This document shows, in pieces, positions 1 through 64,000 of a DNA stretch of 64,000 bases. The position numbers and the translations under genes were made by a program. The notes under the pieces are model-generated. The model was not told the origin of the DNA. It saw only the letters and a list, made by a program, of their open reading frames with translations, and searched no databases. This DNA is from Pseudomonadota bacterium (GTDB lineage Bacteria > Pseudomonadota > Alphaproteobacteria > Rhodospirillales > Magnetospirillaceae): NCBI GenBank assembly GCA_021793155.1, contig JAJYTF010000009.1, positions 94,994 through 158,993 of the forward strand, given 5' to 3'. Position 1 is the first letter of the stretch; the number at the start of each line of letters is the position of its first letter.

Positions 1-240
1 GGCGTGGAGCTGTCAAAGCAACAGCAGACTTCGGATTGGGGGGCGCCGCAGCTTTCGCCGCAGCAACTCGAATATGCCGCCTCCGACGTTCTGCATCTGC
101 ACGCGCTGAAGCGCCGGCTGGATGAGTTGCTCGAGCGCGAGCAGCGCCGCGCCCTCGCTGAAGCCTGCTTCAGCTTCCTGCCGGTCCGCGCCGCGCTCGA
201 TCTTGCCGGCTGGGCCGAGCAGGACATCTTCGCCCATTGA
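1..240 (+). CDS. rnd: Ribonuclease D family protein, C-terminal part (cut by window start)
   Basis: The reading frame is open from the first base and ends in TGA at 240, giving 79 codons of a gene that begins upstream. The segment with SDWGAPQLSPQQLEYAASDV followed by LHLHALKRRLDELL is the usual end of the DEDD 3'-5' exonuclease domain of the RNase D family: the Y-x-x-x-D of the fifth motif is visible as YAASD. No HRDC domain follows, which fits the short RNase D-like proteins of alphaproteobacteria rather than the long E. coli form. Expected role is 3' trimming of tRNA and other stable RNA in the cytoplasm. The missing N-terminus prevents checking the other catalytic acids. Confidence 0.8.
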   Translation, partial: GVELSKQQQTSDWGAPQLSPQQLEYAASDVLHLHALKRRLDELLEREQRRALAEACFSFLPVRAALDLAGWAEQDIFAH

Positions 241-283
241 TTTGACCGGCCTCGCAGGGCGACGCATATTGCAGGTTGGAGCC

Positions 284-311
284 CTTCCGGCCTCTGTTGG
301 AAGGCCGGAAG
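284..311. terminator. Hairpin between rnd and kdsD
   Basis: A 10-bp perfect inverted repeat (284-293 with 302-311) encloses an 8-base loop. There is no T-run, so it may be a weak terminator or an mRNA-stabilising hairpin rather than a classical intrinsic terminator. Confidence 0.4.
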
Positions 312-385
312 CGCGGTCAGCCCGCGCGGCGCCTGAGCATGGCGGTCAGGATGACTGCGAAACTGATCTTGAGGAACCACCGTCC

Positions 386-1381
386 ATGAGTTCGAGCGAA
401 GCCATTCTGACGCCGGCCACCGCGGTCGCCGATCTGGCATCGGCGCGGCGCGTCCTGTCGGCCGAGGCCGAGGCCTTGCAGACCTTGGCGGTTGGCCTTG
501 GCGAATCCTTCGCCCGCGCACTCGACCTTTTGACCGTGGCCGGCGGCGGCCGGGTAATCGTCAGCGGCATGGGCAAGAGCGGCCATGTGGCGCGCAAGAT
601 CGCCGCCACCATGGCCTCGACCGGCACGCCCTCGGTTTATGTCCATCCTGGCGAAGCCAGCCACGGCGACCTGGGGATGATCACCGCCCACGACGCCATT
701 CTGGCGCTGTCCAATTCGGGCGAGACGCCGGAACTGACCGATGTGGTGAACTACTCGCGCCGCTTCGCCATCCCGCTGGTCGCCATCACCGGGCGGGCCG
801 ACAGCGCGCTGGCTTTGGCGGCGGACCAGGCGCTGATCCTGCCCGAGGTGGGCGAGGCCTGCCCCATGGGCCTGGCCCCTACCAGCTCTACCACCATGAT
901 GTTGGCGCTGGGCGACGCCCTGGCGGTGGCGCTGCTCGAGCGAAAAGGCTTTTCGCCGGCCGACTTCAAGGTGTTCCATCCGGGTGGGCAGCTTGGCCGG
1001 CGGCTGCTCAAGGTAGCCGACCTGATGCACAGCGGCGAGCAATTGCCGCTGGTTCCCACCGACTTGCCGATGGGCGAGGTCCTGCTGGTGATGACCAACA
1101 AGAGCTTCGGCTGCGTCGGCGTCCTCGATGCCAAGGGGCGGCTGGCTGGCATCATCACCGACGGCGATCTGCGCCGCCATCTGGAGCCGGGACTGTTCGG
1201 CCGGCAGGCCGGCGAAGTGATGACCGCGGGCCCCAAGACGATCGGGGCCAACACTCTGGCCGCCGAAGCGCTGCGCGTCATGAACGCGCGCTCGATCACC
1301 AGCTTGTTCGTCGTCGAGGGCGACCGGCGGCCGATCGGCATCCTGCACCTGCATGACTGCCTGCGGGCAGGCATCGCCTGA
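386..1381 (+). CDS. kdsD: Arabinose-5-phosphate isomerase (KpsF/GutQ family)
   Basis: 331 aa. It interconverts D-ribulose 5-phosphate and D-arabinose 5-phosphate, the first step towards Kdo for LPS. The N-terminal half is a SIS sugar-isomerase domain (roughly residues 40-180) with the signature VSGMGKSGHVARKIAATMAS and the serine-rich SNSGETPEL loop. Two CBS domains follow (about 200-330), ending with ITSLFVVEGDRRPIGILHLH. The open frame extends upstream to 122, but that part overlaps rnd and does not look like the family; ATG 386 gives the normal length. It starts the run kdsD-lptC-lptA-lptB-rpoN, the usual alphaproteobacterial order, so Kdo supply and LPS export are probably co-transcribed. 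Confidence 0.93.
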   Translation: MSSSEAILTPATAVADLASARRVLSAEAEALQTLAVGLGESFARALDLLTVAGGGRVIVSGMGKSGHVARKIAATMASTGTPSVYVHPGEASHGDLGMITAHDAILALSNSGETPELTDVVNYSRRFAIPLVAITGRADSALALAADQALILPEVGEACPMGLAPTSSTTMMLALGDALAVALLERKGFSPADFKVFHPGGQLGRRLLKVADLMHSGEQLPLVPTDLPMGEVLLVMTNKSFGCVGVLDAKGRLAGIITDGDLRRHLEPGLFGRQAGEVMTAGPKTIGANTLAAEALRVMNARSITSLFVVEGDRRPIGILHLHDCLRAGIA

Positions 1382-1388
1382 ATCCGTC

Positions 1389-2069
1389 ATGATGTTCGGC
1401 GTCACCAGCAACGGCCGAACCACATCGCGACGCCGCCGCCTCGGGCACGGCGCCGGCTTGGCGGTGTTGACCGGCTACAGCCGGTTCGTCGGGCTGATGA
1501 AGGTGGTGCTGCCGGCCACGGCGGCGGCGCTGCTTGGCCTGGTCGTCGTCTGGCCCAAATTGGCGCCGCGCGACGCCGCCTTCAAGCTGGCTTTCGCCAA
1601 TTTCAATCTGAAATCGGTTGATACCCTGTCGATGACCAAGCCGCGCTATTTCGGTACCGACGACAAGAACCTGCCCTACACCGTGACAGCCAAGGTCGGC
1701 ACCCAGGTGGATCCGCAGACTTTCGTCGTGGCGCTGGAAAAGCCGGTGGCCGACCTGACCCAGAAGGATGGGAGCAGCGTGGTGGTCAATTCCGATGTAG
1801 GGTTTTTTCGGCAGAAGGATGGTACCCTCGATCTCATGGGCCATGTCGCCCTTCATCAGGACAAAGGGTACGAAGTGCATACCGAGAGCGCCCGCATCGA
1901 AGTGGGACCGGGCAACGCGGCCGGCGACGAGGCGACCAGCGCCAAGGGTCCCGCCGGTACCGTCGAGGGAGAGGGGTTCCGCCTGTGGGACCGCGGTCGT
2001 ACCATCCTGTTCACCGGCAAGGCGAAGGCCGTGCTGCGGACCTCGAAAAGCAAGGACTCGTCGCCGTGA
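1389..2069 (+). CDS. lptC: LPS export protein LptC
   Basis: 226 aa, starting 7 bases after kdsD (tandem ATGs at 1389 and 1392). LptC is the bitopic inner-membrane subunit that passes LPS from LptBFG to the periplasmic LptA bridge. A single membrane segment near residues 35-55 (around VVLPATAAALLGLVVVW) is followed by a periplasmic beta-jellyroll region with the family pattern of YTVTA, DLTQKDG and GFFRQKDGTLDLMG. The position between kdsD and the lptA/lptB pair supports the call. Sequence conservation in LptC is weak, so identity rests on topology and context as well. Confidence 0.85.
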   Translation: MMFGVTSNGRTTSRRRRLGHGAGLAVLTGYSRFVGLMKVVLPATAAALLGLVVVWPKLAPRDAAFKLAFANFNLKSVDTLSMTKPRYFGTDDKNLPYTVTAKVGTQVDPQTFVVALEKPVADLTQKDGSSVVVNSDVGFFRQKDGTLDLMGHVALHQDKGYEVHTESARIEVGPGNAAGDEATSAKGPAGTVEGEGFRLWDRGRTILFTGKAKAVLRTSKSKDSSP

Positions 2070-3103
2070 AGCGTGCCCTCGCCGTGCTGCTGATGGCCAG
2101 TGCGCTGGGCCTGGCCGGTCCGGCCGCGGCCCGGCAGAAGGCCGGCCCCGCCGCTCCGGCAGCCGGCCAGAGCCAAAGCGGAGCTGCAGGCACCGGTGGC
2201 GGCCTGGACTTTGCCGACCAGAAATCGGGCACGCCGCTCGAGGTCTATGCCGACCAGGGGCTCGAGTTGTCCCAGGATGCCAAGACGGTGATCGGCCGCG
2301 GCAACGCCAAGGCCATCCGCGGCAGGGTCACCGTCACCGGCGACGTGCTGATCGCCCACTACCGTGACAAGCAGCCCCAGCCGGGGCAGCCCGCGCCCCC
2401 GCCCAAGGCGAAGGACGCCCCCAAGGACGCCCCAAAGGACACCCAAGCGGGCAGCGGCACCGAAATGGGGGGCAACAGCGAAATCTGGCGCGTCGAGGCC
2501 GACGGCCATGTCACTATCGCGACGCAGACCCAGACGGCCTATGGCGACCACGCCGATTACAATATCGACGATGCGGTGGTGGTTCTGACCGGCAAGGATC
2601 TGCATATGGTCACCCCCACCGATCTGATTACCGCGCGCGACAGCCTGGAGTACTGGGAGCACCGCCAGCAGGCGGTCGCCCGCGGCGACGCCGTGGCGGT
2701 GCGAGCTGACAAGCGCATCCAGGCCGACATCCTGGTGGCCGATTTCGCCGAAAACAGCGAGCACCATATGGCGGTGCAGCGGGCCCATGGCTACGACCAC
2801 GTCATCCTGACCACCCCGCGGGAAGTCGTAACCGGGGACCGCGCCGACTACAACGTGGAAACGGGTATCGTCACGGTCACCGGTTCGGTTAAGATGACCC
2901 GCGACAACAACCAGCTTAACGGCGGATACGCAGTGGTGAATCTTGATACCGGCATCAGCCGCCTCTACCCCGCGGCACCGGGGGATGCCGGTCGGCAGGT
3001 CAAGGGCCTGTTCGTTCCACAGAAAAAGCAGGGGTCCAGCGCCCCGGATGGGGCGGCAACTGCGGCATCGCCGGCCGCCGACGAACCCGCCAAGGCGAGG
3101 TGA
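2066..3103 (+). CDS. lptA: LPS transport periplasmic protein LptA (OstA-like, extended)
   Basis: 345 aa from GTG 2066, which overlaps the lptC stop by 4 bases. LptA polymerises into the periplasmic bridge carrying LPS to LptD. A signal peptide ([18 protein letters not shown]) precedes an OstA/LptA beta-jellyroll: the start is seen around [20 protein letters not shown], then a Pro/Lys/Asp-rich insert with repeated KDAP units (about residues 110-130), then more jellyroll with [17 protein letters not shown] and [19 protein letters not shown]. Classical LptA is near 180-200 aa, so this copy is almost twice that and may have extra jellyroll repeats. An upstream ORF start at 1985 was rejected because it lacks the signal peptide and lies inside lptC. 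Confidence 0.85.
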
Positions 3104-3888
3104 TGACGGTCGCAGGCATCTCCACAGTCGCGGCGGTCGAGGGGAAAACGACCGCGGGCGCCGATTCCAGCGGCCTGGTGGCGCTGCATATCGGCAAGCG
3201 GTTCAAGCGCCGGCCGGTGCTGCGCGACGTGTCGGTGCGCGTCCAGCGTGGCGAGGCGGTGGGGCTGCTTGGCCCCAACGGCGCCGGCAAGACCACCTGT
3301 TTCTATTGCATCACCGGCCTGATCAACCCTGACGCCGGCAATATCCTGCTGGACGGCCGGGACATCACCGATCTGCCCATGTACCGCCGGGCCCGCTTAG
3401 GCATCGGCTACCTGCCGCAAGAGGCCTCGATTTTCCGCGGGCTGTCGGTGGAGGACAACATCCGCGCCATCCTCGAAGTCACCGAACCAGACCGGGAGCG
3501 GCGCGAGGCCATGCTCGAGGATCTGCTGGCCGAGTTTTCGGTGACCCATCTCCGCCGGGCTCCCGCTCTGGCCCTGTCGGGCGGCGAGCGGCGGCGCGTC
3601 GAAATCGCCCGCGCCCTGGCCTCGCATCCGGCATTCATCCTTCTCGACGAGCCGCTCGCCGGTATCGACCCCATCGCGGTGTCCGACATCCGCGACCTGG
3701 TTGCCCATTTGAAACATCGAGGCATCGGGGTCTTGATTACCGACCACAACGTGCGAGAGACTCTCGACATTATCGACCGCGCCTACATCCTGCACGACGG
3801 CATGGTTCTCATGGAGGGCGATCCATCGGAGATCGTGGCTCACGAAGGGGTGCGACGCGTCTATCTTGGCGAACGTTTCAGTCTCTAG
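3100..3888 (+). CDS. lptB: LPS export ABC transporter ATP-binding protein LptB
   Basis: About 262 aa. This is the cytoplasmic ATPase that powers LPS extraction with LptF/LptG. Walker A GPNGAGKT lies at residues 58-65, the signature [15 protein letters not shown] at about 157, Walker [14 protein letters not shown] just after, and the switch His in [10 protein letters not shown]. The start is either GTG 3100 or ATG 3103; both overlap the lptA stop, indicating translational coupling. An N-terminal extension of some 25 residues precedes the conserved ABC domain, longer than in E. coli. Confidence 0.95.
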
Positions 3889-3909
3889 CCTGGACTAACC
3901 GGAACCCCG

Positions 3910-5406
3910 ATGGCCCTCACTCCACGGTTGGACCTGCGTCAGACCCAGTCTCTGGTCATGACCCCTCAGCTGCAGCAGGCGATCAAGCTGCTGCAGTTGT
4001 CCAATATGGAGCTGTCGGCCTTCGTCGAGCAGGAGCTGGAACACAATCCCCTGCTCGAACGCGACGAGAGCGAACGCGCCGCCACCGCGGAAGAGGCCGT
4101 GGCCGCCGAGGCCGAGGCCCCGCGCTCGGCGCCCGAGGAACCGCTGGTCGACGTCATGCCCGGCCACACGGAAGAGGCGCCGCTCGACCTGGACTACGAC
4201 AACACTTGGAACAACGACAGTGCCGCCGATGGCGGAGACACGCTGTTCGGCTGGAGCGGCCGCGGCGGGCGGCTCGATTTTCTCGACGACGAGGGCGACT
4301 TCGAGCACATCCTGGCGCGCCAAATCAGCCTGCGCGACCACCTTGTCGGCCAGCTCAACGTGGATATTTCCAATCCGGCTGACCGGCTGATCGGCCTCCA
4401 CCTTGTGGAGATGCTCGACGAGGCGGGCTATCTGTCAGGCGACCTGGCGGAAGCGGCCGGGGCCTTGGGCTGTTCCGTCGAACGGGTCGAGGTGGTGCTA
4501 CAGCGCCTCCAGCGTCTGGACCCGCCAGGGATCTTCGCCCGCAGCCTGGCTGAATGCCTGGCTCTGCAACTGCGCGACAAGAACCGGCTGGACCCGGCGA
4601 TGCAAGCGCTGCTGGCCCATCTCGACATGCTGGCCCGCCGCGACTTGGCGGGACTCATGCGTGTCTGCGGCGTCGACTCCGAGGATTTGGCCGAGATGAT
4701 CGGCGAGATCCGTGCGCTCGATCCGAAGCCGGCACTGGCCTTCGACCATGTGGTGGCCCAACCGATTACTCCGGACGTGCTGATGCGGCCGGTTCCGGGC
4801 GGTGGCTGGATCGTCGAGCTGAACAGCGACACGCTGCCGCGGGTGCTGGTCAATACCCGTTACTATGCCAAAGTGGTCACAGCAGCACGCAACAAGGAAG
4901 AGAAAGGCTATATCGCCGAGCGGTTCCAATCAGCCAATTGGCTGGTGAAGTCCCTGCACCAGCGGGCTAACACCATTCTCAAGGTGGCGACCGAGATCGT
5001 TCGCCAACAGGAAGCGTTCTTCACCAAAGGAATTCAGTATCTGCGACCGTTGGTGTTACGCGACATTGCCGAAGCCATCAGCATGCACGAGAGCACAGTC
5101 AGCCGGGTCACTGCCAATAAATATATGGCGACGCCGCGTGGGATCTACGAATTGAAGTATTTCTTTACGCAGGCCATTGCAGGATCGGACGGCGGCGAGG
5201 CGCATTCGGCCGAGGCGGTACGGCACAGGATAAAGGTCCTCATCGACAACGAGGGCCCGCAAGACATATTGTCGGATGATAAGATCGTCGAGATCCTGAA
5301 GGCGGACGGTATCGACATTGCGCGGAGAACCGTCGCCAAGTACCGCGAGGCGATGCATATTCCTTCCTCGGTGCAGCGCCGCCGGGAAAAAATGATGGGA
5401 AACTGA
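3910..5406 (+). CDS. rpoN: RNA polymerase sigma-54 factor RpoN
   Basis: 498 aa, 21 bases after lptB. It directs RNA polymerase to -24/-12 promoters and needs AAA+ activators. Region I is the Gln/Leu-rich N-terminus (QSLVMTPQLQQAIKLLQLSN), region II is an acidic linker (about 55-120), region III binds core enzyme and includes the DNA cross-linking and HTH parts, and the RpoN box ARRTVAKYRE sits near the C-terminus followed by IPSSVQRR. In alphaproteobacteria rpoN follows lptB as here. Confidence 0.97.
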   Translation: MALTPRLDLRQTQSLVMTPQLQQAIKLLQLSNMELSAFVEQELEHNPLLERDESERAATAEEAVAAEAEAPRSAPEEPLVDVMPGHTEEAPLDLDYDNTWNNDSAADGGDTLFGWSGRGGRLDFLDDEGDFEHILARQISLRDHLVGQLNVDISNPADRLIGLHLVEMLDEAGYLSGDLAEAAGALGCSVERVEVVLQRLQRLDPPGIFARSLAECLALQLRDKNRLDPAMQALLAHLDMLARRDLAGLMRVCGVDSEDLAEMIGEIRALDPKPALAFDHVVAQPITPDVLMRPVPGGGWIVELNSDTLPRVLVNTRYYAKVVTAARNKEEKGYIAERFQSANWLVKSLHQRANTILKVATEIVRQQEAFFTKGIQYLRPLVLRDIAEAISMHESTVSRVTANKYMATPRGIYELKYFFTQAIAGSDGGEAHSAEAVRHRIKVLIDNEGPQDILSDDKIVEILKADGIDIARRTVAKYREAMHIPSSVQRRREKMMGN

Positions 5407-5455
5407 CGTGTGCATGACGCGGAGCGCCATGAAACGGAGCACGCATGACGCTTAC

Positions 5456-5484
5456 TTGACTCGTTTGGGCGACCGGCCTATTGT
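5456..5484 (+). promoter_or_regulatory. Putative sigma-70-type promoter upstream of ptsN
   Basis: TTGACT at 5456-5461 and TATTGT at 5479-5484 are separated by exactly 17 bases, a good match to a housekeeping promoter. It lies in the 260-base gap between rpoN and ptsN. It could give ptsN its own transcript with a long leader; a small RNA is also possible. No experimental support. Confidence 0.4.
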
Positions 5485-5666
5485 CCGCCCCCTTATGGGC
5501 GCACGGCTCGCTCGCACCGAAAGGCGCGGCAGCAGTTCAGGGGATGGGCATCGGGCCGTGTTGCAGACGGAGCTGCGGGACGCCGCTACCGTCGATCGTT
5601 GGGATCGGCCCCTTGGCGCAGCTCTCCGGCAGGAGACGCGGCGCAACAGCACCATGAGGATCTATC

Positions 5667-6131
5667 ATGGACATTGTTGACTTGATCAGCCCGGAAAGCG
5701 TGGTGCCCAACCTCAGGGCCACCAGCAAGAAGCAGGCGCTGCAGGAACTGGCGCGCCGGGCTGCCGAGCTGACCGGCCTGCATGAGCGGGCAATTTTCGA
5801 CGTTTTACTGGAGCGGGAACGCCTGGGCACGACGGGGGTCGGCAACGGCATCGCCATTCCGCACGGAAAACTGGCCAACCTGCCGCGCCTTTACGGGCTG
5901 TTCGCCCGCCTTGAACGACCGATCAATTTCGACAGCATTGACGAACAGCCGGTCGACCTCATCTTCCTGCTGCTGGCCCCCGAATCGGCCGGCGCTGACC
6001 ATCTGAAGGCTCTGGCCCGGGTTTCCCGCCTGCTCCGCGACAAAGGCGTCTGCGAGAAGCTGCGGGGCACCGACACGGCCGAAGGCCTCTACGCTCTCCT
6101 CACCGAATCGCCAGCAAGCCGCGCGGCCTGA
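5667..6131 (+). CDS. ptsN: Nitrogen-regulatory PTS protein EIIA(Ntr)
   Basis: 154 aa, a PTS EIIA type-2 (fructose/Ntr) domain throughout. The phosphorylated His66 is in the conserved GIAIPHGKL motif, preceded by ERLGTTGVG. It is the end acceptor of the EI(Ntr)-HPr relay, whose other components (ptsP, ptsH, ptsM, hprK) lie near 36-40 kb on the minus strand. It usually regulates potassium transport, nitrogen and carbon responses and moves no sugar. The ribosome-associated hpf/raiA gene that commonly sits between rpoN and ptsN is absent here. Confidence 0.95.
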   Translation: MDIVDLISPESVVPNLRATSKKQALQELARRAAELTGLHERAIFDVLLERERLGTTGVGNGIAIPHGKLANLPRLYGLFARLERPINFDSIDEQPVDLIFLLLAPESAGADHLKALARVSRLLRDKGVCEKLRGTDTAEGLYALLTESPASRAA

Positions 6132-6198
6132 CCGGCCGCTCGTGCCGCGCCTCCGGACTTGGTCCGAGGGCCAAGTATGGCGGGGATCCTCAATTAGA

Positions 6199-6232
6199 GC
6201 GGTTTCGGGCTCCGTTTGAAGACCGAAACCGC
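6199..6232. terminator. Inverted repeat between convergent ptsN and DUF1150 genes
   Basis: A perfect 10-bp stem (6199-6208 with 6223-6232) with a 14-base loop lies between two convergent genes. Placement suggests a bidirectional terminator, but neither side has a clear T-run. Confidence 0.4.
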
Positions 6233-6332
6233 GGCCGGCCTGCGCGCGTTGCGCGCATTCATTACGCTCGCCGGCGAGCCCGGCAGGGCGGCTTCCCTCG
6301 TGTCGTGGTCAGAGGACGACCGCGACCCCGAT

Positions 6333-6563
6333 CTAGTGGACGCTGACCGGTTCCAGGTCGTGCTGGCGCACCGCGGCGAATGCCAGGGAGCGGTCCGGCG
6401 CCATGCCGATGTTGGTACCGTCGGCGCCGTGGATGGACCATCCGACTTCGTCGTTGACCACCACGCGCTTGATATAAGCGACGTCCTGCATTCCCCACAG
6501 CGCAAAGTCCTGCGCCGACATGGTGCGTGACGGGCCCGGTAACTTGTGGGAGTCGTTATTCAT
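6333..6563 (-). CDS. DUF1150 family protein
   Basis: 76 aa. The protein (MNNDSHKLPGPSRTMSAQDF, then LWGMQDVAYIKRV and WSIHGADGTNIG) matches the short alphaproteobacterial DUF1150 family of unknown function, which is regularly encoded right after a small heat-shock protein gene. Its ATG overlaps the end of hsp20 by 8 bases, so the two are almost surely co-translated. The longer open frame up to 6842 is only the shadow of hsp20. A role in heat or proteostasis response is inference from context. Confidence 0.82.
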   Translation of the reverse strand: MNNDSHKLPGPSRTMSAQDFALWGMQDVAYIKRVVVNDEVGWSIHGADGTNIGMAPDRSLAFAAVRQHDLEPVSVH

Positions 6564-7056
6564 CGTTCCGCCTCCTCTCCTGGGCGAGCGTTCCTTGACC
6601 ACCGGCTTCCACGTTGATCGCCGCATTGCCGGGTCGTTCCGGCAAGGCCTTCTCGATCTTGATGGTGCGGGCGCGGTTCTCCGGCAGCGGGCGCTGCAAA
6701 TCGATATGCAGCAAGCCGTTGTCAAGGGCGGCGCTGACAACCTCGATTCCTTCTGCCAAGACAAAGGCCCGCTGGAACTGCCGGGCCGCGATGCCGCGGT
6801 GAAGGAAAACGCGGTTCTGGTCGTCCTCGGCCTGCCTGCCACGGATGATCAACTGGTTGTCCTCGATGGACACCTGCAGATCGTCCATGGAAAAACCGGC
6901 GACGGCCAAAGTGATCCGCAGACCGTTCTCGCCGATCTGCTCGATATTGTAGGGCGGATAGCCCTCGGCGGACGTTTTGGAAATTCGGTCAAGAACCCGC
7001 TCGAAATGATCGAAGCCAAGAAGCAGCGGGCTATTGAACAATGACACGCGAGTCAT
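6556..7056 (-). CDS. ibpA: Small heat-shock protein, Hsp20/IbpA family
   Basis: 166 aa. An ATP-independent holdase that binds unfolding proteins. The alpha-crystallin domain spans about residues 35-130, with the typical start YPPYNIEQIGENGLRITLAV, GFSMDDLQVSIEDNQLIIRG, and the loop FLHRGIAARQFQRAFVLAEG. The I-x-I-type C-terminal anchor is represented by RTIKIEK. The leader carries a probable ROSE thermometer and hairpins, so synthesis is likely heat-controlled at translation. Confidence 0.93.
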   Translation of the reverse strand: MTRVSLFNSPLLLGFDHFERVLDRISKTSAEGYPPYNIEQIGENGLRITLAVAGFSMDDLQVSIEDNQLIIRGRQAEDDQNRVFLHRGIAARQFQRAFVLAEGIEVVSAALDNGLLHIDLQRPLPENRARTIKIEKALPERPGNAAINVEAGGQGTLAQERRRNDE

Positions 7057-7148
7057 GGAAACACGTCCTCCTCTTCATGCGAGCGAGCACGGTCTTGGGC
7101 CCATACGGCGCCCTTAACCGGCGGTCCTGGGTGGCACCGCCAGTTATC
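7057..7148 (-). promoter_or_regulatory. ROSE-like RNA thermometer in the hsp20 leader
   Basis: On the minus strand the Shine-Dalgarno GAGGAGG (around 7067-7073) can pair with CUCGCUC just upstream (7081-7087). This makes two 3-bp helices, CUC/GAG twice, with one unpaired G between them and the loop GCAUGAA. A bulged G in a UYGCU sequence facing the SD (here UCGCU) is the hallmark of ROSE elements of rhizobial and other proteobacterial small heat-shock genes. A second perfect 6-bp hairpin lies further 5' (7120-7125 with 7136-7141), as in multi-hairpin ROSE leaders. The SD is about 10 bases before ATG 7056. Confidence 0.6.
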
Positions 7149-7177
7149 TATTTTGGGCCGTTCGGGGATTCAGTCAA
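7149..7177 (-). promoter_or_regulatory. Putative hsp20 promoter
   Basis: Reading the minus strand, CTTGACT (-35, TTGACT at 7177-7172) is followed after 17 bases by AAAATA (7154-7149). This leaves a leader of roughly 80-90 nt, the length expected for a ROSE-controlled transcript. The CTTGA -35 would also suit RpoH; the -10 is not diagnostic. Confidence 0.45.
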
Positions 7178-7204
7178 GTGATGTCGGGCTGATCGCCCCG
7201 GCGG

Positions 7205-7528
7205 CTAGGGCGTGGTGCCGGTGATTTCCTGAATGACCTCGAAGCCCTCGAATTGCGGCGGGCCGAGATAAAGGCCGGCAGACTGTCCGGCGCCGCCATG
7301 GGCGCGGCGGAACGCTTCAGAGCGGGTCCAGTCCTCGAAATGCTCCCGGGATGCCCAGACAGTATGGGAGGCGAACAGGGTGCACTGTTCGTCCGAGGGC
7401 CCGCGCAACAGATGAAAGGCAAGGAAGCCAGGCACCTGAGGCAGGTTGGTTTCGCGGTCTTTCCAGATGCGGGCGAATTCCTGTTCCTTGCCCAAAGCGA
7501 TGCGGAAGCGGTTCATGGCGATAAACAT
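7205..7528 (-). CDS. Antibiotic biosynthesis monooxygenase (ABM) domain protein
   Basis: 107 aa. The start MFIAMNRFRIALGKEQEFARI and the central segment with PGFLAFHLLRGP and TLFASHTVWASREHFEDWTRS fit the dimeric ferredoxin-like ABM fold, close to the HmoA/HmoB/IsdG-like heme-degrading branch. Substrate cannot be told from sequence. The start at 7528 is chosen because a good GGAGAGGG Shine-Dalgarno lies just upstream; an in-frame start at 7564 would put that site inside the gene. It is a single gene between hsp20 and the damaged oxygenase gene. Confidence 0.8.
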   Translation of the reverse strand: MFIAMNRFRIALGKEQEFARIWKDRETNLPQVPGFLAFHLLRGPSDEQCTLFASHTVWASREHFEDWTRSEAFRRAHGGAGQSAGLYLGPPQFEGFEVIQEITGTTP

Positions 7529-7631
7529 TTCCGACCCTCTCCTTTTTCCTTCGTCCGATGACATTCGGAAAAATGTGGGACGGGAACCGCGTTAGGCAAC
7601 ACCACCCTGGACCTTCGGCAGGGCGAAGGCG

Positions 7632-8123
7632 TCAGCCGGGGGCCTGTGCCGTGCCGTACACCGATTCGCGGAGCCATGTCGTGGCGATGTCCCTGACCCC
7701 GCGGGTCATCACCTGTCCGCCGTGCAGAGTCTTGCGGTCAGGCGTCCCGTCGGCGTCCACATTGGCAAAGAATACCGCCGAGCCCTTCTTCGGGCGGACC
7801 TCGAGGCCGAGTGCGGGAAACACCGTGCAACCGCCGGCCTCGACGTCGGACAGGTAGATGACGAAGGTGCCGACCCGCTGCCCGCCATTGGCCAGATGGG
7901 CACGGGGCTCGGCCAGGGCGGGGTCGACCTGGCCGTCGCCGGTGTTGGCGGTCATCGCGGGATCCGGCCGCCGGCCGACGGTGACGGGGGTGCCGCCGGA
8001 CAACCGCGCCCGGGCCAAATGTCCGGCTGCCTCGTAGACGGCCTGCCGGCAGATTACCGTCGGCAGTCCGGCGCTCCGGGTCATTGCCTTCAGAAGGGAG
8101 TCGCGGCCGCAGTCCCGCGACAA
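7632..8123 (-). pseudogene. Prolyl 4-hydroxylase-like 2OG-Fe(II) oxygenase with an apparent internal deletion
   Basis: 163 codons are open. The C-terminal half (RVGTFVIYLSDVEAGGCTVF, then RPKKGSAVFFAN, TLHGGQVMTRGVRDIATTWL) is the end of a P4Hc domain, including the distal iron ligand His (TLHGG) and a cosubstrate-binding basic residue. The N-terminal part with LSGGTPVTVGRRPDPAMTAN resembles the family segment before the active site. The middle, which should hold the H-x-D iron motif and some 60-80 residues, is missing: the frame goes from TANTG almost directly to the segment before RVGT. The product would therefore lack an iron-binding facial triad. Either an in-frame deletion pseudogene or a non-catalytic remnant; the alignment is from memory. 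Confidence 0.55.
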
Positions 8124-8250
8124 GTTGTGCAGTAGCTACTCCTGCCAGTCCGGCGAAAGGCGCGCAAAGCCCATGGTTGGAATTCCCCACTCGTCCCGTC
8201 CGCTGCTGGATGGCAGACACGGGGAACGGTAAGAAGGAGAAGCTAATGAA

Positions 8251-8382
8251 ATGTCAATTCCGGTGGCCCCGGAGGCCGCCGAATACTATCCGCATGCGGC
8301 GGATCTCACCGGGGGGACGCTCCCCGGGTGGGCGCCCTTTCACGTGCGCGAAAGGGAAGACGGTGTCATCGCCTCATCCTGA
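8251..8382 (+). CDS. Possible 43-aa small protein
   Basis: A short frame starting MSIPVAPEAAEYYPHAADLT and ending GVIASS. Codon third positions are mostly G or C as in neighbouring genes, and AAGGAG lies 11 bases upstream, which is somewhat long. I recognise no family. It sits alone between the oxygenase remnant (divergent) and the tRNA-Ala terminator (convergent). It fills most of the 320-base stretch that otherwise has no gene. Confidence 0.35.
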   Translation: MSIPVAPEAAEYYPHAADLTGGTLPGWAPFHVREREDGVIASS

Positions 8383-8402
8383 CACTGCACTAACACGCAA
8401 CG

Positions 8403-8435
8403 AAAAAGGGCCTCGCCGTCTCCGGCGAAGCCCTT
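8403..8435 (-). terminator. Intrinsic terminator of tRNA-Ala
   Basis: Reading the minus strand, a GC-rich stem GGGCTTCGCCG / CGGCGAGGCCC with a short loop is followed directly by a T5 tract. It lies just downstream of the tRNA gene. Confidence 0.85.
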
Positions 8436-8443
8436 GTCATCTT

Positions 8444-8519
<76 letters not shown>

Positions 8520-8627
8520 GGGAATATGGGACGCGGTCGGCGCCGCGTAGGTGCGGGAACATAGGGATTTGGCTTTGGCGGCGCAAGCAAAAAATTCAGG
8601 CCTGCGCGCCGTCGGCCAAACGGTCCG

Positions 8628-9020
8628 TCAGATCTCGTTTTCGAGATCCTCGTCCAGGTGTTCCATCACCTCGGCCATGTCGTCGTCGTCTTCGCCCAGG
8701 TCCGACGCGTCTTCAATCAGTCCGCTTTCGTCGTCGTCGCCGCCGTCCATGGCGTCGATCTCCGTCTCTTCGTCTTCGGCGGTTTCCGCCTCTTCCGCCT
8801 CGACGTCGCCGTCCATCGGCTCCTCCTCGAGGACCACCGGCGCGACCTTGGGCGCTGCCTTGGCTTCGGCGGCAGCCGACTGGCGACGGGGCTTGAAGGT
8901 GACTTCGACCTCAACCACCGATTCGCATTTCGGACAAATGATCGGCGAACGCATCAGATCATAGAAGCGGGCGCCGCAGCTCTGGCAGGTGCGTTTCACA
9001 CCCCATTCGGGTTTTGCCAC
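8628..9020 (-). CDS. FYDLN acid domain protein (TIGR02300 family)
   Basis: 130 aa. The N-terminus [20 protein letters not shown] carries the first CxxC of a zinc ribbon and the second is in [13 protein letters not shown], so one zinc is probably bound. The family name motif FYDLN appears here as FYDLM. After about residue 65 the protein is a long acidic low-complexity tail rich in Asp and Glu. Function is unknown; the family is confined mostly to alphaproteobacteria and is often next to aroA and tRNA-Ala, as here. It is divergent from aroA. Confidence 0.9.
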
Positions 9021-9220
9021 CCTTGACCTCCTTGAACCTGCGTCGAAAGACTGCCTTCGGCGCCATTTGCCACGTTACCTTGGCCGTGTCAAAACGAAAA
9101 ATCGGCGTAACGGTCTGCAGCTCTTGCGGCCATTCCCTCTTCGGCCCTACCTCCCGACCTTCGGCTGTGCTACAGAGCCCTGGTCGATCGACATTATTTG
9201 CACCAAAAGGCAACCGGTCT

Positions 9221-10549
9221 ATGCAACTCATATCCATCGCCGCCCCGCCTCTGGCGGGCCATGCGCGCGTTCCCGGCGACAAGTCGATCTCGCACCGCTC
9301 GCTGATGTTCGGCGCCCTGGCCGTGGGACAGACCACCGTCGAAGGGCTACTCGAAGGCGAGGACGTGCTGCGCACAGCCGAGGCCATGCGGCGGCTCGGA
9401 GCCGAAGTGACACGCCGCGACGACGGGATCTGGGTGCTGTACGGTCGCGGCGCGGGCGGGCTGGCCGAGCCGGACGACGTTCTCGACATGGGTAATGCGG
9501 GGACCGGCGCGCGCCTGCTGATGGGGCTGGTGGCCACCCATCCTTTCACCACCATTTTTACCGGCGACGCCTCGTTGCGGTCTCGCCCCATGCGCCGGGT
9601 GAGCGAGCCGCTGGGGCGCATGGGTGCCGGCTTCGTCGGCCGTTCGGGCGGACGTTTGCCTCTGGCGGTCATCGGTACCGCATCGGCCATCCCCATCTCC
9701 TACGAACTGCCCGTGCCGTCGGCCCAGGTCAAATCGGCCGTCCTCCTGGCCGGACTCAACGCCCCCGGCGCCACGACGGTGATCGAACGCGAACCGACCC
9801 GCGATCACACCGAACTGATGCTGCGCGGCTTCGGCGCCGAAGTCGACGTCGAGGCGCTGCCCGGCGGCGGTCGCGCGGTGACGGTCAAGGGCCACCCCGA
9901 ACTGACCGGGCGGGCGATCAAAGTGCCGGCCGATCCCTCTTCTGCGGCTTTTCCGGTGGCCGCGGCCCTGCTGGTGCCCGACTCCCATGTCACCGTTCCG
10001 GGTGTGGGCACAAACCCTCTGCGCTGCGGGCTGTTCCAAACACTGAAGGAGATGGGGGCCGACATCCAGTGGAAAAACGCCCGTGACGAAGCCGGCGAGC
10101 CGGTGGCCGATCTGGTGGTCGGCCATTCCCCGCTCAATGGCGTCGACGTGCCGGCCGAGCGGGCGCCCTCGATGATCGACGAATACCCCATCCTGGCCGT
10201 TGCCGCCGCCTTCGCCACCGGCACCACCCGCATGCGGGGACTTGCCGAATTGAGGGTGAAGGAGAGCGATCGCCTTGCCGCCGTCGCCCGTGGGCTGGAG
10301 GCCTGCGGCGTGCGCTTCCAGGTGGAGGGCGACGACCTGATCGTCCACGGTGACGGCAGGCCGCCCGAGGGCGGTGCCACCATCGCGGTCAATCTCGACC
10401 ATCGGATCGCCATGTCCTTCCTGGTCATGGGCATGGCCTCGCGGCGCCCGGTGCAGATCGACGACGCGGCCGCCATCGGCACCAGCTTTCCCGCCTTCGT
10501 CTCGCTGATGAATGGACTCGGGGCGCGGATTTCGGAGGTGCAGTCGTGA
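9221..10549 (+). CDS. aroA: 3-phosphoshikimate 1-carboxyvinyltransferase (EPSP synthase)
   Basis: 442 aa. It transfers enolpyruvyl from PEP to shikimate 3-phosphate, sixth step of the shikimate pathway. Visible motifs are [17 protein letters not shown] at the N-terminus, [47 protein letters not shown], and [19 protein letters not shown] with [10 protein letters not shown]. The overall pattern is that of the class II enzymes (Agrobacterium CP4-like), but the PEP-site residue that is Ala in CP4 is Gly here (NAGTG). ATG 9221 begins at the conserved domain; the frame is open further upstream without homology. Followed by cmk and rpsA. Confidence 0.95.
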
Positions 10550-10558
10550 AGAAGTTCA

Positions 10559-10624
10559 CCACGAAGCCGCGAAGCCGCCCCTGTTTTCTCCCTCCTGTGG
10601 CTTCGCGTCTCCAAACCTTCGTGG
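10559..10624. repeat. Intergenic palindrome between aroA and cmk
   Basis: Outer arms CCACGAAG (10559-10566) and CTTCGTGG (10617-10624), inner arms CGCGAAGCC and GGCTTCGCG, with a pyrimidine-rich centre. It resembles the widespread families of extragenic palindromes built on CCACGAAG/CGCGAAG. It fills nearly the whole gap. Confidence 0.6.
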
Positions 10625-10637
10625 CTGGATTCCCCCC

Positions 10638-11267
10638 ATGATCATCGCCATCGATGGGCCGGCAGCGGCCGGGAAGGGAACATTGGCGCGGCGGCTGGCC
10701 GGATATTTCGGGCTGAATTACCTCGACACGGGCTTGCTTTACCGTGCCGTAGGCATGGCGGTGCTGCACGCCGGGGGCGATCCGGCAGATCCGGCGGCGG
10801 CTGAACTGGCGGCCCGGCAGCTCGATCCCGGCGTCCTGGCCGATCCGACCTTGCGGGGCGAGGAGGCCGGCGGCGCCGCCTCGAAGGTGGCGGCCATTCC
10901 CGCGGTGCGGGCGGCGCTGCTCGATTTCCAGCGCGCCTTCGCCGCGCGACCGCCGGGGGCCGTGCTGGACGGGCGCGACATCGGTACGGTGGTCTGCCCC
11001 GGGGCCGAATCCAAGCTGTTCGTCATGGCGAGCCTGGAAAAGCGGGCCGAGCGACGTTTGAAGGAGTTGCTTGACAAGGGCGAACGGGCTATATGGGAGC
11101 GCGTCCTTCAAGATATGAAGGAACGTGACGAGCGCGACAGCGCCCGCAGCGTGGCTCCGTTGGTCCCGGCCGACGACGCCGTCGTGCTGGACACCTCCGA
11201 GCTCGATGCGGATGCGGCTTTTGCCGCTGCCGTGGATATTATTTCCCAGCGACGCCCTGCCGGCTGA
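10638..11267 (+). CDS. cmk: Cytidylate kinase
   Basis: 209 aa. It phosphorylates CMP and dCMP with ATP. The P-loop GPAAAGKGTLARRLA lies at residues 7-21, YLDTGLLYRAVG binds the nucleotide, LDGRDIGTVVCP is the conserved central motif, and the lid region has RDERDSARSVAPL. ATG 10638 is chosen over the upstream open frame because the protein then starts at the canonical MIIAIDGPA. Its place between aroA and rpsA is conserved in many proteobacteria. Confidence 0.95.
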   Translation: MIIAIDGPAAAGKGTLARRLAGYFGLNYLDTGLLYRAVGMAVLHAGGDPADPAAAELAARQLDPGVLADPTLRGEEAGGAASKVAAIPAVRAALLDFQRAFAARPPGAVLDGRDIGTVVCPGAESKLFVMASLEKRAERRLKELLDKGERAIWERVLQDMKERDERDSARSVAPLVPADDAVVLDTSELDADAAFAAAVDIISQRRPAG

Positions 11268-11404
11268 ACCGGTATCCGGGCCGAAATTGGGCAGCCGTTC
11301 TCCGGAGGCGGGGGAGCGGCGTCGGTCGTTTCCCGTTTCGCCTTCAGACCGCCGGAGACAACCGGCCGGCCAGGATAAGAAAGTTGTGAAAGGAATAACT
11401 GCAT

Positions 11405-13120
11405 ATGGCTACCGCCACTGAATTTGCGGCGACCGAAGATTTCGCCGCCCTGCTGGACGAGACGTTCGGCGAATCCGGGGCCTTCGAAGGCTCCGTGGTG
11501 AAGGGTACCGTCGTCGAGATCGACGGCGATTTCGCGGTGATCGACGTCGGATTGAAGTCCGAAGGACGCATCCCGCTCAAGGAATTTGCCGCTCCCGGCC
11601 GGCCGGCCGAGATCAAGGCGGGCGACGAAGTCGAAGTGTTCGTCGAGCGCTACGAGGACAAGAACGGCGAGGTCATGCTGAGCCGTGAGAAGGCCCGCCG
11701 CGAGGAGGCCTGGACGCAGCTCGAGCGCGCCTTCCAGGACAACCAGCGGGTCAACGGCATCATTTTCGGCCGGGTCAAAGGCGGATTCACTGTCGACCTG
11801 TCGGGCGCCGTGGCCTTCCTGCCGGGCAGCCAGGTGGACATCCGTCCGGTACGCGACATCGGGCCGCTGATGGGCAGCCCGCAACCGTTCCAGATCCTCA
11901 AGATGGACCGCTCGCGCGGCAATATCGTGGTGTCGCGCCGCGCCGTGCTGGAAGAGACCCGCGCCGAGCAGCGCTCCGAACTGATCGAGAGCCTGAAGGA
12001 AGGCCAGGTGCTGGAAGGCGTGGTGAAGAACATCACCGACTACGGCGCCTTCGTCGACCTGGGCGGCGTCGACGGCCTGCTGCACGTCACCGACATCGCC
12101 TGGAAGCGCATCAACCACCCGAGTGAAGCCCTGCATATCGGCCAGTCGGTCAAGGTGCAGGTCATCCGCTTCAACCCGGACACCCAGCGCATCAGCCTCG
12201 GCATCAAGCAGTTGGAAGCTGATCCGTGGGAAGGTGTGGACCAGAAGTACCCAGTGAGCGCCAAGTTCGTCGGCCGCGTCACCAACATTACCGATTACGG
12301 CGCCTTCGTCGAGCTGGAGCCGGGTGTCGAGGGTCTGGTCCACGTCTCCGAGATGTCCTGGACCAAGAAGAACGTCCATCCCGGCAAGATCGTCTCTACC
12401 TCGCAAGAGGTCGAGGTCATGGTGCTGGACGTGGACGCCCAGAAGCGCCGCATCTCGCTCGGCCTCAAGCAGACCATGTCCAACCCGTGGGAAGGCTTCC
12501 TCGAGAAGTTCCCGGTGGGCTCGGAAGTGGAAGGCGAGGTCAAGAACATCACCGAGTTCGGCCTGTTCGTCGGCCTGCCCGGCGAGATCGACGGCATGGT
12601 GCATCTTTCTGACCTCGATTGGGAGCGTCCGGGCGAGCAGGTCATTGCCGACTTCAAGAAGGGCGACGTGGTCAAGGCCAAGGTCCTGGACGTCGACATC
12701 GAGAAGGAACGCATCAGCCTCGGCATCAAGCAGCTGGGCTCTGACCCGTTCAAGCAGGCCATTGCCCATATCAAGAAGGGCGACGTGGTGACCTGCACGG
12801 TGACGGGCGTCACCGACAACGGCCTCGAAGTCACCGTCGAGGGCATGACCGGCTTCATTCGGAAGAACGAGCTGGCGCGCGATCGCTCCGATCAGCGTCC
12901 CGACCGCTTCGCCGTGGGCGAGAAAGTCGACGCCAAGGTCACCGCCATCGACAAGGCCACCCGCAAGGTGACCCTGTCGGTCAAGGCGCGCGAGATCGAC
13001 GAAGAGAAGCAGGCGATGGCCGAGTACGGTTCGTCCGACTCCGGCGCTTCGCTGGGCGACATCCTGGGTGCGGCGTTCAACCGCGCCAAGGAAGAAAAGG
13101 CACAGTCGGAAGACAAGTAA
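11405..13120 (+). CDS. rpsA: 30S ribosomal protein S1
   Basis: 571 aa, the usual length of S1 with six OB-fold S1 repeats. Repeats are recognisable by NITDYGAFVDLGGVDGLLHV, NITDYGAFVELEPGVEGLVH and NITEFGLFVGLPGEIDGMVH, with linkers such as KRRISLGLKQ and KERISLGIKQ. It recruits structured or SD-poor mRNAs to the 30S subunit. A 137-base leader separates it from cmk, with AAAGGAATA ahead of the ATG; autoregulation in that leader is known in other bacteria but is not shown here. A strong terminator follows. Confidence 0.97.
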   Translation: MATATEFAATEDFAALLDETFGESGAFEGSVVKGTVVEIDGDFAVIDVGLKSEGRIPLKEFAAPGRPAEIKAGDEVEVFVERYEDKNGEVMLSREKARREEAWTQLERAFQDNQRVNGIIFGRVKGGFTVDLSGAVAFLPGSQVDIRPVRDIGPLMGSPQPFQILKMDRSRGNIVVSRRAVLEETRAEQRSELIESLKEGQVLEGVVKNITDYGAFVDLGGVDGLLHVTDIAWKRINHPSEALHIGQSVKVQVIRFNPDTQRISLGIKQLEADPWEGVDQKYPVSAKFVGRVTNITDYGAFVELEPGVEGLVHVSEMSWTKKNVHPGKIVSTSQEVEVMVLDVDAQKRRISLGLKQTMSNPWEGFLEKFPVGSEVEGEVKNITEFGLFVGLPGEIDGMVHLSDLDWERPGEQVIADFKKGDVVKAKVLDVDIEKERISLGIKQLGSDPFKQAIAHIKKGDVVTCTVTGVTDNGLEVTVEGMTGFIRKNELARDRSDQRPDRFAVGEKVDAKVTAIDKATRKVTLSVKAREIDEEKQAMAEYGSSDSGASLGDILGAAFNRAKEEKAQSEDK

Positions 13121-13142
13121 GTCTTTCGCCTGCATGAAAAGG

Positions 13143-13173
13143 GGCGCCTCCGAGCGATTGGGGGCGCCTTTTT
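13143..13173 (+). terminator. Intrinsic terminator of rpsA
   Basis: Stem GGCGCCTCC (13143-13151) with GGGGGCGCC (13160-13168), one G-U pair, an 8-base loop and a T5 tract directly after. Confidence 0.88.
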
Positions 13174-13278
13174 CTTGACCTGAAAAAATCTAGGTATCTG
13201 AAAGGCTTATCTTGACGGCCCGGCCCGCCTTTGGCAGGCTTTGGGTGAACCGCCCGAGACCAGGAGCCAAGGACGCCA

Positions 13279-13563
13279 ATGACCAAGTCGGAGCTGATCG
13301 CCCGCCTGGCGGAGCTCAATCCCCATCTCTACCAGCGTGACGTCGAGCGCATCGTCACCACCATTTTCGACGAGATCGCCGCCGCGTTGGCCCGCGGCGA
13401 CCGGGTCGAGCTGCGTGGCTTCGGAGCCTTTTCGGTCAAGAAGCGCGACGCCCGGCAGGGGCGCAATCCCAGAACGGGCGCTGCCGTCGATGTTTCGGAA
13501 AAGGCGGTGCCGTTCTTCAAGACCGGCAAGCAGCTGCGCGAGCGGTTGAACACCAGCCAATAG
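13279..13563 (+). CDS. ihfB: Integration host factor subunit beta
   Basis: 94 aa HU/IHF fold. It begins [20 protein letters not shown]; the body has [20 protein letters not shown], and the DNA-intercalating arm carries the signature GRNPRTG with the intercalating proline. Heterodimerises with IhfA to bend DNA sharply. The order rpsA-ihfB-lapA is standard in proteobacteria. Confidence 0.95.
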
Positions 13564-13577
13564 AAGGGGGGCTCCCC

Positions 13578-13922
13578 TTGCGTTTCCTGTCCTGGATCAT
13601 CGGCTTGCCACTGGCCGTCGTGGTGGTGGCGTTCGCCCTGTCGAGCCGCGAGGTGGTGACGCTCGCCTTATGGCCGCTCGACGAAGGCCTGTCCTTGCCG
13701 GCTTATCTGACGGTGCTGGCGCCACTGGCCATCGGTCTTCTGTTGGGCTTGCTGGCCGCCGGCTGGCACGGCCTCAAATATCGTCAGGCCGCCCGCACCC
13801 AGGCGCGCCGCGCCGCCAGCCTCGAACGTCAGCTGGAGTCGCTGACGGCGGTTTCCGCCCCATCGCCCGCCCCAAACCCCACCGAGCCGCCTGCGGCCGG
13901 CAACCTGCCCATACCCCCATGA
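13578..13922 (+). CDS. lapA: LapA domain (DUF1049) membrane protein
   Basis: 114 aa from TTG 13578, preceded by AGAAGGGGGG. Two membrane segments are visible (about residues 5-22 and 42-62, the latter around LTVLAPLAIGLLLGLLAAGW), followed by a basic coiled-coil-like stretch and a Pro-rich tail. In enterobacteria LapA with LapB controls LpxC turnover and LPS amount; no lapB follows here. It overlaps pyrF by 4 bases. Confidence 0.8.
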   Translation: MRFLSWIIGLPLAVVVVAFALSSREVVTLALWPLDEGLSLPAYLTVLAPLAIGLLLGLLAAGWHGLKYRQAARTQARRAASLERQLESLTAVSAPSPAPNPTEPPAAGNLPIPP

Positions 13923-14626
13923 ACCCGATCTATTGCGCCCTCGACACCACCGATGCCCAGGCCGCGCTGGCCCTGGCCCGGCAACTGACCGGACTGGTCG
14001 GGGGGCTCAAGCTGGGGCTGGAGTTCTTTTCGGCCAACGGCCCGACGGGTGTCCGTACGGTAGCGGCGGCCGGCTTGCCGCTGTTCCTCGACCTGAAGTT
14101 CCATGACATCCCCAATACTGTGGCCGGCGCGATGAGAGGGGTCGTCGCCCTGGCGCCGGCGATGACCACGGTGCATGCCTCGGGTGGCGGCGAGATGATG
14201 CGCGCCGCCGTGCAGTCCGCCGGCGAGGCGGCCGTTCGCGCCGGAGTGCGGCGCCCTGACATCCTGGCGGTCACCGTGCTGACCAGTACCGGGCAGGCGG
14301 AATTGCCGGCCGTCGGCGTCGGCGGCACGGTGCTCGACCAGGTCAAGCGGCTGGCGGCGCTGGCGCAGGGGGCGGGTGTCGACGGCATCGTCTGCTCGCC
14401 CCACGAAGTCGAGGAGTTGCGCCGCCTGTGCGGGCCGGGCATCAAGCTGGTGATTCCCGGCATCCGTCCGACCTGGGCGGCGGCCAACGACCAGAAGCGG
14501 GTGCTCGGCCCGGCCGAAGCCGTTGCCAAAGGCGCCGACATCCTGGTGATCGGCCGGCCGATTACCGCCGCCGCCGAACCGGCGCAAGCGGCCCGGCGCA
14601 TCCTCGACGAGCTGGAGGCCGTGTGA
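13919..14626 (+). CDS. pyrF: Orotidine 5'-phosphate decarboxylase
   Basis: 235 aa TIM barrel. It makes UMP from OMP. The start MNPIYCALDTTD holds the first substrate Asp, FLDLKFHDIPNTV contains the catalytic D-x-K-x-x-D array, and the C-terminal phosphate loop is ADILVIGRPITAA. It overlaps lapA and trpF by the ATGA/TGATG type of junction, indicating coupled translation. Confidence 0.95.
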   Translation: MNPIYCALDTTDAQAALALARQLTGLVGGLKLGLEFFSANGPTGVRTVAAAGLPLFLDLKFHDIPNTVAGAMRGVVALAPAMTTVHASGGGEMMRAAVQSAGEAAVRAGVRRPDILAVTVLTSTGQAELPAVGVGGTVLDQVKRLAALAQGAGVDGIVCSPHEVEELRRLCGPGIKLVIPGIRPTWAAANDQKRVLGPAEAVAKGADILVIGRPITAAAEPAQAARRILDELEAV

Positions 14627-15273
14627 TGGCCAAGGGCGTCCAGGTGAAGATCTGCGGGCTGACCGACGAAGAGGCGGTGGATGCCGCGGTCGAGGCCGGA
14701 GCCGATTTCGTCGGCGTGGTGTTCTTCGAGAAAAGCCCGCGCCATGTGACCATCGAGCGGGCGGCCGAGCTGCTGCAGTTCGTGCCGGAAGAGGTGCAAC
14801 GCGTAGGCCTGTTCGTCGAGCCCGACGATGCGCTGCTGGATACCGTGATGAACAATGTCCGTCTGGACTTCTTCCAATTCCACGGCAAAGAGTCGCCGGA
14901 ACGGGTCGAGGCGGTGCGCCTCGAATACGGCATGCCGGTGATCAAGGCGGTCGGCATCGCCGGCCCGGCCGATCTGGAACTTGCCGAAGCCTATTCGCAA
15001 GTATCCGACTGGCTGCTGTTCGACGCCAAGGCGCCCGACCACGCCGACCGGCCCGGCGGCAACGCCGCCGCTTTCGACTGGGCCATCCTGAATGGCCGAC
15101 GCTGGCCCTGCCCCTGGATGTTGGCCGGGGGACTCACCCCCGACAATGTCGCCGAGGCGGTCCGCCTGTCGGGCGCCAAGGCGGTGGACGTCTCGTCAGG
15201 CGTGGAAAGCTCCCCCGGCGTGAAGGATGCGGCCCTCATCGCCAAGTTCATTGCGGCCGTGCAGCAAGTTTGA
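14626..15273 (+). CDS. trpF: Phosphoribosylanthranilate isomerase
   Basis: 215 aa TIM barrel. It carries out the Amadori rearrangement in tryptophan synthesis. VKICGLTDEEAV holds the catalytic Cys, DFVGVVFFEKSPRHV and FFQFHGKESPERV are typical, and the C-terminal AGGLTPDNV and VDVSSGVESSPGVKD bind phosphate. Its start shares a base with the pyrF stop. A palindromic repeat separates it from trpB. Confidence 0.95.
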   Translation: MAKGVQVKICGLTDEEAVDAAVEAGADFVGVVFFEKSPRHVTIERAAELLQFVPEEVQRVGLFVEPDDALLDTVMNNVRLDFFQFHGKESPERVEAVRLEYGMPVIKAVGIAGPADLELAEAYSQVSDWLLFDAKAPDHADRPGGNAAAFDWAILNGRRWPCPWMLAGGLTPDNVAEAVRLSGAKAVDVSSGVESSPGVKDAALIAKFIAAVQQV

Positions 15274-15350
15274 CCGTCATTGCGAGCGCGGCGACGCGAT
15301 CCGATCGCGCAGCCGGTTTCCGGATTGCGTCGCCGCGCTCGCAATGACGG
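15274..15350. repeat. Long palindromic repeat between trpF and trpB
   Basis: Two near-perfect arms of about 30 bases (15274-15303 and 15321-15350), starting CCGTCATTGCGAGCG and ending CGCTCGCAATGACGG, flank a short centre. It starts at the first base after the trpF stop. The CGTCATTGCGAGC arm is a known dispersed intergenic repeat type in several proteobacteria. A strong RNA hairpin would form in the trp transcript. Confidence 0.8.
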
Positions 15351-15411
15351 GTCGCAGCCGGCGCTGCTTTGTGCTTTATTAACGCCCTTTCAGGCCGACC
15401 CGGGCAGATTG

Positions 15412-16634
<1,223 letters not shown>

Positions 16635-16638
<4 letters not shown>

Positions 16639-17453
16639 GCCGTATCGCCGCCCGTTTCGCGGCCCTGAAGGCCGAGGGCCGGGCCGGCCTGGTGACCTTC
16701 ACCACCGCCGGTGACCCCGACGCCGCCACCAGCCAGGCGATCCTCGACGGCTTGCCCGCCGCCGGGGCCGACCTGATCGAACTGGGCATGCCGTTTTCCG
16801 ACCCGATGGCCGACGGACCGGCCATCCAGGCCGCTTCGCTCCGGGCCCTGGCGGCGGGCGCCGGCCTTGCCTCGACCCTTGAAATGGTGAGCCGCTTCCG
16901 AGCCAAGGACGACGCGACGCCGATCATCCTGATGGGCTACTACAACCCCATCTACGCCCATGGCGTCGAGGCGTTCTGCCGCGAAGCGGCCGCCGCCGGG
17001 GTGGACGGGCTGATTGTCGTCGACCTGCCGCCGGAAGAGGCCGAGGAGCTGGCCGGGCCGGCGCGCCGGATCGGCATCGACTTCATCTTTCTGACGGCGC
17101 CGACCACGGACGAGGCGCGTCTGCCGACGGTGCTCGAACATGCCGCGGGCTTCGTCTACTACGTTTCCATCACCGGTGTCACCGGCACCGCCTCGGCCAG
17201 CCGCGAAGCCATTGCCGCGGCGGTGGCCCGTCTGCGCCGGCACACCAGCCTGCCGCTGGCGGTCGGTTTCGGCCTGAAGACGGCGAAGCAGATCGCCGAG
17301 GTGGGCGACTTGGCCGATGCCGCGGTGGTGGGTTCGGCCATCGTCCAGCGCCTGGCCTCCGGCCTCGATGCCGCGGGTAAGGCGCCGCCCGGATTGGCTG
17401 GCGAGGTGCTGGGTTTCGTCAAAGAGTTGTCTGCCGGGGTGCGCAAGTCATGA
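16635..17453 (+). CDS. trpA: Tryptophan synthase alpha chain
   Basis: 272 aa TIM barrel that cleaves indole-3-glycerol phosphate to indole. Catalytic Glu is in [20 protein letters not shown], catalytic Asp in [14 protein letters not shown], and the phosphate loop in [10 protein letters not shown]. Partner of trpB with direct overlap; followed by accD with a 4-base overlap. Confidence 0.97.
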
Positions 17454-18367
17454 ACTGGCTTACCAATTTCGTCCGCCCGAAGATCCAAAGCCTGGTCCGT
17501 CCGCGCGAAGTGCCGGACAACCTGTGGGACAAATGCCCGCAATGCGGCCATATGATCTTCCATCGCGACCTGGCCAAGACGCTGTGGGTCTGCGCCCATT
17601 GCGACCACCACATGCGGATGTCGGTCAAGGCGCGCCTCGACATGCTGTTCGACGGCGCCGCCTATCAGCGCATCGAGCTGCCCAAAGGCCTGGTCGACCC
17701 GCTGAAGTTCCGCGACAGCAAACGCTATACCGACCGGCTGAAGGACAGCCAGGCCAAGACCAACGAGCAGGACGCCGTGGTGGTTGCCCATGGCCGGGTC
17801 GGCGGGGTGCCGGTGGTGGTGGCGGCCTTTAACTTCGCCTTCATGGGCGGGTCCATGGGCATCGCCGTCGGCGACGGGATCGTTGCGGCTGCGGAATTGG
17901 CGGTGCTGCAGGACGCGGCGCTGATTGTCGTGCCGGCTTCGGGCGGCGCCCGCATGCAGGAAGGCATTCTGAGCCTGATGCAGATGGCGCGCACCACGGT
18001 GGCAGTGGCCAAGGTCCGGGAAAAGGGCTTGCCCTTCATCGTCCTGTTGACCGATCCCACCACGGGCGGGGTGTCCGCCTCTTTCGCCATGCTGGGCGAC
18101 ATCCATATCGCCGAGCCGGGCGCCGTCATCGGTTTCGCCGGGGCGAGGGTGATCGAGACCACCATCCGCGAGAAGCTGCCGCCGGGATTCCAGCGGGCCG
18201 AGTATCTGCTGGAAAACGGCATGGTCGACATGGTGGTGCACCGCCACAAGCTGGCCGAGACCCTGGGGCGTACCCTCGGCCTGCTACGGCACCGCGGTGC
18301 GGCCGGCCAGCTTCTGCCCATCGCCGTCGATCTGCCCGACAGCTTCGAGGCCGAGCCGGGTGTATGA
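17450..18367 (+). CDS. accD: Acetyl-CoA carboxylase carboxyltransferase subunit beta
   Basis: 305 aa. With AccA it moves carboxyl from biotin to acetyl-CoA. An N-terminal zinc ribbon has four Cys (DKCPQCGHM and WVCAHCDHH), followed by the crotonase-like domain with [17 protein letters not shown] and [17 protein letters not shown]. The arrangement trpA-accD-folC is conserved in many proteobacteria. Confidence 0.96.
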
Positions 18368-19622
18368 CGCAGTCCTGGACCGCCTGAAGGCGCTGCATCC
18401 TAAGGTCATCGACCTGGCGTTGGATCGCGTCCAACGTCTGCTGGCGGCGCTCGGCAATCCCGAGCAACGCCTCCCCCCGATCCTCCATGTAGCCGGCACC
18501 AATGGCAAGGGATCAACCCTGGCCTATCTGCGGGCGATGGCCGAGGCGGCCGGGAAGACCGTCCATGTCTACTCGTCGCCCCACCTGGTCCGCTTTGCCG
18601 AGCGCATCCGCGTCGCGGGCAAGATCATCGGTGATGCCGAGCTGACCGACATCCTGGCCGAATGTGAAGCGGTCAACGCCGGCCAGCCCATTACCTTCTT
18701 CGAGGTGACCACCGCTGCCGCGCTGCTCGCCTTCGCGCGTCATCCTGCCGATCTCTGCCTGCTGGAAACCGGCCTGGGCGGACGCTTCGATGCCACCAAC
18801 GTGATCGCCCGGCCCGCCCTCACGGTACTGACCTCCATTTCCTTCGACCACCAGGCCTATCTCGGTTCGACCCTGGCCGCCATCGCCGGCGAGAAGGCCG
18901 GCATCCTGAAGCCGGGCGTACCCTGCGTCTGTGCCCGGCAGGAGCCCGAGGCCATGGCGGTCATCCGGCGTGAGGCCGACCGGCTGGGGGTGCCGCTGCA
19001 GGTGGAAGGCCAGGACTGGGTGGCGGAAGCCACGGACGGCCATCTGGCCTTCACCACAGCGGGCGAACGCCTGCTGTTGCCCCCGCCCTCGCTGCTGGGC
19101 GAGCATCAGATTCAGAATGCCGGGCTAGCGGTGGCAGCCGCTCGCCTGCTGCCGGTGCCGACCGACCTGCAAGGCCTTGGCCGCGCGGTTTGGCCGGCCC
19201 GCCTGCAACGATTGACCCGGGGGCCGCTGGCCGCCCTGGTGCCGCCCGGCGCCGAGCTTTGGCTGGATGGCGGGCACAATCCGGGCGCCGGCCAAGCGCT
19301 GGCCCGCTTCATCGGCGCCCACTGGACCGACCGCCCGCTCGACCTGGTGGTGGGTATGCTCAACACCAAGGACAGCCAGGGATTCCTGGCACCACTGGCG
19401 CCGCTGGTGCGGCGCCTGGCCGCGGTCACCATTCCCGGCGAGGCCAATTCCCTGGCTGCCGAGCAGGTGGCCGAAGTCGCTCGTACCGACGGCATCGACG
19501 CCCATCCGGCAGCCGATGTTGCCGCGGCCCTGGCCGAACTCGGCACCCAGCCGGGGCCGGCGCGGCTCCTGATCTGCGGCAGCCTGTACCTGGCCGGCAC
19601 CGTCCTCGCCGACAACGGGTAG
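18360..19622 (+). CDS. folC: Folylpolyglutamate synthase / dihydrofolate synthase
   Basis: 420 aa Mur-ligase family enzyme adding glutamate to (dihydro)folate. The P-loop is [30 protein letters not shown] is the folate loop, and [14 protein letters not shown] and [20 protein letters not shown] are family signatures. The best start is GTG 18360, which overlaps accD by 8 bases and gives [19 protein letters not shown]; the next ATG is inside the domain. Confidence 0.94.
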
Positions 19623-19631
19623 GGCGTTTTC

Positions 19632-19710
19632 CGTCATCCCGACCAGATCCTTCGCCGTCGGCTCAGGCTGACAGTGGTTGTCATCCTGAGCAAAACGAAT
19701 GATCTCGTTC
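19632..19710. repeat. Degenerate intergenic repeats after folC
   Basis: Contains fragments of the TGTCATCCTGAGC / GATCC-TTCG type repeat seen better preserved at 27356-27422 and 34558-34627. The arms here no longer match well. The rest of the 240-base gap to the next gene shows nothing recognisable. Confidence 0.45.
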
Positions 19711-19863
19711 AGGTTGGCACGAATCTTGTTCCTGGAGTCGCCGTAGTACGGGTCACCGGCGGCGAGACGGGCGGAATTCGGCAGGTTGCTAGGCCATTTC
19801 TGCTCGGTGGCGGGGTCCACAGCGGCAAGTTCTGCCGCGTCGCCGGTCAAAAGGGACAGGGAC

Positions 19864-20460
19864 ATGGCGATCAGCGGAACCAGTTGGCTCACTCCGTTCA
19901 CGGCGGCGACGAATAAGGTCGGCAACAGCTTTCTACCGTTCGGCAATACGGCCAACGGGCGTCTCGCCGTTCCGCTGAACTCGGACCTGAACGCGGCCTC
20001 CAACCCCCAGGACAAGCTCCAGCTGGCCGGCCAGTTGGTGGCCAAGCTGCAGCTGCAGACCGATACCGCGGCGACGACCGGCGTCACCACGCAACTGCCG
20101 CAGATGGCGACGCAGGCCTCGCGCATTCTGGGCGCCGTCGTCTCGACGGTCGCCGGCATCGCCAAATCCGGGGGCGGCGATCCCGCCACCGCGCTGCAGC
20201 CCTACCGCCAAACGGTCTCTTCGGTCCTCGGCACCCTCAATGCGGTGGCCAGACAGATTGCCGTGCTGATGCCGGAAACCGCCTCGGGCGTCTCGGCCCA
20301 GACCGCCGCCGCCATCAACCAGCTCAACGCCCAAGGCGCCGCACTGGCCAAGCAGGCTGGCGTCGCCTGGCAGCCGGTTTCCGTCCGTATCAGCCAGATC
20401 GTCGCCGCGCCGGCAGCCACCGCTTCCAGCACCCCGCGGCTGGTCGACATCATCGCCTGA
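19864..20460 (+). CDS. Hypothetical protein, Ala/Thr/Gln-rich
   Basis: 198 aa from ATG 19864, with AGGGACAGGG just upstream. I recognise no family. The sequence is rich in Ala, Gln, Thr and Val with predicted long helices (for example LQLAGQLVAKLQLQTDTAAT, and TLNAVARQIAVLMPETASG), few charges and no Cys. There is no signal peptide or clear membrane segment. The composition resembles secreted axial or flagellar filament-associated proteins, but that is only an impression. It is a single gene convergent with trxA. The open frame extends upstream to 19786 without support. Confidence 0.6.
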   Translation: MAISGTSWLTPFTAATNKVGNSFLPFGNTANGRLAVPLNSDLNAASNPQDKLQLAGQLVAKLQLQTDTAATTGVTTQLPQMATQASRILGAVVSTVAGIAKSGGGDPATALQPYRQTVSSVLGTLNAVARQIAVLMPETASGVSAQTAAAINQLNAQGAALAKQAGVAWQPVSVRISQIVAAPAATASSTPRLVDIIA

Positions 20461-20466
20461 AGCAAG

Positions 20467-20498
20467 AAAAACCCCGCCCCTCTGGCCGAGGGGCGGGG
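20467..20498 (-). terminator. Intrinsic terminator of trxA
   Basis: An 11-bp perfect GC stem (20472-20482 with 20488-20498) and 5-base loop; on the minus strand it is followed by T5. It probably also blocks read-through from the convergent gene. Confidence 0.85.
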
Positions 20499-20528
20499 GT
20501 CGTGAAAACGCGCTGTCCGCGGCGGTCG

Positions 20529-20843
20529 TTACACGACCGACTCGACCCATTCGTAGAGCTTGCTCTTCGGCAGGGCGCCGATCTTGGTGGCGGCCACCTG
20601 GCCATCCTTGAAGATCATCAGGGTGGGAATGCCGCGTACGCCGTATTTGCCCGGGGTCAGGGGGTTTTCGTCGATATTGATCTTGGCGACGGTCACCTTG
20701 GCGGCGAGATCCTTCGACAGCTCTTCCAGCGCCGGCGCGATCTGACGGCAAGGTCCGCACCATTCCGCCCAGAAGTCGACGAGCACCGCTCCGCTGGCCT
20801 TGAGCACGTCGGTTTCGAACGAGGTATCCGTTACTTGCTTCAT
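20529..20843 (-). CDS. trxA: Thioredoxin 1
   Basis: 104 aa cytoplasmic disulfide reductase. The active site WCGPC is at residues 28-32, in [18 protein letters not shown]; the cis-proline is in [14 protein letters not shown]. It ends the minus-strand block addB-addA-trxA, an arrangement common in alphaproteobacteria. A 136-base gap separates it from addA, so it may have its own promoter. Confidence 0.97.
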
Positions 20844-20979
20844 TGGGGTTCACCTATTCTTGCACCTGAGCGCTGCCGCCCGGCTCACGAAAAATCGACT
20901 CTAAGTTTGCAACCGCGCCACGTCAAGGCGCCGCAGGACCGAACGGATGTGGCCACGGCTATGCCGAAAGGCAAGCCCT

Positions 20980-23900
20980 TCACACTCCGATGAGGCCGGC
21001 CAGGGCGTCGTCGAGCAACCGGTGGTCCAGCGCCATCAGCCGTGGGCCGTCGGTCCACAACAGGGCACAACGGACCGCGCGGCCGGGATAAATGCAGGCG
21101 AGGGCGGCGCGATAGGCGGCCATCTGCCGCAGATAGACCGCGGGCACTCCATCGGCTTTGGCCGGCGGAGGCCGGTCGGTCTTGTAGTCGATGACCAGCA
21201 CTTCCTCAGGCGTGACCAGCAGGCGATCCACCTGTCCCGATACCACCCGTTCGCCCACCTGTCCCACCACCGGAACCTCGGCCCGGCTGCCCGGCCCGAA
21301 CAACGGGGCGAACTGCGGGTCCGCCAGCACCGCCGCAACCTCGCCGGCGATCGCTGCCTGCTCGGCATAGGTCAGGTTCCAGGCCGGCCGCCCGAGGAAG
21401 CGGGCGGCCGCCTCGTTCCGCCGCGGCGGGTCGAGTTCGGGCAGGGACTGCAGCAGCCGGTGGATCAGCCGGCCGCGGCGGAAGCGGGCACCGTCGTCGG
21501 CACCGAAAGGCGAGCGCGCCGCCGGTTCCTCGTCGGGGCGCGACGGGGCCAGCGGCCGCGGCGGCGACGGCTCGGGCGGGGGCGGCCGCAAGGCCCAGCC
21601 GGGCAGCGCCGAGACGGCTGGTGGAACGGCTGCGGCGCGGCTGCGTTCGGCCGGGGCGTCCTGCGGATTGGCCAGCCGCAGAACCTGGTCCGAACCGGCT
21701 TCCATCCGCCCGGCCAGGAATGGGTCGCCCACCGCATCCGCCTCGGGCGCCAGCGCCTCGCGGATGACGTTGTACCAGCAATGTCCGGGGGCTGCCTTGC
21801 GGGTGGCCCAACCGCATACAATCAGGCGGTCCTCGGCCCGGGTCATCGCCACATAGAGCAGACGGCGGTATTCCTGGTCGCGCGCCAGCGCTGCCGTTTC
21901 TGAGGCGGAACGGCATGTCTGGTCGTGGTACTCGGTGCGGGGCGGCCACACCGGCAGCTCGTCCTCGCCGTCGCCCAGCCACAACAGCCGCGGCGGCCGG
22001 GTCGGCACTTGAAGCGTGTCGGGCAGGAACACGATGGGCGCCTGCAAGCCCTTGGCTCCATGCACCGTCATGATGCGCACCGCTTCCACGCCGCCTTGTT
22101 CCAGGTCGCGCTTGATTTCCACCCCGCCTTCCTCGAACCAGCGCAGAAAGCCCTGCAGCGACGGTGGATGCAGCCGTTCATAGGCCAGGGTCAGGTTGAC
22201 GAACTCGTCCAGCGGGTCCTCGGCCTCGGCACCCAGGCGGGCCAGCAGCCGGCTTTTGCCGCCGCGGGTCAGCAGATGGGCGAAGAAGTCGTGCGGCGGC
22301 AGGCGGTCGGCCAGGCCCAGCAGCTCGGACAGCAGCGCCCAGGCCTCGGCATAGGGCGCCTCGGCCGAGCGGCGGCGTAAGGAATCCCACAACGTCCCCG
22401 GGCGGTTCCAGGCCAAGTCGAACAACTGCTCCTCGGTCAAGCCGACCAGCGGTCCCTTCAGCACGGTGGCCAGCGTCAGGTCGTCCTCGGGCAGCAGCAG
22501 GGCGTTGGCCAGCGCCATCAGGTCCATCACCGCGATTTGCTCGGTCAGCACCATGCGGTCGGCCCCGGCAACCGCGATGGACAGGGTCTTCAGCTCGCGC
22601 ACCAACTCTTCGACGAAGGCGTTGCGCCGTCGTACCAGCACCAGGATGTCGCCCGGCCGAATCGGGCGGGCCTTGGATTCCAGGATTTCCCCGCCCTCCA
22701 CCATGGCCTTGATGCGCAAGGCCACCAGGCGAGCCAGCCGAGCCCGCGGGCTGTCGCCCTTGAGCCGCTCGACCGGCGGCTTCCACGGTTCTGGTTCGTC
22801 ACGCAGCTTCGGCTCCACCGGCGGCCACAGCTCGACCAGGCCGGCGGCGCCATGGCGGAACGGGCGGTGCGTCACCGCGGCGCCCGGCGCCACCACGCCG
22901 TCCCTCCCGGCGGCGGAATTGAACACCATGTCGACGGCACGCAGCACGGCGGGGGCCGAACGGAACGAGACTTCCAGCGCCACCTCGTCCCAGCGGCCGT
23001 GGGCGGCGGGCACGGCTTCGGCCAGCCGGGCCCGCATCGCTTCGAATTCGCGCGGATCGGCCCGCTGGAAGCTGTAGATCGACTGCTTGGCGTCGCCGAC
23101 GGCGAACACCGTGCGGCTGCCTTCCTCGCGGCGGCCGCGCCCGGCGAAGAATTCGGCAGTCAGCGCCTTGACCACCGCCCATTGGTCGGGGTTGGTGTCC
23201 TGCGCCTCATCGATCAGCACATGGTCGATCCCGCCGTCCAGCTTGTACAGCACCCAGGCCGCCCGGCCAGGTTGTTCCAGGAGCGCAACGGTCGTCAGGA
23301 TCAGGTCGTCATAGTCGAGCATGGCCCGCCCGCCTTTGTGCCGTTCATAGGCGGCCAGCAGGGCTTGGCCCAGGCGCAGCAGGGCGGCAGTGGCAGCGGC
23401 GGTGGTGGCGGCCTTCAGGCGGTCGATCACCGCGGCCAGGCGCAACGCCTCGGCCTCCAGGATCGCCCGGGTGCCCGGCATTGCGGCCTCGACGCCTTGC
23501 GTGCACAGGGTCTTGCGGATTTCACCCTCGGTGGTGAGAAAGGCTTTACGCCATTGGCCGAAGGCCGCCGGGCGGCCGGCCGGGTCGGCCAGCCAGCCGG
23601 CCATGAGCACGCCGCGCTCGCGGTCGGATTTGCCGCCCTGCGCCAGCGCGACGGCCGCTTTCCGGCAGCTCTCGCCATCGAAGGCGCGGTCGTCGCAGGC
23701 GGCGGCCAGGATGGCCTCGGCCGTTTCGTCCGGGACCAGGCCGAGCCGGCGATAGGCTTCCGTCACCGCCGCCTCCAGCGAACCCCAGCGGACCAGCAGG
23801 CGGCGCAGACGGCCGCGCTCGGCGGCCAGTTCGGCCATCAGCTCGGGGAAGATGGTCTCATGCACCGCCGCGGTGACGGCGGCCAGCGCGGCCGCCAGCT

Positions 23901-24417
23901 CACCGTCGCCGGCCCGGCGGGCGGCCGCCAGCACCTCTTCGCGGGCGGTGGCCAGCATTTCACCGGCATCGCGGTCGTCCATCACCTGGAAATGCGGTGC
24001 CAAACCGGCTTCCAGCGGGAAGCGTCGCAGCAGCCGTTGACAGAAGGCATGGATGGTTTCGATGCGCATGCCGCCAGGCGTGTCCAGCACCTGGGCGAAC
24101 AGGCGGCGCGCCGTCGTCATCGCGGCGTCGGCCGGCGCCTCGCCGGTCAGGCGGGTCAGCTCGCGGGCCAGCGCTTCGTCGCCCATGGTCGCCCAGTCGG
24201 CCAGGCGCTCGGCGATGCGGTTGGCCATTTCCGCCGCCGCCGCCTTGGTGAAGGTCAGGCAGAGCAGCCGGTGCGCCGGTGTTCCGGCCAGCAGCAGGCT
24301 CAACACCCGATCGGTCAGAACCTTGGTCTTGCCGGTGCCGGCCGAGGCGGCCACCCAGACCGAACTGTGCGGGTCGGCGGCGCGTCGCTGGGGCGTTTCG
24401 GGGTCGAGGACGGTCAT
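20980..24417 (-). CDS. addA: Double-strand break repair helicase-nuclease AddA
   Basis: 1145 aa. UvrD-type helicase fused to a RecB-family nuclease; with AddB it resects DNA ends up to Chi. Walker A ASAGTGKT is at residues 24-31, followed by LTFTKAAAAEMANRI (motif Ia), VLIDEAQDTNPDQW (motif II), FAVGDAKQSIYSFQRADP (motif III) and RLLYVAMTRAEDRLIVCG (motif VI). The PD-(D/E)xK nuclease is at the C-terminus with VLVIDYKTDRPP. ATG 24417 is preferred since it overlaps the addB stop by 4 bases. Confidence 0.95.
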   Translation of the reverse strand: MTVLDPETPQRRAADPHSSVWVAASAGTGKTKVLTDRVLSLLLAGTPAHRLLCLTFTKAAAAEMANRIAERLADWATMGDEALARELTRLTGEAPADAAMTTARRLFAQVLDTPGGMRIETIHAFCQRLLRRFPLEAGLAPHFQVMDDRDAGEMLATAREEVLAAARRAGDGELAAALAAVTAAVHETIFPELMAELAAERGRLRRLLVRWGSLEAAVTEAYRRLGLVPDETAEAILAAACDDRAFDGESCRKAAVALAQGGKSDRERGVLMAGWLADPAGRPAAFGQWRKAFLTTEGEIRKTLCTQGVEAAMPGTRAILEAEALRLAAVIDRLKAATTAAATAALLRLGQALLAAYERHKGGRAMLDYDDLILTTVALLEQPGRAAWVLYKLDGGIDHVLIDEAQDTNPDQWAVVKALTAEFFAGRGRREEGSRTVFAVGDAKQSIYSFQRADPREFEAMRARLAEAVPAAHGRWDEVALEVSFRSAPAVLRAVDMVFNSAAGRDGVVAPGAAVTHRPFRHGAAGLVELWPPVEPKLRDEPEPWKPPVERLKGDSPRARLARLVALRIKAMVEGGEILESKARPIRPGDILVLVRRRNAFVEELVRELKTLSIAVAGADRMVLTEQIAVMDLMALANALLLPEDDLTLATVLKGPLVGLTEEQLFDLAWNRPGTLWDSLRRRSAEAPYAEAWALLSELLGLADRLPPHDFFAHLLTRGGKSRLLARLGAEAEDPLDEFVNLTLAYERLHPPSLQGFLRWFEEGGVEIKRDLEQGGVEAVRIMTVHGAKGLQAPIVFLPDTLQVPTRPPRLLWLGDGEDELPVWPPRTEYHDQTCRSASETAALARDQEYRRLLYVAMTRAEDRLIVCGWATRKAAPGHCWYNVIREALAPEADAVGDPFLAGRMEAGSDQVLRLANPQDAPAERSRAAAVPPAVSALPGWALRPPPPEPSPPRPLAPSRPDEEPAARSPFGADDGARFRRGRLIHRLLQSLPELDPPRRNEAAARFLGRPAWNLTYAEQAAIAGEVAAVLADPQFAPLFGPGSRAEVPVVGQVGERVVSGQVDRLLVTPEEVLVIDYKTDRPPPAKADGVPAVYLRQMAAYRAALACIYPGRAVRCALLWTDGPRLMALDHRLLDDALAGLIGV

Positions 24418-27338
24418 TCTTCCCCATCCCCGTCGATGCTGGCCCATTCCTTGACCCGGGCGAGATGCAGGTAGTCGCTGTATTTCGGCGCCCGGTCGGG
24501 ATGGGGGCGGGCCTGGTAGGCGGTGGTCTCGTCGTCGAAGGCGCGGATCAGGTCGGCCAGGCCGTCCAGCGCCTGGTCGGCCAGGGCCGCCGGGTCGCCG
24601 CCGACGGCGCGTTCCTCGCCGCCCGGGTTGCCGCCGCCCAGGCGCCAGTACAACAACTGGCTGACCGGGCGCCCCGGCAGGTCGCGAAAGCCGCCATGGC
24701 GGGCGATGGCCGCTTCGATCGGCAATTGCGGAGCGAAGCCGGCCGCCACTTCCCGCGCCGTCGGCGGGGCTCCGGTCTTATAGTCGATGATGGCGAGCGT
24801 GCCGTCAGCCAGCAGATCGACCCGGTCGGCGGTGGCGGAGATGCGGAACGGGCCGCCGGGGGCGTCGATCTCGATGCCGCCCGACAGCTCGCTGTAGGTT
24901 TGGGCGACGGTCTGCCTGCGGTCCGTCTCATGGGCGATGAACCAGGCGGCGATGCGCTCGAAGCGCGGCCACCAGAAGGCGTGAAGCCCGGGCCGGGCCA
25001 GCGCTTCGCCGAACTGTTGCCGGCCGATTTCCAGCAGCTCGTCGATGGCGCCGCCGGGCAGCCGGCCCCGTGGATAGGCCTTGAGGAAGGCATCCAGCGC
25101 CTTGTGCACCGCCGTGCCGTAATCGGCAGCGCCGGGATCGGCGTCGATGGGATCCAGCGCCTTGAGACCCAAAATTTTGCGCGCATAGATCGCATAAGGG
25201 TCGCGCATCCAGGTCTCGACGGCGGTCGCCGACAGCTGGCGGGGTCGTGCCGCCAAGGGGGGGCGCGGCGCCGGCGGCACCGGACGAGCGAATTCCCGCG
25301 GCCGCTCCAGCGCCGTATGCCAGCCGGTCCACGGGCTTTCCGCCCAGCGGCCGTCGATGCCCCAAGCCTTCAGCACGGCGTCCAGGCGCAACAGCCAGCG
25401 CGAGGGAACCGTCGGCGCACCTTCGGCCCGCCTGGCCCGCGTCAGCACCACCTTGGGCGCACAGAAGGCCTGAGCGAAATCGTGGGCGGCCAGACCGACC
25501 CGGCGCTCGGGCAAGGGCAGGCCGAAGTCCTGGCGCATTGGCCGGCTCATCCACGGATCGGCAACGGCCTCGGGCGGCCAGACGCCCTCGTTCAGCCCGC
25601 CCAGGATCAACAGGTCGGCATGCTGCAGGCGAGCCTCCAGCGGCCCCCAGATGGACAGGCGCGGATGGCCGCCCCAGGCCGGGCGGACCACCACGCCGGC
25701 CATCAGGCTTTGCAGCAGGCCGGGATAGCTGTGGCCGGGCACGGGCGGCAGGGCGTCCGCGGCTTCCGCCAGATCGGCGACGAAACGGTTGGCCGCCTCA
25801 CCCACCTCGCCTCGCCACAATCGGTCAGGGCCGGAACTGCCGTCGTCGGCGGCAAGGGCTTCGGCGAAGGCCACATGGGCTCGCAGCAGCTCGCCCAGCG
25901 GTGCCGCCGATGCGGCGATCAGGGCGGTCAGCGGGCGGGCGACATCGGCCAATCGGCCCAGCCAGACAGCCAATTCCGCATTCCCGCCGACGGCTGCCAG
26001 CAGACCGTCGATGCCGGGAGCCGGGCGCGGGCCGCGCAAGGCGGCCAGCTCCAGGCGGCGGGCGCGGGCACGGAAAACCCCCGGCGCCAGCCCGCCCGTG
26101 GCCAGCGGATGCTTCAGCGCCGCTAGCACCGCATGGGGCGCGAAGTCCTCGGCCACCATGGCGGCGGTCAGCAGCAGATAGGCGCCCGGTGGCGTCAGGT
26201 CCAACGGCCGGCCCGCCGAGTCGTCTATTTCGATATCGAAACGGCGCAGTTCGGCGGCGACCCGCCGCGCCAGGTTGCGGTCCGGGGTGACCAGGGCGGC
26301 GGTGCGGCCATCATCTTCCAGCGTTTGGCGCATCATCAGGGCGATGGCGCCGGCCTCCTCGCGCGGGCCGGGACAGTCCAGCCGCTCGACGCCAGCCAGG
26401 CTGTCGTCCACCGGGCGCCCGGCGAGGGACCGCCAGGCTTCGGTGGTGGTTGCCGGCCGCAACGCCTCGGCCACCAGCCAGGCGCGTGGGCTGGTAGTGC
26501 AATCCGGCCATTGCGGGACCTGGCCAGGGTCGAGACCGAGCCGGCTCAGCAGATGGATCAGGCCGTACTGGGGATGGCTCTGGTCGAGGGCGCCGCCTTC
26601 CAGGCTGCAATCGAGGCCGGGCAGGACCAGCCGGCCCCGCGGCAGCCGGGCAACCACCGACAGCAAGCGGGCGGTGGCGGGGATGCTGCCGGTCGAACCG
26701 GCGGCGATCACCGGGTGGTCGGGCGGCCCTGCCTCCCAGGCGGTGGCCTGCGCTTCCAGCAGCCGGTTGCGCAGCAGGGCGGCGTCCATCCACCCCTGGT
26801 CGGCCAGGATCTGCGGCCAGTGTTCGGTGAGGATCTTCAGGAAGTCGAGGGTGATCTGCCAATGCTCGGCATAGTCGGCAGGCACCAGCCGCGCCAGGTG
26901 GTCGAAGCTCAGGCCCTCGGTGTGGACCTGGTCGAGCAGCCGGGCCAGTTCGGCAGCCAGTCGAGCCGCCTGTTCGGGCGTCGGCGTCTGTCCGCCGCGG
27001 CCGGCGCCGAGCGCGATGATCAGTTGGGCCAGCAACAGCTGACGGCGCAACGGCGGCACCGGTGGCGGCAGGTCCAGGGCCAGATCGTCGGCCAGGCTCA
27101 GCTCTTCCTCGTCGGCGTCGCCCAGGGGGCGCAGGCGCGGCAGCAGCAGCGGCCGGCCAGTCGAGCAACGCAGGAAGGCATCGCGCAGGGCGCGGCAGGC
27201 ACGCCGGTTGGGCAGCAGAATCAGCATGGCCGACAGGGCCAGCGGGTCGTCCCTGGTCTCGGCCATCAACCGGCGGGCCAAGGCGTCGAGAAAGCTCTCA
27301 CCCGGCGGGATGGTGAAGACGTTGGGACTGGCCGGCAT
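24414..27338 (-). CDS. addB: Double-strand break repair protein AddB
   Basis: 974 aa in the alphaproteobacterial AddB form. The N-terminus (FTIPPGESFLDALARRLMAE) leads into a degenerate helicase-like region with LILLPNRRACRALRDAFL; no good Walker A is seen, as expected for the alpha type. The C-terminal nuclease has AVETWMRDPYAIYARKILGL, TAVHKALDAFL and TLAIIDYKTGAPPTAREV with the catalytic D and K. ATG 27338 fits the conserved start; the open frame to 27830 is a shadow of murU and a repeat. Confidence 0.92.
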   Translation of the reverse strand: MPASPNVFTIPPGESFLDALARRLMAETRDDPLALSAMLILLPNRRACRALRDAFLRCSTGRPLLLPRLRPLGDADEEELSLADDLALDLPPPVPPLRRQLLLAQLIIALGAGRGGQTPTPEQAARLAAELARLLDQVHTEGLSFDHLARLVPADYAEHWQITLDFLKILTEHWPQILADQGWMDAALLRNRLLEAQATAWEAGPPDHPVIAAGSTGSIPATARLLSVVARLPRGRLVLPGLDCSLEGGALDQSHPQYGLIHLLSRLGLDPGQVPQWPDCTTSPRAWLVAEALRPATTTEAWRSLAGRPVDDSLAGVERLDCPGPREEAGAIALMMRQTLEDDGRTAALVTPDRNLARRVAAELRRFDIEIDDSAGRPLDLTPPGAYLLLTAAMVAEDFAPHAVLAALKHPLATGGLAPGVFRARARRLELAALRGPRPAPGIDGLLAAVGGNAELAVWLGRLADVARPLTALIAASAAPLGELLRAHVAFAEALAADDGSSGPDRLWRGEVGEAANRFVADLAEAADALPPVPGHSYPGLLQSLMAGVVVRPAWGGHPRLSIWGPLEARLQHADLLILGGLNEGVWPPEAVADPWMSRPMRQDFGLPLPERRVGLAAHDFAQAFCAPKVVLTRARRAEGAPTVPSRWLLRLDAVLKAWGIDGRWAESPWTGWHTALERPREFARPVPPAPRPPLAARPRQLSATAVETWMRDPYAIYARKILGLKALDPIDADPGAADYGTAVHKALDAFLKAYPRGRLPGGAIDELLEIGRQQFGEALARPGLHAFWWPRFERIAAWFIAHETDRRQTVAQTYSELSGGIEIDAPGGPFRISATADRVDLLADGTLAIIDYKTGAPPTAREVAAGFAPQLPIEAAIARHGGFRDLPGRPVSQLLYWRLGGGNPGGEERAVGGDPAALADQALDGLADLIRAFDDETTAYQARPHPDRAPKYSDYLHLARVKEWASIDGDGEE

Positions 27339-27355
27339 TACCGCCGAGCCCCTTT

Positions 27356-27422
27356 GCCGTCCCGAGCGCATGCGAGGGATCTCGTGAAGGCCGAGAGATC
27401 CCTCGGTTTGCTCGGGATGACA
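27356..27422. repeat. Intergenic palindrome between murU and addB
   Basis: Arms around TCCCGAGC...GAGGGATCTC and GAGATCCCTC...GCTCGGGATGACA form a long hairpin. Same general family as the repeat after divL (GTCATCCTGA...GGATCTC). Confidence 0.7.
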
Positions 27423-27432
27423 ATGAATTCCA

Positions 27433-28134
27433 TCATCTGCGGATAATTTCCTCCGCCTCCGCCAAGGCTTGCGGCGTGCCGATATGGTACCACGCCCCGT
27501 CGTGCAGGATACCGTAAAGCCGCCCGGCCGCGGCGGCCCGATCGTAGAGCAGGTTGAGCGAGAATTTGCCGGCCGGCGCGCCGGCGAACAGCCGCGGGTG
27601 GAGGATCTGCACCCCGGTAAACAGGGTCGGGCTGGTTTCTTCGGGCGCGCGCCGCCGCAGCCGTCCGTCGGGTCCCACGAGGAAATCACCCCGGCCTTCA
27701 TAGCCGAAGGCGGTGGCGGTGGATTGCAGCAGCAACAGGCCGTCCATGCGGGCGTCCTCCCAGGCGGCGGCCAGACGGGCCAGGGCGGGGGAGGAGCCGT
27801 TGGTCCACAGGATGTCGGCGTTGCACACATAGAACGCCCGCTCGCCCAGCAAAGGCAGGGCTTTGGCGACGCCGCCGCCGGTCTCCAGCAGGTCGGCCTC
27901 GTCGGAGAAGGCGATCCCCGGATGCCCGGCCAGGTGGCGGTGGATCTGCTCGCCCAGCCAATGGGTGTTGACCACCCGGTTTGCCACGCCGACCTGGTCC
28001 AGATGGTCGAGAACCCGGTCCAGCATACTGCGTTCCGCGACCGGAATGAGCGGCTTGGGAGTCCGCTCGGTCAAGGGCCGCATGCGCAGGCCCAGCCCGG
28101 CGGCAAGAATCATGGCGTGGGTGGGGACGCTCAT
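27433..28134 (-). CDS. murU: N-acetylmuramate alpha-1-phosphate uridylyltransferase
   Basis: 233 aa nucleotidyltransferase. The Rossmann-like start HAMILAAGLGLRMRPLTERT with TPKPLIPVAERSMLD is the NTP_transferase signature; NADILWTNG holds the metal-binding Asp. In the amgK-murU salvage route it makes UDP-MurNAc from MurNAc 1-phosphate, bypassing MurA and so fosfomycin. The pairing with amgK (4-base overlap) supports the specific role. ATG 28134 is preferred. Confidence 0.88.
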   Translation of the reverse strand: MSVPTHAMILAAGLGLRMRPLTERTPKPLIPVAERSMLDRVLDHLDQVGVANRVVNTHWLGEQIHRHLAGHPGIAFSDEADLLETGGGVAKALPLLGERAFYVCNADILWTNGSSPALARLAAAWEDARMDGLLLLQSTATAFGYEGRGDFLVGPDGRLRRRAPEETSPTLFTGVQILHPRLFAGAPAGKFSLNLLYDRAAAAGRLYGILHDGAWYHIGTPQALAEAEEIIRR

Positions 28135-29132
28135 GCCGCTGGCACTCCGCGGCGTTCCGCCGGGATGACCCTGTTGAGCCAAGTCTTCATCTCCGCCAGC
28201 GCCGGATGTTCGACCGCCGCTTCCAAGAGGCGCCAGACCCTGGGGACGTGCTGCAGGTAGATGGGCTTGCCGTCGCGCCGGCACAGGCGGGTGAAGATGC
28301 CGATCACCTTGGCATGACGCTGCGCTGCCAGCACCGCCCAGGAGGCCTCGAAGGCCCGGCGGGCGAGGCCAGGCCGGGCGGCCAGGTAGCGGTCCTTCAT
28401 CGCGGCCACCAGCGCGGGGTCGATATCGCGCCGGGCATCTTCCAGCAGCGACATCAGGTCATAGGTCAGCGGTCCCGCCACGGCGTCCTGGAAATCCAGA
28501 AGGCCGCAGGCGGCGATGCCTGTCCGGGCGGACAGGCGCATCAGATTGTCCACATGGAAGTCGCGCAGCACCAGCGTGTCGGGCATCTGCCGGGCGGTAG
28601 GGAGCAGCCGCCGCCACAGTTCGATGTATTCCGTCCGTTGCCCATCAGCCAGCGGAGCGCCCAGCATTTCCGGCAGGTACCAGTCGGTCAGCAGCAGGGC
28701 CTCGGTCAGCAGGCGGTCGTCGTCATAGGGCGGCAGGCCGGCCGGGATGGCGGCGGGGCCACGGCGGTGCAGGTCGGCCAGCAGATCGACCGCCAGGGCA
28801 TAGAGGGAGAATTCGTCGGCGCCTGCCGCCAGCAGACGGGTGAAGGTGTCATCGCCCAAATCTTCCAGCAGCAGCAGGCCGGCTTCCTCGTCGGCAGCCA
28901 GCAGTTGCGGCGCGCTGTAACCCAGAGCGGCGAGGTGCCGGGCAATGTGGACGAACGGCCGCACGTCTTCCTTGGGCGGCGGGGCATCCATCAGCACCGC
29001 CCTGCGGCCGTCCATCGCCAGGCGGTCGTAGTGGCGGAACGACGCGTCCCCGGCCAAGCGGCCACGAGCCCCCCGGTGCCAGCCATGGTTTTCGAGGAAA
29101 CGGTCGATCAGGTCTTCGCGCTCAGCCACCAA
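28131..29132 (-). CDS. amgK: N-acetylmuramate/N-acetylglucosamine kinase
   Basis: 333 aa, aminoglycoside-phosphotransferase fold. The catalytic loop LVLRDFHVDNLMRL and the metal-binding CGLLDFQDAVAGPLTYDLMS are typical. It phosphorylates the anomeric carbon of MurNAc in peptidoglycan recycling, handing product to MurU. It lies between tsaE and murU with overlaps on both sides, the conserved alphaproteobacterial order next to divL. Confidence 0.88.
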   Translation of the reverse strand: MVAEREDLIDRFLENHGWHRGARGRLAGDASFRHYDRLAMDGRRAVLMDAPPPKEDVRPFVHIARHLAALGYSAPQLLAADEEAGLLLLEDLGDDTFTRLLAAGADEFSLYALAVDLLADLHRRGPAAIPAGLPPYDDDRLLTEALLLTDWYLPEMLGAPLADGQRTEYIELWRRLLPTARQMPDTLVLRDFHVDNLMRLSARTGIAACGLLDFQDAVAGPLTYDLMSLLEDARRDIDPALVAAMKDRYLAARPGLARRAFEASWAVLAAQRHAKVIGIFTRLCRRDGKPIYLQHVPRVWRLLEAAVEHPALAEMKTWLNRVIPAERRGVPAA

Positions 29133-29589
29133 ACATCTCCGACAATCGCTTGCTCCAGCGCTCTCCGCCGGCCAGCCGGGCCCGGCGTTCCATCGCTCCG
29201 GCCCCGGCGGCCAGGCTTACCCGCAATGCTTCAGCCGGCAGCCAGGCGCCCAGCCGCTCGGGCCATTCGATCAGGCTGACGCCTTCGGCGAAGGCTTCCT
29301 CGATGTCCAATTCCAGGGCGTCATCAGGACGATTCAGCCGATAGAGGTCGAAATGCCAAATCATTCCGATATCGCAATCATAAGTCTGGACCAGGGTGAA
29401 GGTGGGGCTCGGGACCTCTTCCTCGGGCGTGGTCAGGGCGCGGATGAAGGCCCGCGCGAGGGTGGTCTTGCCGCTGCCCAGGTCGCCCTCCAGCGCCAGC
29501 ACGTCGCCCGGCCGGGCCGCCTCGGCCAGCTGCCGGGCCAGGCGCAGGGTGGCGGCTTCGTCCGCCAGGCTCAGTTCGACGATTTTCAT
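29122..29589 (-). CDS. tsaE: tRNA threonylcarbamoyladenosine biosynthesis ATPase TsaE
   Basis: 155 aa. Walker A LEGDLGSGKTTLARAFIRAL at about 33-52, the typical EEVPSPTFTLVQTYD, and WHFDLYRL. It powers the TsaBD complex that makes t6A37 in ANN-decoding tRNAs. It overlaps the amgK start by 11 bases and is divergent from the reductase gene. Confidence 0.95.
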   Translation of the reverse strand: MKIVELSLADEAATLRLARQLAEAARPGDVLALEGDLGSGKTTLARAFIRALTTPEEEVPSPTFTLVQTYDCDIGMIWHFDLYRLNRPDDALELDIEEAFAEGVSLIEWPERLGAWLPAEALRVSLAAGAGAMERRARLAGGERWSKRLSEMFGG

Positions 29590-29697
29590 GGAATGCTTTT
29601 ATCCCGGCGGCCAGTGCGGCGCAACGCGGGTTGATTCCACCGTCCGCCATGGTCATTGTGTGGCCCAAACCTAACCAGCCAATGAAGGACCTGCCGG

Positions 29698-30726
29698 ATG
29701 ACCGTTTCGCGTGAAACACGGTATGAAACTGATGCCATCGTCATCGGCGCCGGGCCGGTGGGGCTGTTCGCCGTGTTCGAATTCGGCATGCTGCGGCTGT
29801 CCTGCCATGTGGTGGACGCGCTCGAAGTGATCGGCGGACAGTTGACCGCCCTCTATCCGGAAAAGCCCATCTACGACATCCCCGGCTTTCCGCGCATCCT
29901 GGCCGCCGACCTGGTGGAGAGGTTGGCCGAACAGGCCGAACCCTTCCATCCCCATTACCATATGGGGGTGAAGGTTGATTCGTTGCTGCGCCTGCCCGAC
30001 GGCCGCTGGGAGGTGGGGCTTTCCAACGGCCGGGGGCTGGTGGCGCCGGTGGTGGTGATCGCCGCCGGGGCCGGCGCTTTTGGCCCGAACCGGCCGCCGC
30101 TGCCCGACCTGCATCGCTACGAGGAAGGCAAGAGCGTGCTCTATCTGGTGCAGCGGCGCGAAGACCTGCGCGACAAGCGGGTGGTCATCGCCGGGGGCGG
30201 CGACTCGGCGGTGGACTGGGCCATTTCGCTGGCCGATATGGCCGCACGGGTGATGGTGGTCCACCGCCGGCCGAAGTTCCGCGCCGCGCCTGAGTCCGAG
30301 GCCCGGCTGAAGGCGATGGCCGAGCAGGGTGTCGTCGACCTGGTGATTCCTTACCAGCTGCAGAGCCTTGAAGGGGAAAACGGGCGCCTGACGGCGGTCG
30401 AGGTGGCCACCGTCGAGGGGCAGATCCGCCGCCTGCCGGCCGATGTGCTGCTGCCCTTCTTCGGCTTGGCCAGCGACTTGGGTCCCATCGCCCAATGGGG
30501 CCTGGCGATGAGCGGCCCGCTGATCACCGTCGAACCGTCGACCCTGGCAACCAATCTCCAGGGCATCTTCGCCATCGGCGACGTCGCCAGCTATCCCGGC
30601 AAGCTGAAGCTGATCCTGCAGGGCTTCTCGGAGGCGGCGATGGCCGCCCAGGCGGCCTTCCCGGTCGCCCGCCCTGACCAGGCGCTGCATTTCGAGCATT
30701 CGACCACCAGTGGTGTGCCGGCATAA
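29698..30726 (+). CDS. Ferredoxin/flavodoxin--NADP+ reductase, thioredoxin-reductase-like type
   Basis: 342 aa two-dinucleotide-binding flavoprotein. FAD site AIVIGAGPVGLFAVFEFGM near the N-terminus, NADP site VVIAGGGDSAVDWAISLAD near the middle, and the C-terminal FAD motif GIFAIGDVASYPGKLKLI. There is no CxxC, which separates it from thioredoxin reductase and matches the YumC-type FNR. The conserved tail HFEHSTTSGVPA fits this family. It stands alone, divergent from tsaE and convergent with the cupin gene. Confidence 0.9.
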   Translation: MTVSRETRYETDAIVIGAGPVGLFAVFEFGMLRLSCHVVDALEVIGGQLTALYPEKPIYDIPGFPRILAADLVERLAEQAEPFHPHYHMGVKVDSLLRLPDGRWEVGLSNGRGLVAPVVVIAAGAGAFGPNRPPLPDLHRYEEGKSVLYLVQRREDLRDKRVVIAGGGDSAVDWAISLADMAARVMVVHRRPKFRAAPESEARLKAMAEQGVVDLVIPYQLQSLEGENGRLTAVEVATVEGQIRRLPADVLLPFFGLASDLGPIAQWGLAMSGPLITVEPSTLATNLQGIFAIGDVASYPGKLKLILQGFSEAAMAAQAAFPVARPDQALHFEHSTTSGVPA

Positions 30727-30832
30727 GAGGAGAGTTCCGGGGCATTGAGCGGCCCGATCTCGGCGGCAGTGTGGAGCGGGGGTGCGGCAATGCGGATCTG
30801 CAGGGACTGGCAGGGTCGCGACGCGATCGTGT

Positions 30833-31324
30833 TCAATAGGCTGTGCCGTCCTTGTGCCGGAATTGCCACCGACCGTCCGAGGCCAACACCGCCTGGAGGT
30901 CATCGTCCGGGTAAGTGACCCTGTCGCCCTGGGTGCGGTCGCCGATTTCCAGATAGACGACATCCGCATCGCTTCTGTTGACCAGGCAGTGGGCATTGCC
31001 GCAGCCGGCCTTGAACCCCACGCACAAGCCGGGATGCAGCGCGGTTTCTCCCTCGTCCGACAGCAGAATCGGGGTCCCTTCCAGGATATAGACGAATTCG
31101 TCCTGGCGGCTGTGCGCATGGCGCAAGGCCGAGACGGCGCCCGGCGGCAGGCGCGTCAGATTGACGCCGAAATTGGTCAGGCCGAACAGGTCGCCCAGCG
31201 GCCGCTTTTCCCGCCCGGCCATGCGCAAGGCGAAGGGCTCGGGATAGTTGGAGGGACGAGCCCGCACCGGCGCGGCGTCTGCCGCGATGGCGGGGCGGGG
31301 ATCACCCGGCACCGGCTCGGTCAT
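30833..31324 (-). CDS. Cupin domain protein
   Basis: 163 aa. One cupin_2 barrel with motif 1 around LRHAHSRQDEFVYILEGTPI (metal ligands His, His, Glu) and motif 2 around GNAHCLVNRS. The substrate is unknown. ATG 31324 overlaps the stop of the upstream PaiB-like gene by 4 bases, so the pair is co-translated. Confidence 0.85.
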   Translation of the reverse strand: MTEPVPGDPRPAIAADAAPVRARPSNYPEPFALRMAGREKRPLGDLFGLTNFGVNLTRLPPGAVSALRHAHSRQDEFVYILEGTPILLSDEGETALHPGLCVGFKAGCGNAHCLVNRSDADVVYLEIGDRTQGDRVTYPDDDLQAVLASDGRWQFRHKDGTAY

Positions 31325-31968
31325 GGCTTGGCCGCCATGAGCTCGGCCACCGCCGCCTCCGCCGGCCCACCCTCGGTCCGAAGTCCCCGAATGACGCCAA
31401 GGCGATCCTCCTCGGGGCGGTTCTGGCTCATCTTCCATTTGCCCTCCAGGCGGGTGATCGACAGCTTGAAGCCGACGATTCCCTTGAGCAGCGCCTGAAC
31501 GAAGTCCTCGGGAGCATCCTCCACCGCCCAGGGGTGCGGACGCGCGGCCTCGTGCCGTTCGGTCAGTCTGCTGACGATCGACTGCAGGCGTTCTCTCTCA
31601 TGAATGAACTCGAGCTCGCCATAGGCATGCACCGCGACATAGTTCCAGGTGGGGACGGCCTTGCCGGCCTTCGCCTTCGTCGCATACCAGGAGGGCGAGA
31701 CATAGGCCTCGGCGCCGGTGAAGATGGCGAGGGCCTGGACGGTCCCGATGCCTGGCCGCCACTGCGGATTGGCCCGCGCCAGATGGCCGTAGAGGTTGCC
31801 CCTGGGGCCTTCCTCGGCCTCCAGGAGGAGCGGCAGATGGCTGGCCTCCAGGCCTTCGGCGCCCAGGGTGACGAGGGTGGCGAGCCGCGCCTGGCGGATT
31901 GCCGTGTGAAGGACAGGCAGCCGGTCTTCGTGGAAATCGGGTGGTGTGTACACTGGGGGCTCCGACAA
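31321..31968 (-). CDS. FMN-binding negative transcriptional regulator, PaiB family
   Basis: 215 aa. The start MSEPPVYTPPDFHEDRLPVL and the core NLYGHLARANPQW, AYVSPSWYATK and VPTWNYVAVHAYGELEF match the PaiB split-barrel flavin-binding family. In Bacillus PaiB represses sporulation and protease genes; an actual regulatory role here is unproven. It starts 23 bases after divL ends and overlaps the cupin gene. Confidence 0.88.
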   Translation of the reverse strand: MSEPPVYTPPDFHEDRLPVLHTAIRQARLATLVTLGAEGLEASHLPLLLEAEEGPRGNLYGHLARANPQWRPGIGTVQALAIFTGAEAYVSPSWYATKAKAGKAVPTWNYVAVHAYGELEFIHERERLQSIVSRLTERHEAARPHPWAVEDAPEDFVQALLKGIVGFKLSITRLEGKWKMSQNRPEEDRLGVIRGLRTEGGPAEAAVAELMAAKP

Positions 31969-31991
31969 AAAGGCGCGGCCGTCTCGAAGTA

Positions 31992-34496
31992 TTACGCCAG
32001 CTTCAGGCTCTCCACCTCGGTCCCCGCCGGGATGTGGACGGTGAAAGTAGTGCCTTCGCCCGGCGCCGAGGCCACCTCGACGCGGCCGCCATGCAACTCG
32101 ACGAAGCTTTTCACCAGCGACAGGCCCAACCCGGCGCCGCCTTGTCGCGATTCCTGGCGCTGGTCGCGGACGAAGCTGCCGAACACCCGCTCCTGCTCGG
32201 CGGCGGCGATGCCGCGGCCGGTATCGGCCACGGTGAACAGGATCTCGTCACCGTTGCCGGGGCTGGCGCGCTGGCAGGCCAGGGTGATCTGGCCGTGGGC
32301 CGGGGTGAATTTGACGGCGTTTGACAACAGGTTGAACAGGACCTGACGGATGCGGCGCTCGTCGGCGACCATCCAGCCGATGTCGAGCGGGCAGTCGAAG
32401 TTCAACACCAGATGCTTTTCTCGCAGGCGTTCGCGGGTCAGCCGCAGCACACCGGTGAGCATGGCGTGGATGTCGAGGGCATTGAGCGACAGCGTCATCT
32501 GGCCGGCTTCGATGGTCGCCAGGTCGAGGATGTCGGACAGCACCTGCAGAAGATACTGGCCGGCGTCGGTGATGCCGCGGGCATATTCCTGCTGGCGCTT
32601 GTTGAGCTTGCCGAAATAGTCGTGACTCAGCATCTCGGAGAAGCCGAGGATGGTGGTCAGTGGCGTGCGGACCTCGGCGCTGACATTGGCGATGAACTCG
32701 CTCTTCAACCGATCGGCGGCCGCCAGGGCATCGTTACGCTCGCGCAACGCTCTCTCCACTCGGGCTGAATCGCTGACGTCGAGCCAAGTGGTAAGGACCG
32801 CGCCATCGGGCAGTGGCACCGAGGCATAGTCGAGGATGGCGCCGTCCGAGCGTTCGATGCGGCCGTGGCGAGGCACCCGTTCGGAGAACAAGGCCAGCAT
32901 GCTGGCCTGCACCGCCGGCCAGTCGGCGGCCGTCGAGAAGAAGTCGCGGTGGCGTTCGATCAACTCGCCGATATGGAGGTCGCCGGCCAGCTCCTCGGGC
33001 GATAGGTCCCAGATCCGCCCGTAAGCCGGGTTCGACAGCCTGAGCCGCCCGTCCGAGGAGAACACGGCGACGCCCTCGTGCAGGTTGTCCAGGGTCTCGC
33101 GGTGCACTGCCAGCGAGGTCTTGTGGGAGCGCTCCAGCGCCAGGGCGTCGGTCACGTCCTCATAGGTGAACAGCAGGCCGCCGAAGGGATGGGCCGAGAC
33201 AACGCGACGCAGCGTCCGTTCGTCCGGCAGATGCAGCAAATCCTCGCGCGATTCCAGCAGCGAGGTGAACTGGCGCAGCTCGTCCTCCTTGTAGGCGCGC
33301 CACGAGGCCACCTCGGGCAGGCGCCGGTGGTCACGCAGGGCGTCGAGGACGTTGCCGTAGGTCGGTCCGGTGCCCAGCCATTCGGCGTCCAGCCGCCACA
33401 GCATGGAAAAGGCCGTGTTGAAGAAGGCGAGCCGGGTGTCGGCCGAGAAGATGGCGATGGCGGTGCCCAGATTTTCCAGTACTTCGGCATGCGCGGCCAC
33501 ATGGCGGTCAATCTGGCTTTGCAGTTCTTCCTGGCGGGTCCGGTCAATGGCCAAGCCGACGGTGTAGCGGCCCTCGTCGCCGCCGGTCGTGAATGGCGCC
33601 TCGGTCAGCTCCATCAGGCGCCGCGCCCCGCCCATGACCAGATGGAAGGATTCGCTGCGCGGCAGCCCGGAGGCGCGAGCTCGCGCAGCCAGCGCGCGGG
33701 CTTCGCGCACGGTGCCGCCGGCCACCAGTTCGACCCCCGCCTCGACCGCTTCGGTCGGCGACGGGGCATCCACCGCCCGGGCATAGGCCTGGTTGCAATA
33801 GACCAGGGCAAGGTCGCCGTCGCGCAGCCATACCGGCAACGGCAAGGCGTCCAGCAAGGCCCGCAGGCGGTCGCGCTCGGTCCCGAGGTCGCGGCGTTCG
33901 TGCGACAGGCTTTCCACCGCCGCCGCCCCTTCGGTGATGTCGCGCATCCACAGAACGTCGGCCAGCGGCTGACCTTCGGCGTCGGCGGCGCGGCTGCCCA
34001 CTACCAGCACCCGGCGATGCCCGTCACGCAAAGCCAGTTCCAGCTCGAAACCGGTGCCTTGCTGGCGCAACGTCGATACCGCCGCTTCCAGAGCCGCCGC
34101 CTCGGACGGTCCGAAACTCTCCAGGACGTCGGCATAGCCGGCATTGGTGCCGCCATACAGCCCCAGCAGGACGGCCAGGCGGCGCGAACAGTGCTCAGCC
34201 GTGGTGCGGCCGTCGGGGGCCAGGTCCCAACGATAGAAGCCGTCGGGAGCGGCCGCCAGGACTTCGGTCATGCGTGCCCGTTCGGCGTCCAGGCGCAATG
34301 CCTCGTCCACCGCCTGGCGCAGTTGGCTGCGCAGCCACAGCACGATAGGCAGAAAAATCAATGCGACCAGCAGCACGGCACCGATGGCCAGTCCTGTCGG
34401 ATCGTCGGCCCGCTGGTCGCCGGCCTGGGCAAGCGCCGGCGACGAGGCCAGCCCTGCGATGGCCGCGACGGCGGCCGGTACCCGAGTTTCCCGCAT
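31992..34496 (-). CDS. divL: DivL-like PAS sensor pseudokinase (phosphoacceptor His replaced by Ala)
   Basis: 834 aa. An N-terminal signal/anchor (AAVAAIAGLASSPALAQ) and a membrane segment near residues 42-62 are followed by several PAS-like regions and a C-terminal histidine-kinase core. The dimerisation box reads FIANVSAEVRTPLTTILGFS: the usual His of SHELRTP is Ala607 (codon 32676-32678). The N box (VLFNLLSNAVKF), DTGRGI and the GAGLGLS box are intact, so ATP binding looks preserved. In Caulobacter DivL has Tyr at this position and controls CckA/DivK. The neighbours tsaE-amgK-murU-addB-addA-trxA on one side match the divL locus as I know it, though an FNR, cupin and paiB gene are inserted. 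ATG 34496 is chosen because the longer frame runs into a repeat. Confidence 0.75.
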   Translation of the reverse strand: MRETRVPAAVAAIAGLASSPALAQAGDQRADDPTGLAIGAVLLVALIFLPIVLWLRSQLRQAVDEALRLDAERARMTEVLAAAPDGFYRWDLAPDGRTTAEHCSRRLAVLLGLYGGTNAGYADVLESFGPSEAAALEAAVSTLRQQGTGFELELALRDGHRRVLVVGSRAADAEGQPLADVLWMRDITEGAAAVESLSHERRDLGTERDRLRALLDALPLPVWLRDGDLALVYCNQAYARAVDAPSPTEAVEAGVELVAGGTVREARALAARARASGLPRSESFHLVMGGARRLMELTEAPFTTGGDEGRYTVGLAIDRTRQEELQSQIDRHVAAHAEVLENLGTAIAIFSADTRLAFFNTAFSMLWRLDAEWLGTGPTYGNVLDALRDHRRLPEVASWRAYKEDELRQFTSLLESREDLLHLPDERTLRRVVSAHPFGGLLFTYEDVTDALALERSHKTSLAVHRETLDNLHEGVAVFSSDGRLRLSNPAYGRIWDLSPEELAGDLHIGELIERHRDFFSTAADWPAVQASMLALFSERVPRHGRIERSDGAILDYASVPLPDGAVLTTWLDVSDSARVERALRERNDALAAADRLKSEFIANVSAEVRTPLTTILGFSEMLSHDYFGKLNKRQQEYARGITDAGQYLLQVLSDILDLATIEAGQMTLSLNALDIHAMLTGVLRLTRERLREKHLVLNFDCPLDIGWMVADERRIRQVLFNLLSNAVKFTPAHGQITLACQRASPGNGDEILFTVADTGRGIAAAEQERVFGSFVRDQRQESRQGGAGLGLSLVKSFVELHGGRVEVASAPGEGTTFTVHIPAGTEVESLKLA

Positions 34497-34557
34497 GCGG
34501 GTAAGTTGCCCGTGCGGCCAGAAAAATACAAGGCTTCCGGGAAGCGTCCCCTGTCTT

Positions 34558-34627
34558 GTCATCCTGACGACCGGAGGGAGGAAGGATCTCCAGCATTCAG
34601 GAGATCCTTCGCTTTACTCAGGATGAC
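34558..34627. repeat. Palindromic repeat between ahcY and divL
   Basis: Arms GTCATCCTGA...GGAAGGATCTC and GAGATCCTTC...TCAGGATGAC. This is the best preserved copy of the GTCATCCTGA/GGATC family in the window. It would form a strong hairpin after ahcY. Confidence 0.8.
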
Positions 34628-34629
34628 AG

Positions 34630-35922
<1,293 letters not shown>

Positions 35923-35989
35923 GAGTGCGCTCCAGACTTGGATAATGAACGGCGTATAGCAGCCACGGCCAGCGGGGACAACCCGTCCG

Positions 35990-37807
35990 TCACAGGCCGT
36001 CGCCGATGATGTTGCCGTTGAAGTCGTCCAGCAGTTGGGCAATGCGCGCCGAGTCGGATTGGTCCATGATGACCCGGGCCCGCCGCGTCGCCGCCACCAG
36101 ATCGAGATTGCGGATGCGCTGCTTCACCACCGGCAGGTTCGCCGCCGCCATCGACAGGTCGCGAATCCCGAGACCAAGCAGCAGCGCTGTGAAGCGGGGA
36201 TCGCCGGCGATCTCGCCGCAGACGCTGACGGGAATGCGAGCCCTCAACGCCGCTTCGGCGGCGAACTGGACCAGCCGCAGCACGGCCGGATGCAGCGGAT
36301 CGTAAAGCGAAGACACCGCTTCGTCGGCGCGGTCGATGGCCAGCGTGTACTGGGTCAGGTCGTTGGTGCCGATGGCAAAGAAGTCCGAATGCCAAGCCAG
36401 GGCGTCCGCCGCCAGGGCCGCGCCCGGCACCTCGATCATCGTGCCCACCGGCGGCAGCGGCAAGGCATAGGCGATATGGCGCCGCTTAAGCCGCTGTTCC
36501 ACCGATTGCAGGATGGTACGCACCGCCAGCAGCTCGCTGACCGAGGTCACCATGGGGATCAGGATGCGCACCGGCCCGTGGGCGCCGGCCCGCAAGATCG
36601 CCGCCAGCTGGGTCTCGAGGATCTCGGGGCGCTTCAGGGCCAGACGGATGGCCCTCAAGCCCAGGGCGGGGTTGGGGCCTTCGACGATCCCTATGGCCGG
36701 GGCGATCTTGTCACCGCCGGCGTCCAGCGTCCGGATGGTCAGGCAGCGCCCGGCCAGCCGCTGGAGCAGATTGCTGAGGACCACATACTGCTCATCCTCG
36801 CTCGGCAGGTCGTCGCGGTTCATGTACATGAATTCGGTGCGCAGCAGGCCGACTCCTTGCGCGCCGGAAGACAGCACGCTGTCGATTTCCGCCGGCAATT
36901 CGAGGTTGGCCTGCAGGCTGACCTCGGCACCATCCAACGTCACCGCGGGGACCTTGCGCAGGCGTTGCAGCTGCCGGCGCTGGCGCAGGAATTCGGCGCG
37001 CTTCCGGCGGTAGAAGGCAAGGGTGTCGGAGCCGGGGTTCAGGATCACCTTGCCGGCGCTGCCGTCAATGATCGCCGGCTGGCCGTTGCGCGTCCCGGTC
37101 AGCATGCCGGCCATGCCGACCACCGCCGGCAGTCCCAGCGAGCGGGCCATGATAGCGGTGTGGCTGGCGGTGCCGCCAAGAACCGTGGCGAAGCCGGCGA
37201 CATTGGCCGGATCGAGCAGCGCCGTGTCGGCGGGGGTCAGCTCTTCGGCCAGGATCACCGTATTTTTCGGCAGATTGGAGAACGGCCGGTAGGGAACCTT
37301 GGTCAGGTTGCGCACCAGGCGGCGGCCAACCTCGCGGATGTCTTCGATGCGTGCCGACAGATAGGCGTCGTCCATGGCGGCGAAACCCTGGACGATCTGC
37401 GATATCTCTTGCTGTACCGCGGCTTCGGCGTTGAGCCGGTCCTCGCCGATGCGCCGCTCGACGCCGCGCACCAATCGAGAGCCCTTCAGCATCTGCTGGT
37501 AGGCGTCGAGCAGGTAGCCCAGTTCCTCTCCGGACGAACCAGGCAGGTCGCGGGCCTTGTGCTGCAGCTTGCCGATCTGCGCGCTGGCGGCGGCTACCGC
37601 CTCGGCGAACCGGATTTTCTCGGCCTCGACCTGATCCTTGGCCAAGCGGTATTCCGGGACATTAACGCAGCCTGCGTCGTACACATGGGCGACGCCGATG
37701 GCCACGCCGGGGCTGACGCCAAGTCCGGCGAACAGCCGCTCGCCACCCGGCCCGCGTTCCTCGGTATCGGTGTTGCCGCTGGTCTGTTGGCCGGTCTCGA
37801 TGATCAT
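35990..37807 (-). CDS. ptsP: Phosphoenolpyruvate-protein phosphotransferase (PTS enzyme I)
   Basis: 605 aa. It takes phosphate from PEP and passes it to HPr. The phospho-His is His216 in [20 protein letters not shown], and the PEP-binding barrel ends with [13 protein letters not shown]. The N-terminus reads [14 protein letters not shown] with no GAF domain, so it is built like ordinary EI although it belongs to a regulatory PTS with no sugar permease nearby. It starts 7 bases after ptsH. Confidence 0.93.
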
Positions 37808-37814
37808 GGGTCGG

Positions 37815-38135
37815 TCAGTCTTCGTCGAACTTTGCGTCTATCAAGGCAACCAGGGCCTCCACAGCAGCCTGGGCGTCGGTCCCCCTGCCCCGCAACTCGA
37901 TGGTGCAACCAGGGCCGGCGGCCAGCATCATCAAGCCCATGATCGACAGGCCGGACACTTCGGTGCCCCGTTTCGACACCACGACCTGGGCATCGAACTG
38001 GCCGGCCAGCTTGACGAACTTGGCGGCGGCGCGGGCATGCAAGCCGCGCCGGTTGGCGATGGTGGCGCTGCGGCTGATGAAATCGTCGTCGCCGGCAGCG
38101 TCGGTTGCGGATGAGGGATCGACTGGCATGTCCAT
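37815..38135 (-). CDS. ptsH: PTS phosphocarrier protein HPr (NPr-like)
   Basis: 106 aa. The phosphorylated His33 is in IANRRGLHARAAAKFVKLA. The regulatory serine is present (Ser64 in SGLSIMGLMMLAAGPG), so HprK could modify it. An N-terminal extension of about 18 acidic/Ala residues precedes the domain. Downstream partner of ptsM. Confidence 0.93.
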   Translation of the reverse strand: MDMPVDPSSATDAAGDDDFISRSATIANRRGLHARAAAKFVKLAGQFDAQVVVSKRGTEVSGLSIMGLMMLAAGPGCTIELRGRGTDAQAAVEALVALIDAKFDED

Positions 38136-38162
38136 ATGCGAATTCCAGGTGAAAAATCCAGA

Positions 38163-38570
38163 TTACGGATTGTCTTGGGTCAGCAGGCGGGATGCCACAT
38201 TGATATATTTCCTTCCTGCCTCCTGGGCACTGGCCACCGCCTCGGCCAGGCGCTCGTGGTGACGGACGCTGGCCAGTTTGATCAGCATCGGCAGGTTGAC
38301 CCCGGCGATCACCTCGACCTTCGCCTTGTCCATGATGGAGATAGCGAGGTTCGATGGAGTTCCGCCGAACATGTCGGTCAGGACCACCACACCGGACCCG
38401 TCATCCACCTTGGTGGTGGACTGCAGGATGTCCAGCCGCCGTTGTTCCATGTCGTCGTCGGGACCAATACAGACGGTGGCGACATTCGGTTGTGGCCCCA
38501 CCACATGTTCAAGTGCCGCCACCAGCTCATCGGCCAGGCGGCCATGGGTAACAAGGACCATTCCTATCAT
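38163..38570 (-). CDS. ptsM: PTS mannose-type EIIA domain protein
   Basis: 135 aa. The active His9 is in MIGMVLVTHGRLADELV; VLTDMFGGTPSNLAI is the family signature. It stands free of IIB/IIC/IID permease genes, as in the regulatory PTS of alphaproteobacteria, where it is an alternative phosphate acceptor. Located between rapZ (10-base gap) and ptsH. Confidence 0.92.
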   Translation of the reverse strand: MIGMVLVTHGRLADELVAALEHVVGPQPNVATVCIGPDDDMEQRRLDILQSTTKVDDGSGVVVLTDMFGGTPSNLAISIMDKAKVEVIAGVNLPMLIKLASVRHHERLAEAVASAQEAGRKYINVASRLLTQDNP

Positions 38571-38580
38571 CGGTCGGCCT

Positions 38581-39543
38581 TCACTTCATTTCCCCCTCTT
38601 CCAGTTCGCGGTGCCGCAAGTCGACGGCTTGGCCGTGGTCGCGCAGCCATTGCGCCAGTTTTTCGGCAATGACGACGGACCGGTGTCTTCCCCCTGTGCA
38701 GCCGACGGCGATGGTCAGGTAGCTTTTTCCCTCGGCGGTAAAGCGTGGCAGCAGAGGCTCCAGCAGAGCCGCCAATGCCCCGAAGAACTGCCCGAATCCC
38801 GGATCGTTTTCAACGTATTCGGCGACCCTGGGATCCCGGCCGGTCAACGGGCGCAATTGCGCAACGTAATGCGGATTGGCCAGGAAGCGCGAGTCGAAAA
38901 CCAGATCGGCTTCGCGGGGCAGGCCGCGGCGATAGGAGAACGAGGTGACGAAGACCACCAGCGAAGGCTTGGCTTCCAGTCGGAAATGCCCGGCCAGGAA
39001 GCGTTTCAGCTCGCCCGGCGGCAACGACGTTGTATCCACCACCAGATCGGCGCGCGCTTTCAAGGGCGACACGAGCTCGCGCTCGTGGCGGATGCCGTCG
39101 ATCAGCGGGCGGTCGACGGCCAGTGGGTGGCGCCGTCGCGTCTCGGTGTAGCGCCGGCCAAGAACATCATCGTCGCAATCGACGAACAGCAACCGCATGT
39201 CGAGCCTGCGCCCGTGCATCAGGCGGTCCATTTCGGTCAGCATGGAGGACACGCCAAAGCCGCGGGTGCGGATATCGATGCCGATGGCCAGCGGGCGGCC
39301 CGGCTCTCCCGGACGGACCAGCAGGCCGAGGAGCGACAGCGGCAGATTGTCCACCGCTTCGTAACCCAGGTCTTCGAGGGCTTTGAGGGCCAGGGTCTTG
39401 CCCGCCCCGGACATCCCGGTGATCAGCACGACCTTGCCGGGCGGCCCGGCCGGCCGGCCGGACTCGCGCCCCTCGCCGGCATCGTCGCCGCCGGCGGACT
39501 CGCCAGAGGATTGGGGCGCGTCGCAGGAACCATCGGTCATCAT
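38581..39543 (-). CDS. rapZ: RNase adapter / nucleotide-binding protein RapZ
   Basis: 320 aa. Walker A VLITGMSGAGKTLALKALED at residues 39-58, then GYEAVDNLPLSLL, and the C-terminal domain with VGCTGGRHRSVVIAEKLAQW. An N-terminal acidic extension of some 35 residues is present. In enterobacteria RapZ presents GlmZ sRNA to RNase E; the target here is unknown. Its ATG overlaps the hprK stop. Confidence 0.94.
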   Translation of the reverse strand: MMTDGSCDAPQSSGESAGGDDAGEGRESGRPAGPPGKVVLITGMSGAGKTLALKALEDLGYEAVDNLPLSLLGLLVRPGEPGRPLAIGIDIRTRGFGVSSMLTEMDRLMHGRRLDMRLLFVDCDDDVLGRRYTETRRRHPLAVDRPLIDGIRHERELVSPLKARADLVVDTTSLPPGELKRFLAGHFRLEAKPSLVVFVTSFSYRRGLPREADLVFDSRFLANPHYVAQLRPLTGRDPRVAEYVENDPGFGQFFGALAALLEPLLPRFTAEGKSYLTIAVGCTGGRHRSVVIAEKLAQWLRDHGQAVDLRHRELEEGEMK

Positions 39544-39974
39544 TGCAGCCGCATTATACGACCCGTCTGAGCCCGCACGGCAAGGCGAACCTTGGCCGCC
39601 GCCGACGGTTCCCAGGCGTTCAGGCCGAGACGCGGCACGGGCCGGCCCAACAATTCGGCCACCTCTTCCTCTGGCATGCGTTCGATCTTGGCCGCCGGCA
39701 CCAGATCGATCACCAAACCAAGCCGGACCGGCGCCCGGTAGTCCAGCCGCACGATGCCGAAGCCGCGCACCTCCAGCAAGCCGGCGATGGTGGCCGGCGG
39801 GCCGGCCATCAGTTCGGTGCCGCGTTCCTCGATCTCCACCTGGTCATCGGCCACCAGTTCCGCTCCGCCATCGATCAGACGCAACGCCAAATCCGATTTG
39901 CCGGCGCCCGGCGGCCCGCGCAGCAACACCCCCACTTCCGCCAGTGAAACGCAAGTGCCGTGTAAGCGAATCAT
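39540..39974 (-). CDS. hprK: HPr kinase/phosphorylase, short alphaproteobacterial form
   Basis: 144 aa from ATG 39974; this is only the C-terminal catalytic domain, the standard short alpha form. The P-loop VLLRGPPGAGKSDLALRLID binds ATP, ELVADDQVEIEERG follows, and VRGFGIVRLDY is the HPrK signature. It should phosphorylate HPr Ser64. An upstream in-frame ATG at 40067 overlaps the chvG stop by 4 bases and may be the true translational start, adding 31 unconserved residues. Confidence 0.9.
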   Translation of the reverse strand: MIRLHGTCVSLAEVGVLLRGPPGAGKSDLALRLIDGGAELVADDQVEIEERGTELMAGPPATIAGLLEVRGFGIVRLDYRAPVRLGLVIDLVPAAKIERMPEEEVAELLGRPVPRLGLNAWEPSAAAKVRLAVRAQTGRIMRLQ

Positions 39975-40063
39975 TTGCCCAAAGTGGAGCGACCGCAGTT
40001 GCGAGTCAACGGTTCTGGCCGGGGGTCGTGGCCGGGCATTCGAACCGGTCCCGGACCAAGGCA

Positions 40064-41749
40064 TCACCGTTCACCGGCCGTGCCTTCGGCCGCCGGCAGG
40101 GTGAGGATGAAGCGCGCGCCGGTCACTTCCCCCTCGCCGCCGGCGCGGTTGGCGGCCTTGAGGCCGCCGCCGTGCGCTTCCGCGATCTGTTTGGATATGG
40201 ATAGCCCCAGCCCGGAATGGGTACCGAATTTTTCGTCCTTCGGCCGTTCGGAATAGAAGCGCTCGAAGATGGCGTCCAGCTTGTTCGGTGGGATCCCGGG
40301 CCCTTCGTCCTCGACCTCGATGACCACTGCGTTGCCTCGGCGCACAGCCTTCAGCCTGATGATACCCTCGGGCGGGCTGAACGAGATGGCGTTGGTGATA
40401 AGGTTACGCAGCACCTGGCCCAGCCGACTTTCCAGGCCGGTCACCACCAGTTCGTCCTGGGGATCGGCGTCGACGACGAAGCGCACACTGTCGGCGGTGC
40501 CGGTGTCGCGATAGACCGCCACCAGGGCTTCCAGCATGCGCCGCATCTGCACCGGCCCGGCTTCCGCCCGCGACAGTTCGGCATCCAGGCGCGAGGCGTC
40601 GGAAATGTCGCTGATCAGGCGATCCAGACGGGTGACGTCGTCCTGGATGATGGCCATCAGCTTGCGCTGGTGTTCGGGGTTCTGCACCCGGGATACCGTT
40701 TCGACGGCGCTGCGGAGCGAGGTCAGCGGGTTCTTGATCTCGTGGGCGACGTCGGCGGCGAACGCCTCGATGGCGTCCATGCGGCGCCACAGCGCCTCAG
40801 TCATATCGCGCAGCGCGCCCGACAGGTCGCCGATCTCGTCGCGGCGTCGGGTCAGGTCGGGAATGTTGTGGCGTCGCCCGTGGCCGCGGCGCACGCGGTC
40901 GGCGGCAGCGGCCAGACGATAAATAGGGCGCGCGATGGTGCCGGAGAGGTACAGGGACAGGGCGAAGGTGATCGACAGGGCGAAGGCGAAGGCCTGGAAT
41001 ATGGTCAGACGCACCTTGAACAGGCTTTGGGCGATGTCGTCGCCGGTTGACGAGACCATCACCGCGCCCAGCACTTCCTTGTAGTGTTGCACCGGCACGG
41101 CGGTGGACAGGAGCAGCCGATGGTCCCGGGTGCTGCGTACCGCCCACGCGGCGTCGCCGGCCAGGGCCTTGACCACCTCTCCATAGTCGGCGGCGCGGGG
41201 GTGGCTGCGCTCATGGTAGCGCGGATAGTCCTCCTCGCCCATTCCGGTGGCCGTGACGAAGTCGTAGAGGCGGCGGAACAGCTTGGCGAACCAGCCCTCC
41301 TCGGGCGGCGGAAGTTCTTCGACCTGGATCGCCATGTTGGACGACAGCAGCATGCTGCTGTCGGCCAGTTCGGCGCCGTCGTCGTCGAACAGGCGGGTGC
41401 GCACGCGGGCCGGCGGCGACAGGCGGCGCACCATCTGCCGGGCCAATTGCTTCGACAGTTCGGGCAGGGCCATGCCGTTGTCGAGCACCGCGCCCTCACC
41501 CACCGCGGCGGCTACCATCTCGGCGCGGATGCGCAGCGACTCGAGTTCGGCGGCGATCAGTTCGTTCTTGTAGCGGTCCAGGTAAAACAGGCCGGCGACC
41601 AGGATTACCGGGGCCAGCATATTGACCGCCAGGATCCGCCGGGTCAGCGGCGAAGCCAAAGGCAGCCAGCGGCGCCGACGGCGGGGTGGGGGGGACTGCG
41701 TTGCGGACCCTGGGCGGACGGACGGTTGAAACGGTGCCTGGTCGGTCAC
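40064..41749 (-). CDS. chvG: Sensor histidine kinase ChvG (ExoS)
   Basis: 561 aa. First membrane segment around [20 protein letters not shown], a periplasmic sensor domain of some 190 residues, second membrane segment near 250-270, HAMP, then the kinase core with His336 in [19 protein letters not shown] box [14 protein letters not shown], and DEGPGIPP plus [11 protein letters not shown]. It responds to acid/envelope stress in rhizobia and Agrobacterium. It overlaps chvI and hprK by 4 bases on each side. Confidence 0.93.
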
Positions 41750-42447
41750 TGATCTTCGCGGTAGCGATAGCCAACGCCGTAAAGGGTTTCGATATGGCCG
41801 AATTCCGTGTCGACGTCGCGGAACTTCTTGCGCAGCCTCTTTATATGGCTATCGATGGTGCGGTCGTCCACATAGATGTGCTCGCCATAGGCGGCATCGA
41901 TCAGTTGGTCGCGGTTCTTGACGTGGCCGGGGCGGATGGCCAGCGACTTCAGGATCAGGAACTCGGTCACCGTCAGGTCGACCGGCTGCCCTTTCCAGGT
42001 GCAGGCATGGCGCACCGGGTCCAATACCAGGTCGCCCCGCGCGACGGCTTGCGAGGCGGTGGCATCGCCGCTTTCCCGCGCCAGTTCGCCGCGCCGCAGC
42101 AGCGCCCGGATGCGCTCGATCAGCAGGCGTTGCGAGAAGGGCTTCTTGATGTAGTCGTCGGCCCCCATGCGCAGGCCCAGCACCTCGTCCACCTCGTCGT
42201 CCTTCGAGGTCAGGAAGATTACCGGCACCGCCGAATTCTTGCGCAGGCGCTGCAGCAGTTCCATGCCGTCCATGCGCGGCATCTTGATGTCGAGGACCAC
42301 CAGATCCACCGGCTGCGCGGTGATGCCGCGCAACGCGTCCGCGCCGTCGGTGTAGGTGCGCACGCGGAAGCCCTCGGCCTCCAGGGCCATGGAGATCGAG
42401 GTCAAAATGTTGCGATCGTCGTCAACCAGGGCGATGGTCTGGGCCAA
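41746..42447 (-). CDS. chvI: DNA-binding response regulator ChvI
   Basis: 233 aa from TTG 42447. The start gives [20 protein letters not shown], the conserved ChvI N-terminus, with GGAGA upstream; no ATG fits. The phosphoacceptor is Asp53 in [14 protein letters not shown], Lys in DDYIKKPFS, and the C-terminal OmpR-type winged helix ends [15 protein letters not shown]. The divergent intergenic region with hugZ carries a tandem 12-bp repeat. Confidence 0.94.
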
Positions 42448-42529
42448 GGGGCGGTCTCCGAATTTCGTCCTGCCCTCGGACCGAGGGTAAACCAGCCCTA
42501 GTTTGGCTGCTTCCGCCGATCTTGCCAAG

Positions 42530-42553
42530 GTGTCGCGTTGGGTGTCGCGTTGG
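42530..42553. repeat. Tandem 12-bp repeat in the chvI/hugZ divergent promoter region
   Basis: GTGTCGCGTTGG occurs twice head to tail without a gap. It lies between the divergent starts of chvI and hugZ and might be an operator; I cannot link it to a known motif. Confidence 0.55.
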
Positions 42554-42675
42554 GGGTGGGGGTCGGCGCGATTGCGGCGGAAATGCGCGCTTGGCGCGCC
42601 GGGCTCGCTGGAAATCGTCGGAAATCGCGTGCCGGGGCGCTTGACGATTCGTCGGGGCAGCCCAAACTTTCTGCC

Positions 42676-43437
42676 ATGGAAACAACTGCCTCCCCCTCGC
42701 CGGCCGAACCGCCGGCCGCAACCATCCCCGAGGATATGGGCCTGGTCATCCGCCGGGTCGTCCGCCAATCCAAGCGCGCCGCTCTCGGCACCATCATGAC
42801 CGGCCGGGGCCGCCCTTACGTGTCCCTGGTCACGGTAGCCACCGATGTGGACGGCAGCCCATTGCTGTTGCTGTCACGCCTTGCCGACCACACGCGCAAT
42901 ATCGAGGCCGATCCCAACGTCTCGCTGCTGTTCGACAGTACCGAAGGCTATGCCAATCCGCAGGAGGGTCCGCGCGTCACGCTGATCGGGCGCATACATC
43001 GGTCCGAAGACCCGGCTCACCGGCGGCGCTTCCTCGCCCGTCACCCGGGGGCGGCCCTCTATGCCGGCTTCGCCGACTTCGGGATATTCCGGGTCGAGGT
43101 CGAGAGGGCCCATTGGGTCGGGGGCTTCGGCCGCGCCCTGTGGCGCGAGCAGGGACTTACCTGCGATGCCTCGCTGGCCGAGGTCATCGGGGCGGTGGAG
43201 GAAGGAATTGTCACCCAGCTCAACGGCGATCAGCCTGAGGCGCTGACCCTGATGGCCAACCGCCTCCTGAACCGCCCGGGTCAAGGCTGGCGGATGGTGG
43301 CCATCGATCCGGACGGCTGCGACCTTGCTCTCGGCGACGAGGTGGTGCGGCTTGCATTCGACACGCCGGTCGGCGGACTGGGTGAAATCCGGGCGACCCT
43401 GGTGGAAATGGCCGAGAAAACCAGACGAAAATCATAG
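42676..43437 (+). CDS. HugZ-like heme utilisation / pyridoxamine-phosphate-oxidase-fold protein
   Basis: 253 aa. The split-barrel part has [39 protein letters not shown] and [10 protein letters not shown], and a C-terminal DUF2470-type domain carries [16 protein letters not shown] and DGCDLALG. The two-domain layout is that of the HugZ/HutZ heme-binding family; heme degradation is inference. ATG 42676 excludes an implausible N-terminal extension. It lies between chvI (divergent) and pckG. Confidence 0.87.
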
Positions 43438-43514
43438 TTATCCTATTCCCTTCGTCGTTGCCCCCATCCTGATTCGGACATTATTCTTATTCCTTTTTCA
43501 GCGGAGCGGCATGG

Positions 43515-45368
43515 ATGACGAGCTTAGGTATCCGCGGGGGAACCACGACCAATCTCAGGCTTCTCGCCTGGGTCGACGAGATCGCCCAGCTCTGCAAGCC
43601 CGACAAGATCCATTGGTGCGACGGCTCGCAGAGCGAATACGACAGCCTTTGCCAGATGATGGTCGAGGCCGGCACGCTGATCCGGCTGAATGACGCGAAG
43701 CGCCCCAACAGCTACCTCTGCCGCTCCGATCCCGGTGACGTGGCCCGTGTCGAGGATCGGACCTTCATCTGTTCCAAGAGCAAGGGGGATGCGGGTCCCA
43801 CCAACAACTGGGTAGACCCGCGCGAGATGAAGGTGACCCTGGCGCGGCTGTTCGAAGGCTGCATGCGGGGGCGCACCATGTATGTGGTGCCATTCAGCAT
43901 GGGGCCGCTGGGCAGCCCCATCGCCCATATCGGCGTCGAGATCACCGACAGCGCCTATGTTGTCGCCAGCATGCGCACGATGACCCGCATGGGCCAGGCG
44001 GTGCTGGAGGTGTTGGGGTCGAACGGCGACTTCGTTCCTTGCGTCCATTCGGTAGGCAAGCCGCTGGCGCCCGGGGAAGCCGACGTAGCCTGGCCATGCA
44101 ATCCGGGGAACATTTACATCACCCATTTCCCGGAAGAGCGGGCCATCTGGTCCTATGGTTCTGGCTATGGCGGCAACGCACTCCTGGGCAAGAAGTGCTT
44201 CGCCCTGCGCATCGCCTCGGTCATGGCGCGCGACGAGGGTTGGCTGGCCGAGCACATGCTGATTGTTGGCGTCGAGGATCCCGAGGGCCGCAAGACCTAT
44301 GTCGCAGCGGCCTTCCCCTCGGCCTGCGGCAAGACCAATTTCGCCATGCTGGTGCCGCCCAAGGGCTTCGAGGGGTGGCGGATCTGGACGGTGGGCGACG
44401 ACATTGCCTGGATCAAACCGGGCGCCGATGGCCGCCTTTACGCCATCAATCCGGAAGCCGGATTTTTCGGAGTGGCGCCGGGGACCGGCGCGGTGACCAA
44501 TCCCAATGCCATCGCCGCCTGCCGGGCCAACGCCATCTTCACCAATGTGGCGCTGACCGATGACGGCGATGTTTGGTGGGAAGGGCTGACCGACGGCAAG
44601 CCGGACCATCTGATCGACTGGAAAGGCCGCGACTGGACCCCCGACTCGAAGGATCCGGCCGCCCACCCTAACGCCCGCTTCACCGCCCCGGTATCGCAAT
44701 GCCCGACCGTCGATCCCGACTGGGAGAATCCCAACGGCGTGCCGATCTCGGCCTTCATCTTCGGCGGTCGCGTATCGAGGAACATGCCGCTGGTGTTCCA
44801 ATCCTTCAACTGGGCGCATGGCGTCTATCTGGCGGCCACCATGGGCTCCGAGGCAACCGCCGCGGCGGTCGGGCAGGCGGCGATGCGCCGCGACCCGATG
44901 GCCATGCTGCCGTTCTGCGGCTACAACATGGCCGACTATTTCAGCCATTGGCTGTCCATCGGCCGCCGTCTGTGCAACCCGCCGCCGATCTTCCGGGTCA
45001 ACTGGTTCCGCAAGGACGGCAATGGCCGGTTCATGTGGCCCGGCTTCGGCGAGAACATGCGGGTGCTCAAATGGATCGTCGACCGCGTCCATGGCCGCGG
45101 ATACGGCGTCGAAAGCCCGCTCGGCTTCATGCCGCGCTATGAGGACCTGGCCTGGGAGGGCATCGCTTTTCCGCCGGCGCGGTTCTACGAGCTGATGGCG
45201 GTCGACCGCGAGGCCGGCGCTGCCGAAGCCCGCGCCCACGAGGAACATTTCGACAAATTCTTCGATCGCCTGCCCAAGGAATTCGTCTATGAGCGCGAAC
45301 TGCTGAAATCGCGGCTGTGGCGCTCGCCCGAGGTGTGGGAACTGGCCCGCGACGATCTGATCAGTTGA
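43515..45368 (+). CDS. pckG: Phosphoenolpyruvate carboxykinase (GTP)
   Basis: 617 aa, the length of the GTP-dependent class. It converts oxaloacetate to PEP in gluconeogenesis. The kinase P-loop is [13 protein letters not shown] with the mobile-loop Cys, [17 protein letters not shown] binds metal, [14 protein letters not shown] and [20 protein letters not shown] are class signatures. Rhizobia have an unrelated ATP-type pckA near chvI, so the function is kept at this locus by a different enzyme. Its end overlaps the convergent MFS gene by 8 bases. Confidence 0.96.
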
Positions 45369-46644
45369 TTGTCCCGCTTTCGACAGCGCCGGCACCCCTG
45401 CCGGCGCTGTCAAGGTCGTCCAGCCGGTCGACACGGCGCAGTTCGGTGAAGCGCGCCGCCCATAAGGCGACCACCAGCAGGGTGCCGACGCCGCCCAGCA
45501 CTACCGCCGGCACGGTCCCGAACCAGCCGGCGGTGAGGCCCGACTCGAATTCTCCCAGCTCGTTCGATGCGCCGATGAACACCATGTTCACCGCCGAGAC
45601 CCGGCCGCGCATGTCGTCGGGCGTGTTCAGCTGGACCAGGCTCTGGCGTACATAGACGCTGACCATGTCGAATGCGCCCAGCGCCGTCAACGCCACCAGC
45701 GACAGGGGGAATAGCGTCGACAGGCCGAAGATGATGGTGCTGAGACCGAAACCCGCGACGCAGGCGAACATGACCTGTCCCGCCCGCCGCCTGAGCGGAT
45801 GGTGGGCCAGCCACAGCCCGCACAGGGCCGCGCCGACGGCCGGGGCGCTGCGCAACAGGCCGAGGCCCCAGGGGCCGACATGCAGGATGTCGCGGGCATA
45901 GACCGGCAGCAGTGCGGTGGCCCCGCCGAACAGCACGGCGAACAGATCGAGCGAAATCGCGCCCAGCACCACCGGCTGCGAACGAATGAAATGCACCCCG
46001 GCCAGCAGCCGTTCCACCGCCGGGCCGCCGGCCCGCGGACTGGCCGGCCGGCGGCCAATGGCGCCGGCGGCCAGGACCGAGGCCAGCAGCAGCAGCGTCA
46101 CCGTGCCGTAGACGGCCTTGGCGCCCAGGCCGTAAAGCAGGCCGCCGATCGCCGGTCCGGCGACCACCGCCACCTGCCAGGCCGAAGAGCCCCAGGCCAC
46201 CGCGTTCGGGAAGTGCTGCTTCGGCACCAGCAGCGGTAGCAGCGACTGCATCGACGGTCCGACGAAGGTCCGCGCCGTGGCAAACAGCAGCAGGACCGCG
46301 AAGATCGGCGTCACCCGCTGGAGACCGGCGACGCTCAGGCCCAGGAGCAGGGCGGAGCAGGCCGCCTCGGCGGCCAGGCACAGGCGCATGACGGCGCGTC
46401 GGTCGAAACGGTCGGCCACATGGCCGGCGGCCAGCGACAACAGGACCTGCGGCAGAAACAGTGCCAGGCCCACATAGCCAAGATCGAAGGGGCTGTGGGT
46501 CAGGTCGTAGATTTGCCAGCCGATGGCCACGGTCTGCATCAGATAGGCCGCGTTGGAGGCCAGGCGGACCAGCAGGAAAAGGCGGAAGTCGCGGTGACCC
46601 AGGGCGGCGCGGGGATGCACGGGGGAAGAATTGTCGGTCCTCAT
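45361..46644 (-). CDS. MFS transporter (MFS_3/EntS-like)
   Basis: 427 aa with about 12 hydrophobic segments. The start [19 protein letters not shown] and the loop [14 protein letters not shown] after segment 2 are MFS hallmarks; the second half has [20 protein letters not shown] typical of the EntS-like MFS_3 group. The substrate is unknown. It is monocistronic, convergent with pckG and divergent from the TonB-like gene. Confidence 0.88.
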
Positions 46645-46808
46645 GGCGGTTCGTTATAGCCTGCGGCGCCATGCTGCGCCAATGGCCCGCCCAAGGCCCC
46701 CGGGGCACAAGATGCTTGAGTGGGTGGGCGGGTTTGCGGATGATCGCCGATGGACGCCGCAGGAATGGGACGGAAGTGGCCGGTTTGATTTCCCGCCGAT
46801 GCGCGAGG

Positions 46809-47666
46809 GTGAAGATCCGGTGGCGTCGCCTGCGCCACAAGGGCGGCCAGCGGATGGGCGCGGCCATGGCCTGCTCGCTCGTCCTGCATGTCCTGGTGGC
46901 GCTGCTGGTGATATTCGGCTTGCCCGAGCTTCCGCCGCCGTACCAGGACCTGCCACCGCCTATCGAATATGTGGACATCGGCCCGGTGACCGTTCCTTCC
47001 GCTGGTTCGGCGGAAGCCGGCCCGCTGCGCCAGGAGGCGCCGGCAGCGCCCCAGCCGCAGCCGCCGACGGCGCACCCGGCTCCGCCAGCCGCGCCGGCCG
47101 CCGCCGCGCCGCAGATCGCAAAAGCGCTGCCGCCGCATCCGCAACCGCCGCCTATGCCCAAGCCTGCACCCAAGCCGGTGAAACCCGCCCCGGCCCGTGC
47201 CACCAAGCCGGAAAAACGGCCCACGCCGCCCGACGACTTCACCGCCATGCTGCGTTCGTTGAGCAAGCAGAACCAGTCGGGGCTGGGCCGGCGACAAAGG
47301 CGCGGGCTGGAGCGGCCGCAAGCGGGCGCCGGCGAGGGCGACAGCGCCTGGGCCCGGCGCGGCATGCTGGGGATCAAGGATTTCATCCGCGCCCAGATCG
47401 AACACCATTGGGAACTGGACGTGGCTGCCCTGGGCTCGGCCAGGCTGGTGGTCACACTGCATCTGAATCTGACCGCCGACGGTCAGGTGACCAGTGCCGA
47501 GATCGTCGAGAATCCGCGCTATGCCGGGCTTCCAGGTTATCGCGCCGCCGCCGAGAGCGCACGGCGCGCCGCCCTGGTCGCCTCTCCCCTGCAGTTGCCG
47601 CCCGGGGATGCGGAAGCGTTCAGCGATCTGACCATCGATTTCAATCCGCGCGAGGCAGTGCGGTAG
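46809..47666 (+). CDS. TonB/TolA C-terminal domain protein
   Basis: About 285 aa. A basic N-terminus, one membrane anchor (MACSLVLHVLVALLVIFGL), a periplasmic Pro/Ala/Lys-rich spacer (about residues 65-140), then a TonB-like C-terminal domain with RLVVTLHLNLTADGQVTSAE and NPRYAGLPGYRAAAESARRA. The tail resembles TolA/TonB energy transducers. No exbB/exbD or tol genes are nearby. The start is uncertain: GTG 46809 or ATG 46854 both precede the anchor. Confidence 0.75.
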   Translation: MKIRWRRLRHKGGQRMGAAMACSLVLHVLVALLVIFGLPELPPPYQDLPPPIEYVDIGPVTVPSAGSAEAGPLRQEAPAAPQPQPPTAHPAPPAAPAAAAPQIAKALPPHPQPPPMPKPAPKPVKPAPARATKPEKRPTPPDDFTAMLRSLSKQNQSGLGRRQRRGLERPQAGAGEGDSAWARRGMLGIKDFIRAQIEHHWELDVAALGSARLVVTLHLNLTADGQVTSAEIVENPRYAGLPGYRAAAESARRAALVASPLQLPPGDAEAFSDLTIDFNPREAVR

Positions 47667-47730
47667 AGAATTTTCTGCCCGAGGTTTTGCCCGAATACTT
47701 GCCCAGAGCGCCGGAGAAACCGGTCTTTTC

Positions 47731-47842
47731 ATCGTCATCCCCGCGAAAGCGGGAATTCAGGGGCGGGACGGGCGACCGACATGTCGTCCCTGTTCGATCT
47801 TGTTGCCGTTGGATGACCCCCCGCTTTCGCGGGGGTGACGAT
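47731..47842. repeat. Extragenic repeat pair CGTCATCCCCGCGAAAGCGGG
   Basis: Two inverted arms (47731-47753 and 47817-47842) built on GTCATCCCCGCGAAAGCGGG surround a 63-base unique centre. The element belongs to a REP-like type common in alphaproteobacteria and lies between two convergent genes. Confidence 0.75.
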
Positions 47843-47874
47843 CATGATGATGCCCGCGGGAGGTTTTTGGCAGC

Positions 47875-48786
47875 CTAAGGCAAGGTCATCGCCACCCGGA
47901 AGCCGGCATAGGTGGCGTAGTCGTAGCCGTGGTGAGTGGCATCATCGCCGATGCGCGCAGCCGAACGGATGAATTTGGGAAGGTTGCTCCACGAGCCACC
48001 GCGCAAAACCCGCTTGCTGCAGTCGCCCGCGGTCCACGCGTTGCCGTCGGCGGGTGCGCCGACATAGCTTTCGTTCCAGCAGTCGGCTGTCCACTGCCAT
48101 ACGTCGCCCAGCATGTCGTAAAGGCCGAAGGCATTCGGTTTGAAACTGCCCACCGGCGACAGCCGCAGATTGTCCCAACGGCTGCCGCAACCATTGCAAT
48201 TGGCGTTGCCGGTACCGATGACGCTGCCCCACCAGCGGGCGGTCTCGGTGCCGGCCCGCGCCGCGTATTCCCATTCCGCCTCGCTTGGCAGGCGGTAAGG
48301 TCCGCCGCCTGCGGCGGACTTCCCTCCCCGCTTGCCCACCTTGCCGTTCAGCCAGGCAATATAGGCCTGGGCGTCCTTCCAACTGACGCAGACCACCGGG
48401 TCAGGCGGGATGAATCCCGATGAGTCCCAGGCGATCCCATCCGGCCAGTCGCAGGGAGCGGTTTCGTGGTCGGTTTCGCGCACGAAAGCGGCATATTGTT
48501 CCACCGTCACGTCGTACCGGCTGAGCGCGAACCAGCGCAGCGAGACGGTGTGCTGCGGACCCTCGGTATCGAAGCGGCCGGCCTCGTTCTTCGGGCTGCC
48601 CATGACGAAGCGCCCGGCGGGAATCACCACCATCTCGGGACAGTCGGGGCAATCACGGAACATGTTGGGGCCCAGCACCTGGGCGTGGCGATGGTCACCC
48701 CCCGCAATGCCGTCCTCGGCCAGGGCGAGATTCGGCAGAGTCGTGATCGCTGCGCACCAAAGTACAAGGAAGAGCCGCCGCCACAT
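47875..48786 (-). CDS. Exported FGE-sulfatase (SUMF1/EgtB-type) domain protein
   Basis: 303 aa. A signal peptide (LFLVLWCAAITTLPNLALA) precedes the formylglycine-generating-enzyme fold: MVVIPAGRFVMGSPKNEAGR, SRYDVTVEQYAAFVRETDH, YRLPSEAEWEYAARAG, NAFGLYDMLGDVWQWTAD and RVLRGGSWSN. There are Cys residues in NCNGCG and DCWNES. Catalytic role is unknown; no sulfatase gene is adjacent. ATG 48786 has a GAGGCGGG upstream and gives a clean signal peptide; the longer frame continues into the ABC gene shadow. Confidence 0.85.
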   Translation of the reverse strand: MWRRLFLVLWCAAITTLPNLALAEDGIAGGDHRHAQVLGPNMFRDCPDCPEMVVIPAGRFVMGSPKNEAGRFDTEGPQHTVSLRWFALSRYDVTVEQYAAFVRETDHETAPCDWPDGIAWDSSGFIPPDPVVCVSWKDAQAYIAWLNGKVGKRGGKSAAGGGPYRLPSEAEWEYAARAGTETARWWGSVIGTGNANCNGCGSRWDNLRLSPVGSFKPNAFGLYDMLGDVWQWTADCWNESYVGAPADGNAWTAGDCSKRVLRGGSWSNLPKFIRSAARIGDDATHHGYDYATYAGFRVAMTLP

Positions 48787-48841
48787 GTCGTATCCCGCCT
48801 CGAAGTGAACCCGCCCGGCCCGGGATGACATTTTTTCCAGA

Positions 48842-50575
48842 TCAGGACGTGGCCTGCAATGGGGTGTGCGGCAGGGGGAGCGTGGCGTCACCGGTCCTGC
48901 ATAGTTCCAGGCGCTGGTCGTGGAAGGCGGCCAGGGTGGGGCGGTGGGCGATGCTGACCAGGGCGGTATCGGGCAGCCGGTCGATCGCCAGCCGGTAGAG
49001 CACGGTCTCGGACGGCTCGTCCAGGGCCGAGGTGGCTTCGTCAAGGAACAGCCAGCGCGGTTGCAGCAGCAGGGCGCGGGCGAAAGCCAGCCGCTGCTGT
49101 TCGCCTGGCGACAACTGCTGCGCCCAATGGCGCTCTTCATCCAGCCGGTCGCGCAGATGGGGAAGGCCGCAATCGGCAAGGGCCTGCCTGATGGCTTCGT
49201 CGTCATGGCGCTCGGGCGCGTCCGGATAGACCGCCGCCTTGCGCAGGGTGGCGATCGGCAGATAGGGCTTTTGCGGCAGGAACAGCATCCGCTCACCGAC
49301 CGGCAACGACAGGGCGCCGCGGCCATAGGGCCACAATCCGCTGATGGCGCGGAACAGCGTGCTTTTGCCGCAGCCGGAGGGTCCGCCGACCAGCGTCCGG
49401 CTGCCGGGCGGCAGCGCGAGGGTCAGGCCGCGCAACAAGGGCGTGCCGTCTGGCAACAGCAGGTCCAGGTCGTCGACGGTGATGCCCGAGCCGGGAGGAG
49501 CGTGTCGGCGGGTCACCTCGGCGGCAGCCTGCCCGGGAACCTCCTGCAGGGAGCGCTCGAAGCCGACCAGACGGTCGACGGTGGCTTTCCACTCGGCCAA
49601 GGAGGAATAGGCGTCGACAAACCAGGACAAGGCGCCCTGCACCTGGCCGAAGGCCGAGGCGGTCTGCATCAGCCCGCCCAACTGGATGGCGCCGGAAAAG
49701 TAGCGCGGCGCAGCGACGATGTACGGAAAGACCACCGCCACCTGCCCGTAGCCGGAGGAGAACCAGGTCAGCCGCTTCTGCTGGCGCATGATGTCCCACC
49801 AGTTGTCGACCACATGGGCGAAGCGTGCGATCAGGCCGCGCGCCTCTTCCGCCTCGCCGCCATAGAGGGCGACGCCCTCGGCGTTCTCGCGCAGGCGAAC
49901 CAGGGAAAAGCGGAAGTCCGCCTCGAACCGTTGCTGCTGGAAATTCAGCCCGATCAGCGGACGGCCGATGCGATGGGTCAGCCAGGTTCCGAGCACCGCA
50001 TAGACCACGGCCACCCACAGCATATAGCCGGGAATAACCACGCCACCCACCGACAGGGAACCGGACAGGTTCCACAGGATGGCGGCGAAGGATACCAAGG
50101 TGACAACCGATTCCATGATGCCCAGGGTCAAGACCAGGGTTTGGCCGATGAAGCTGCCGATGTCGTCGGCGATGCGCTGGTCAGGGTTGTCGGTACGCCC
50201 TTCGGCAAGCTGCATGCGGTAATAGGCCCGACCGTGCAGCCACTCGCCGATATATCGGCTGGTCAGCCAGCGCCGCCAGCGGATCTGCAGCATCTGCCGC
50301 AGGTAGATGCGGTAGACGGCGACCACCAGGAATATGGCGGCCAGAACGCCGAAGCGGATGAACTGGTGGACGAAGGCGTCGAAATCCTTGTTCTGCAGCG
50401 CGTTGTAGAACAGGTTGTTCCACTCGTTGAACTGGACGTTGAGGTAGACCAGTCCAAGGTTCAAGGCGACGATGACGGCCAGCAGGCCGCCCGACGCCCA
50501 GCGTTCCTCCGAACGCCAATACGGCATGGCGAGAACCCGCAGGTCGCGCAGGAATGCAGCGGTTTTTCTGAGCAT
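48842..50575 (-). CDS. SbmA/BacA-like ABC transporter, permease-ATPase fusion
   Basis: 577 aa. The N-terminal membrane domain of the ABC_membrane_2/SbmA-BacA type (FNEWNNLFYNALQNKDFDAF, then RWRRWLTSRYIGEWL and NPDQRIADDI) is fused to an ATPase with Walker A LVGGPSGCGKSTLFRAISGL, signature LSPGEQQRLAFARALL and Walker B WLFLDEATSALDE. This layout is like YddA/BclA rather than SbmA alone. Such transporters take up peptides or very-long-chain lipids; the substrate here is not known. Separated by 55 bases from the FGE-domain gene. Confidence 0.9.
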   Translation of the reverse strand: MLRKTAAFLRDLRVLAMPYWRSEERWASGGLLAVIVALNLGLVYLNVQFNEWNNLFYNALQNKDFDAFVHQFIRFGVLAAIFLVVAVYRIYLRQMLQIRWRRWLTSRYIGEWLHGRAYYRMQLAEGRTDNPDQRIADDIGSFIGQTLVLTLGIMESVVTLVSFAAILWNLSGSLSVGGVVIPGYMLWVAVVYAVLGTWLTHRIGRPLIGLNFQQQRFEADFRFSLVRLRENAEGVALYGGEAEEARGLIARFAHVVDNWWDIMRQQKRLTWFSSGYGQVAVVFPYIVAAPRYFSGAIQLGGLMQTASAFGQVQGALSWFVDAYSSLAEWKATVDRLVGFERSLQEVPGQAAAEVTRRHAPPGSGITVDDLDLLLPDGTPLLRGLTLALPPGSRTLVGGPSGCGKSTLFRAISGLWPYGRGALSLPVGERMLFLPQKPYLPIATLRKAAVYPDAPERHDDEAIRQALADCGLPHLRDRLDEERHWAQQLSPGEQQRLAFARALLLQPRWLFLDEATSALDEPSETVLYRLAIDRLPDTALVSIAHRPTLAAFHDQRLELCRTGDATLPLPHTPLQATS

Positions 50576-50623
50576 GGGTCAGCTATCGCCGGTCTTTGTG
50601 GCGAAAGTGAGGTCGCCCGGCCA

Positions 50624-51676
50624 TCACTCCTCGTCGCCTGCGCCCGGGCGGAACGCGCGCACCGGCGCTTGCTCGGCCGGTTTTTCACGCTTCCCGCCGG
50701 CCAGCACGGTAGCTGCGCGGCGGTCGGCGCCCGAGGGCAGGGCGGCGCCGGGCTTTTCGATCCAGGCGGCGATGTCGCCCAACACCACCTTGGCCTCCAG
50801 GTCGCGCAGCAGCATGTGGTAGCCGTCGGCATAGACCGCCTTGACCTGGGGGACCGGATTGTCGGGCAACTGCTTCATCATCCGGTAGGTCGGCTCGGCC
50901 GGAACGATTTCGTCCTTTTCGCCGTACAGCACCAGCGTCGGCACATGCAGCGAAGGGGCGGCGGCCGCCGCCTCGTCCATCAGGTCGCACAGGCCGTGGA
51001 TGGTGTCGACCCGGGTCTCCTTGATCACCAGCGGGTCCCGGCTCAGGCGGCGCAGCATTTCGATGTTGTCCGAGGGCGTGATGTGAAGGCCGCTGCCGGA
51101 GACGGTGAGCCAAGGCATGGTGTGCGAGGTGAACCACAGGGCGCTGCGCTCGAACAGGTTCATGGTGTCGCGGCTCCACACCGCCGGCGCCGACAGGATC
51201 ACGCCGTCCACCTTGGGGGCACCGGGGCGAGTCATGGTCACCATGACCAGGGCGCCGCCCATGCTTTCGCCCAGCAGGTACAAGGGCTTGCCGGGATTGC
51301 GGGCGGCGACCAGCCGGGCGGCCGTGGCGAGATCGTCGGCCATCGCCTGCTGGCCTGCCCAGTAGCCGCGGTTGGGCGCGTTGCCGAAACCCCTGAGGTC
51401 GAAGGCGTAAACGGCGATCCCCCGTGCGGCGAGAAATTTGCCCGGCTCGTCGAAGGCGTTGCTGTAGTCGTTGAAGCCGTGCACCGCCAGCACGACCGCT
51501 TGCGGGTCGCCGTCGGGCAGCCAGGAGCGCATCGGCAGAGCCAACCCGTCGGCGGTCAGCACCGCGTCGGCGGTCAGCTGCGGTTCGGCGACCGGCGGTC
51601 CGGCGGATTTTATGGTAGGGGCGCAAGCGGCGGTGAGCAGGGTGAACATGACGGCAGCGATGGTCAGGATCTTCAT
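50624..51676 (-). CDS. Lipoprotein alpha/beta hydrolase (monoacylglycerol lipase-like)
   Basis: 350 aa. A lipoprotein signal ends in TAAC (Cys18). The Hydrolase_4 fold shows LAVHGFNDYSNAFDEPGKFL, the nucleophile elbow LLGESMGGALVM, acid Asp in YGEKDEIVP and catalytic His in YADGYHMLL. Probably a membrane-anchored lysophospholipase or monoglyceride lipase. Its ATG overlaps the ABC ATPase stop by 4 bases, so the two are coupled. The C-terminal 40 residues are extra and charged. Confidence 0.87.
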   Translation of the reverse strand: MKILTIAAVMFTLLTAACAPTIKSAGPPVAEPQLTADAVLTADGLALPMRSWLPDGDPQAVVLAVHGFNDYSNAFDEPGKFLAARGIAVYAFDLRGFGNAPNRGYWAGQQAMADDLATAARLVAARNPGKPLYLLGESMGGALVMVTMTRPGAPKVDGVILSAPAVWSRDTMNLFERSALWFTSHTMPWLTVSGSGLHITPSDNIEMLRRLSRDPLVIKETRVDTIHGLCDLMDEAAAAAPSLHVPTLVLYGEKDEIVPAEPTYRMMKQLPDNPVPQVKAVYADGYHMLLRDLEAKVVLGDIAAWIEKPGAALPSGADRRAATVLAGGKREKPAEQAPVRAFRPGAGDEE

Positions 51677-52662
51677 CGGGAAACCGGTTCGCCGGCCGAG
51701 CGCCGGGTCAGTTGCAGGAAGATGTCTTCAAGATCGGCCTCCTCGGTCGACAGGTCGGCCACGCCCAGGCCGGCCGCCTGCAGGCCCGCCAGGATCGCCG
51801 CGACGCTGGTCCGGCTGGGTTTGTAGCGGAACGTCAACAGGCGCCCGTCCTTCAGTTCCGGGGAGAATTCGGCCAGTTGCGGGGGAATGGCGGGGATCTC
51901 GCGGTCAATGGTCACGCTCAATACCTTGCTGTCGAGCCGGCGCAACAGCGCCCTGGTGTCGTCATGGGCGACCAGCTTGCCGCGGTCGATGATGGCGATG
52001 CGGTCGCACAAGGCCTCGGCCTCTTCAAGGTAGTGCGTGGTCAGAAGGACGGTGGTGCCGCGCCGGTTGAGTTCCTTCACATAGTCCCAAAGCTGTCGGC
52101 GCAGTTCGATATCGACCCCGGCCGTCGGTTCGTCCAGCACCAGCACCGGTGGATTGTGCACCATTGCCTTGGCCACCAGGAGGCGGCGGCGCATGCCGCC
52201 CGACAGGGTGCGGGCATAGGCATGCGCCTTGTCGGTCAAGCCCAGCGCCGCCAGGATCTCGTCGGTCCGCCGCTCGGCCTTGGGCACTCCATAGAGGCCG
52301 GCCTGAACCTCCAGCAGTTCGCGCGGGGTGAAGAAGGGATCGAGGTTGAGCTCCTGCGGCACCACGCCGATGGACGAGCGGGCGTCACGCTCGGCGGTGA
52401 CGATGTCGTAACCCCAAACGCGCGCCGTGCCCGAGGTTTTCACCACCAGGCCGGCCAGGATATTGATCAGAGTCGACTTGCCCGCGCCGTTCGGACCCAG
52501 CAGTCCGAAGAAGCTGCCGCGCGGTATGGACAGGCTGACCTCGTCCAGCGCCCGTTTGGCCGGTTGCCCGCCGCGTGACGGGTAGACCTTGGTCAGTCTC
52601 TCGATGTCGACGGCGGAGGGTTGGGAAGAACTCAACGGCCGCTCGGCTGTGGCGGTTATCAT
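51673..52662 (-). CDS. ABC-2 type transporter ATP-binding protein
   Basis: 329 aa. Walker [21 protein letters not shown], the Q-loop VVPQELNLDPFF, signature LSGGMRRRLLVAKAM and Walker B VLVLDEPTAGVDIELR are of the drug/polysaccharide-export (CcmA/NodI-like) group. A C-terminal accessory domain follows. No ABC-2 permease is adjacent: the next gene is the lipase. ATG 52662 is preferred over a TTG at 52695. Confidence 0.88.
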   Translation of the reverse strand: MITATAERPLSSSQPSAVDIERLTKVYPSRGGQPAKRALDEVSLSIPRGSFFGLLGPNGAGKSTLINILAGLVVKTSGTARVWGYDIVTAERDARSSIGVVPQELNLDPFFTPRELLEVQAGLYGVPKAERRTDEILAALGLTDKAHAYARTLSGGMRRRLLVAKAMVHNPPVLVLDEPTAGVDIELRRQLWDYVKELNRRGTTVLLTTHYLEEAEALCDRIAIIDRGKLVAHDDTRALLRRLDSKVLSVTIDREIPAIPPQLAEFSPELKDGRLLTFRYKPSRTSVAAILAGLQAAGLGVADLSTEEADLEDIFLQLTRRSAGEPVSR

Positions 52663-52829
52663 CCGGTCAGAAGGGAATTGATTGGTCAGCCGCAATGGGT
52701 ATCATCCGCCGGGCCGACGGGTCAATGCCAAGCGTTTGTCCGGAAATGGCGCCGTCGGTTCTCGACGGGCCCCAAACGAACGGGCAGGGCAGCCGCCGAC
52801 CGCCTTTTTTTGTTTCAGCGAGGATCATC

Positions 52830-53009
52830 ATGGCCAAGGATATCGTCACGGTGAACACTGCCACGGTCGCCTGCGAAGGCAATGCCCCGGCCACCGGCCA
52901 CCCGAAAGTCTATCTGACCTTCAAGCCCGGCGAGCGTGAAGTGGTCTGCCCCTATTGCAGCCGCACCTTCGTTCTGGCCGCCGGCGCCAGCGCCGAGCAG
53001 GGTCATTGA
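52830..53009 (+). CDS. Zinc-finger zf-CHCC protein (NDUFS6-like)
   Basis: 59 aa. The pattern Cys-x(9)-His...Cys-x2-Cys is visible in ACEGNAPATGHPKVYLTF and EVVCPYCSRTFVLAAG. The family corresponds to the mitochondrial complex I 13-kDa accessory subunit, common in alphaproteobacteria. ATG 52830 follows GAGGA. It lies upstream of polA on the same strand, 56 bases apart. Confidence 0.9.
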   Translation: MAKDIVTVNTATVACEGNAPATGHPKVYLTFKPGEREVVCPYCSRTFVLAAGASAEQGH

Positions 53010-53065
53010 ATATATGATGGGCAGGCGCTGAGGCATCCACCCGCGTCTGCCGGAGCATCGTCGAC

Positions 53066-55831
53066 ATGGCCCAAGCACCGTTGCGGCACGTCTATCTGGT
53101 GGACGGGTCGGGATTCGTCTTCCGCGCCTTTCATGCCCTGCCCCCGATGACGCGCCCCGACGGGGTGCCGGTGAACGCCGTATTCGGCTTCACCAACATG
53201 TTGATGAAGCTGCTGACCGACAGCGACGCCGACCATGTGGCGGTGATCTTCGACGCCGGCCGCGAGACGTTCCGCACCCGCATCTATCCGGAATACAAGG
53301 CGCACCGGCCCGATCCGCCACCTGAGCTGGTGCCCCAGTTCGCCCTGATCCGCGACGCCGTCAGGGCCTTCAACCTGCCTTGCGTCGAGCTGGCGGGGTT
53401 CGAGGCCGACGACCTGATCGCCACCTATGCCCGCCAGGCGGTGGCCAAGGGGGCCCGCGTGACAATCGTGTCCTCGGACAAGGACCTGATGCAGCTGGTG
53501 GGCGACGGCATCGAGATGCTCGATCCGCTGAAGAATCGCGTCATCGGTCCGGCCGAGGTGTTCGAGAAATTCGCCGTCGCGCCGGACAAGGTGGTGGACG
53601 TGCAGGCCCTGGCCGGCGATCCCACTGACAACGTGCCCGGGGTGCCCGGCATCGGGGTGAAGACCGCGGCCCAGCTGATCGACGCCTTCGGCGACCTGGA
53701 GAGCCTTCTTGCCCGAGCCGGCGAGATCAAGCAGCCGAAGCGCCGCGAAGCGCTTCTCGCCCATGCCGAGGACGCCCGCATCTCGATGCAGTTGGTGCGC
53801 CTCAGGGACGATGTGCCGGTGCCCGAGCCGATCGACGGATTCGGTCTCAGGGATCCCGAGCTGGACGCCTTGTTGGGATTCCTCGACCTGCAGGGCTTTC
53901 GCAGTATCCGCACCCGGCTCGAGGCCAAGCTGGGCGCCGCTGCCGAACCGGCACGGCCGGCGGCGGCACGGTCTGCCCCGGCGGCGGCCGAGTACGAACT
54001 GGTGCTGGACGTCGCCAGCCTCGAGCGCTGGGTGGCCGAGGCGCGGCGGGCCGGCATCGTGGCGGTGGATACCGAGACCAATTCCCTGGATCCGCTACGC
54101 TGCGATCTGGTCGGCGTCAACCTGTCCATCGAACCGGGCCGCGCCTGCTACATCCCGGTACTGCACAATCCGGGCGGGCCGCAGGGAACCCTCGACTTGG
54201 CCGGAGAGCGGACGGCTGCCGGTCCGCGGCTGATCCCCAAGGCCGAGACCCTGGCCCGGCTCAAGCCGCTGCTGGAGGATCCGGCGGTCCTGAAGATCGG
54301 GCATAACATCAAGTTCGACCTGCAGGTGTTGTCCGTCTGCGGCATCGCCGTCGATCCTATCGACGATACCATGCTGCTGTCCTATGTGCTGGACGGCGCC
54401 GCCCATGGCCACGGCATGGACGAATTGGCCGGCCTGCATCTGGGCCACAAGACCATCACCTATGCCGAGGTCTGCGGCAGCGGCAAAGGGCAGATCACTT
54501 TCGACCGGGTGCCGCTGGACAAGGCGCGCGACTATGCCGCCGAGGACGCCGACATCACGCTCCGCCTGCACCGGGCGCTGAAGCCGCGTCTGCTCGCCGA
54601 GCACATGGTCAGCGTCTACGAGACCATGGAGCGGCCGCTGGTGCCGATCCTGGCCGCCATGGAACGGGCCGGTATCAAGGTCGACAAGGCCGAACTGCAA
54701 CGCATGTCGGTGGAGTTCGGCCGGCGCATGGCCGAGGACGAGGCGGAGATCTGCCGGCTGGCCGGGGTCGAGTTCAATGTGGGGTCGCCCAAGCAGCTGG
54801 GCGAAGTGCTGTTCGACAAGCTGGGCCTGCCGGGTGGCAAGAAAAGCGCCAAGACCGGCGCCTATGCCACCGGCGCCGAGGTGCTGGAGGCCCTGGTGCC
54901 GTTGCATCCCTTGCCCCAGCGGGTGTTGGACTGGCGGCAGATCGCCAAGCTGAAGAGCACCTATGCGGATGCCCTGGTCGAACAGCTCAACCCCGCCACC
55001 GGCCGGGTTCACACCAGCTATGCCATGGCCGCCACCAGCACCGGCCGGCTGGCCTCCTCCGACCCCAATCTGCAGAACATCCCCATCCGCACCGAAGAGG
55101 GCCGGCGCATCCGCCGCGCCTTTATCGCCGAGCCAGGAAATCTGCTGCTGTCGGCCGATTACTCGCAGATCGAGCTGCGGCTGGTCGCCCATGTGGCCGG
55201 CATCGAGGGGCTGAAGCAGGCCTTCCACGACGGTGCCGATATCCATGCGATCACCGCGTCCCAGGTATTCGGCGTGCCGGTCGAAGGCATGGACCCGCAA
55301 GTCCGGCGCAAGGCCAAGGCGATCAATTTCGGCATCATCTACGGCATCAGTCCGTTTGGCTTGGCCCAGCAGCTGGGCATCTCCAACGGTGAGGCGCGCC
55401 AGTACATCGAAGCTTATTTTGCCCGCTACCCGGAAATCCGCGCCTATATGGATGCCACCCGCGACCTGGCCAAGAAACAGGGTTGGGTGCAGACCCTGTT
55501 CGGCCGCAAATGCTTCGTCCAGGGGATCCAGGACAAGAATCCGGCGGTGCGCAGTTTCGCCGAACGGGCGGCAATTAACGCCCCCATTCAGGGCGGTGCC
55601 GCCGACATCATCAAGCGGGCCATGGTCCGCCTGCCCGCCGCGCTGTCCGCCGAACGGCTATCAGCCCGCATGCTGCTGCAGGTCCATGACGAACTGGTGT
55701 TCGAGGTCCCGGACTCCGAGGTCGAGGCGACCAAAGCCGTGGTGAAACGGGTGATGGAAGGGGCGGCCGCCCTGGAGGTGCCGCTGCTGGTGGAGATCGG
55801 CGTCGCCGCCAGCTGGGCCGACGCGCACTAG
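53066..55831 (+). CDS. polA: DNA polymerase I
   Basis: 921 aa. Three domains are seen: 5'-3' exonuclease (HVYLVDGSGFVFRAFHALPP, then EADDLIATYARQ and SSDKDLMQLV), 3'-5' exonuclease about 310-500 (VAVDTETNSLDPLRCDLVGV with intact acidic residues), and the family A polymerase (motif A LSADYSQIELRLVAH, motif B RRKAKAINFGIIYGIS, motif C LLQVHDELVFEVP). Fills Okazaki gaps and repair patches. Confidence 0.97.
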   Translation: MAQAPLRHVYLVDGSGFVFRAFHALPPMTRPDGVPVNAVFGFTNMLMKLLTDSDADHVAVIFDAGRETFRTRIYPEYKAHRPDPPPELVPQFALIRDAVRAFNLPCVELAGFEADDLIATYARQAVAKGARVTIVSSDKDLMQLVGDGIEMLDPLKNRVIGPAEVFEKFAVAPDKVVDVQALAGDPTDNVPGVPGIGVKTAAQLIDAFGDLESLLARAGEIKQPKRREALLAHAEDARISMQLVRLRDDVPVPEPIDGFGLRDPELDALLGFLDLQGFRSIRTRLEAKLGAAAEPARPAAARSAPAAAEYELVLDVASLERWVAEARRAGIVAVDTETNSLDPLRCDLVGVNLSIEPGRACYIPVLHNPGGPQGTLDLAGERTAAGPRLIPKAETLARLKPLLEDPAVLKIGHNIKFDLQVLSVCGIAVDPIDDTMLLSYVLDGAAHGHGMDELAGLHLGHKTITYAEVCGSGKGQITFDRVPLDKARDYAAEDADITLRLHRALKPRLLAEHMVSVYETMERPLVPILAAMERAGIKVDKAELQRMSVEFGRRMAEDEAEICRLAGVEFNVGSPKQLGEVLFDKLGLPGGKKSAKTGAYATGAEVLEALVPLHPLPQRVLDWRQIAKLKSTYADALVEQLNPATGRVHTSYAMAATSTGRLASSDPNLQNIPIRTEEGRRIRRAFIAEPGNLLLSADYSQIELRLVAHVAGIEGLKQAFHDGADIHAITASQVFGVPVEGMDPQVRRKAKAINFGIIYGISPFGLAQQLGISNGEARQYIEAYFARYPEIRAYMDATRDLAKKQGWVQTLFGRKCFVQGIQDKNPAVRSFAERAAINAPIQGGAADIIKRAMVRLPAALSAERLSARMLLQVHDELVFEVPDSEVEATKAVVKRVMEGAAALEVPLLVEIGVAASWADAH

Positions 55832-55881
55832 TATTGAGAATCTGACGGGTGATGCCGTCACCATCCCTCAGATTCTCAATA
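55832..55881. terminator. Long A/T-rich palindrome after polA
   Basis: Arms TATTGAGAATCTGA...GGGTGATG and CACCATCCCTCAGATTCTCAATA pair nearly perfectly around a 4-base loop. It begins at the base after the polA stop and faces the convergent gene, so it probably terminates both. TGAGAATC-type half-sites recall Fur/Irr boxes, but none of the neighbours is an iron gene. Confidence 0.6.
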
Positions 55882-55948
55882 TAATTCAATTTGTTGGTGG
55901 CCGTTGAGACCGCGCGCCCGGCGAGGAAAATCCAGGAGCTTGGCCCAG

Positions 55949-56341
55949 CTACCGCGTGGCGTCGAGCAGGTGCCGCAGTTCCATCTCGTCGATCAGGCCG
56001 GTCAGCCGGCCGCGTTCCATCGCTCCGCGATAGGCGACGACGATCCGGTCATGGGCCAGGTTCAGCCGGTGCAGCACATCCCTGCGACGGTCGAAGTCCA
56101 CCTCGAACACCGTGACATCGTCATAGGCGGGATCCGCGGCCAGCCGATAAAGGGTGTCGTCCAGGTCGCGGCTTCCCGGCTTCCACGGAGAACGAACAAC
56201 CACCAGCATCCGCTGCCCGCTTTGTTGGGCCCGCAGGAATTCCTGGTCGTTGAATTCCTGGACCTCGGCCGCCGCCGCCTCGCCAGCGGCGAAGACGGCG
56301 AGGGCGACGGCCAGGGCCAGGCGGCGGAAACGATCGGACAT
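55949..56341 (-). CDS. Exported thioredoxin-like protein lacking active-site cysteines
   Basis: 130 aa. A signal peptide (LALAVALAVFAAGEAAAAE) precedes a thioredoxin-like fold: FLRAQQSGQRMLVVVRSPW, then DVTVFEVDFDRRRDVLHRLN and DRIVVAYRGAMERGRLTGL. Where thioredoxins have WCxxC this reads PWKPGSRDL, so no redox Cys is present, and the mature protein has no Cys at all. The cis-proline region is also altered (HDRIVVAY). It may be a binding or chaperone variant. ATG 56341; upstream frame is noise. Confidence 0.65.
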   Translation of the reverse strand: MSDRFRRLALAVALAVFAAGEAAAAEVQEFNDQEFLRAQQSGQRMLVVVRSPWKPGSRDLDDTLYRLAADPAYDDVTVFEVDFDRRRDVLHRLNLAHDRIVVAYRGAMERGRLTGLIDEMELRHLLDATR

Positions 56342-56545
56342 TGGAGCGAGCCTCGATGTTTCCGGCGATGATGCGGCCCAAGGGGGCCTTGGCGCCAGCG
56401 TCCGTCGGTCGGAGCGCAGTGCTCTTTCGGCCGGCTTGGACTGGCGGGCACTATCCATTCAAGGTAGGTTTTGCGCCGTTCGAGCCTGCCATAGCCGGAG
56501 GCGCAGGCTTGGTATCAGAACGTCCGGAGCGAAGCGGAAAACACC

Positions 56546-57349
56546 TCAATTCGACATCAGCACCGGCAGGGTCATGTGGTGCAGGATGAACCGGGTGCCC
56601 GAGCCGCGCCGCAGGCCCGAGCCGCTGTGCGCGCCCATGACCAGCAGGTCGGAACCGAGATCGAAGGCCCGCGACAGCAGGACGTCCATCACGCCGATTT
56701 CTTCGTCGACCAGCCGTTCGACCTTGGCTCTGACGCCGTGGGCGGCCAGATGCTCGATAATATTGACCTGCGGCAGATCTGCCGCAGGTGCAGGCGCATC
56801 CGGTTCGCGCACCGCCAGCACGGTAACCTCGCGAGCCCCTTTGAGGAACGGCAGGGCGTCATGGATGGCGCGGGCGGCTTCTCGGCTGGCGTTCCAGGCG
56901 ATGGTGATCGAGTTCCCGATGCTGGCGACTTCGCCTGCGTAAGGGACGACAAGGACCGGCCGCCCGCTCTGTAGAATCACCTCCTCGGCCAAGTCTTCCG
57001 GCACGCGCGAGGTTTCCTGTTCCCACTGGCCAAGGATCGCCATGTCGGCGTAGCGGGCGCAAAAGGCCGTTTCTGCGACAACGAAGCCCGGCTCGCCATG
57101 GCTCAAGCGCATCCATTGGCCGGAAACCCCGGCATCGGCCAAGGCCTTGTGGAATTGCGCCGAAATCCGATCGGCGGCGGCGTTCAGGCCGTCGCTGGCC
57201 CGCCGGGCCACCACGCTGGGGGCGTTGCTTTCGGCCTGGGCGAACAACCCGGTCAGCCTGGCGCCGAAGCGCTTCGCCAGATCGATCGCTACCTCCAGAC
57301 GAAGGCCGGCGCGTTCGCCGCCGTCCAAATGGACCAGAAATTCCTTCAT
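56546..57349 (-). CDS. Tandem universal stress protein
   Basis: 267 aa with two UspA domains. First starts KEFLVHLDGGERAGLRLEVA; the second has SITIAWNASREAARAIHDAL and ends LVMGAHSGSGLRRGSGTRFI, where G-x2-G-x9-G-T/S-x-hydrophobic resembles the ATP-binding motif. The first domain lacks a clear ATP motif. Single gene, promoter not evident. Confidence 0.9.
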   Translation of the reverse strand: MKEFLVHLDGGERAGLRLEVAIDLAKRFGARLTGLFAQAESNAPSVVARRASDGLNAAADRISAQFHKALADAGVSGQWMRLSHGEPGFVVAETAFCARYADMAILGQWEQETSRVPEDLAEEVILQSGRPVLVVPYAGEVASIGNSITIAWNASREAARAIHDALPFLKGAREVTVLAVREPDAPAPAADLPQVNIIEHLAAHGVRAKVERLVDEEIGVMDVLLSRAFDLGSDLLVMGAHSGSGLRRGSGTRFILHHMTLPVLMSN

Positions 57350-57457
57350 GAGCGCCCCACTTCCCGCAATAAGCGCAATTGCATACCGGAATAGCTTAGA
57401 GGCAATTTCCCGCCTGCGGAAGGGCGTTCCTCGACCCTTCCGCCATTTGCCCGCGGA

Positions 57458-57832
57458 TCACCGGAAGTTCAGCGGAACGACCAGATTGACCGAGGGCGCG
57501 ACCGGCGGTGCCATGATGACCGGCGGCGGCGCATACATGGCAGCCGGCGGCGCCACCATGACCGGCGGTGGCGCGTACATGACGGCCGGCGGCGCCACTA
57601 CGACCGGCGGAGCGCCGTAGACGTAGCCGGGCGCGCCATAGCCGTAGTAGCCGCGATAATGCCCGTACCACCCGCGTCCGCCCCAGCCGCGATGGTGCCA
57701 TCCATAGCCACCCCGCCAGCCGTCATGGGCATCTGCCGGTGTCGCGTCCAGACCGCCAAGAACGGCGGCGAGAACACCAAGAGTCAGCAACAGCCGTTCG
57801 ACTCCCCGGGAACCCGCCATCGGGATCGTCAT
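57458..57832 (-). CDS. Exported Gly/Tyr/Pro-rich repeat protein
   Basis: 124 aa. The signal peptide (LLLTLGVLAAVLGGLDATPA) is followed by a Gly/His/Trp/Tyr-rich stretch with GWRGGYGWHHRGWGGRGW, then three 14-residue repeats of the form Y-A-P-P-P-V-x-x-A-P-P-x-x-x, coded by a 42-bp DNA period near 57516-57600. Resembles small envelope-associated proteins of unknown function seen in many alphaproteobacteria. Confidence 0.75.
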   Translation of the reverse strand: MTIPMAGSRGVERLLLTLGVLAAVLGGLDATPADAHDGWRGGYGWHHRGWGGRGWYGHYRGYYGYGAPGYVYGAPPVVVAPPAVMYAPPPVMVAPPAAMYAPPPVIMAPPVAPSVNLVVPLNFR

Positions 57833-58055
57833 GTCCCCCTCCTCGTGCCAAGGATTGCATTTCGATAATCGTCGCCACCGGGCGTCGCCGCGGCGTCTGG
57901 GAAGGGTTATCGCAGAAAATTGCGCCCGAATAGTGACGACGAATTACATGTTTTTGACGCAATCCGCCGCCAGCCATGGCGTCTACCAGCCGCGAGGCAA
58001 GTGTTCGGGAAATCGTTGGAGGCGCGCCGGCCAGGGGTTAGACTTGACCGAACCG

Positions 58056-58868
58056 ATGGCTGAAAGAATGCGGGAGTTGCAGGTGGAGCCCAGGCATCCG
58101 TCCGATTCTCCGGAAGAATTCGTCGAGCAGATCCGCAAGGAATTCGTCGACGAGGCCGTCGAGACCGTCCAGACCCTGGATGTAATGCTGGATGCCGGCC
58201 GCCACGGGCGTGCCGATCCAGCGGATTTGGTCACCGCCTTCCGCCGCTCCGCCTTGCAACTGCGCGGGCAAGCGGCGAACCTCGGGTTCCGTGGTCTGTC
58301 TGCCGTCGCCCATCGGCTTGACGAATATCTCACCGCGGCCCGCGACCCGTTGCCGCCGCGGACCTGGCCGGATCTGCAGGCGTTCCTCGACGTGATGCTG
58401 CAGTTGGTGGAGGGCGGCCAGCCGGCGGACGCCGATCCCTCGGCCATGGTCCGCCGCCTGCCGCCAAAACTGGGCTTCGACCTTGGCGACATCGAGGTGC
58501 GCAATGTCGAGGTCATGCTGGTCATGCCGCCGGGCACCCAGACCCACTTCGTCGAGCGCGAATTGCAGCAATGCGGCTACCGGGTCTCGGTGGTGCCCGA
58601 TACGGTCCTGGCCTTCGCCATGGTGGTGCAGACGATGCCGGATCTGGTCATCGTCTCGGCGGTGATGCCGGGTTTGGATGGCATCGATTTTGCCATCGGG
58701 CTGACGGCCATGCCGTCGACCCGCAACATTCCCATGGCGGTCATCACCAGCCTGGCTTCGGACGACGAGCGGCTGAAGCTGCTGCCGCGCAAAGTCCCGA
58801 TTCTGCGCAAGGGGCCCAGTTTCGGGGACGACTTGTTTGCCGCGCTCGACAACCTGTTCCTGATCTGA
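58056..58868 (+). CDS. Degenerate Hpt-receiver protein without phosphoacceptor residues
   Basis: 270 aa from ATG 58056 (TTG 58044 with AGGGG upstream is an alternative). The N-terminal helical region (about 20-120) looks like an Hpt domain: LVTAFRRSALQLRGQAANLG aligns with the AH-x-LKG-x-A-xx-G motif, but the His is Leu67. The C-terminal part (about 150-270) is a receiver fold: PDLVIVSAVMPGLDGIDFAI has Ser201 where the Asp should be, and the N-terminal acidic pair is missing (VEVMLVMPPG). The conserved Lys remains (ILRKGPSFG). So it cannot carry phosphate by the usual chemistry. It is alone on the plus strand between exported-protein genes; partner unknown. Confidence 0.7.
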   Translation: MAERMRELQVEPRHPSDSPEEFVEQIRKEFVDEAVETVQTLDVMLDAGRHGRADPADLVTAFRRSALQLRGQAANLGFRGLSAVAHRLDEYLTAARDPLPPRTWPDLQAFLDVMLQLVEGGQPADADPSAMVRRLPPKLGFDLGDIEVRNVEVMLVMPPGTQTHFVERELQQCGYRVSVVPDTVLAFAMVVQTMPDLVIVSAVMPGLDGIDFAIGLTAMPSTRNIPMAVITSLASDDERLKLLPRKVPILRKGPSFGDDLFAALDNLFLI

Positions 58869-58902
58869 CCGGGGTTGACCTTTCGCCAACTCTCCCCTTG
58901 CT

Positions 58903-59109
58903 TCAGCCCGGAGTATTGTCGATGTGTTTGCTCATCCACTTCGACAGCATGACGAAGGCTGCGACCATGAAGCCGCCCAGCGACACCAGGACTGCCACGT
59001 CGCCGGTGGTGAAGGTCGAACTGTTGTGGATGACGAAGCTGTTGATCAGAACCCAGATCAGCACGGGCACGGCCATTGCCGCCACCAGGACATAAGGCAG
59101 ATAACGCAT
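58903..59109 (-). CDS. Small two-helix membrane protein
   Basis: 68 aa. Two hydrophobic segments, YVLVAAMAVPVLIWVLINSF and VAVLVSLGGFMVAAFVMLSK, suggest an inner-membrane hairpin. I recognise no family. It is convergent with the Hpt-receiver gene (34 bases apart). Confidence 0.6.
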   Translation of the reverse strand: MRYLPYVLVAAMAVPVLIWVLINSFVIHNSSTFTTGDVAVLVSLGGFMVAAFVMLSKWMSKHIDNTPG

Positions 59110-59265
59110 CAGCTACCCCAGACGTTAGTTATAATCAGTCTATTATGCAAACTGACGTCAGGATAGCGATGGCGTCTCAACTGTCAATTATGATGGAAGA
59201 CGGACATGATCATCGCTTTGGCGATGGGGTTGCAGGGCGATGGCGGAGCGTCCGGCGGACCGGCG

Positions 59266-60090
59266 CTATTTCAGCAGCGAAAGCTTGGCCTGTTCGGCCT
59301 TGATCGAGGTTTCCAGGGCTGCCGCCGCCGCCGCGCGGCTGGCCCGCAGGCCGGCCAGGGTGGTGGACTCCTGCACTATGTCGGACTGGCTGAGGGTCTG
59401 GGCCGTGCCCTGATCGGTCAGGATGGTGCTGGAGTTGATGGCCTGAGCGGTGTTCACCGCCGCCATCGGCGCGCCGAACCCGGCCAGAGTTGATTGGACG
59501 GTGCTGATGGCGGTGTCGAGTGATCCGATGGTAGCCTGGATGGCCTCGGACGAATTCCAGTTGGCGGAAGTCAGCCCCAGGCTGGCGGAATCGGAGGCGA
59601 CTCCGTTGACCGTCAGCGTGCTGCCGCCCTGGCCGCCGCTGGGCAGCGACAGCGTGCTGGGGATGGCCGAGACCAGGTTGATGCCGTTGATCCCGGCATT
59701 GGATACCAGATTGTTCACCTGCCCGAGCAGGCTATTGTATTGGCTTTGCAGGTCGCCGCGCAGCGACTGGCTGGGATTGCTGAGCGCATCCTGCGCGGCG
59801 TTGCGCATGGCCTGCAGCACGTTGTTGACGCTGGACAGCGCGCTGACCCCCAGGGACAGCGAGCCCGAAGCCAGGCTGACGCCGGGTTGGGCGGCAGTCA
59901 GGCTGGCCGCCTGGGTATTGTAGGCCAGTGCCGCCGCATAGGCGCCAGGGCTGTCGGTCAGCAGGGATTGGTTCTTGCCGGATGACAGATTCCGCAGCGA
60001 TTTGTCGGTCTTCCACCACAAGGTATTGAGCGAATTGATCGCGGACGCGGAGCCGATGGGAGCGGACAAGGCGGGGATTCCTTCCTGCAA
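59266..60090 (-). CDS. Flagellin-like protein
   Basis: 274 aa. The N-terminus carries flagellin D0/D1-like heptads: SAINSLNTLWWKTDKSLRNL, SSGKNQSLLTDSPGAYAAAL and SVNNVLQAMRNAAQDAL. The C-terminus ends with a helical segment (DIVQESTTLAGLRASRAAAA, AALETSIKAEQAKLSLLK) like the flagellin C-terminal D0. The middle is short and Ser/Gly-rich. No flagellar genes are near. It could be a minor flagellin or a filament-like paralogue. Confidence 0.65.
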   Translation of the reverse strand: MQEGIPALSAPIGSASAINSLNTLWWKTDKSLRNLSSGKNQSLLTDSPGAYAAALAYNTQAASLTAAQPGVSLASGSLSLGVSALSSVNNVLQAMRNAAQDALSNPSQSLRGDLQSQYNSLLGQVNNLVSNAGINGINLVSAIPSTLSLPSGGQGGSTLTVNGVASDSASLGLTSANWNSSEAIQATIGSLDTAISTVQSTLAGFGAPMAAVNTAQAINSSTILTDQGTAQTLSQSDIVQESTTLAGLRASRAAAAAALETSIKAEQAKLSLLK

Positions 60091-60105
60091 GGAGACCTCG
60101 AATTA

Positions 60106-60368
60106 GCATCATCATCGCATGGCCGGACAGGGAATCAAGTGATGCCCGTCACATGGCGGGAAGGCCATTGCAGCTTCATCGACCTGTCGGGAATTATCCA
60201 TTTGACGAACGCCGAAACCTTTGATGTCGAAGACTTCATCCTGGTGGACGACAGCAATCGACAGGCGTGGAACAGCTGTCATCGAGCACCCTGTCACGGA
60301 GTTAGCCGTCATCACTTGGTTCCGCTGGCGGCGCGATCTTGGATCGCATTTCGAGTGCACCCGAAGCG
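60106..60368. other. Stretch without a recognisable gene
   Basis: Between the flagellin-like gene and the IS3 remnant I see no supported gene. Short frames exist on both strands but neither has a ribosome-binding site or family resemblance. Confidence 0.5.
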
Positions 60369-60576
60369 TGACCTGCCCCCGGAAATTTCCTCCAGTCTGA
60401 GTTAGAGTCCGCCCTTATGGAAGGACGGACGAATGAAGCGCAGCAGGTTCACGGAAGATCAGATCATCGGCGTGCTGAAGGAGCATGAGGCGGGCATGAA
60501 GACCGCCGATCTGTGCCGCAAGCACGGGATCTCCGAGGCGACGTTTTACAACTGGAAGGCCAAGTACGGGGGGATG
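60369..60576 (+). mobile_element. Left-end remnant of an IS3-family element
   Basis: Begins at a plausible IS3 terminal sequence TGACCTGCCCCCGGAAATTT and contains the first part of orfA. The copy breaks at about 60576, where unrelated sequence starts. No right end or second ORF is present. Confidence 0.6.
60433..60576 (+). pseudogene. IS3-family transposase OrfA, N-terminal fragment
   Basis: The first 48 codons (MKRSRFTEDQIIGVLKEHEA, then MKTADLCRKHGISEATFYNW, KAKYGGM) are the helix-turn-helix end of an IS3 OrfA. The match stops sharply after YGGM and the frame continues into a tRNA-like sequence, so the gene is truncated. Confidence 0.85.
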
Positions 60577-60615
60577 GTCATGGGGCTCTTCCGTGCCACA
60601 TCCCCGGCACAGCAC

Positions 60616-60663
60616 TGGCGCACCCGGCGAGATTCGAACTCACGACCTCTGCCGCCGGAGGGC
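60616..60663 (-). pseudogene. tRNA-Arg 3'-half fragment
   Basis: Read on the minus strand this is the 3' part of a tRNA-Arg from the anticodon loop (CTCCG) through GGCAGAGGTCGTGAG, GTTCGAATC and the acceptor CGGGTGC with CCA (position 60616). The 5' half is absent here. It lies right after the IS3 fragment. Confidence 0.75.
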
Positions 60664-60756
60664 CCGCGCGTTTTCCATTCTCCCCCTTTGCATCCGGCAT
60701 CGGGATGCGCTATACGGTCCCTTCCACCGCGCCGGTTGCCGGCCGGTTCATGAGCA

Positions 60757-60798
<42 letters not shown>

Positions 60799-61047
60799 TG
60801 ATGTCAAGGGTGTTTCGTGAGTGAGTAACTGAAGAAGGGTTCGTGAAAACAGTAGCTTGAGTGATCCTGAGACGCCGCCCAACCCCGAAAAATTTTCGCG
60901 TAAGCACCGCGTAAGCAGTTTTCGGAGAACGGGCGCGGAATAGCGGATAATGGGGCGTAGTCGCCCGGCGGCCGCGATGTAGGATTGGTTTGTGATGGCC
61001 GAATCCGTTGACCCTCATAGGTCGGTCGGGCTAGGCGAAATTGAGAT
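60799..61047. other. Gene-free stretch between tRNA-Arg copies, with an 11-bp-period direct repeat
   Basis: No gene is supported. CGCGTAAGCA occurs twice (60897-60906 and 60908-60917) with 11-base spacing, and the sequence is visibly less GC-rich than the core. It may be what is left of an element that used the tRNA as its attachment site. Confidence 0.4.
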
Positions 61048-61124
61048 GCACCCGTAGCTCAGCTGGATAGAGCGCCACCCTCCGAAGGTGGAGGCCACAG
61101 GTTCGAATCCTGTCGGGTGCGCCA
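61048..61124 (+). tRNA. tRNA-Arg (anticodon CCG)
   Basis: 77 nt with encoded CCA. Acceptor GCACCCG pairs with CGGGTGC, D arm AGCTCAGCTGGATAGAGC, anticodon stem CCACC/GGTGG around CTCCGAA (anticodon CCG), T arm ACAGGTTCGAATCCTGT. The gene is complete. Confidence 0.96.
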
Positions 61125-61467
61125 TCTCCTCATTGCTAAGGTTTGGGTCGAGCGCTCGCTCGAGATTTTCTAATGAAATGAAGAAGCTACAGGCGGACTG
61201 TGGCCAGCGCGCTGCTAACAGCACTCGTCGTCGCCACAAATGTGAGCGATCTGTAAGCTGGCGGGACGTATGGGCCAGGATACAGGGACTCGTCAGCGGT
61301 ATACTCCCCACGATGGGTGCCGCTCAGGGATACCTTCCGAACCGTGATGCGGATTGGCATTAGTGTCCAGGTGCCAGACGGCAATTCCCGTTGCGCGGGC
61401 GTGATCGGTCGAAATGCCAGAGCCGGCACTATCCCATCTCGAACGCGCGGCCTATCAGGGAGCTCTG
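61125..61467. other. Stretch without a recognisable gene upstream of the metal-type regulator
   Basis: 343 bases with no supported ORF. GC content appears lower than the core. I see no integrase gene and no clear operator inverted repeat. Confidence 0.5.
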
Positions 61468-62142
61468 ATGAAGATCCTGATTGTCGAAGATGAACGCAAG
61501 ACCGTCGCTTACCTGAAGCGTGGTTTAGAGGAGAACGGCTTCGTCGCAGACGTCGCCGATGATGGGGACGATGGCGCCCATCTCGCACAGACAGGATCGT
61601 ATGACTTAATTATCCTGGACGTAATGCTTCCTGGCCGCGACGGCTGGAGCATCATCGGCGAGTTGCGTCGTCGACAGATAGGGACGCCGGTCCTGTTTCT
61701 CACCGCGCGCGATGCGGTGGACGACCGAGTTAAGGGGCTTGAGCTTGGAGCCGACGACTACCTCGTCAAACCATTCGCCTTCGCCGAGCTTCTCGCGCGC
61801 GTGAGGACAATCCTGCGCCGCGGACCTGTACGACAGTCGCAAGTATTAAGTGTCGCCGACCTTGAGCTGGATCTGCACCGACATCGCGCGGTGCGTGCTG
61901 GACGTCCCGTCGATCTTACGCCGAAAGAGTTTCAGCTATTGTCGCTGCTGATGCGCCGGGTCGGCGACGTCCTGTCCCGAACCCTGATTGCGGAGCAGGT
62001 CTGGGACATCAGCTTCGACAGCGATTCGAATGTCGTCGAAGTCCACATGCGCCGGCTGCGCGCAAAAGTTGACGAACCCTTCAATTGCAAACTCATCCAT
62101 ACTGTCCGCGGTGTCGGCTATGTTCTCGAACAGCGAACCTGA
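61468..62142 (+). CDS. Heavy-metal-type DNA-binding response regulator (CusR/CopR/IrlR-like)
   Basis: 224 aa OmpR-family regulator. [20 protein letters not shown] is the typical CusR/IrlR start; phosphoacceptor Asp51 in [16 protein letters not shown]; Lys in [10 protein letters not shown]; winged helix with [15 protein letters not shown] and [16 protein letters not shown] 61468 follows AGGGAG. The partner kinase overlaps its end by 23 bases. Metal specificity cannot be read from the sequence. Confidence 0.9.
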
Positions 62143-63580
62143 AATAGCCAACAAGGCAGAACCACGATCCTGGCGATCGGTGTCGATCGCCGTGCGTATG
62201 ACTCTTTGGTATGCGCTTTCCGCTTTCGCGCTGATCGTAGTCGCAACCGGACTGCTTTACTGGGTGCTGGTCAATAGCATGTATCGGGAGGATCTTCGCG
62301 ATCTCGCCGACAACCTCAACAACGCGCTGCTCCTGCTCGCGCCTTCACCAACCGCGCAGTACCAGGCGTCAGCGGAGCAAAGACCTTCTTGGGCACCCCC
62401 TCACCAGCCGGAAATCTATCTGCGCGTCCTTAATGCCGGAGCACATGTCCTAACCCAGACGCCGGGAATGGCGCGACAGCTTCCGCCGCCCTCGGAGGCG
62501 GAACTCGCCGCGATCGAGACGCGCGATGGCGAGACGCGCGACATCGTTTCGCCTTCCGGGAAGCCGTTCCTGAGCCTGATTATCCGCATACCTGGCCAGA
62601 GCGCTGGCGAGCGGCCGCGCTTCATGCAGGTCGTGATGGACCGAGAGCACGATGAGTATCTCCTGGCGCGATACCGCGAGCGCCTATGGCTTGTCCTCGG
62701 GGCGTCACTTATTCTCTGCTCGCTTGGCGGATACCTCATCGCCAGGAGCGGTATGCGACCGATCGAAAATATCGATCGCACCGCAGCACGCATCCGGGCA
62801 ACAACCCTGCATGAGCGAATCGAATCTCAGGGCTTGCCCACTGAACTCTTCGGGCTGGCCGAAACCTTCAACGGGATGCTTGACCGGCTGGAGCAGTCCT
62901 TTCGGCACGTCTGGCAGTTTTCCGACGACGTGGCGCATGAACTGCGGACGCCGATCAATAATCTGCGTGGCGAAATCGAGGTGGCGCTCAGCAAGTCCCG
63001 ATCCGGGGAAGAATACCGCAGCGTTCTCGAATCGTGCCTGGAAGAAAGCGCGCGCATTTCCCGTCTCATAAAGACGCTGCTGTTTCTTGCCCGCTCGGAT
63101 ACCGCGATGGACGCCCTCGAACGCGAGAAGATCGACGTCGGTCAGGAGTTGCAGAAGGTCGAGACCTATTATGAGGCCGCTGCCGAGGAAGCAGGCGTCA
63201 AACTGAACCTTTCTGCGGCCGATGGCGTCTACGTCAATCTCAATCGTACCCTGTTTCAGCAAGCGGTCGGAAATCTGATTGCAAACGCTATCGCTCACAC
63301 TTCGGTAGGCGGCCTCGTGAACCTCGCCGCGCACGCCGAGCGGAATGGGCTGACCGTGAGTGTCCGCGACACCGGATGCGGGATTGCGCCGGAGCATCTG
63401 CCACGCGTCTTCGAACGATTTTACCGAGTCGATCAGGCACGTGGGGGCTCGTCGCAGAATGCAGGGCTGGGCTTGGCGGTGGTCAAGAGCATCGCGACCC
63501 GACACGGTGGCCATGTCGAGATCGACAGCGAAGTTGGATGTGGCACTGAGGTAAGGCTGATTTTGCCCGCGTCCGCCTAA
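62120..63580 (+). CDS. Heavy-metal sensor histidine kinase (CusS/IrlS-like)
   Basis: 486 aa. Membrane segment 1 around [20 protein letters not shown], a periplasmic loop to about 190, segment 2 ([20 protein letters not shown]), HAMP, and the core with His273 in [34 protein letters not shown] and [11 protein letters not shown] plus [12 protein letters not shown]. The start ATG 62120 overlaps the regulator gene. Confidence 0.92.
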
Positions 63581-63690
63581 CTGCTTATGCGAAACTCTCT
63601 CTTGTAGATTACGATTTCGTTATCTGAGCGTCAGCGCTGCTTCAGCTAACCCCGCTATACTCGGCAAATCAACTGGCTGTCGGGGACCGA

Positions 63691-63918
63691 ATGCAGCGGT
63701 GTCGCATGATCTTGATCGCCGCTTGCTTCGTCAGTCCTCTAATGGGGTGTGCAAGCTATAACCCCGCACCGATTTCACCGGCCGAAAACGCGTATTCACT
63801 TGACAGCCGGAGTCTCGATAACTCGCGGCTGCAAGAATTCATCGCCGCAGAGCTCGGCAGCGCTGACCAAAAAGATCGTAAGCATCCGGCCGAGGCCGCC
63901 TACCGCTCTTCCCCGTAA
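63691..63918 (+). CDS. Small lipoprotein, possibly the N-terminal piece of a TolC-type efflux protein
   Basis: 75 aa. A lipoprotein signal ends LMGC (Cys19), followed by ASYNPAPISPAENAYSLDSR and SLDNSRLQEFIAAELG. The pattern CA-x-Y-x-P-x-P-[IL]-x-P...SLD-x-x-x-L-x-x-F-[IL] is that of the N-terminus of metal-efflux outer-membrane TolC/CzcC-like proteins, which often lie beside such a two-component pair. The rest of that protein is missing, so this may be a truncated gene. Alternatively it is a genuine short lipoprotein. Confidence 0.55.
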   Translation: MQRCRMILIAACFVSPLMGCASYNPAPISPAENAYSLDSRSLDNSRLQEFIAAELGSADQKDRKHPAEAAYRSSP

Positions 63919-63953
63919 TCTGGCGTAATCCCTACCAGCACAAGATGCCGCGG

Positions 63954-64000
63954 TTATTTCTTGGCGCGCGGCTTTCGGGTCCAGCGGCGGGCAAGCTTCG
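63954..64000 (-). CDS. Possible 3' end of a minus-strand gene (cut by window end)
   Basis: A minus-strand frame enters from beyond the window and ends with KLARRWTRKPRAKK and TAA at 63954. The basic tail is protein-like but only about 15 codons are visible. Confidence 0.25.
   Translation of the reverse strand, partial: KLARRWTRKPRAKK

Follow-up and report, generated by a model that had tools for sequence, protein, structure and literature searches.

AHP6, a pseudo-phosphotransfer protein of plants, is an Hpt that lacks its His. Pseudo-receivers and His-less Hpts are already known kinds of bacterial protein according to a 2025 review (PMC12632262). It puts the share of sampled bacterial Hpt domains without the site at 0.9% (90 of 10,312) and that of receivers at 2.0%, and it calls the switching mechanisms of bacterial pseudo-receivers a mystery. 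One receiver-like protein with a described action is Osp, in which the acidic pair and the Lys are missing; as described in PMC9430884, it binds the transmitter domain of CckA and inhibits the kinase activity. A survey of Azospirillum (PMC4618731) treats Hpt proteins in general terms alone. In searches of one open-access library, none of the titles and first lines of abstracts that were listed dealt with a stand-alone family lacking both sites.

The gene described here lies at 58056..58868 on the + strand of the window, by which we mean the whole stretch of 64,000 nucleotides that was analyzed, and it encodes a two-domain protein of 270 aa with an Hpt-like and a receiver-like part. Its start codon is uncertain, the candidates being ATG 58056, ATG 58068 or GTG 58083, and the database copy of the protein (P0002) has 261 aa. 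The Hpt-like part, residues 19-119 (58110..58412, +), matches the Pfam Hpt family (PF01627) with 32.1 bits against a cut-off of 24.6 (E 1.4e-7) and has CheA P1 as its best sequence match (2ld6, profile match at 1.1e-7); the structure model predicts helices at residues 19-49, 55-75, 79-93 and 103-119. The receiver-like part, residues 151-268 (58506..58859, +), matches Response_reg (PF00072) with 27.7 bits, slightly below the cut-off of 30.2, and has PleD as its top match by sequence. An earlier sequence-only reading of this DNA had proposed an Hpt-receiver fusion, and the four helices of the one fold and the (beta-alpha)5 arrangement of the other are both predicted, with the relative placing of the two halves unsure (pTM 0.56). 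Because the structure matches listed all covered the receiver half, it is sequence profiles and the predicted helices that support the assignment of the Hpt half. In this protein Pfam gave no cyclase, GGDEF or other output domain, and four family members had no NCBIfam match over the cut-off among the best matches, at most 25, listed for each. The protein falls under the definition of a pseudo-receiver, a recognizable receiver without key catalytic residues, that is given in PMC12632262.

Both phosphoacceptor residues are replaced. In the translation of 58056-58868, the segment ...RRSALQLRGQAANLGF... carries Leu67 (58254..58256, +) and the segment ...PDLVIVSAVMPGLDG... carries Ser201 (58656..58658, +). 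In CheA P1, a Lys, a His and a Glu form a network around the phospho-His. Alignment to the P1 domain of Thermotoga CheA (1tqg) places its phospho-His at Leu67 and its Lys, Gly, His and Glu at Arg70, Gly71, His86 and Asp89 of our protein, so that Arg70-Gly71 (58263..58268, +) are the kept +3/+4 positions of the HxxKG signature. In a structural alignment of the model (150..270) on RR468 (chain 2..122), Asp53 corresponds to Ser201, and residues 9/10 correspond to Met157-Pro158 (58524..58529, +), which replace the acidic pair; the receiver Thr and Lys are kept as Thr231 (58746..58748, +) and Lys252 (58809..58811, +). The sequence-only reading had named Leu67 in place of the His, Ser201 in place of the Asp and a lost N-terminal acidic pair, and all three are borne out by the translation and these alignments. 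That the replacements at both acceptor sites exceed chance is confirmed.

A sequence search with a limit of E 1e-3 returned 484 proteins, and a profile search, which scored only the 7998 candidates sharing most words, returned 609, the best 120 being listed in each case. The alignment of close relatives consists of the window protein and the 119 other proteins that matched it best, at 59-73% identity to it. In all 120 rows Ser201, Met157, Thr231, Lys252, Arg64, Gly71 and Arg87 are invariant, and Pro158 is present in 114/120. Position 67 is Val in 66 rows, Leu in 44, Met in 8, Ile in 1 and His in 1 (P0047), while His86 is kept in just 94/120. Conservation of the two replacements among orthologues, which the earlier reading had made its check, therefore holds fully for Ser201, whereas at position 67 it is the hydrophobic character (119/120) that is conserved and not the Leu itself. 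Averaged over columns, entropy is 0.63 bits for the receiver half and 1.29 bits for the Hpt half. It falls to 0.30 bits in the nearly invariant receiver helix alpha-1 (residues 161-172; 58536..58571, +), 0.33 bits in alpha-5 and 0.21 bits in the alpha-3/beta-4 loop, and the C-terminal LFLI (58854..58865, +) is invariant.

The genome itself holds nine matches to the window protein, two of which are full-length family members, namely the window gene and a paralogue (G000:C46). The paralogue is 40% identical to the window protein; its acceptor positions hold Leu and Ser, and it too is without the acidic pair. Its Pfam match is to the receiver alone (28.0 bits, below the cut-off), and the same two-part fold is predicted for it (pLDDT 85.2, pTM 0.75). 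The other 13 Hpt matches in the genome (E up to 0.001) all carry the His, 10 as judged by motif and 3 by eye. A PhyR-like fold was considered and seems doubtful: when Foldseek matched the paralogue to PhyR over the whole chain, the rmsd was near 18, and the window protein has no Pfam sigma match corresponding to the sigma-like N-terminal domain of PhyR.

Members of the wider family were collected from named genome contigs (55 loci) and from genomes of the order and class. From the 191 members that scored over 60 bits we removed three fragments and collapsed 45 duplicates, and the window protein brought the set to 144 distinct full-length members. Position 201 is Ser in 121 of these, Ala in 10, Gly in 5, Asn in 4, Thr in 3 and Gln in 1, and it is Asp in none. 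Position 67 is His in 38, within an HxxK/R-G motif in 33 of them, and 106 members have no His. In a quick IQ-TREE run with columns 67 and 201 removed and a midpoint root drawn, a tree with long branches and 42 weak forks, seven changes of His state are needed and five are forced by well-supported branches. The window gene sits in a clade of 79 rows (support 99), 78 of them His-less, and the second copy (L002) in a clade of 27 rows, 25 of them His-less. The His-bearing L160 nevertheless lies inside the 79-row clade, and P0047, also His-bearing, groups with His-less members in the 120-row alignment and was not in the tree; their His residues may be regains. The simplest reading of these sequences is that the sampled family probably diversified only after the Asp had been lost, and that the His was lost later, repeatedly. 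The sequence-only reading had taken the two changes as a designed-in loss of phosphotransfer, and of that claim the absence of both acceptors in this protein stands; the losses themselves look like separate events, 38 members without the Asp having kept the His. No member of the 144 has both His and Asp, the pattern that the sequence-only reading had named as the mark of a decaying copy.

We divided the family into class A, the 78 His-less members that score over 240 bits against the family profile (the window protein included), class B, the 28 other His-less members, and the remaining 38 His-bearing ones. Among pairs with 25-40% identity in the Hpt half, the receiver halves of class A share 63% identity on average (1462 pairs), compared with 52% for class B (207 pairs) and 32% for the His-bearing group (568 pairs), a contrast whose size is approximate because the pairs are non-independent and the score limit of class A favors similar receivers. 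K/R at +3 together with G at +4 is found in 60/78, 2/28 and 33/38 members of the three groups, respectively, and Lys252 in 78/78, 20/28 and 21/38; class A also has Ser201 in 76/78 and Thr231 in 78/78. The dN/dS ratio is low in both halves for 20 close pairs of relatives with dN under 0.15, the 17 His-less pairs among them giving 0.01-0.21 for the Hpt half and 0-0.13 for the receiver half; the other 27 of the 47 pairs listed (dN 0.15 or more) were set aside because synonymous sites were saturated, and the window copy, having no unsaturated pair, is in none of those used. These sequence comparisons show stronger constraint on the receiver half than on the Hpt half among His-less members.

The absence of the residues for canonical phosphotransfer leads us to infer that phosphate is not passed on by the protein. 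Judging from its sequence, it may act as a decoy, scaffold or docking platform, as had been suggested. We consider it an even call whether it is a phospho-blind adaptor that binds relay partners rather than passing phosphate. In active receivers, the face that docks on the kinase or Hpt helix bundle includes alpha-1 and the beta-5/alpha-5 loop. The receiver half would dock on the helix bundle of a histidine kinase or Hpt protein by its near-invariant alpha-1/alpha-5 face, the Hpt half, with the Arg and Gly beside the lost His kept, could dock on a receiver domain, and the occupied docking sites would block or re-route phosphotransfer. RR468 residues 13, 14, 17 and 21, which are mutated in 4ja2 (a structure titled for a rewired interface), correspond to 161, 162, 165 and 169 here; 162 and 169 are invariant (120/120), 165 is Phe/Tyr and 161 is Ala/Thr/Ile. 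We favor the phospho-blind adaptor because the phosphotransfer residues are absent while residues 162 and 169 of the docking face are invariant, and because Osp inhibits a kinase by binding it. Against it, self-association, or contact with the protein's own Hpt half, could explain the conservation of alpha-1/alpha-5 just as well, gene neighborhoods give no family-wide partner, and L160 and P0047 bear a His yet belong with the His-less group. More doubtful is an extension to the whole family, in which loss of the Asp, followed by repeated loss of the His, would have produced a phospho-blind plug that binds a kinase and a receiver simultaneously, so that relay flux would be set by occupancy alone.

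The main rival to the phospho-blind adaptor is self-assembly, in which the dead receiver would be a dimerization or oligomerization module, somewhat like the pseudo-receiver of PleD, and the helical half would contact a target with no kinase bound. PleD is the best receiver sequence match, and there is a weak alignment (9.3 bits; DLVIVNA vs DLVIVSA) to the second of its receiver domains, the pseudo-receiver. Alpha-5, the alpha-3/beta-4 loop and the C-terminal LFLI are, moreover, conserved as much as alpha-1, and FrzS binds its partner via an alpha-3/beta-4/alpha-4 face according to PMC12632262. We nevertheless regard self-assembly as rather unlikely, as the protein has no cyclase or other output domain and this explanation leaves the kept +3/+4 residues of the Hpt half unaccounted for.

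The gene neighborhood bears on a further explanation. No neighbor in the window is an obvious relay partner: upstream, on the opposite strand, are a small ORF (57458-57832) without a Pfam match and a universal stress protein gene, and downstream is a gene with a flagellin N domain. The latter (59266-60090, -) is flagellin-like, with 274 aa, a Flagellin_N match and no Flagellin_C match. Further along, at 60001-64000, GC drops from about 66% to 59%. Here a short ORF (60433-60753) that by eye resembles an IS3-type transposase OrfA is followed downstream by an OmpR-type regulator and by a histidine kinase of the HAMP/HisKA type; this is possibly an acquired segment. The pattern TTAA-N7-TTAA, which we take to be the CtrA site pattern, as upstream of osp, is absent upstream of the window gene; it occurs in 1/142 upstream regions of the family, against a background of 0.0014 per 380-bp window, and a loose CtrA pattern occurs in 15/142, a count without a computed background. 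For a family-wide comparison, 114 candidate members lay on flanked loci, 94 of them with 3 kb on both sides and 76 below 75% identity, and the 152 genes adjacent to these 76 were compared with an equal number (152) taken from a pool of 281 genes at a distance of three or four genes, on homemade gene calls that missed some genes (at L039 a CBS-type gene was not taken as a neighbor). Among the 25 families listed per half for the 76 loci, no partner domain was enriched in adjacent over farther genes: Hemerythrin was counted 5 vs 4 times, Response_reg 2 vs 6, GGDEF 3 vs 1, and Guanylate_cyc 2 times vs none among the farther-gene families listed, where single members may go unlisted. Signaling genes near single members include a CheZ-like gene (L118), short or globin-linked MCPs (L149, L089) and hemerythrins.

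Linkage within particular lineages suggests that the protein could instead be a cofactor that binds and tunes cyclic-nucleotide enzymes, namely, in magnetospirilla, a CBS-PAS-GGDEF-EAL protein and, elsewhere, a class III cyclase with GAF-GAF-PAS domains. A class A copy is present in 21 of 23 genomes of the same taxonomic family, the others being one with class B alone and one 0.9-Mb genome without any. Of 18 genomes of this taxonomic family that have a CBS-PAS-GGDEF-EAL match over 1000 bits, 16 carry it in divergent orientation to the class A gene, the two matches being about 165-257 bp apart; in one of the other two it is at 1.1 kb and in the other on another contig. Named contigs of Magnetospirillum and Paramagnetospirillum (L049, L047) also show the divergent arrangement. 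The cyclase occurs in 90 of 199 genomes of the order, and a hand comparison among the matches listed finds it no more than 3.3 kb from a family gene in 7 genomes, which belong to 3 genera, the adjoining members being His-less class A in g22 (4 genomes), His-bearing in g73 (2) and another in g39 (1). However, neither is linked in the window genome, where the nearest CBS-type relative (53% identity) is on contig C34 and the cyclase on C14; most of the 90 cyclase genomes show no link among the family matches listed, the cyclase link was first noticed and counted afterwards, and the family-wide neighbors give no support. We therefore think this explanation quite unlikely. On C34, a 172-aa receiver protein (L098, 9024-9542, -) is convergent with the CBS-PAS-GGDEF-EAL relative and reads FCEADLDTMTG near the usual acceptor position, and it may be another atypical receiver. 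In several Rhodospirillales loci (L198-L211) a coiled-coil gene is repeatedly paired with a GAF-GAF-PAS-cyclase gene, and in some genomes a small receiver-like gene adjoins the two.

Phosphorylation elsewhere, with Ser201 or His86 as substitute acceptor, is very unlikely: Ser201, Thr231 and Lys252 are indeed kept throughout nearly all or all of class A, but with the acidic pair lost a Mg site is not expected, and His86 corresponds to an ordinary position of CheA P1 and is kept in just 94/120 rows of the close relatives. That the gene is merely degenerating and functionless, to which the loss of both phosphoacceptors and the acidic pair and the splitting of one relative's family gene (L036 496-1314, the same as L079) by an in-frame TAG might point, is extremely improbable and was rejected on the evidence of the homologues, of columns that stay invariant at 59-73% identity, of the low dN/dS of close pairs and of the presence of class A copies in nearly all genomes of the taxonomic family, so that the earlier view of a pseudo-relay protein is upheld, the loss being ancient, conserved and constrained.

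Pseudo-receivers are common. Both losses in one small protein, together with His-bearing relatives as natural controls, offer a clean way to test if dead relay domains act by occupancy. The phospho-blind adaptor that we favor can be set beside several known systems. Like its Hpt half, AHP6 is an Hpt without the His, and AHP6 inhibits a phosphorelay; AHP6 is, however, a stand-alone Hpt in which the receiver is absent, and a relationship to the window protein is not shown. Around the site of the lost His, our protein still has the Lys/Arg, the His and the acidic residue of CheA P1, but it has neither the phospho-His nor the kinase domains of CheA. PleD has a receiver pair that includes a pseudo-receiver and provides the best receiver match, but it has a GGDEF output and the window protein has none. 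Bacterial pseudo-receivers likewise have a receiver fold without the catalytic residues, and their mechanism is mostly unknown according to PMC12632262; the one described here differs in being fused to an Hpt-like domain, in being the more conserved half and in having kept the Thr and Lys. In comparison with Osp as described in PMC9430884, our protein has two domains, the Hpt-like half being an addition, no upstream TTAA-N7-TTAA site, and a receiver that has lost the Asp and kept the Lys, whereas Osp is a single domain that has kept the Asp and is missing the Lys. Osp of Rhodobacter sphaeroides is, like the window protein, alphaproteobacterial, receiver-like and without the acidic pair; it is not phosphorylated and acts by binding a kinase, and we propose the same for the window protein.
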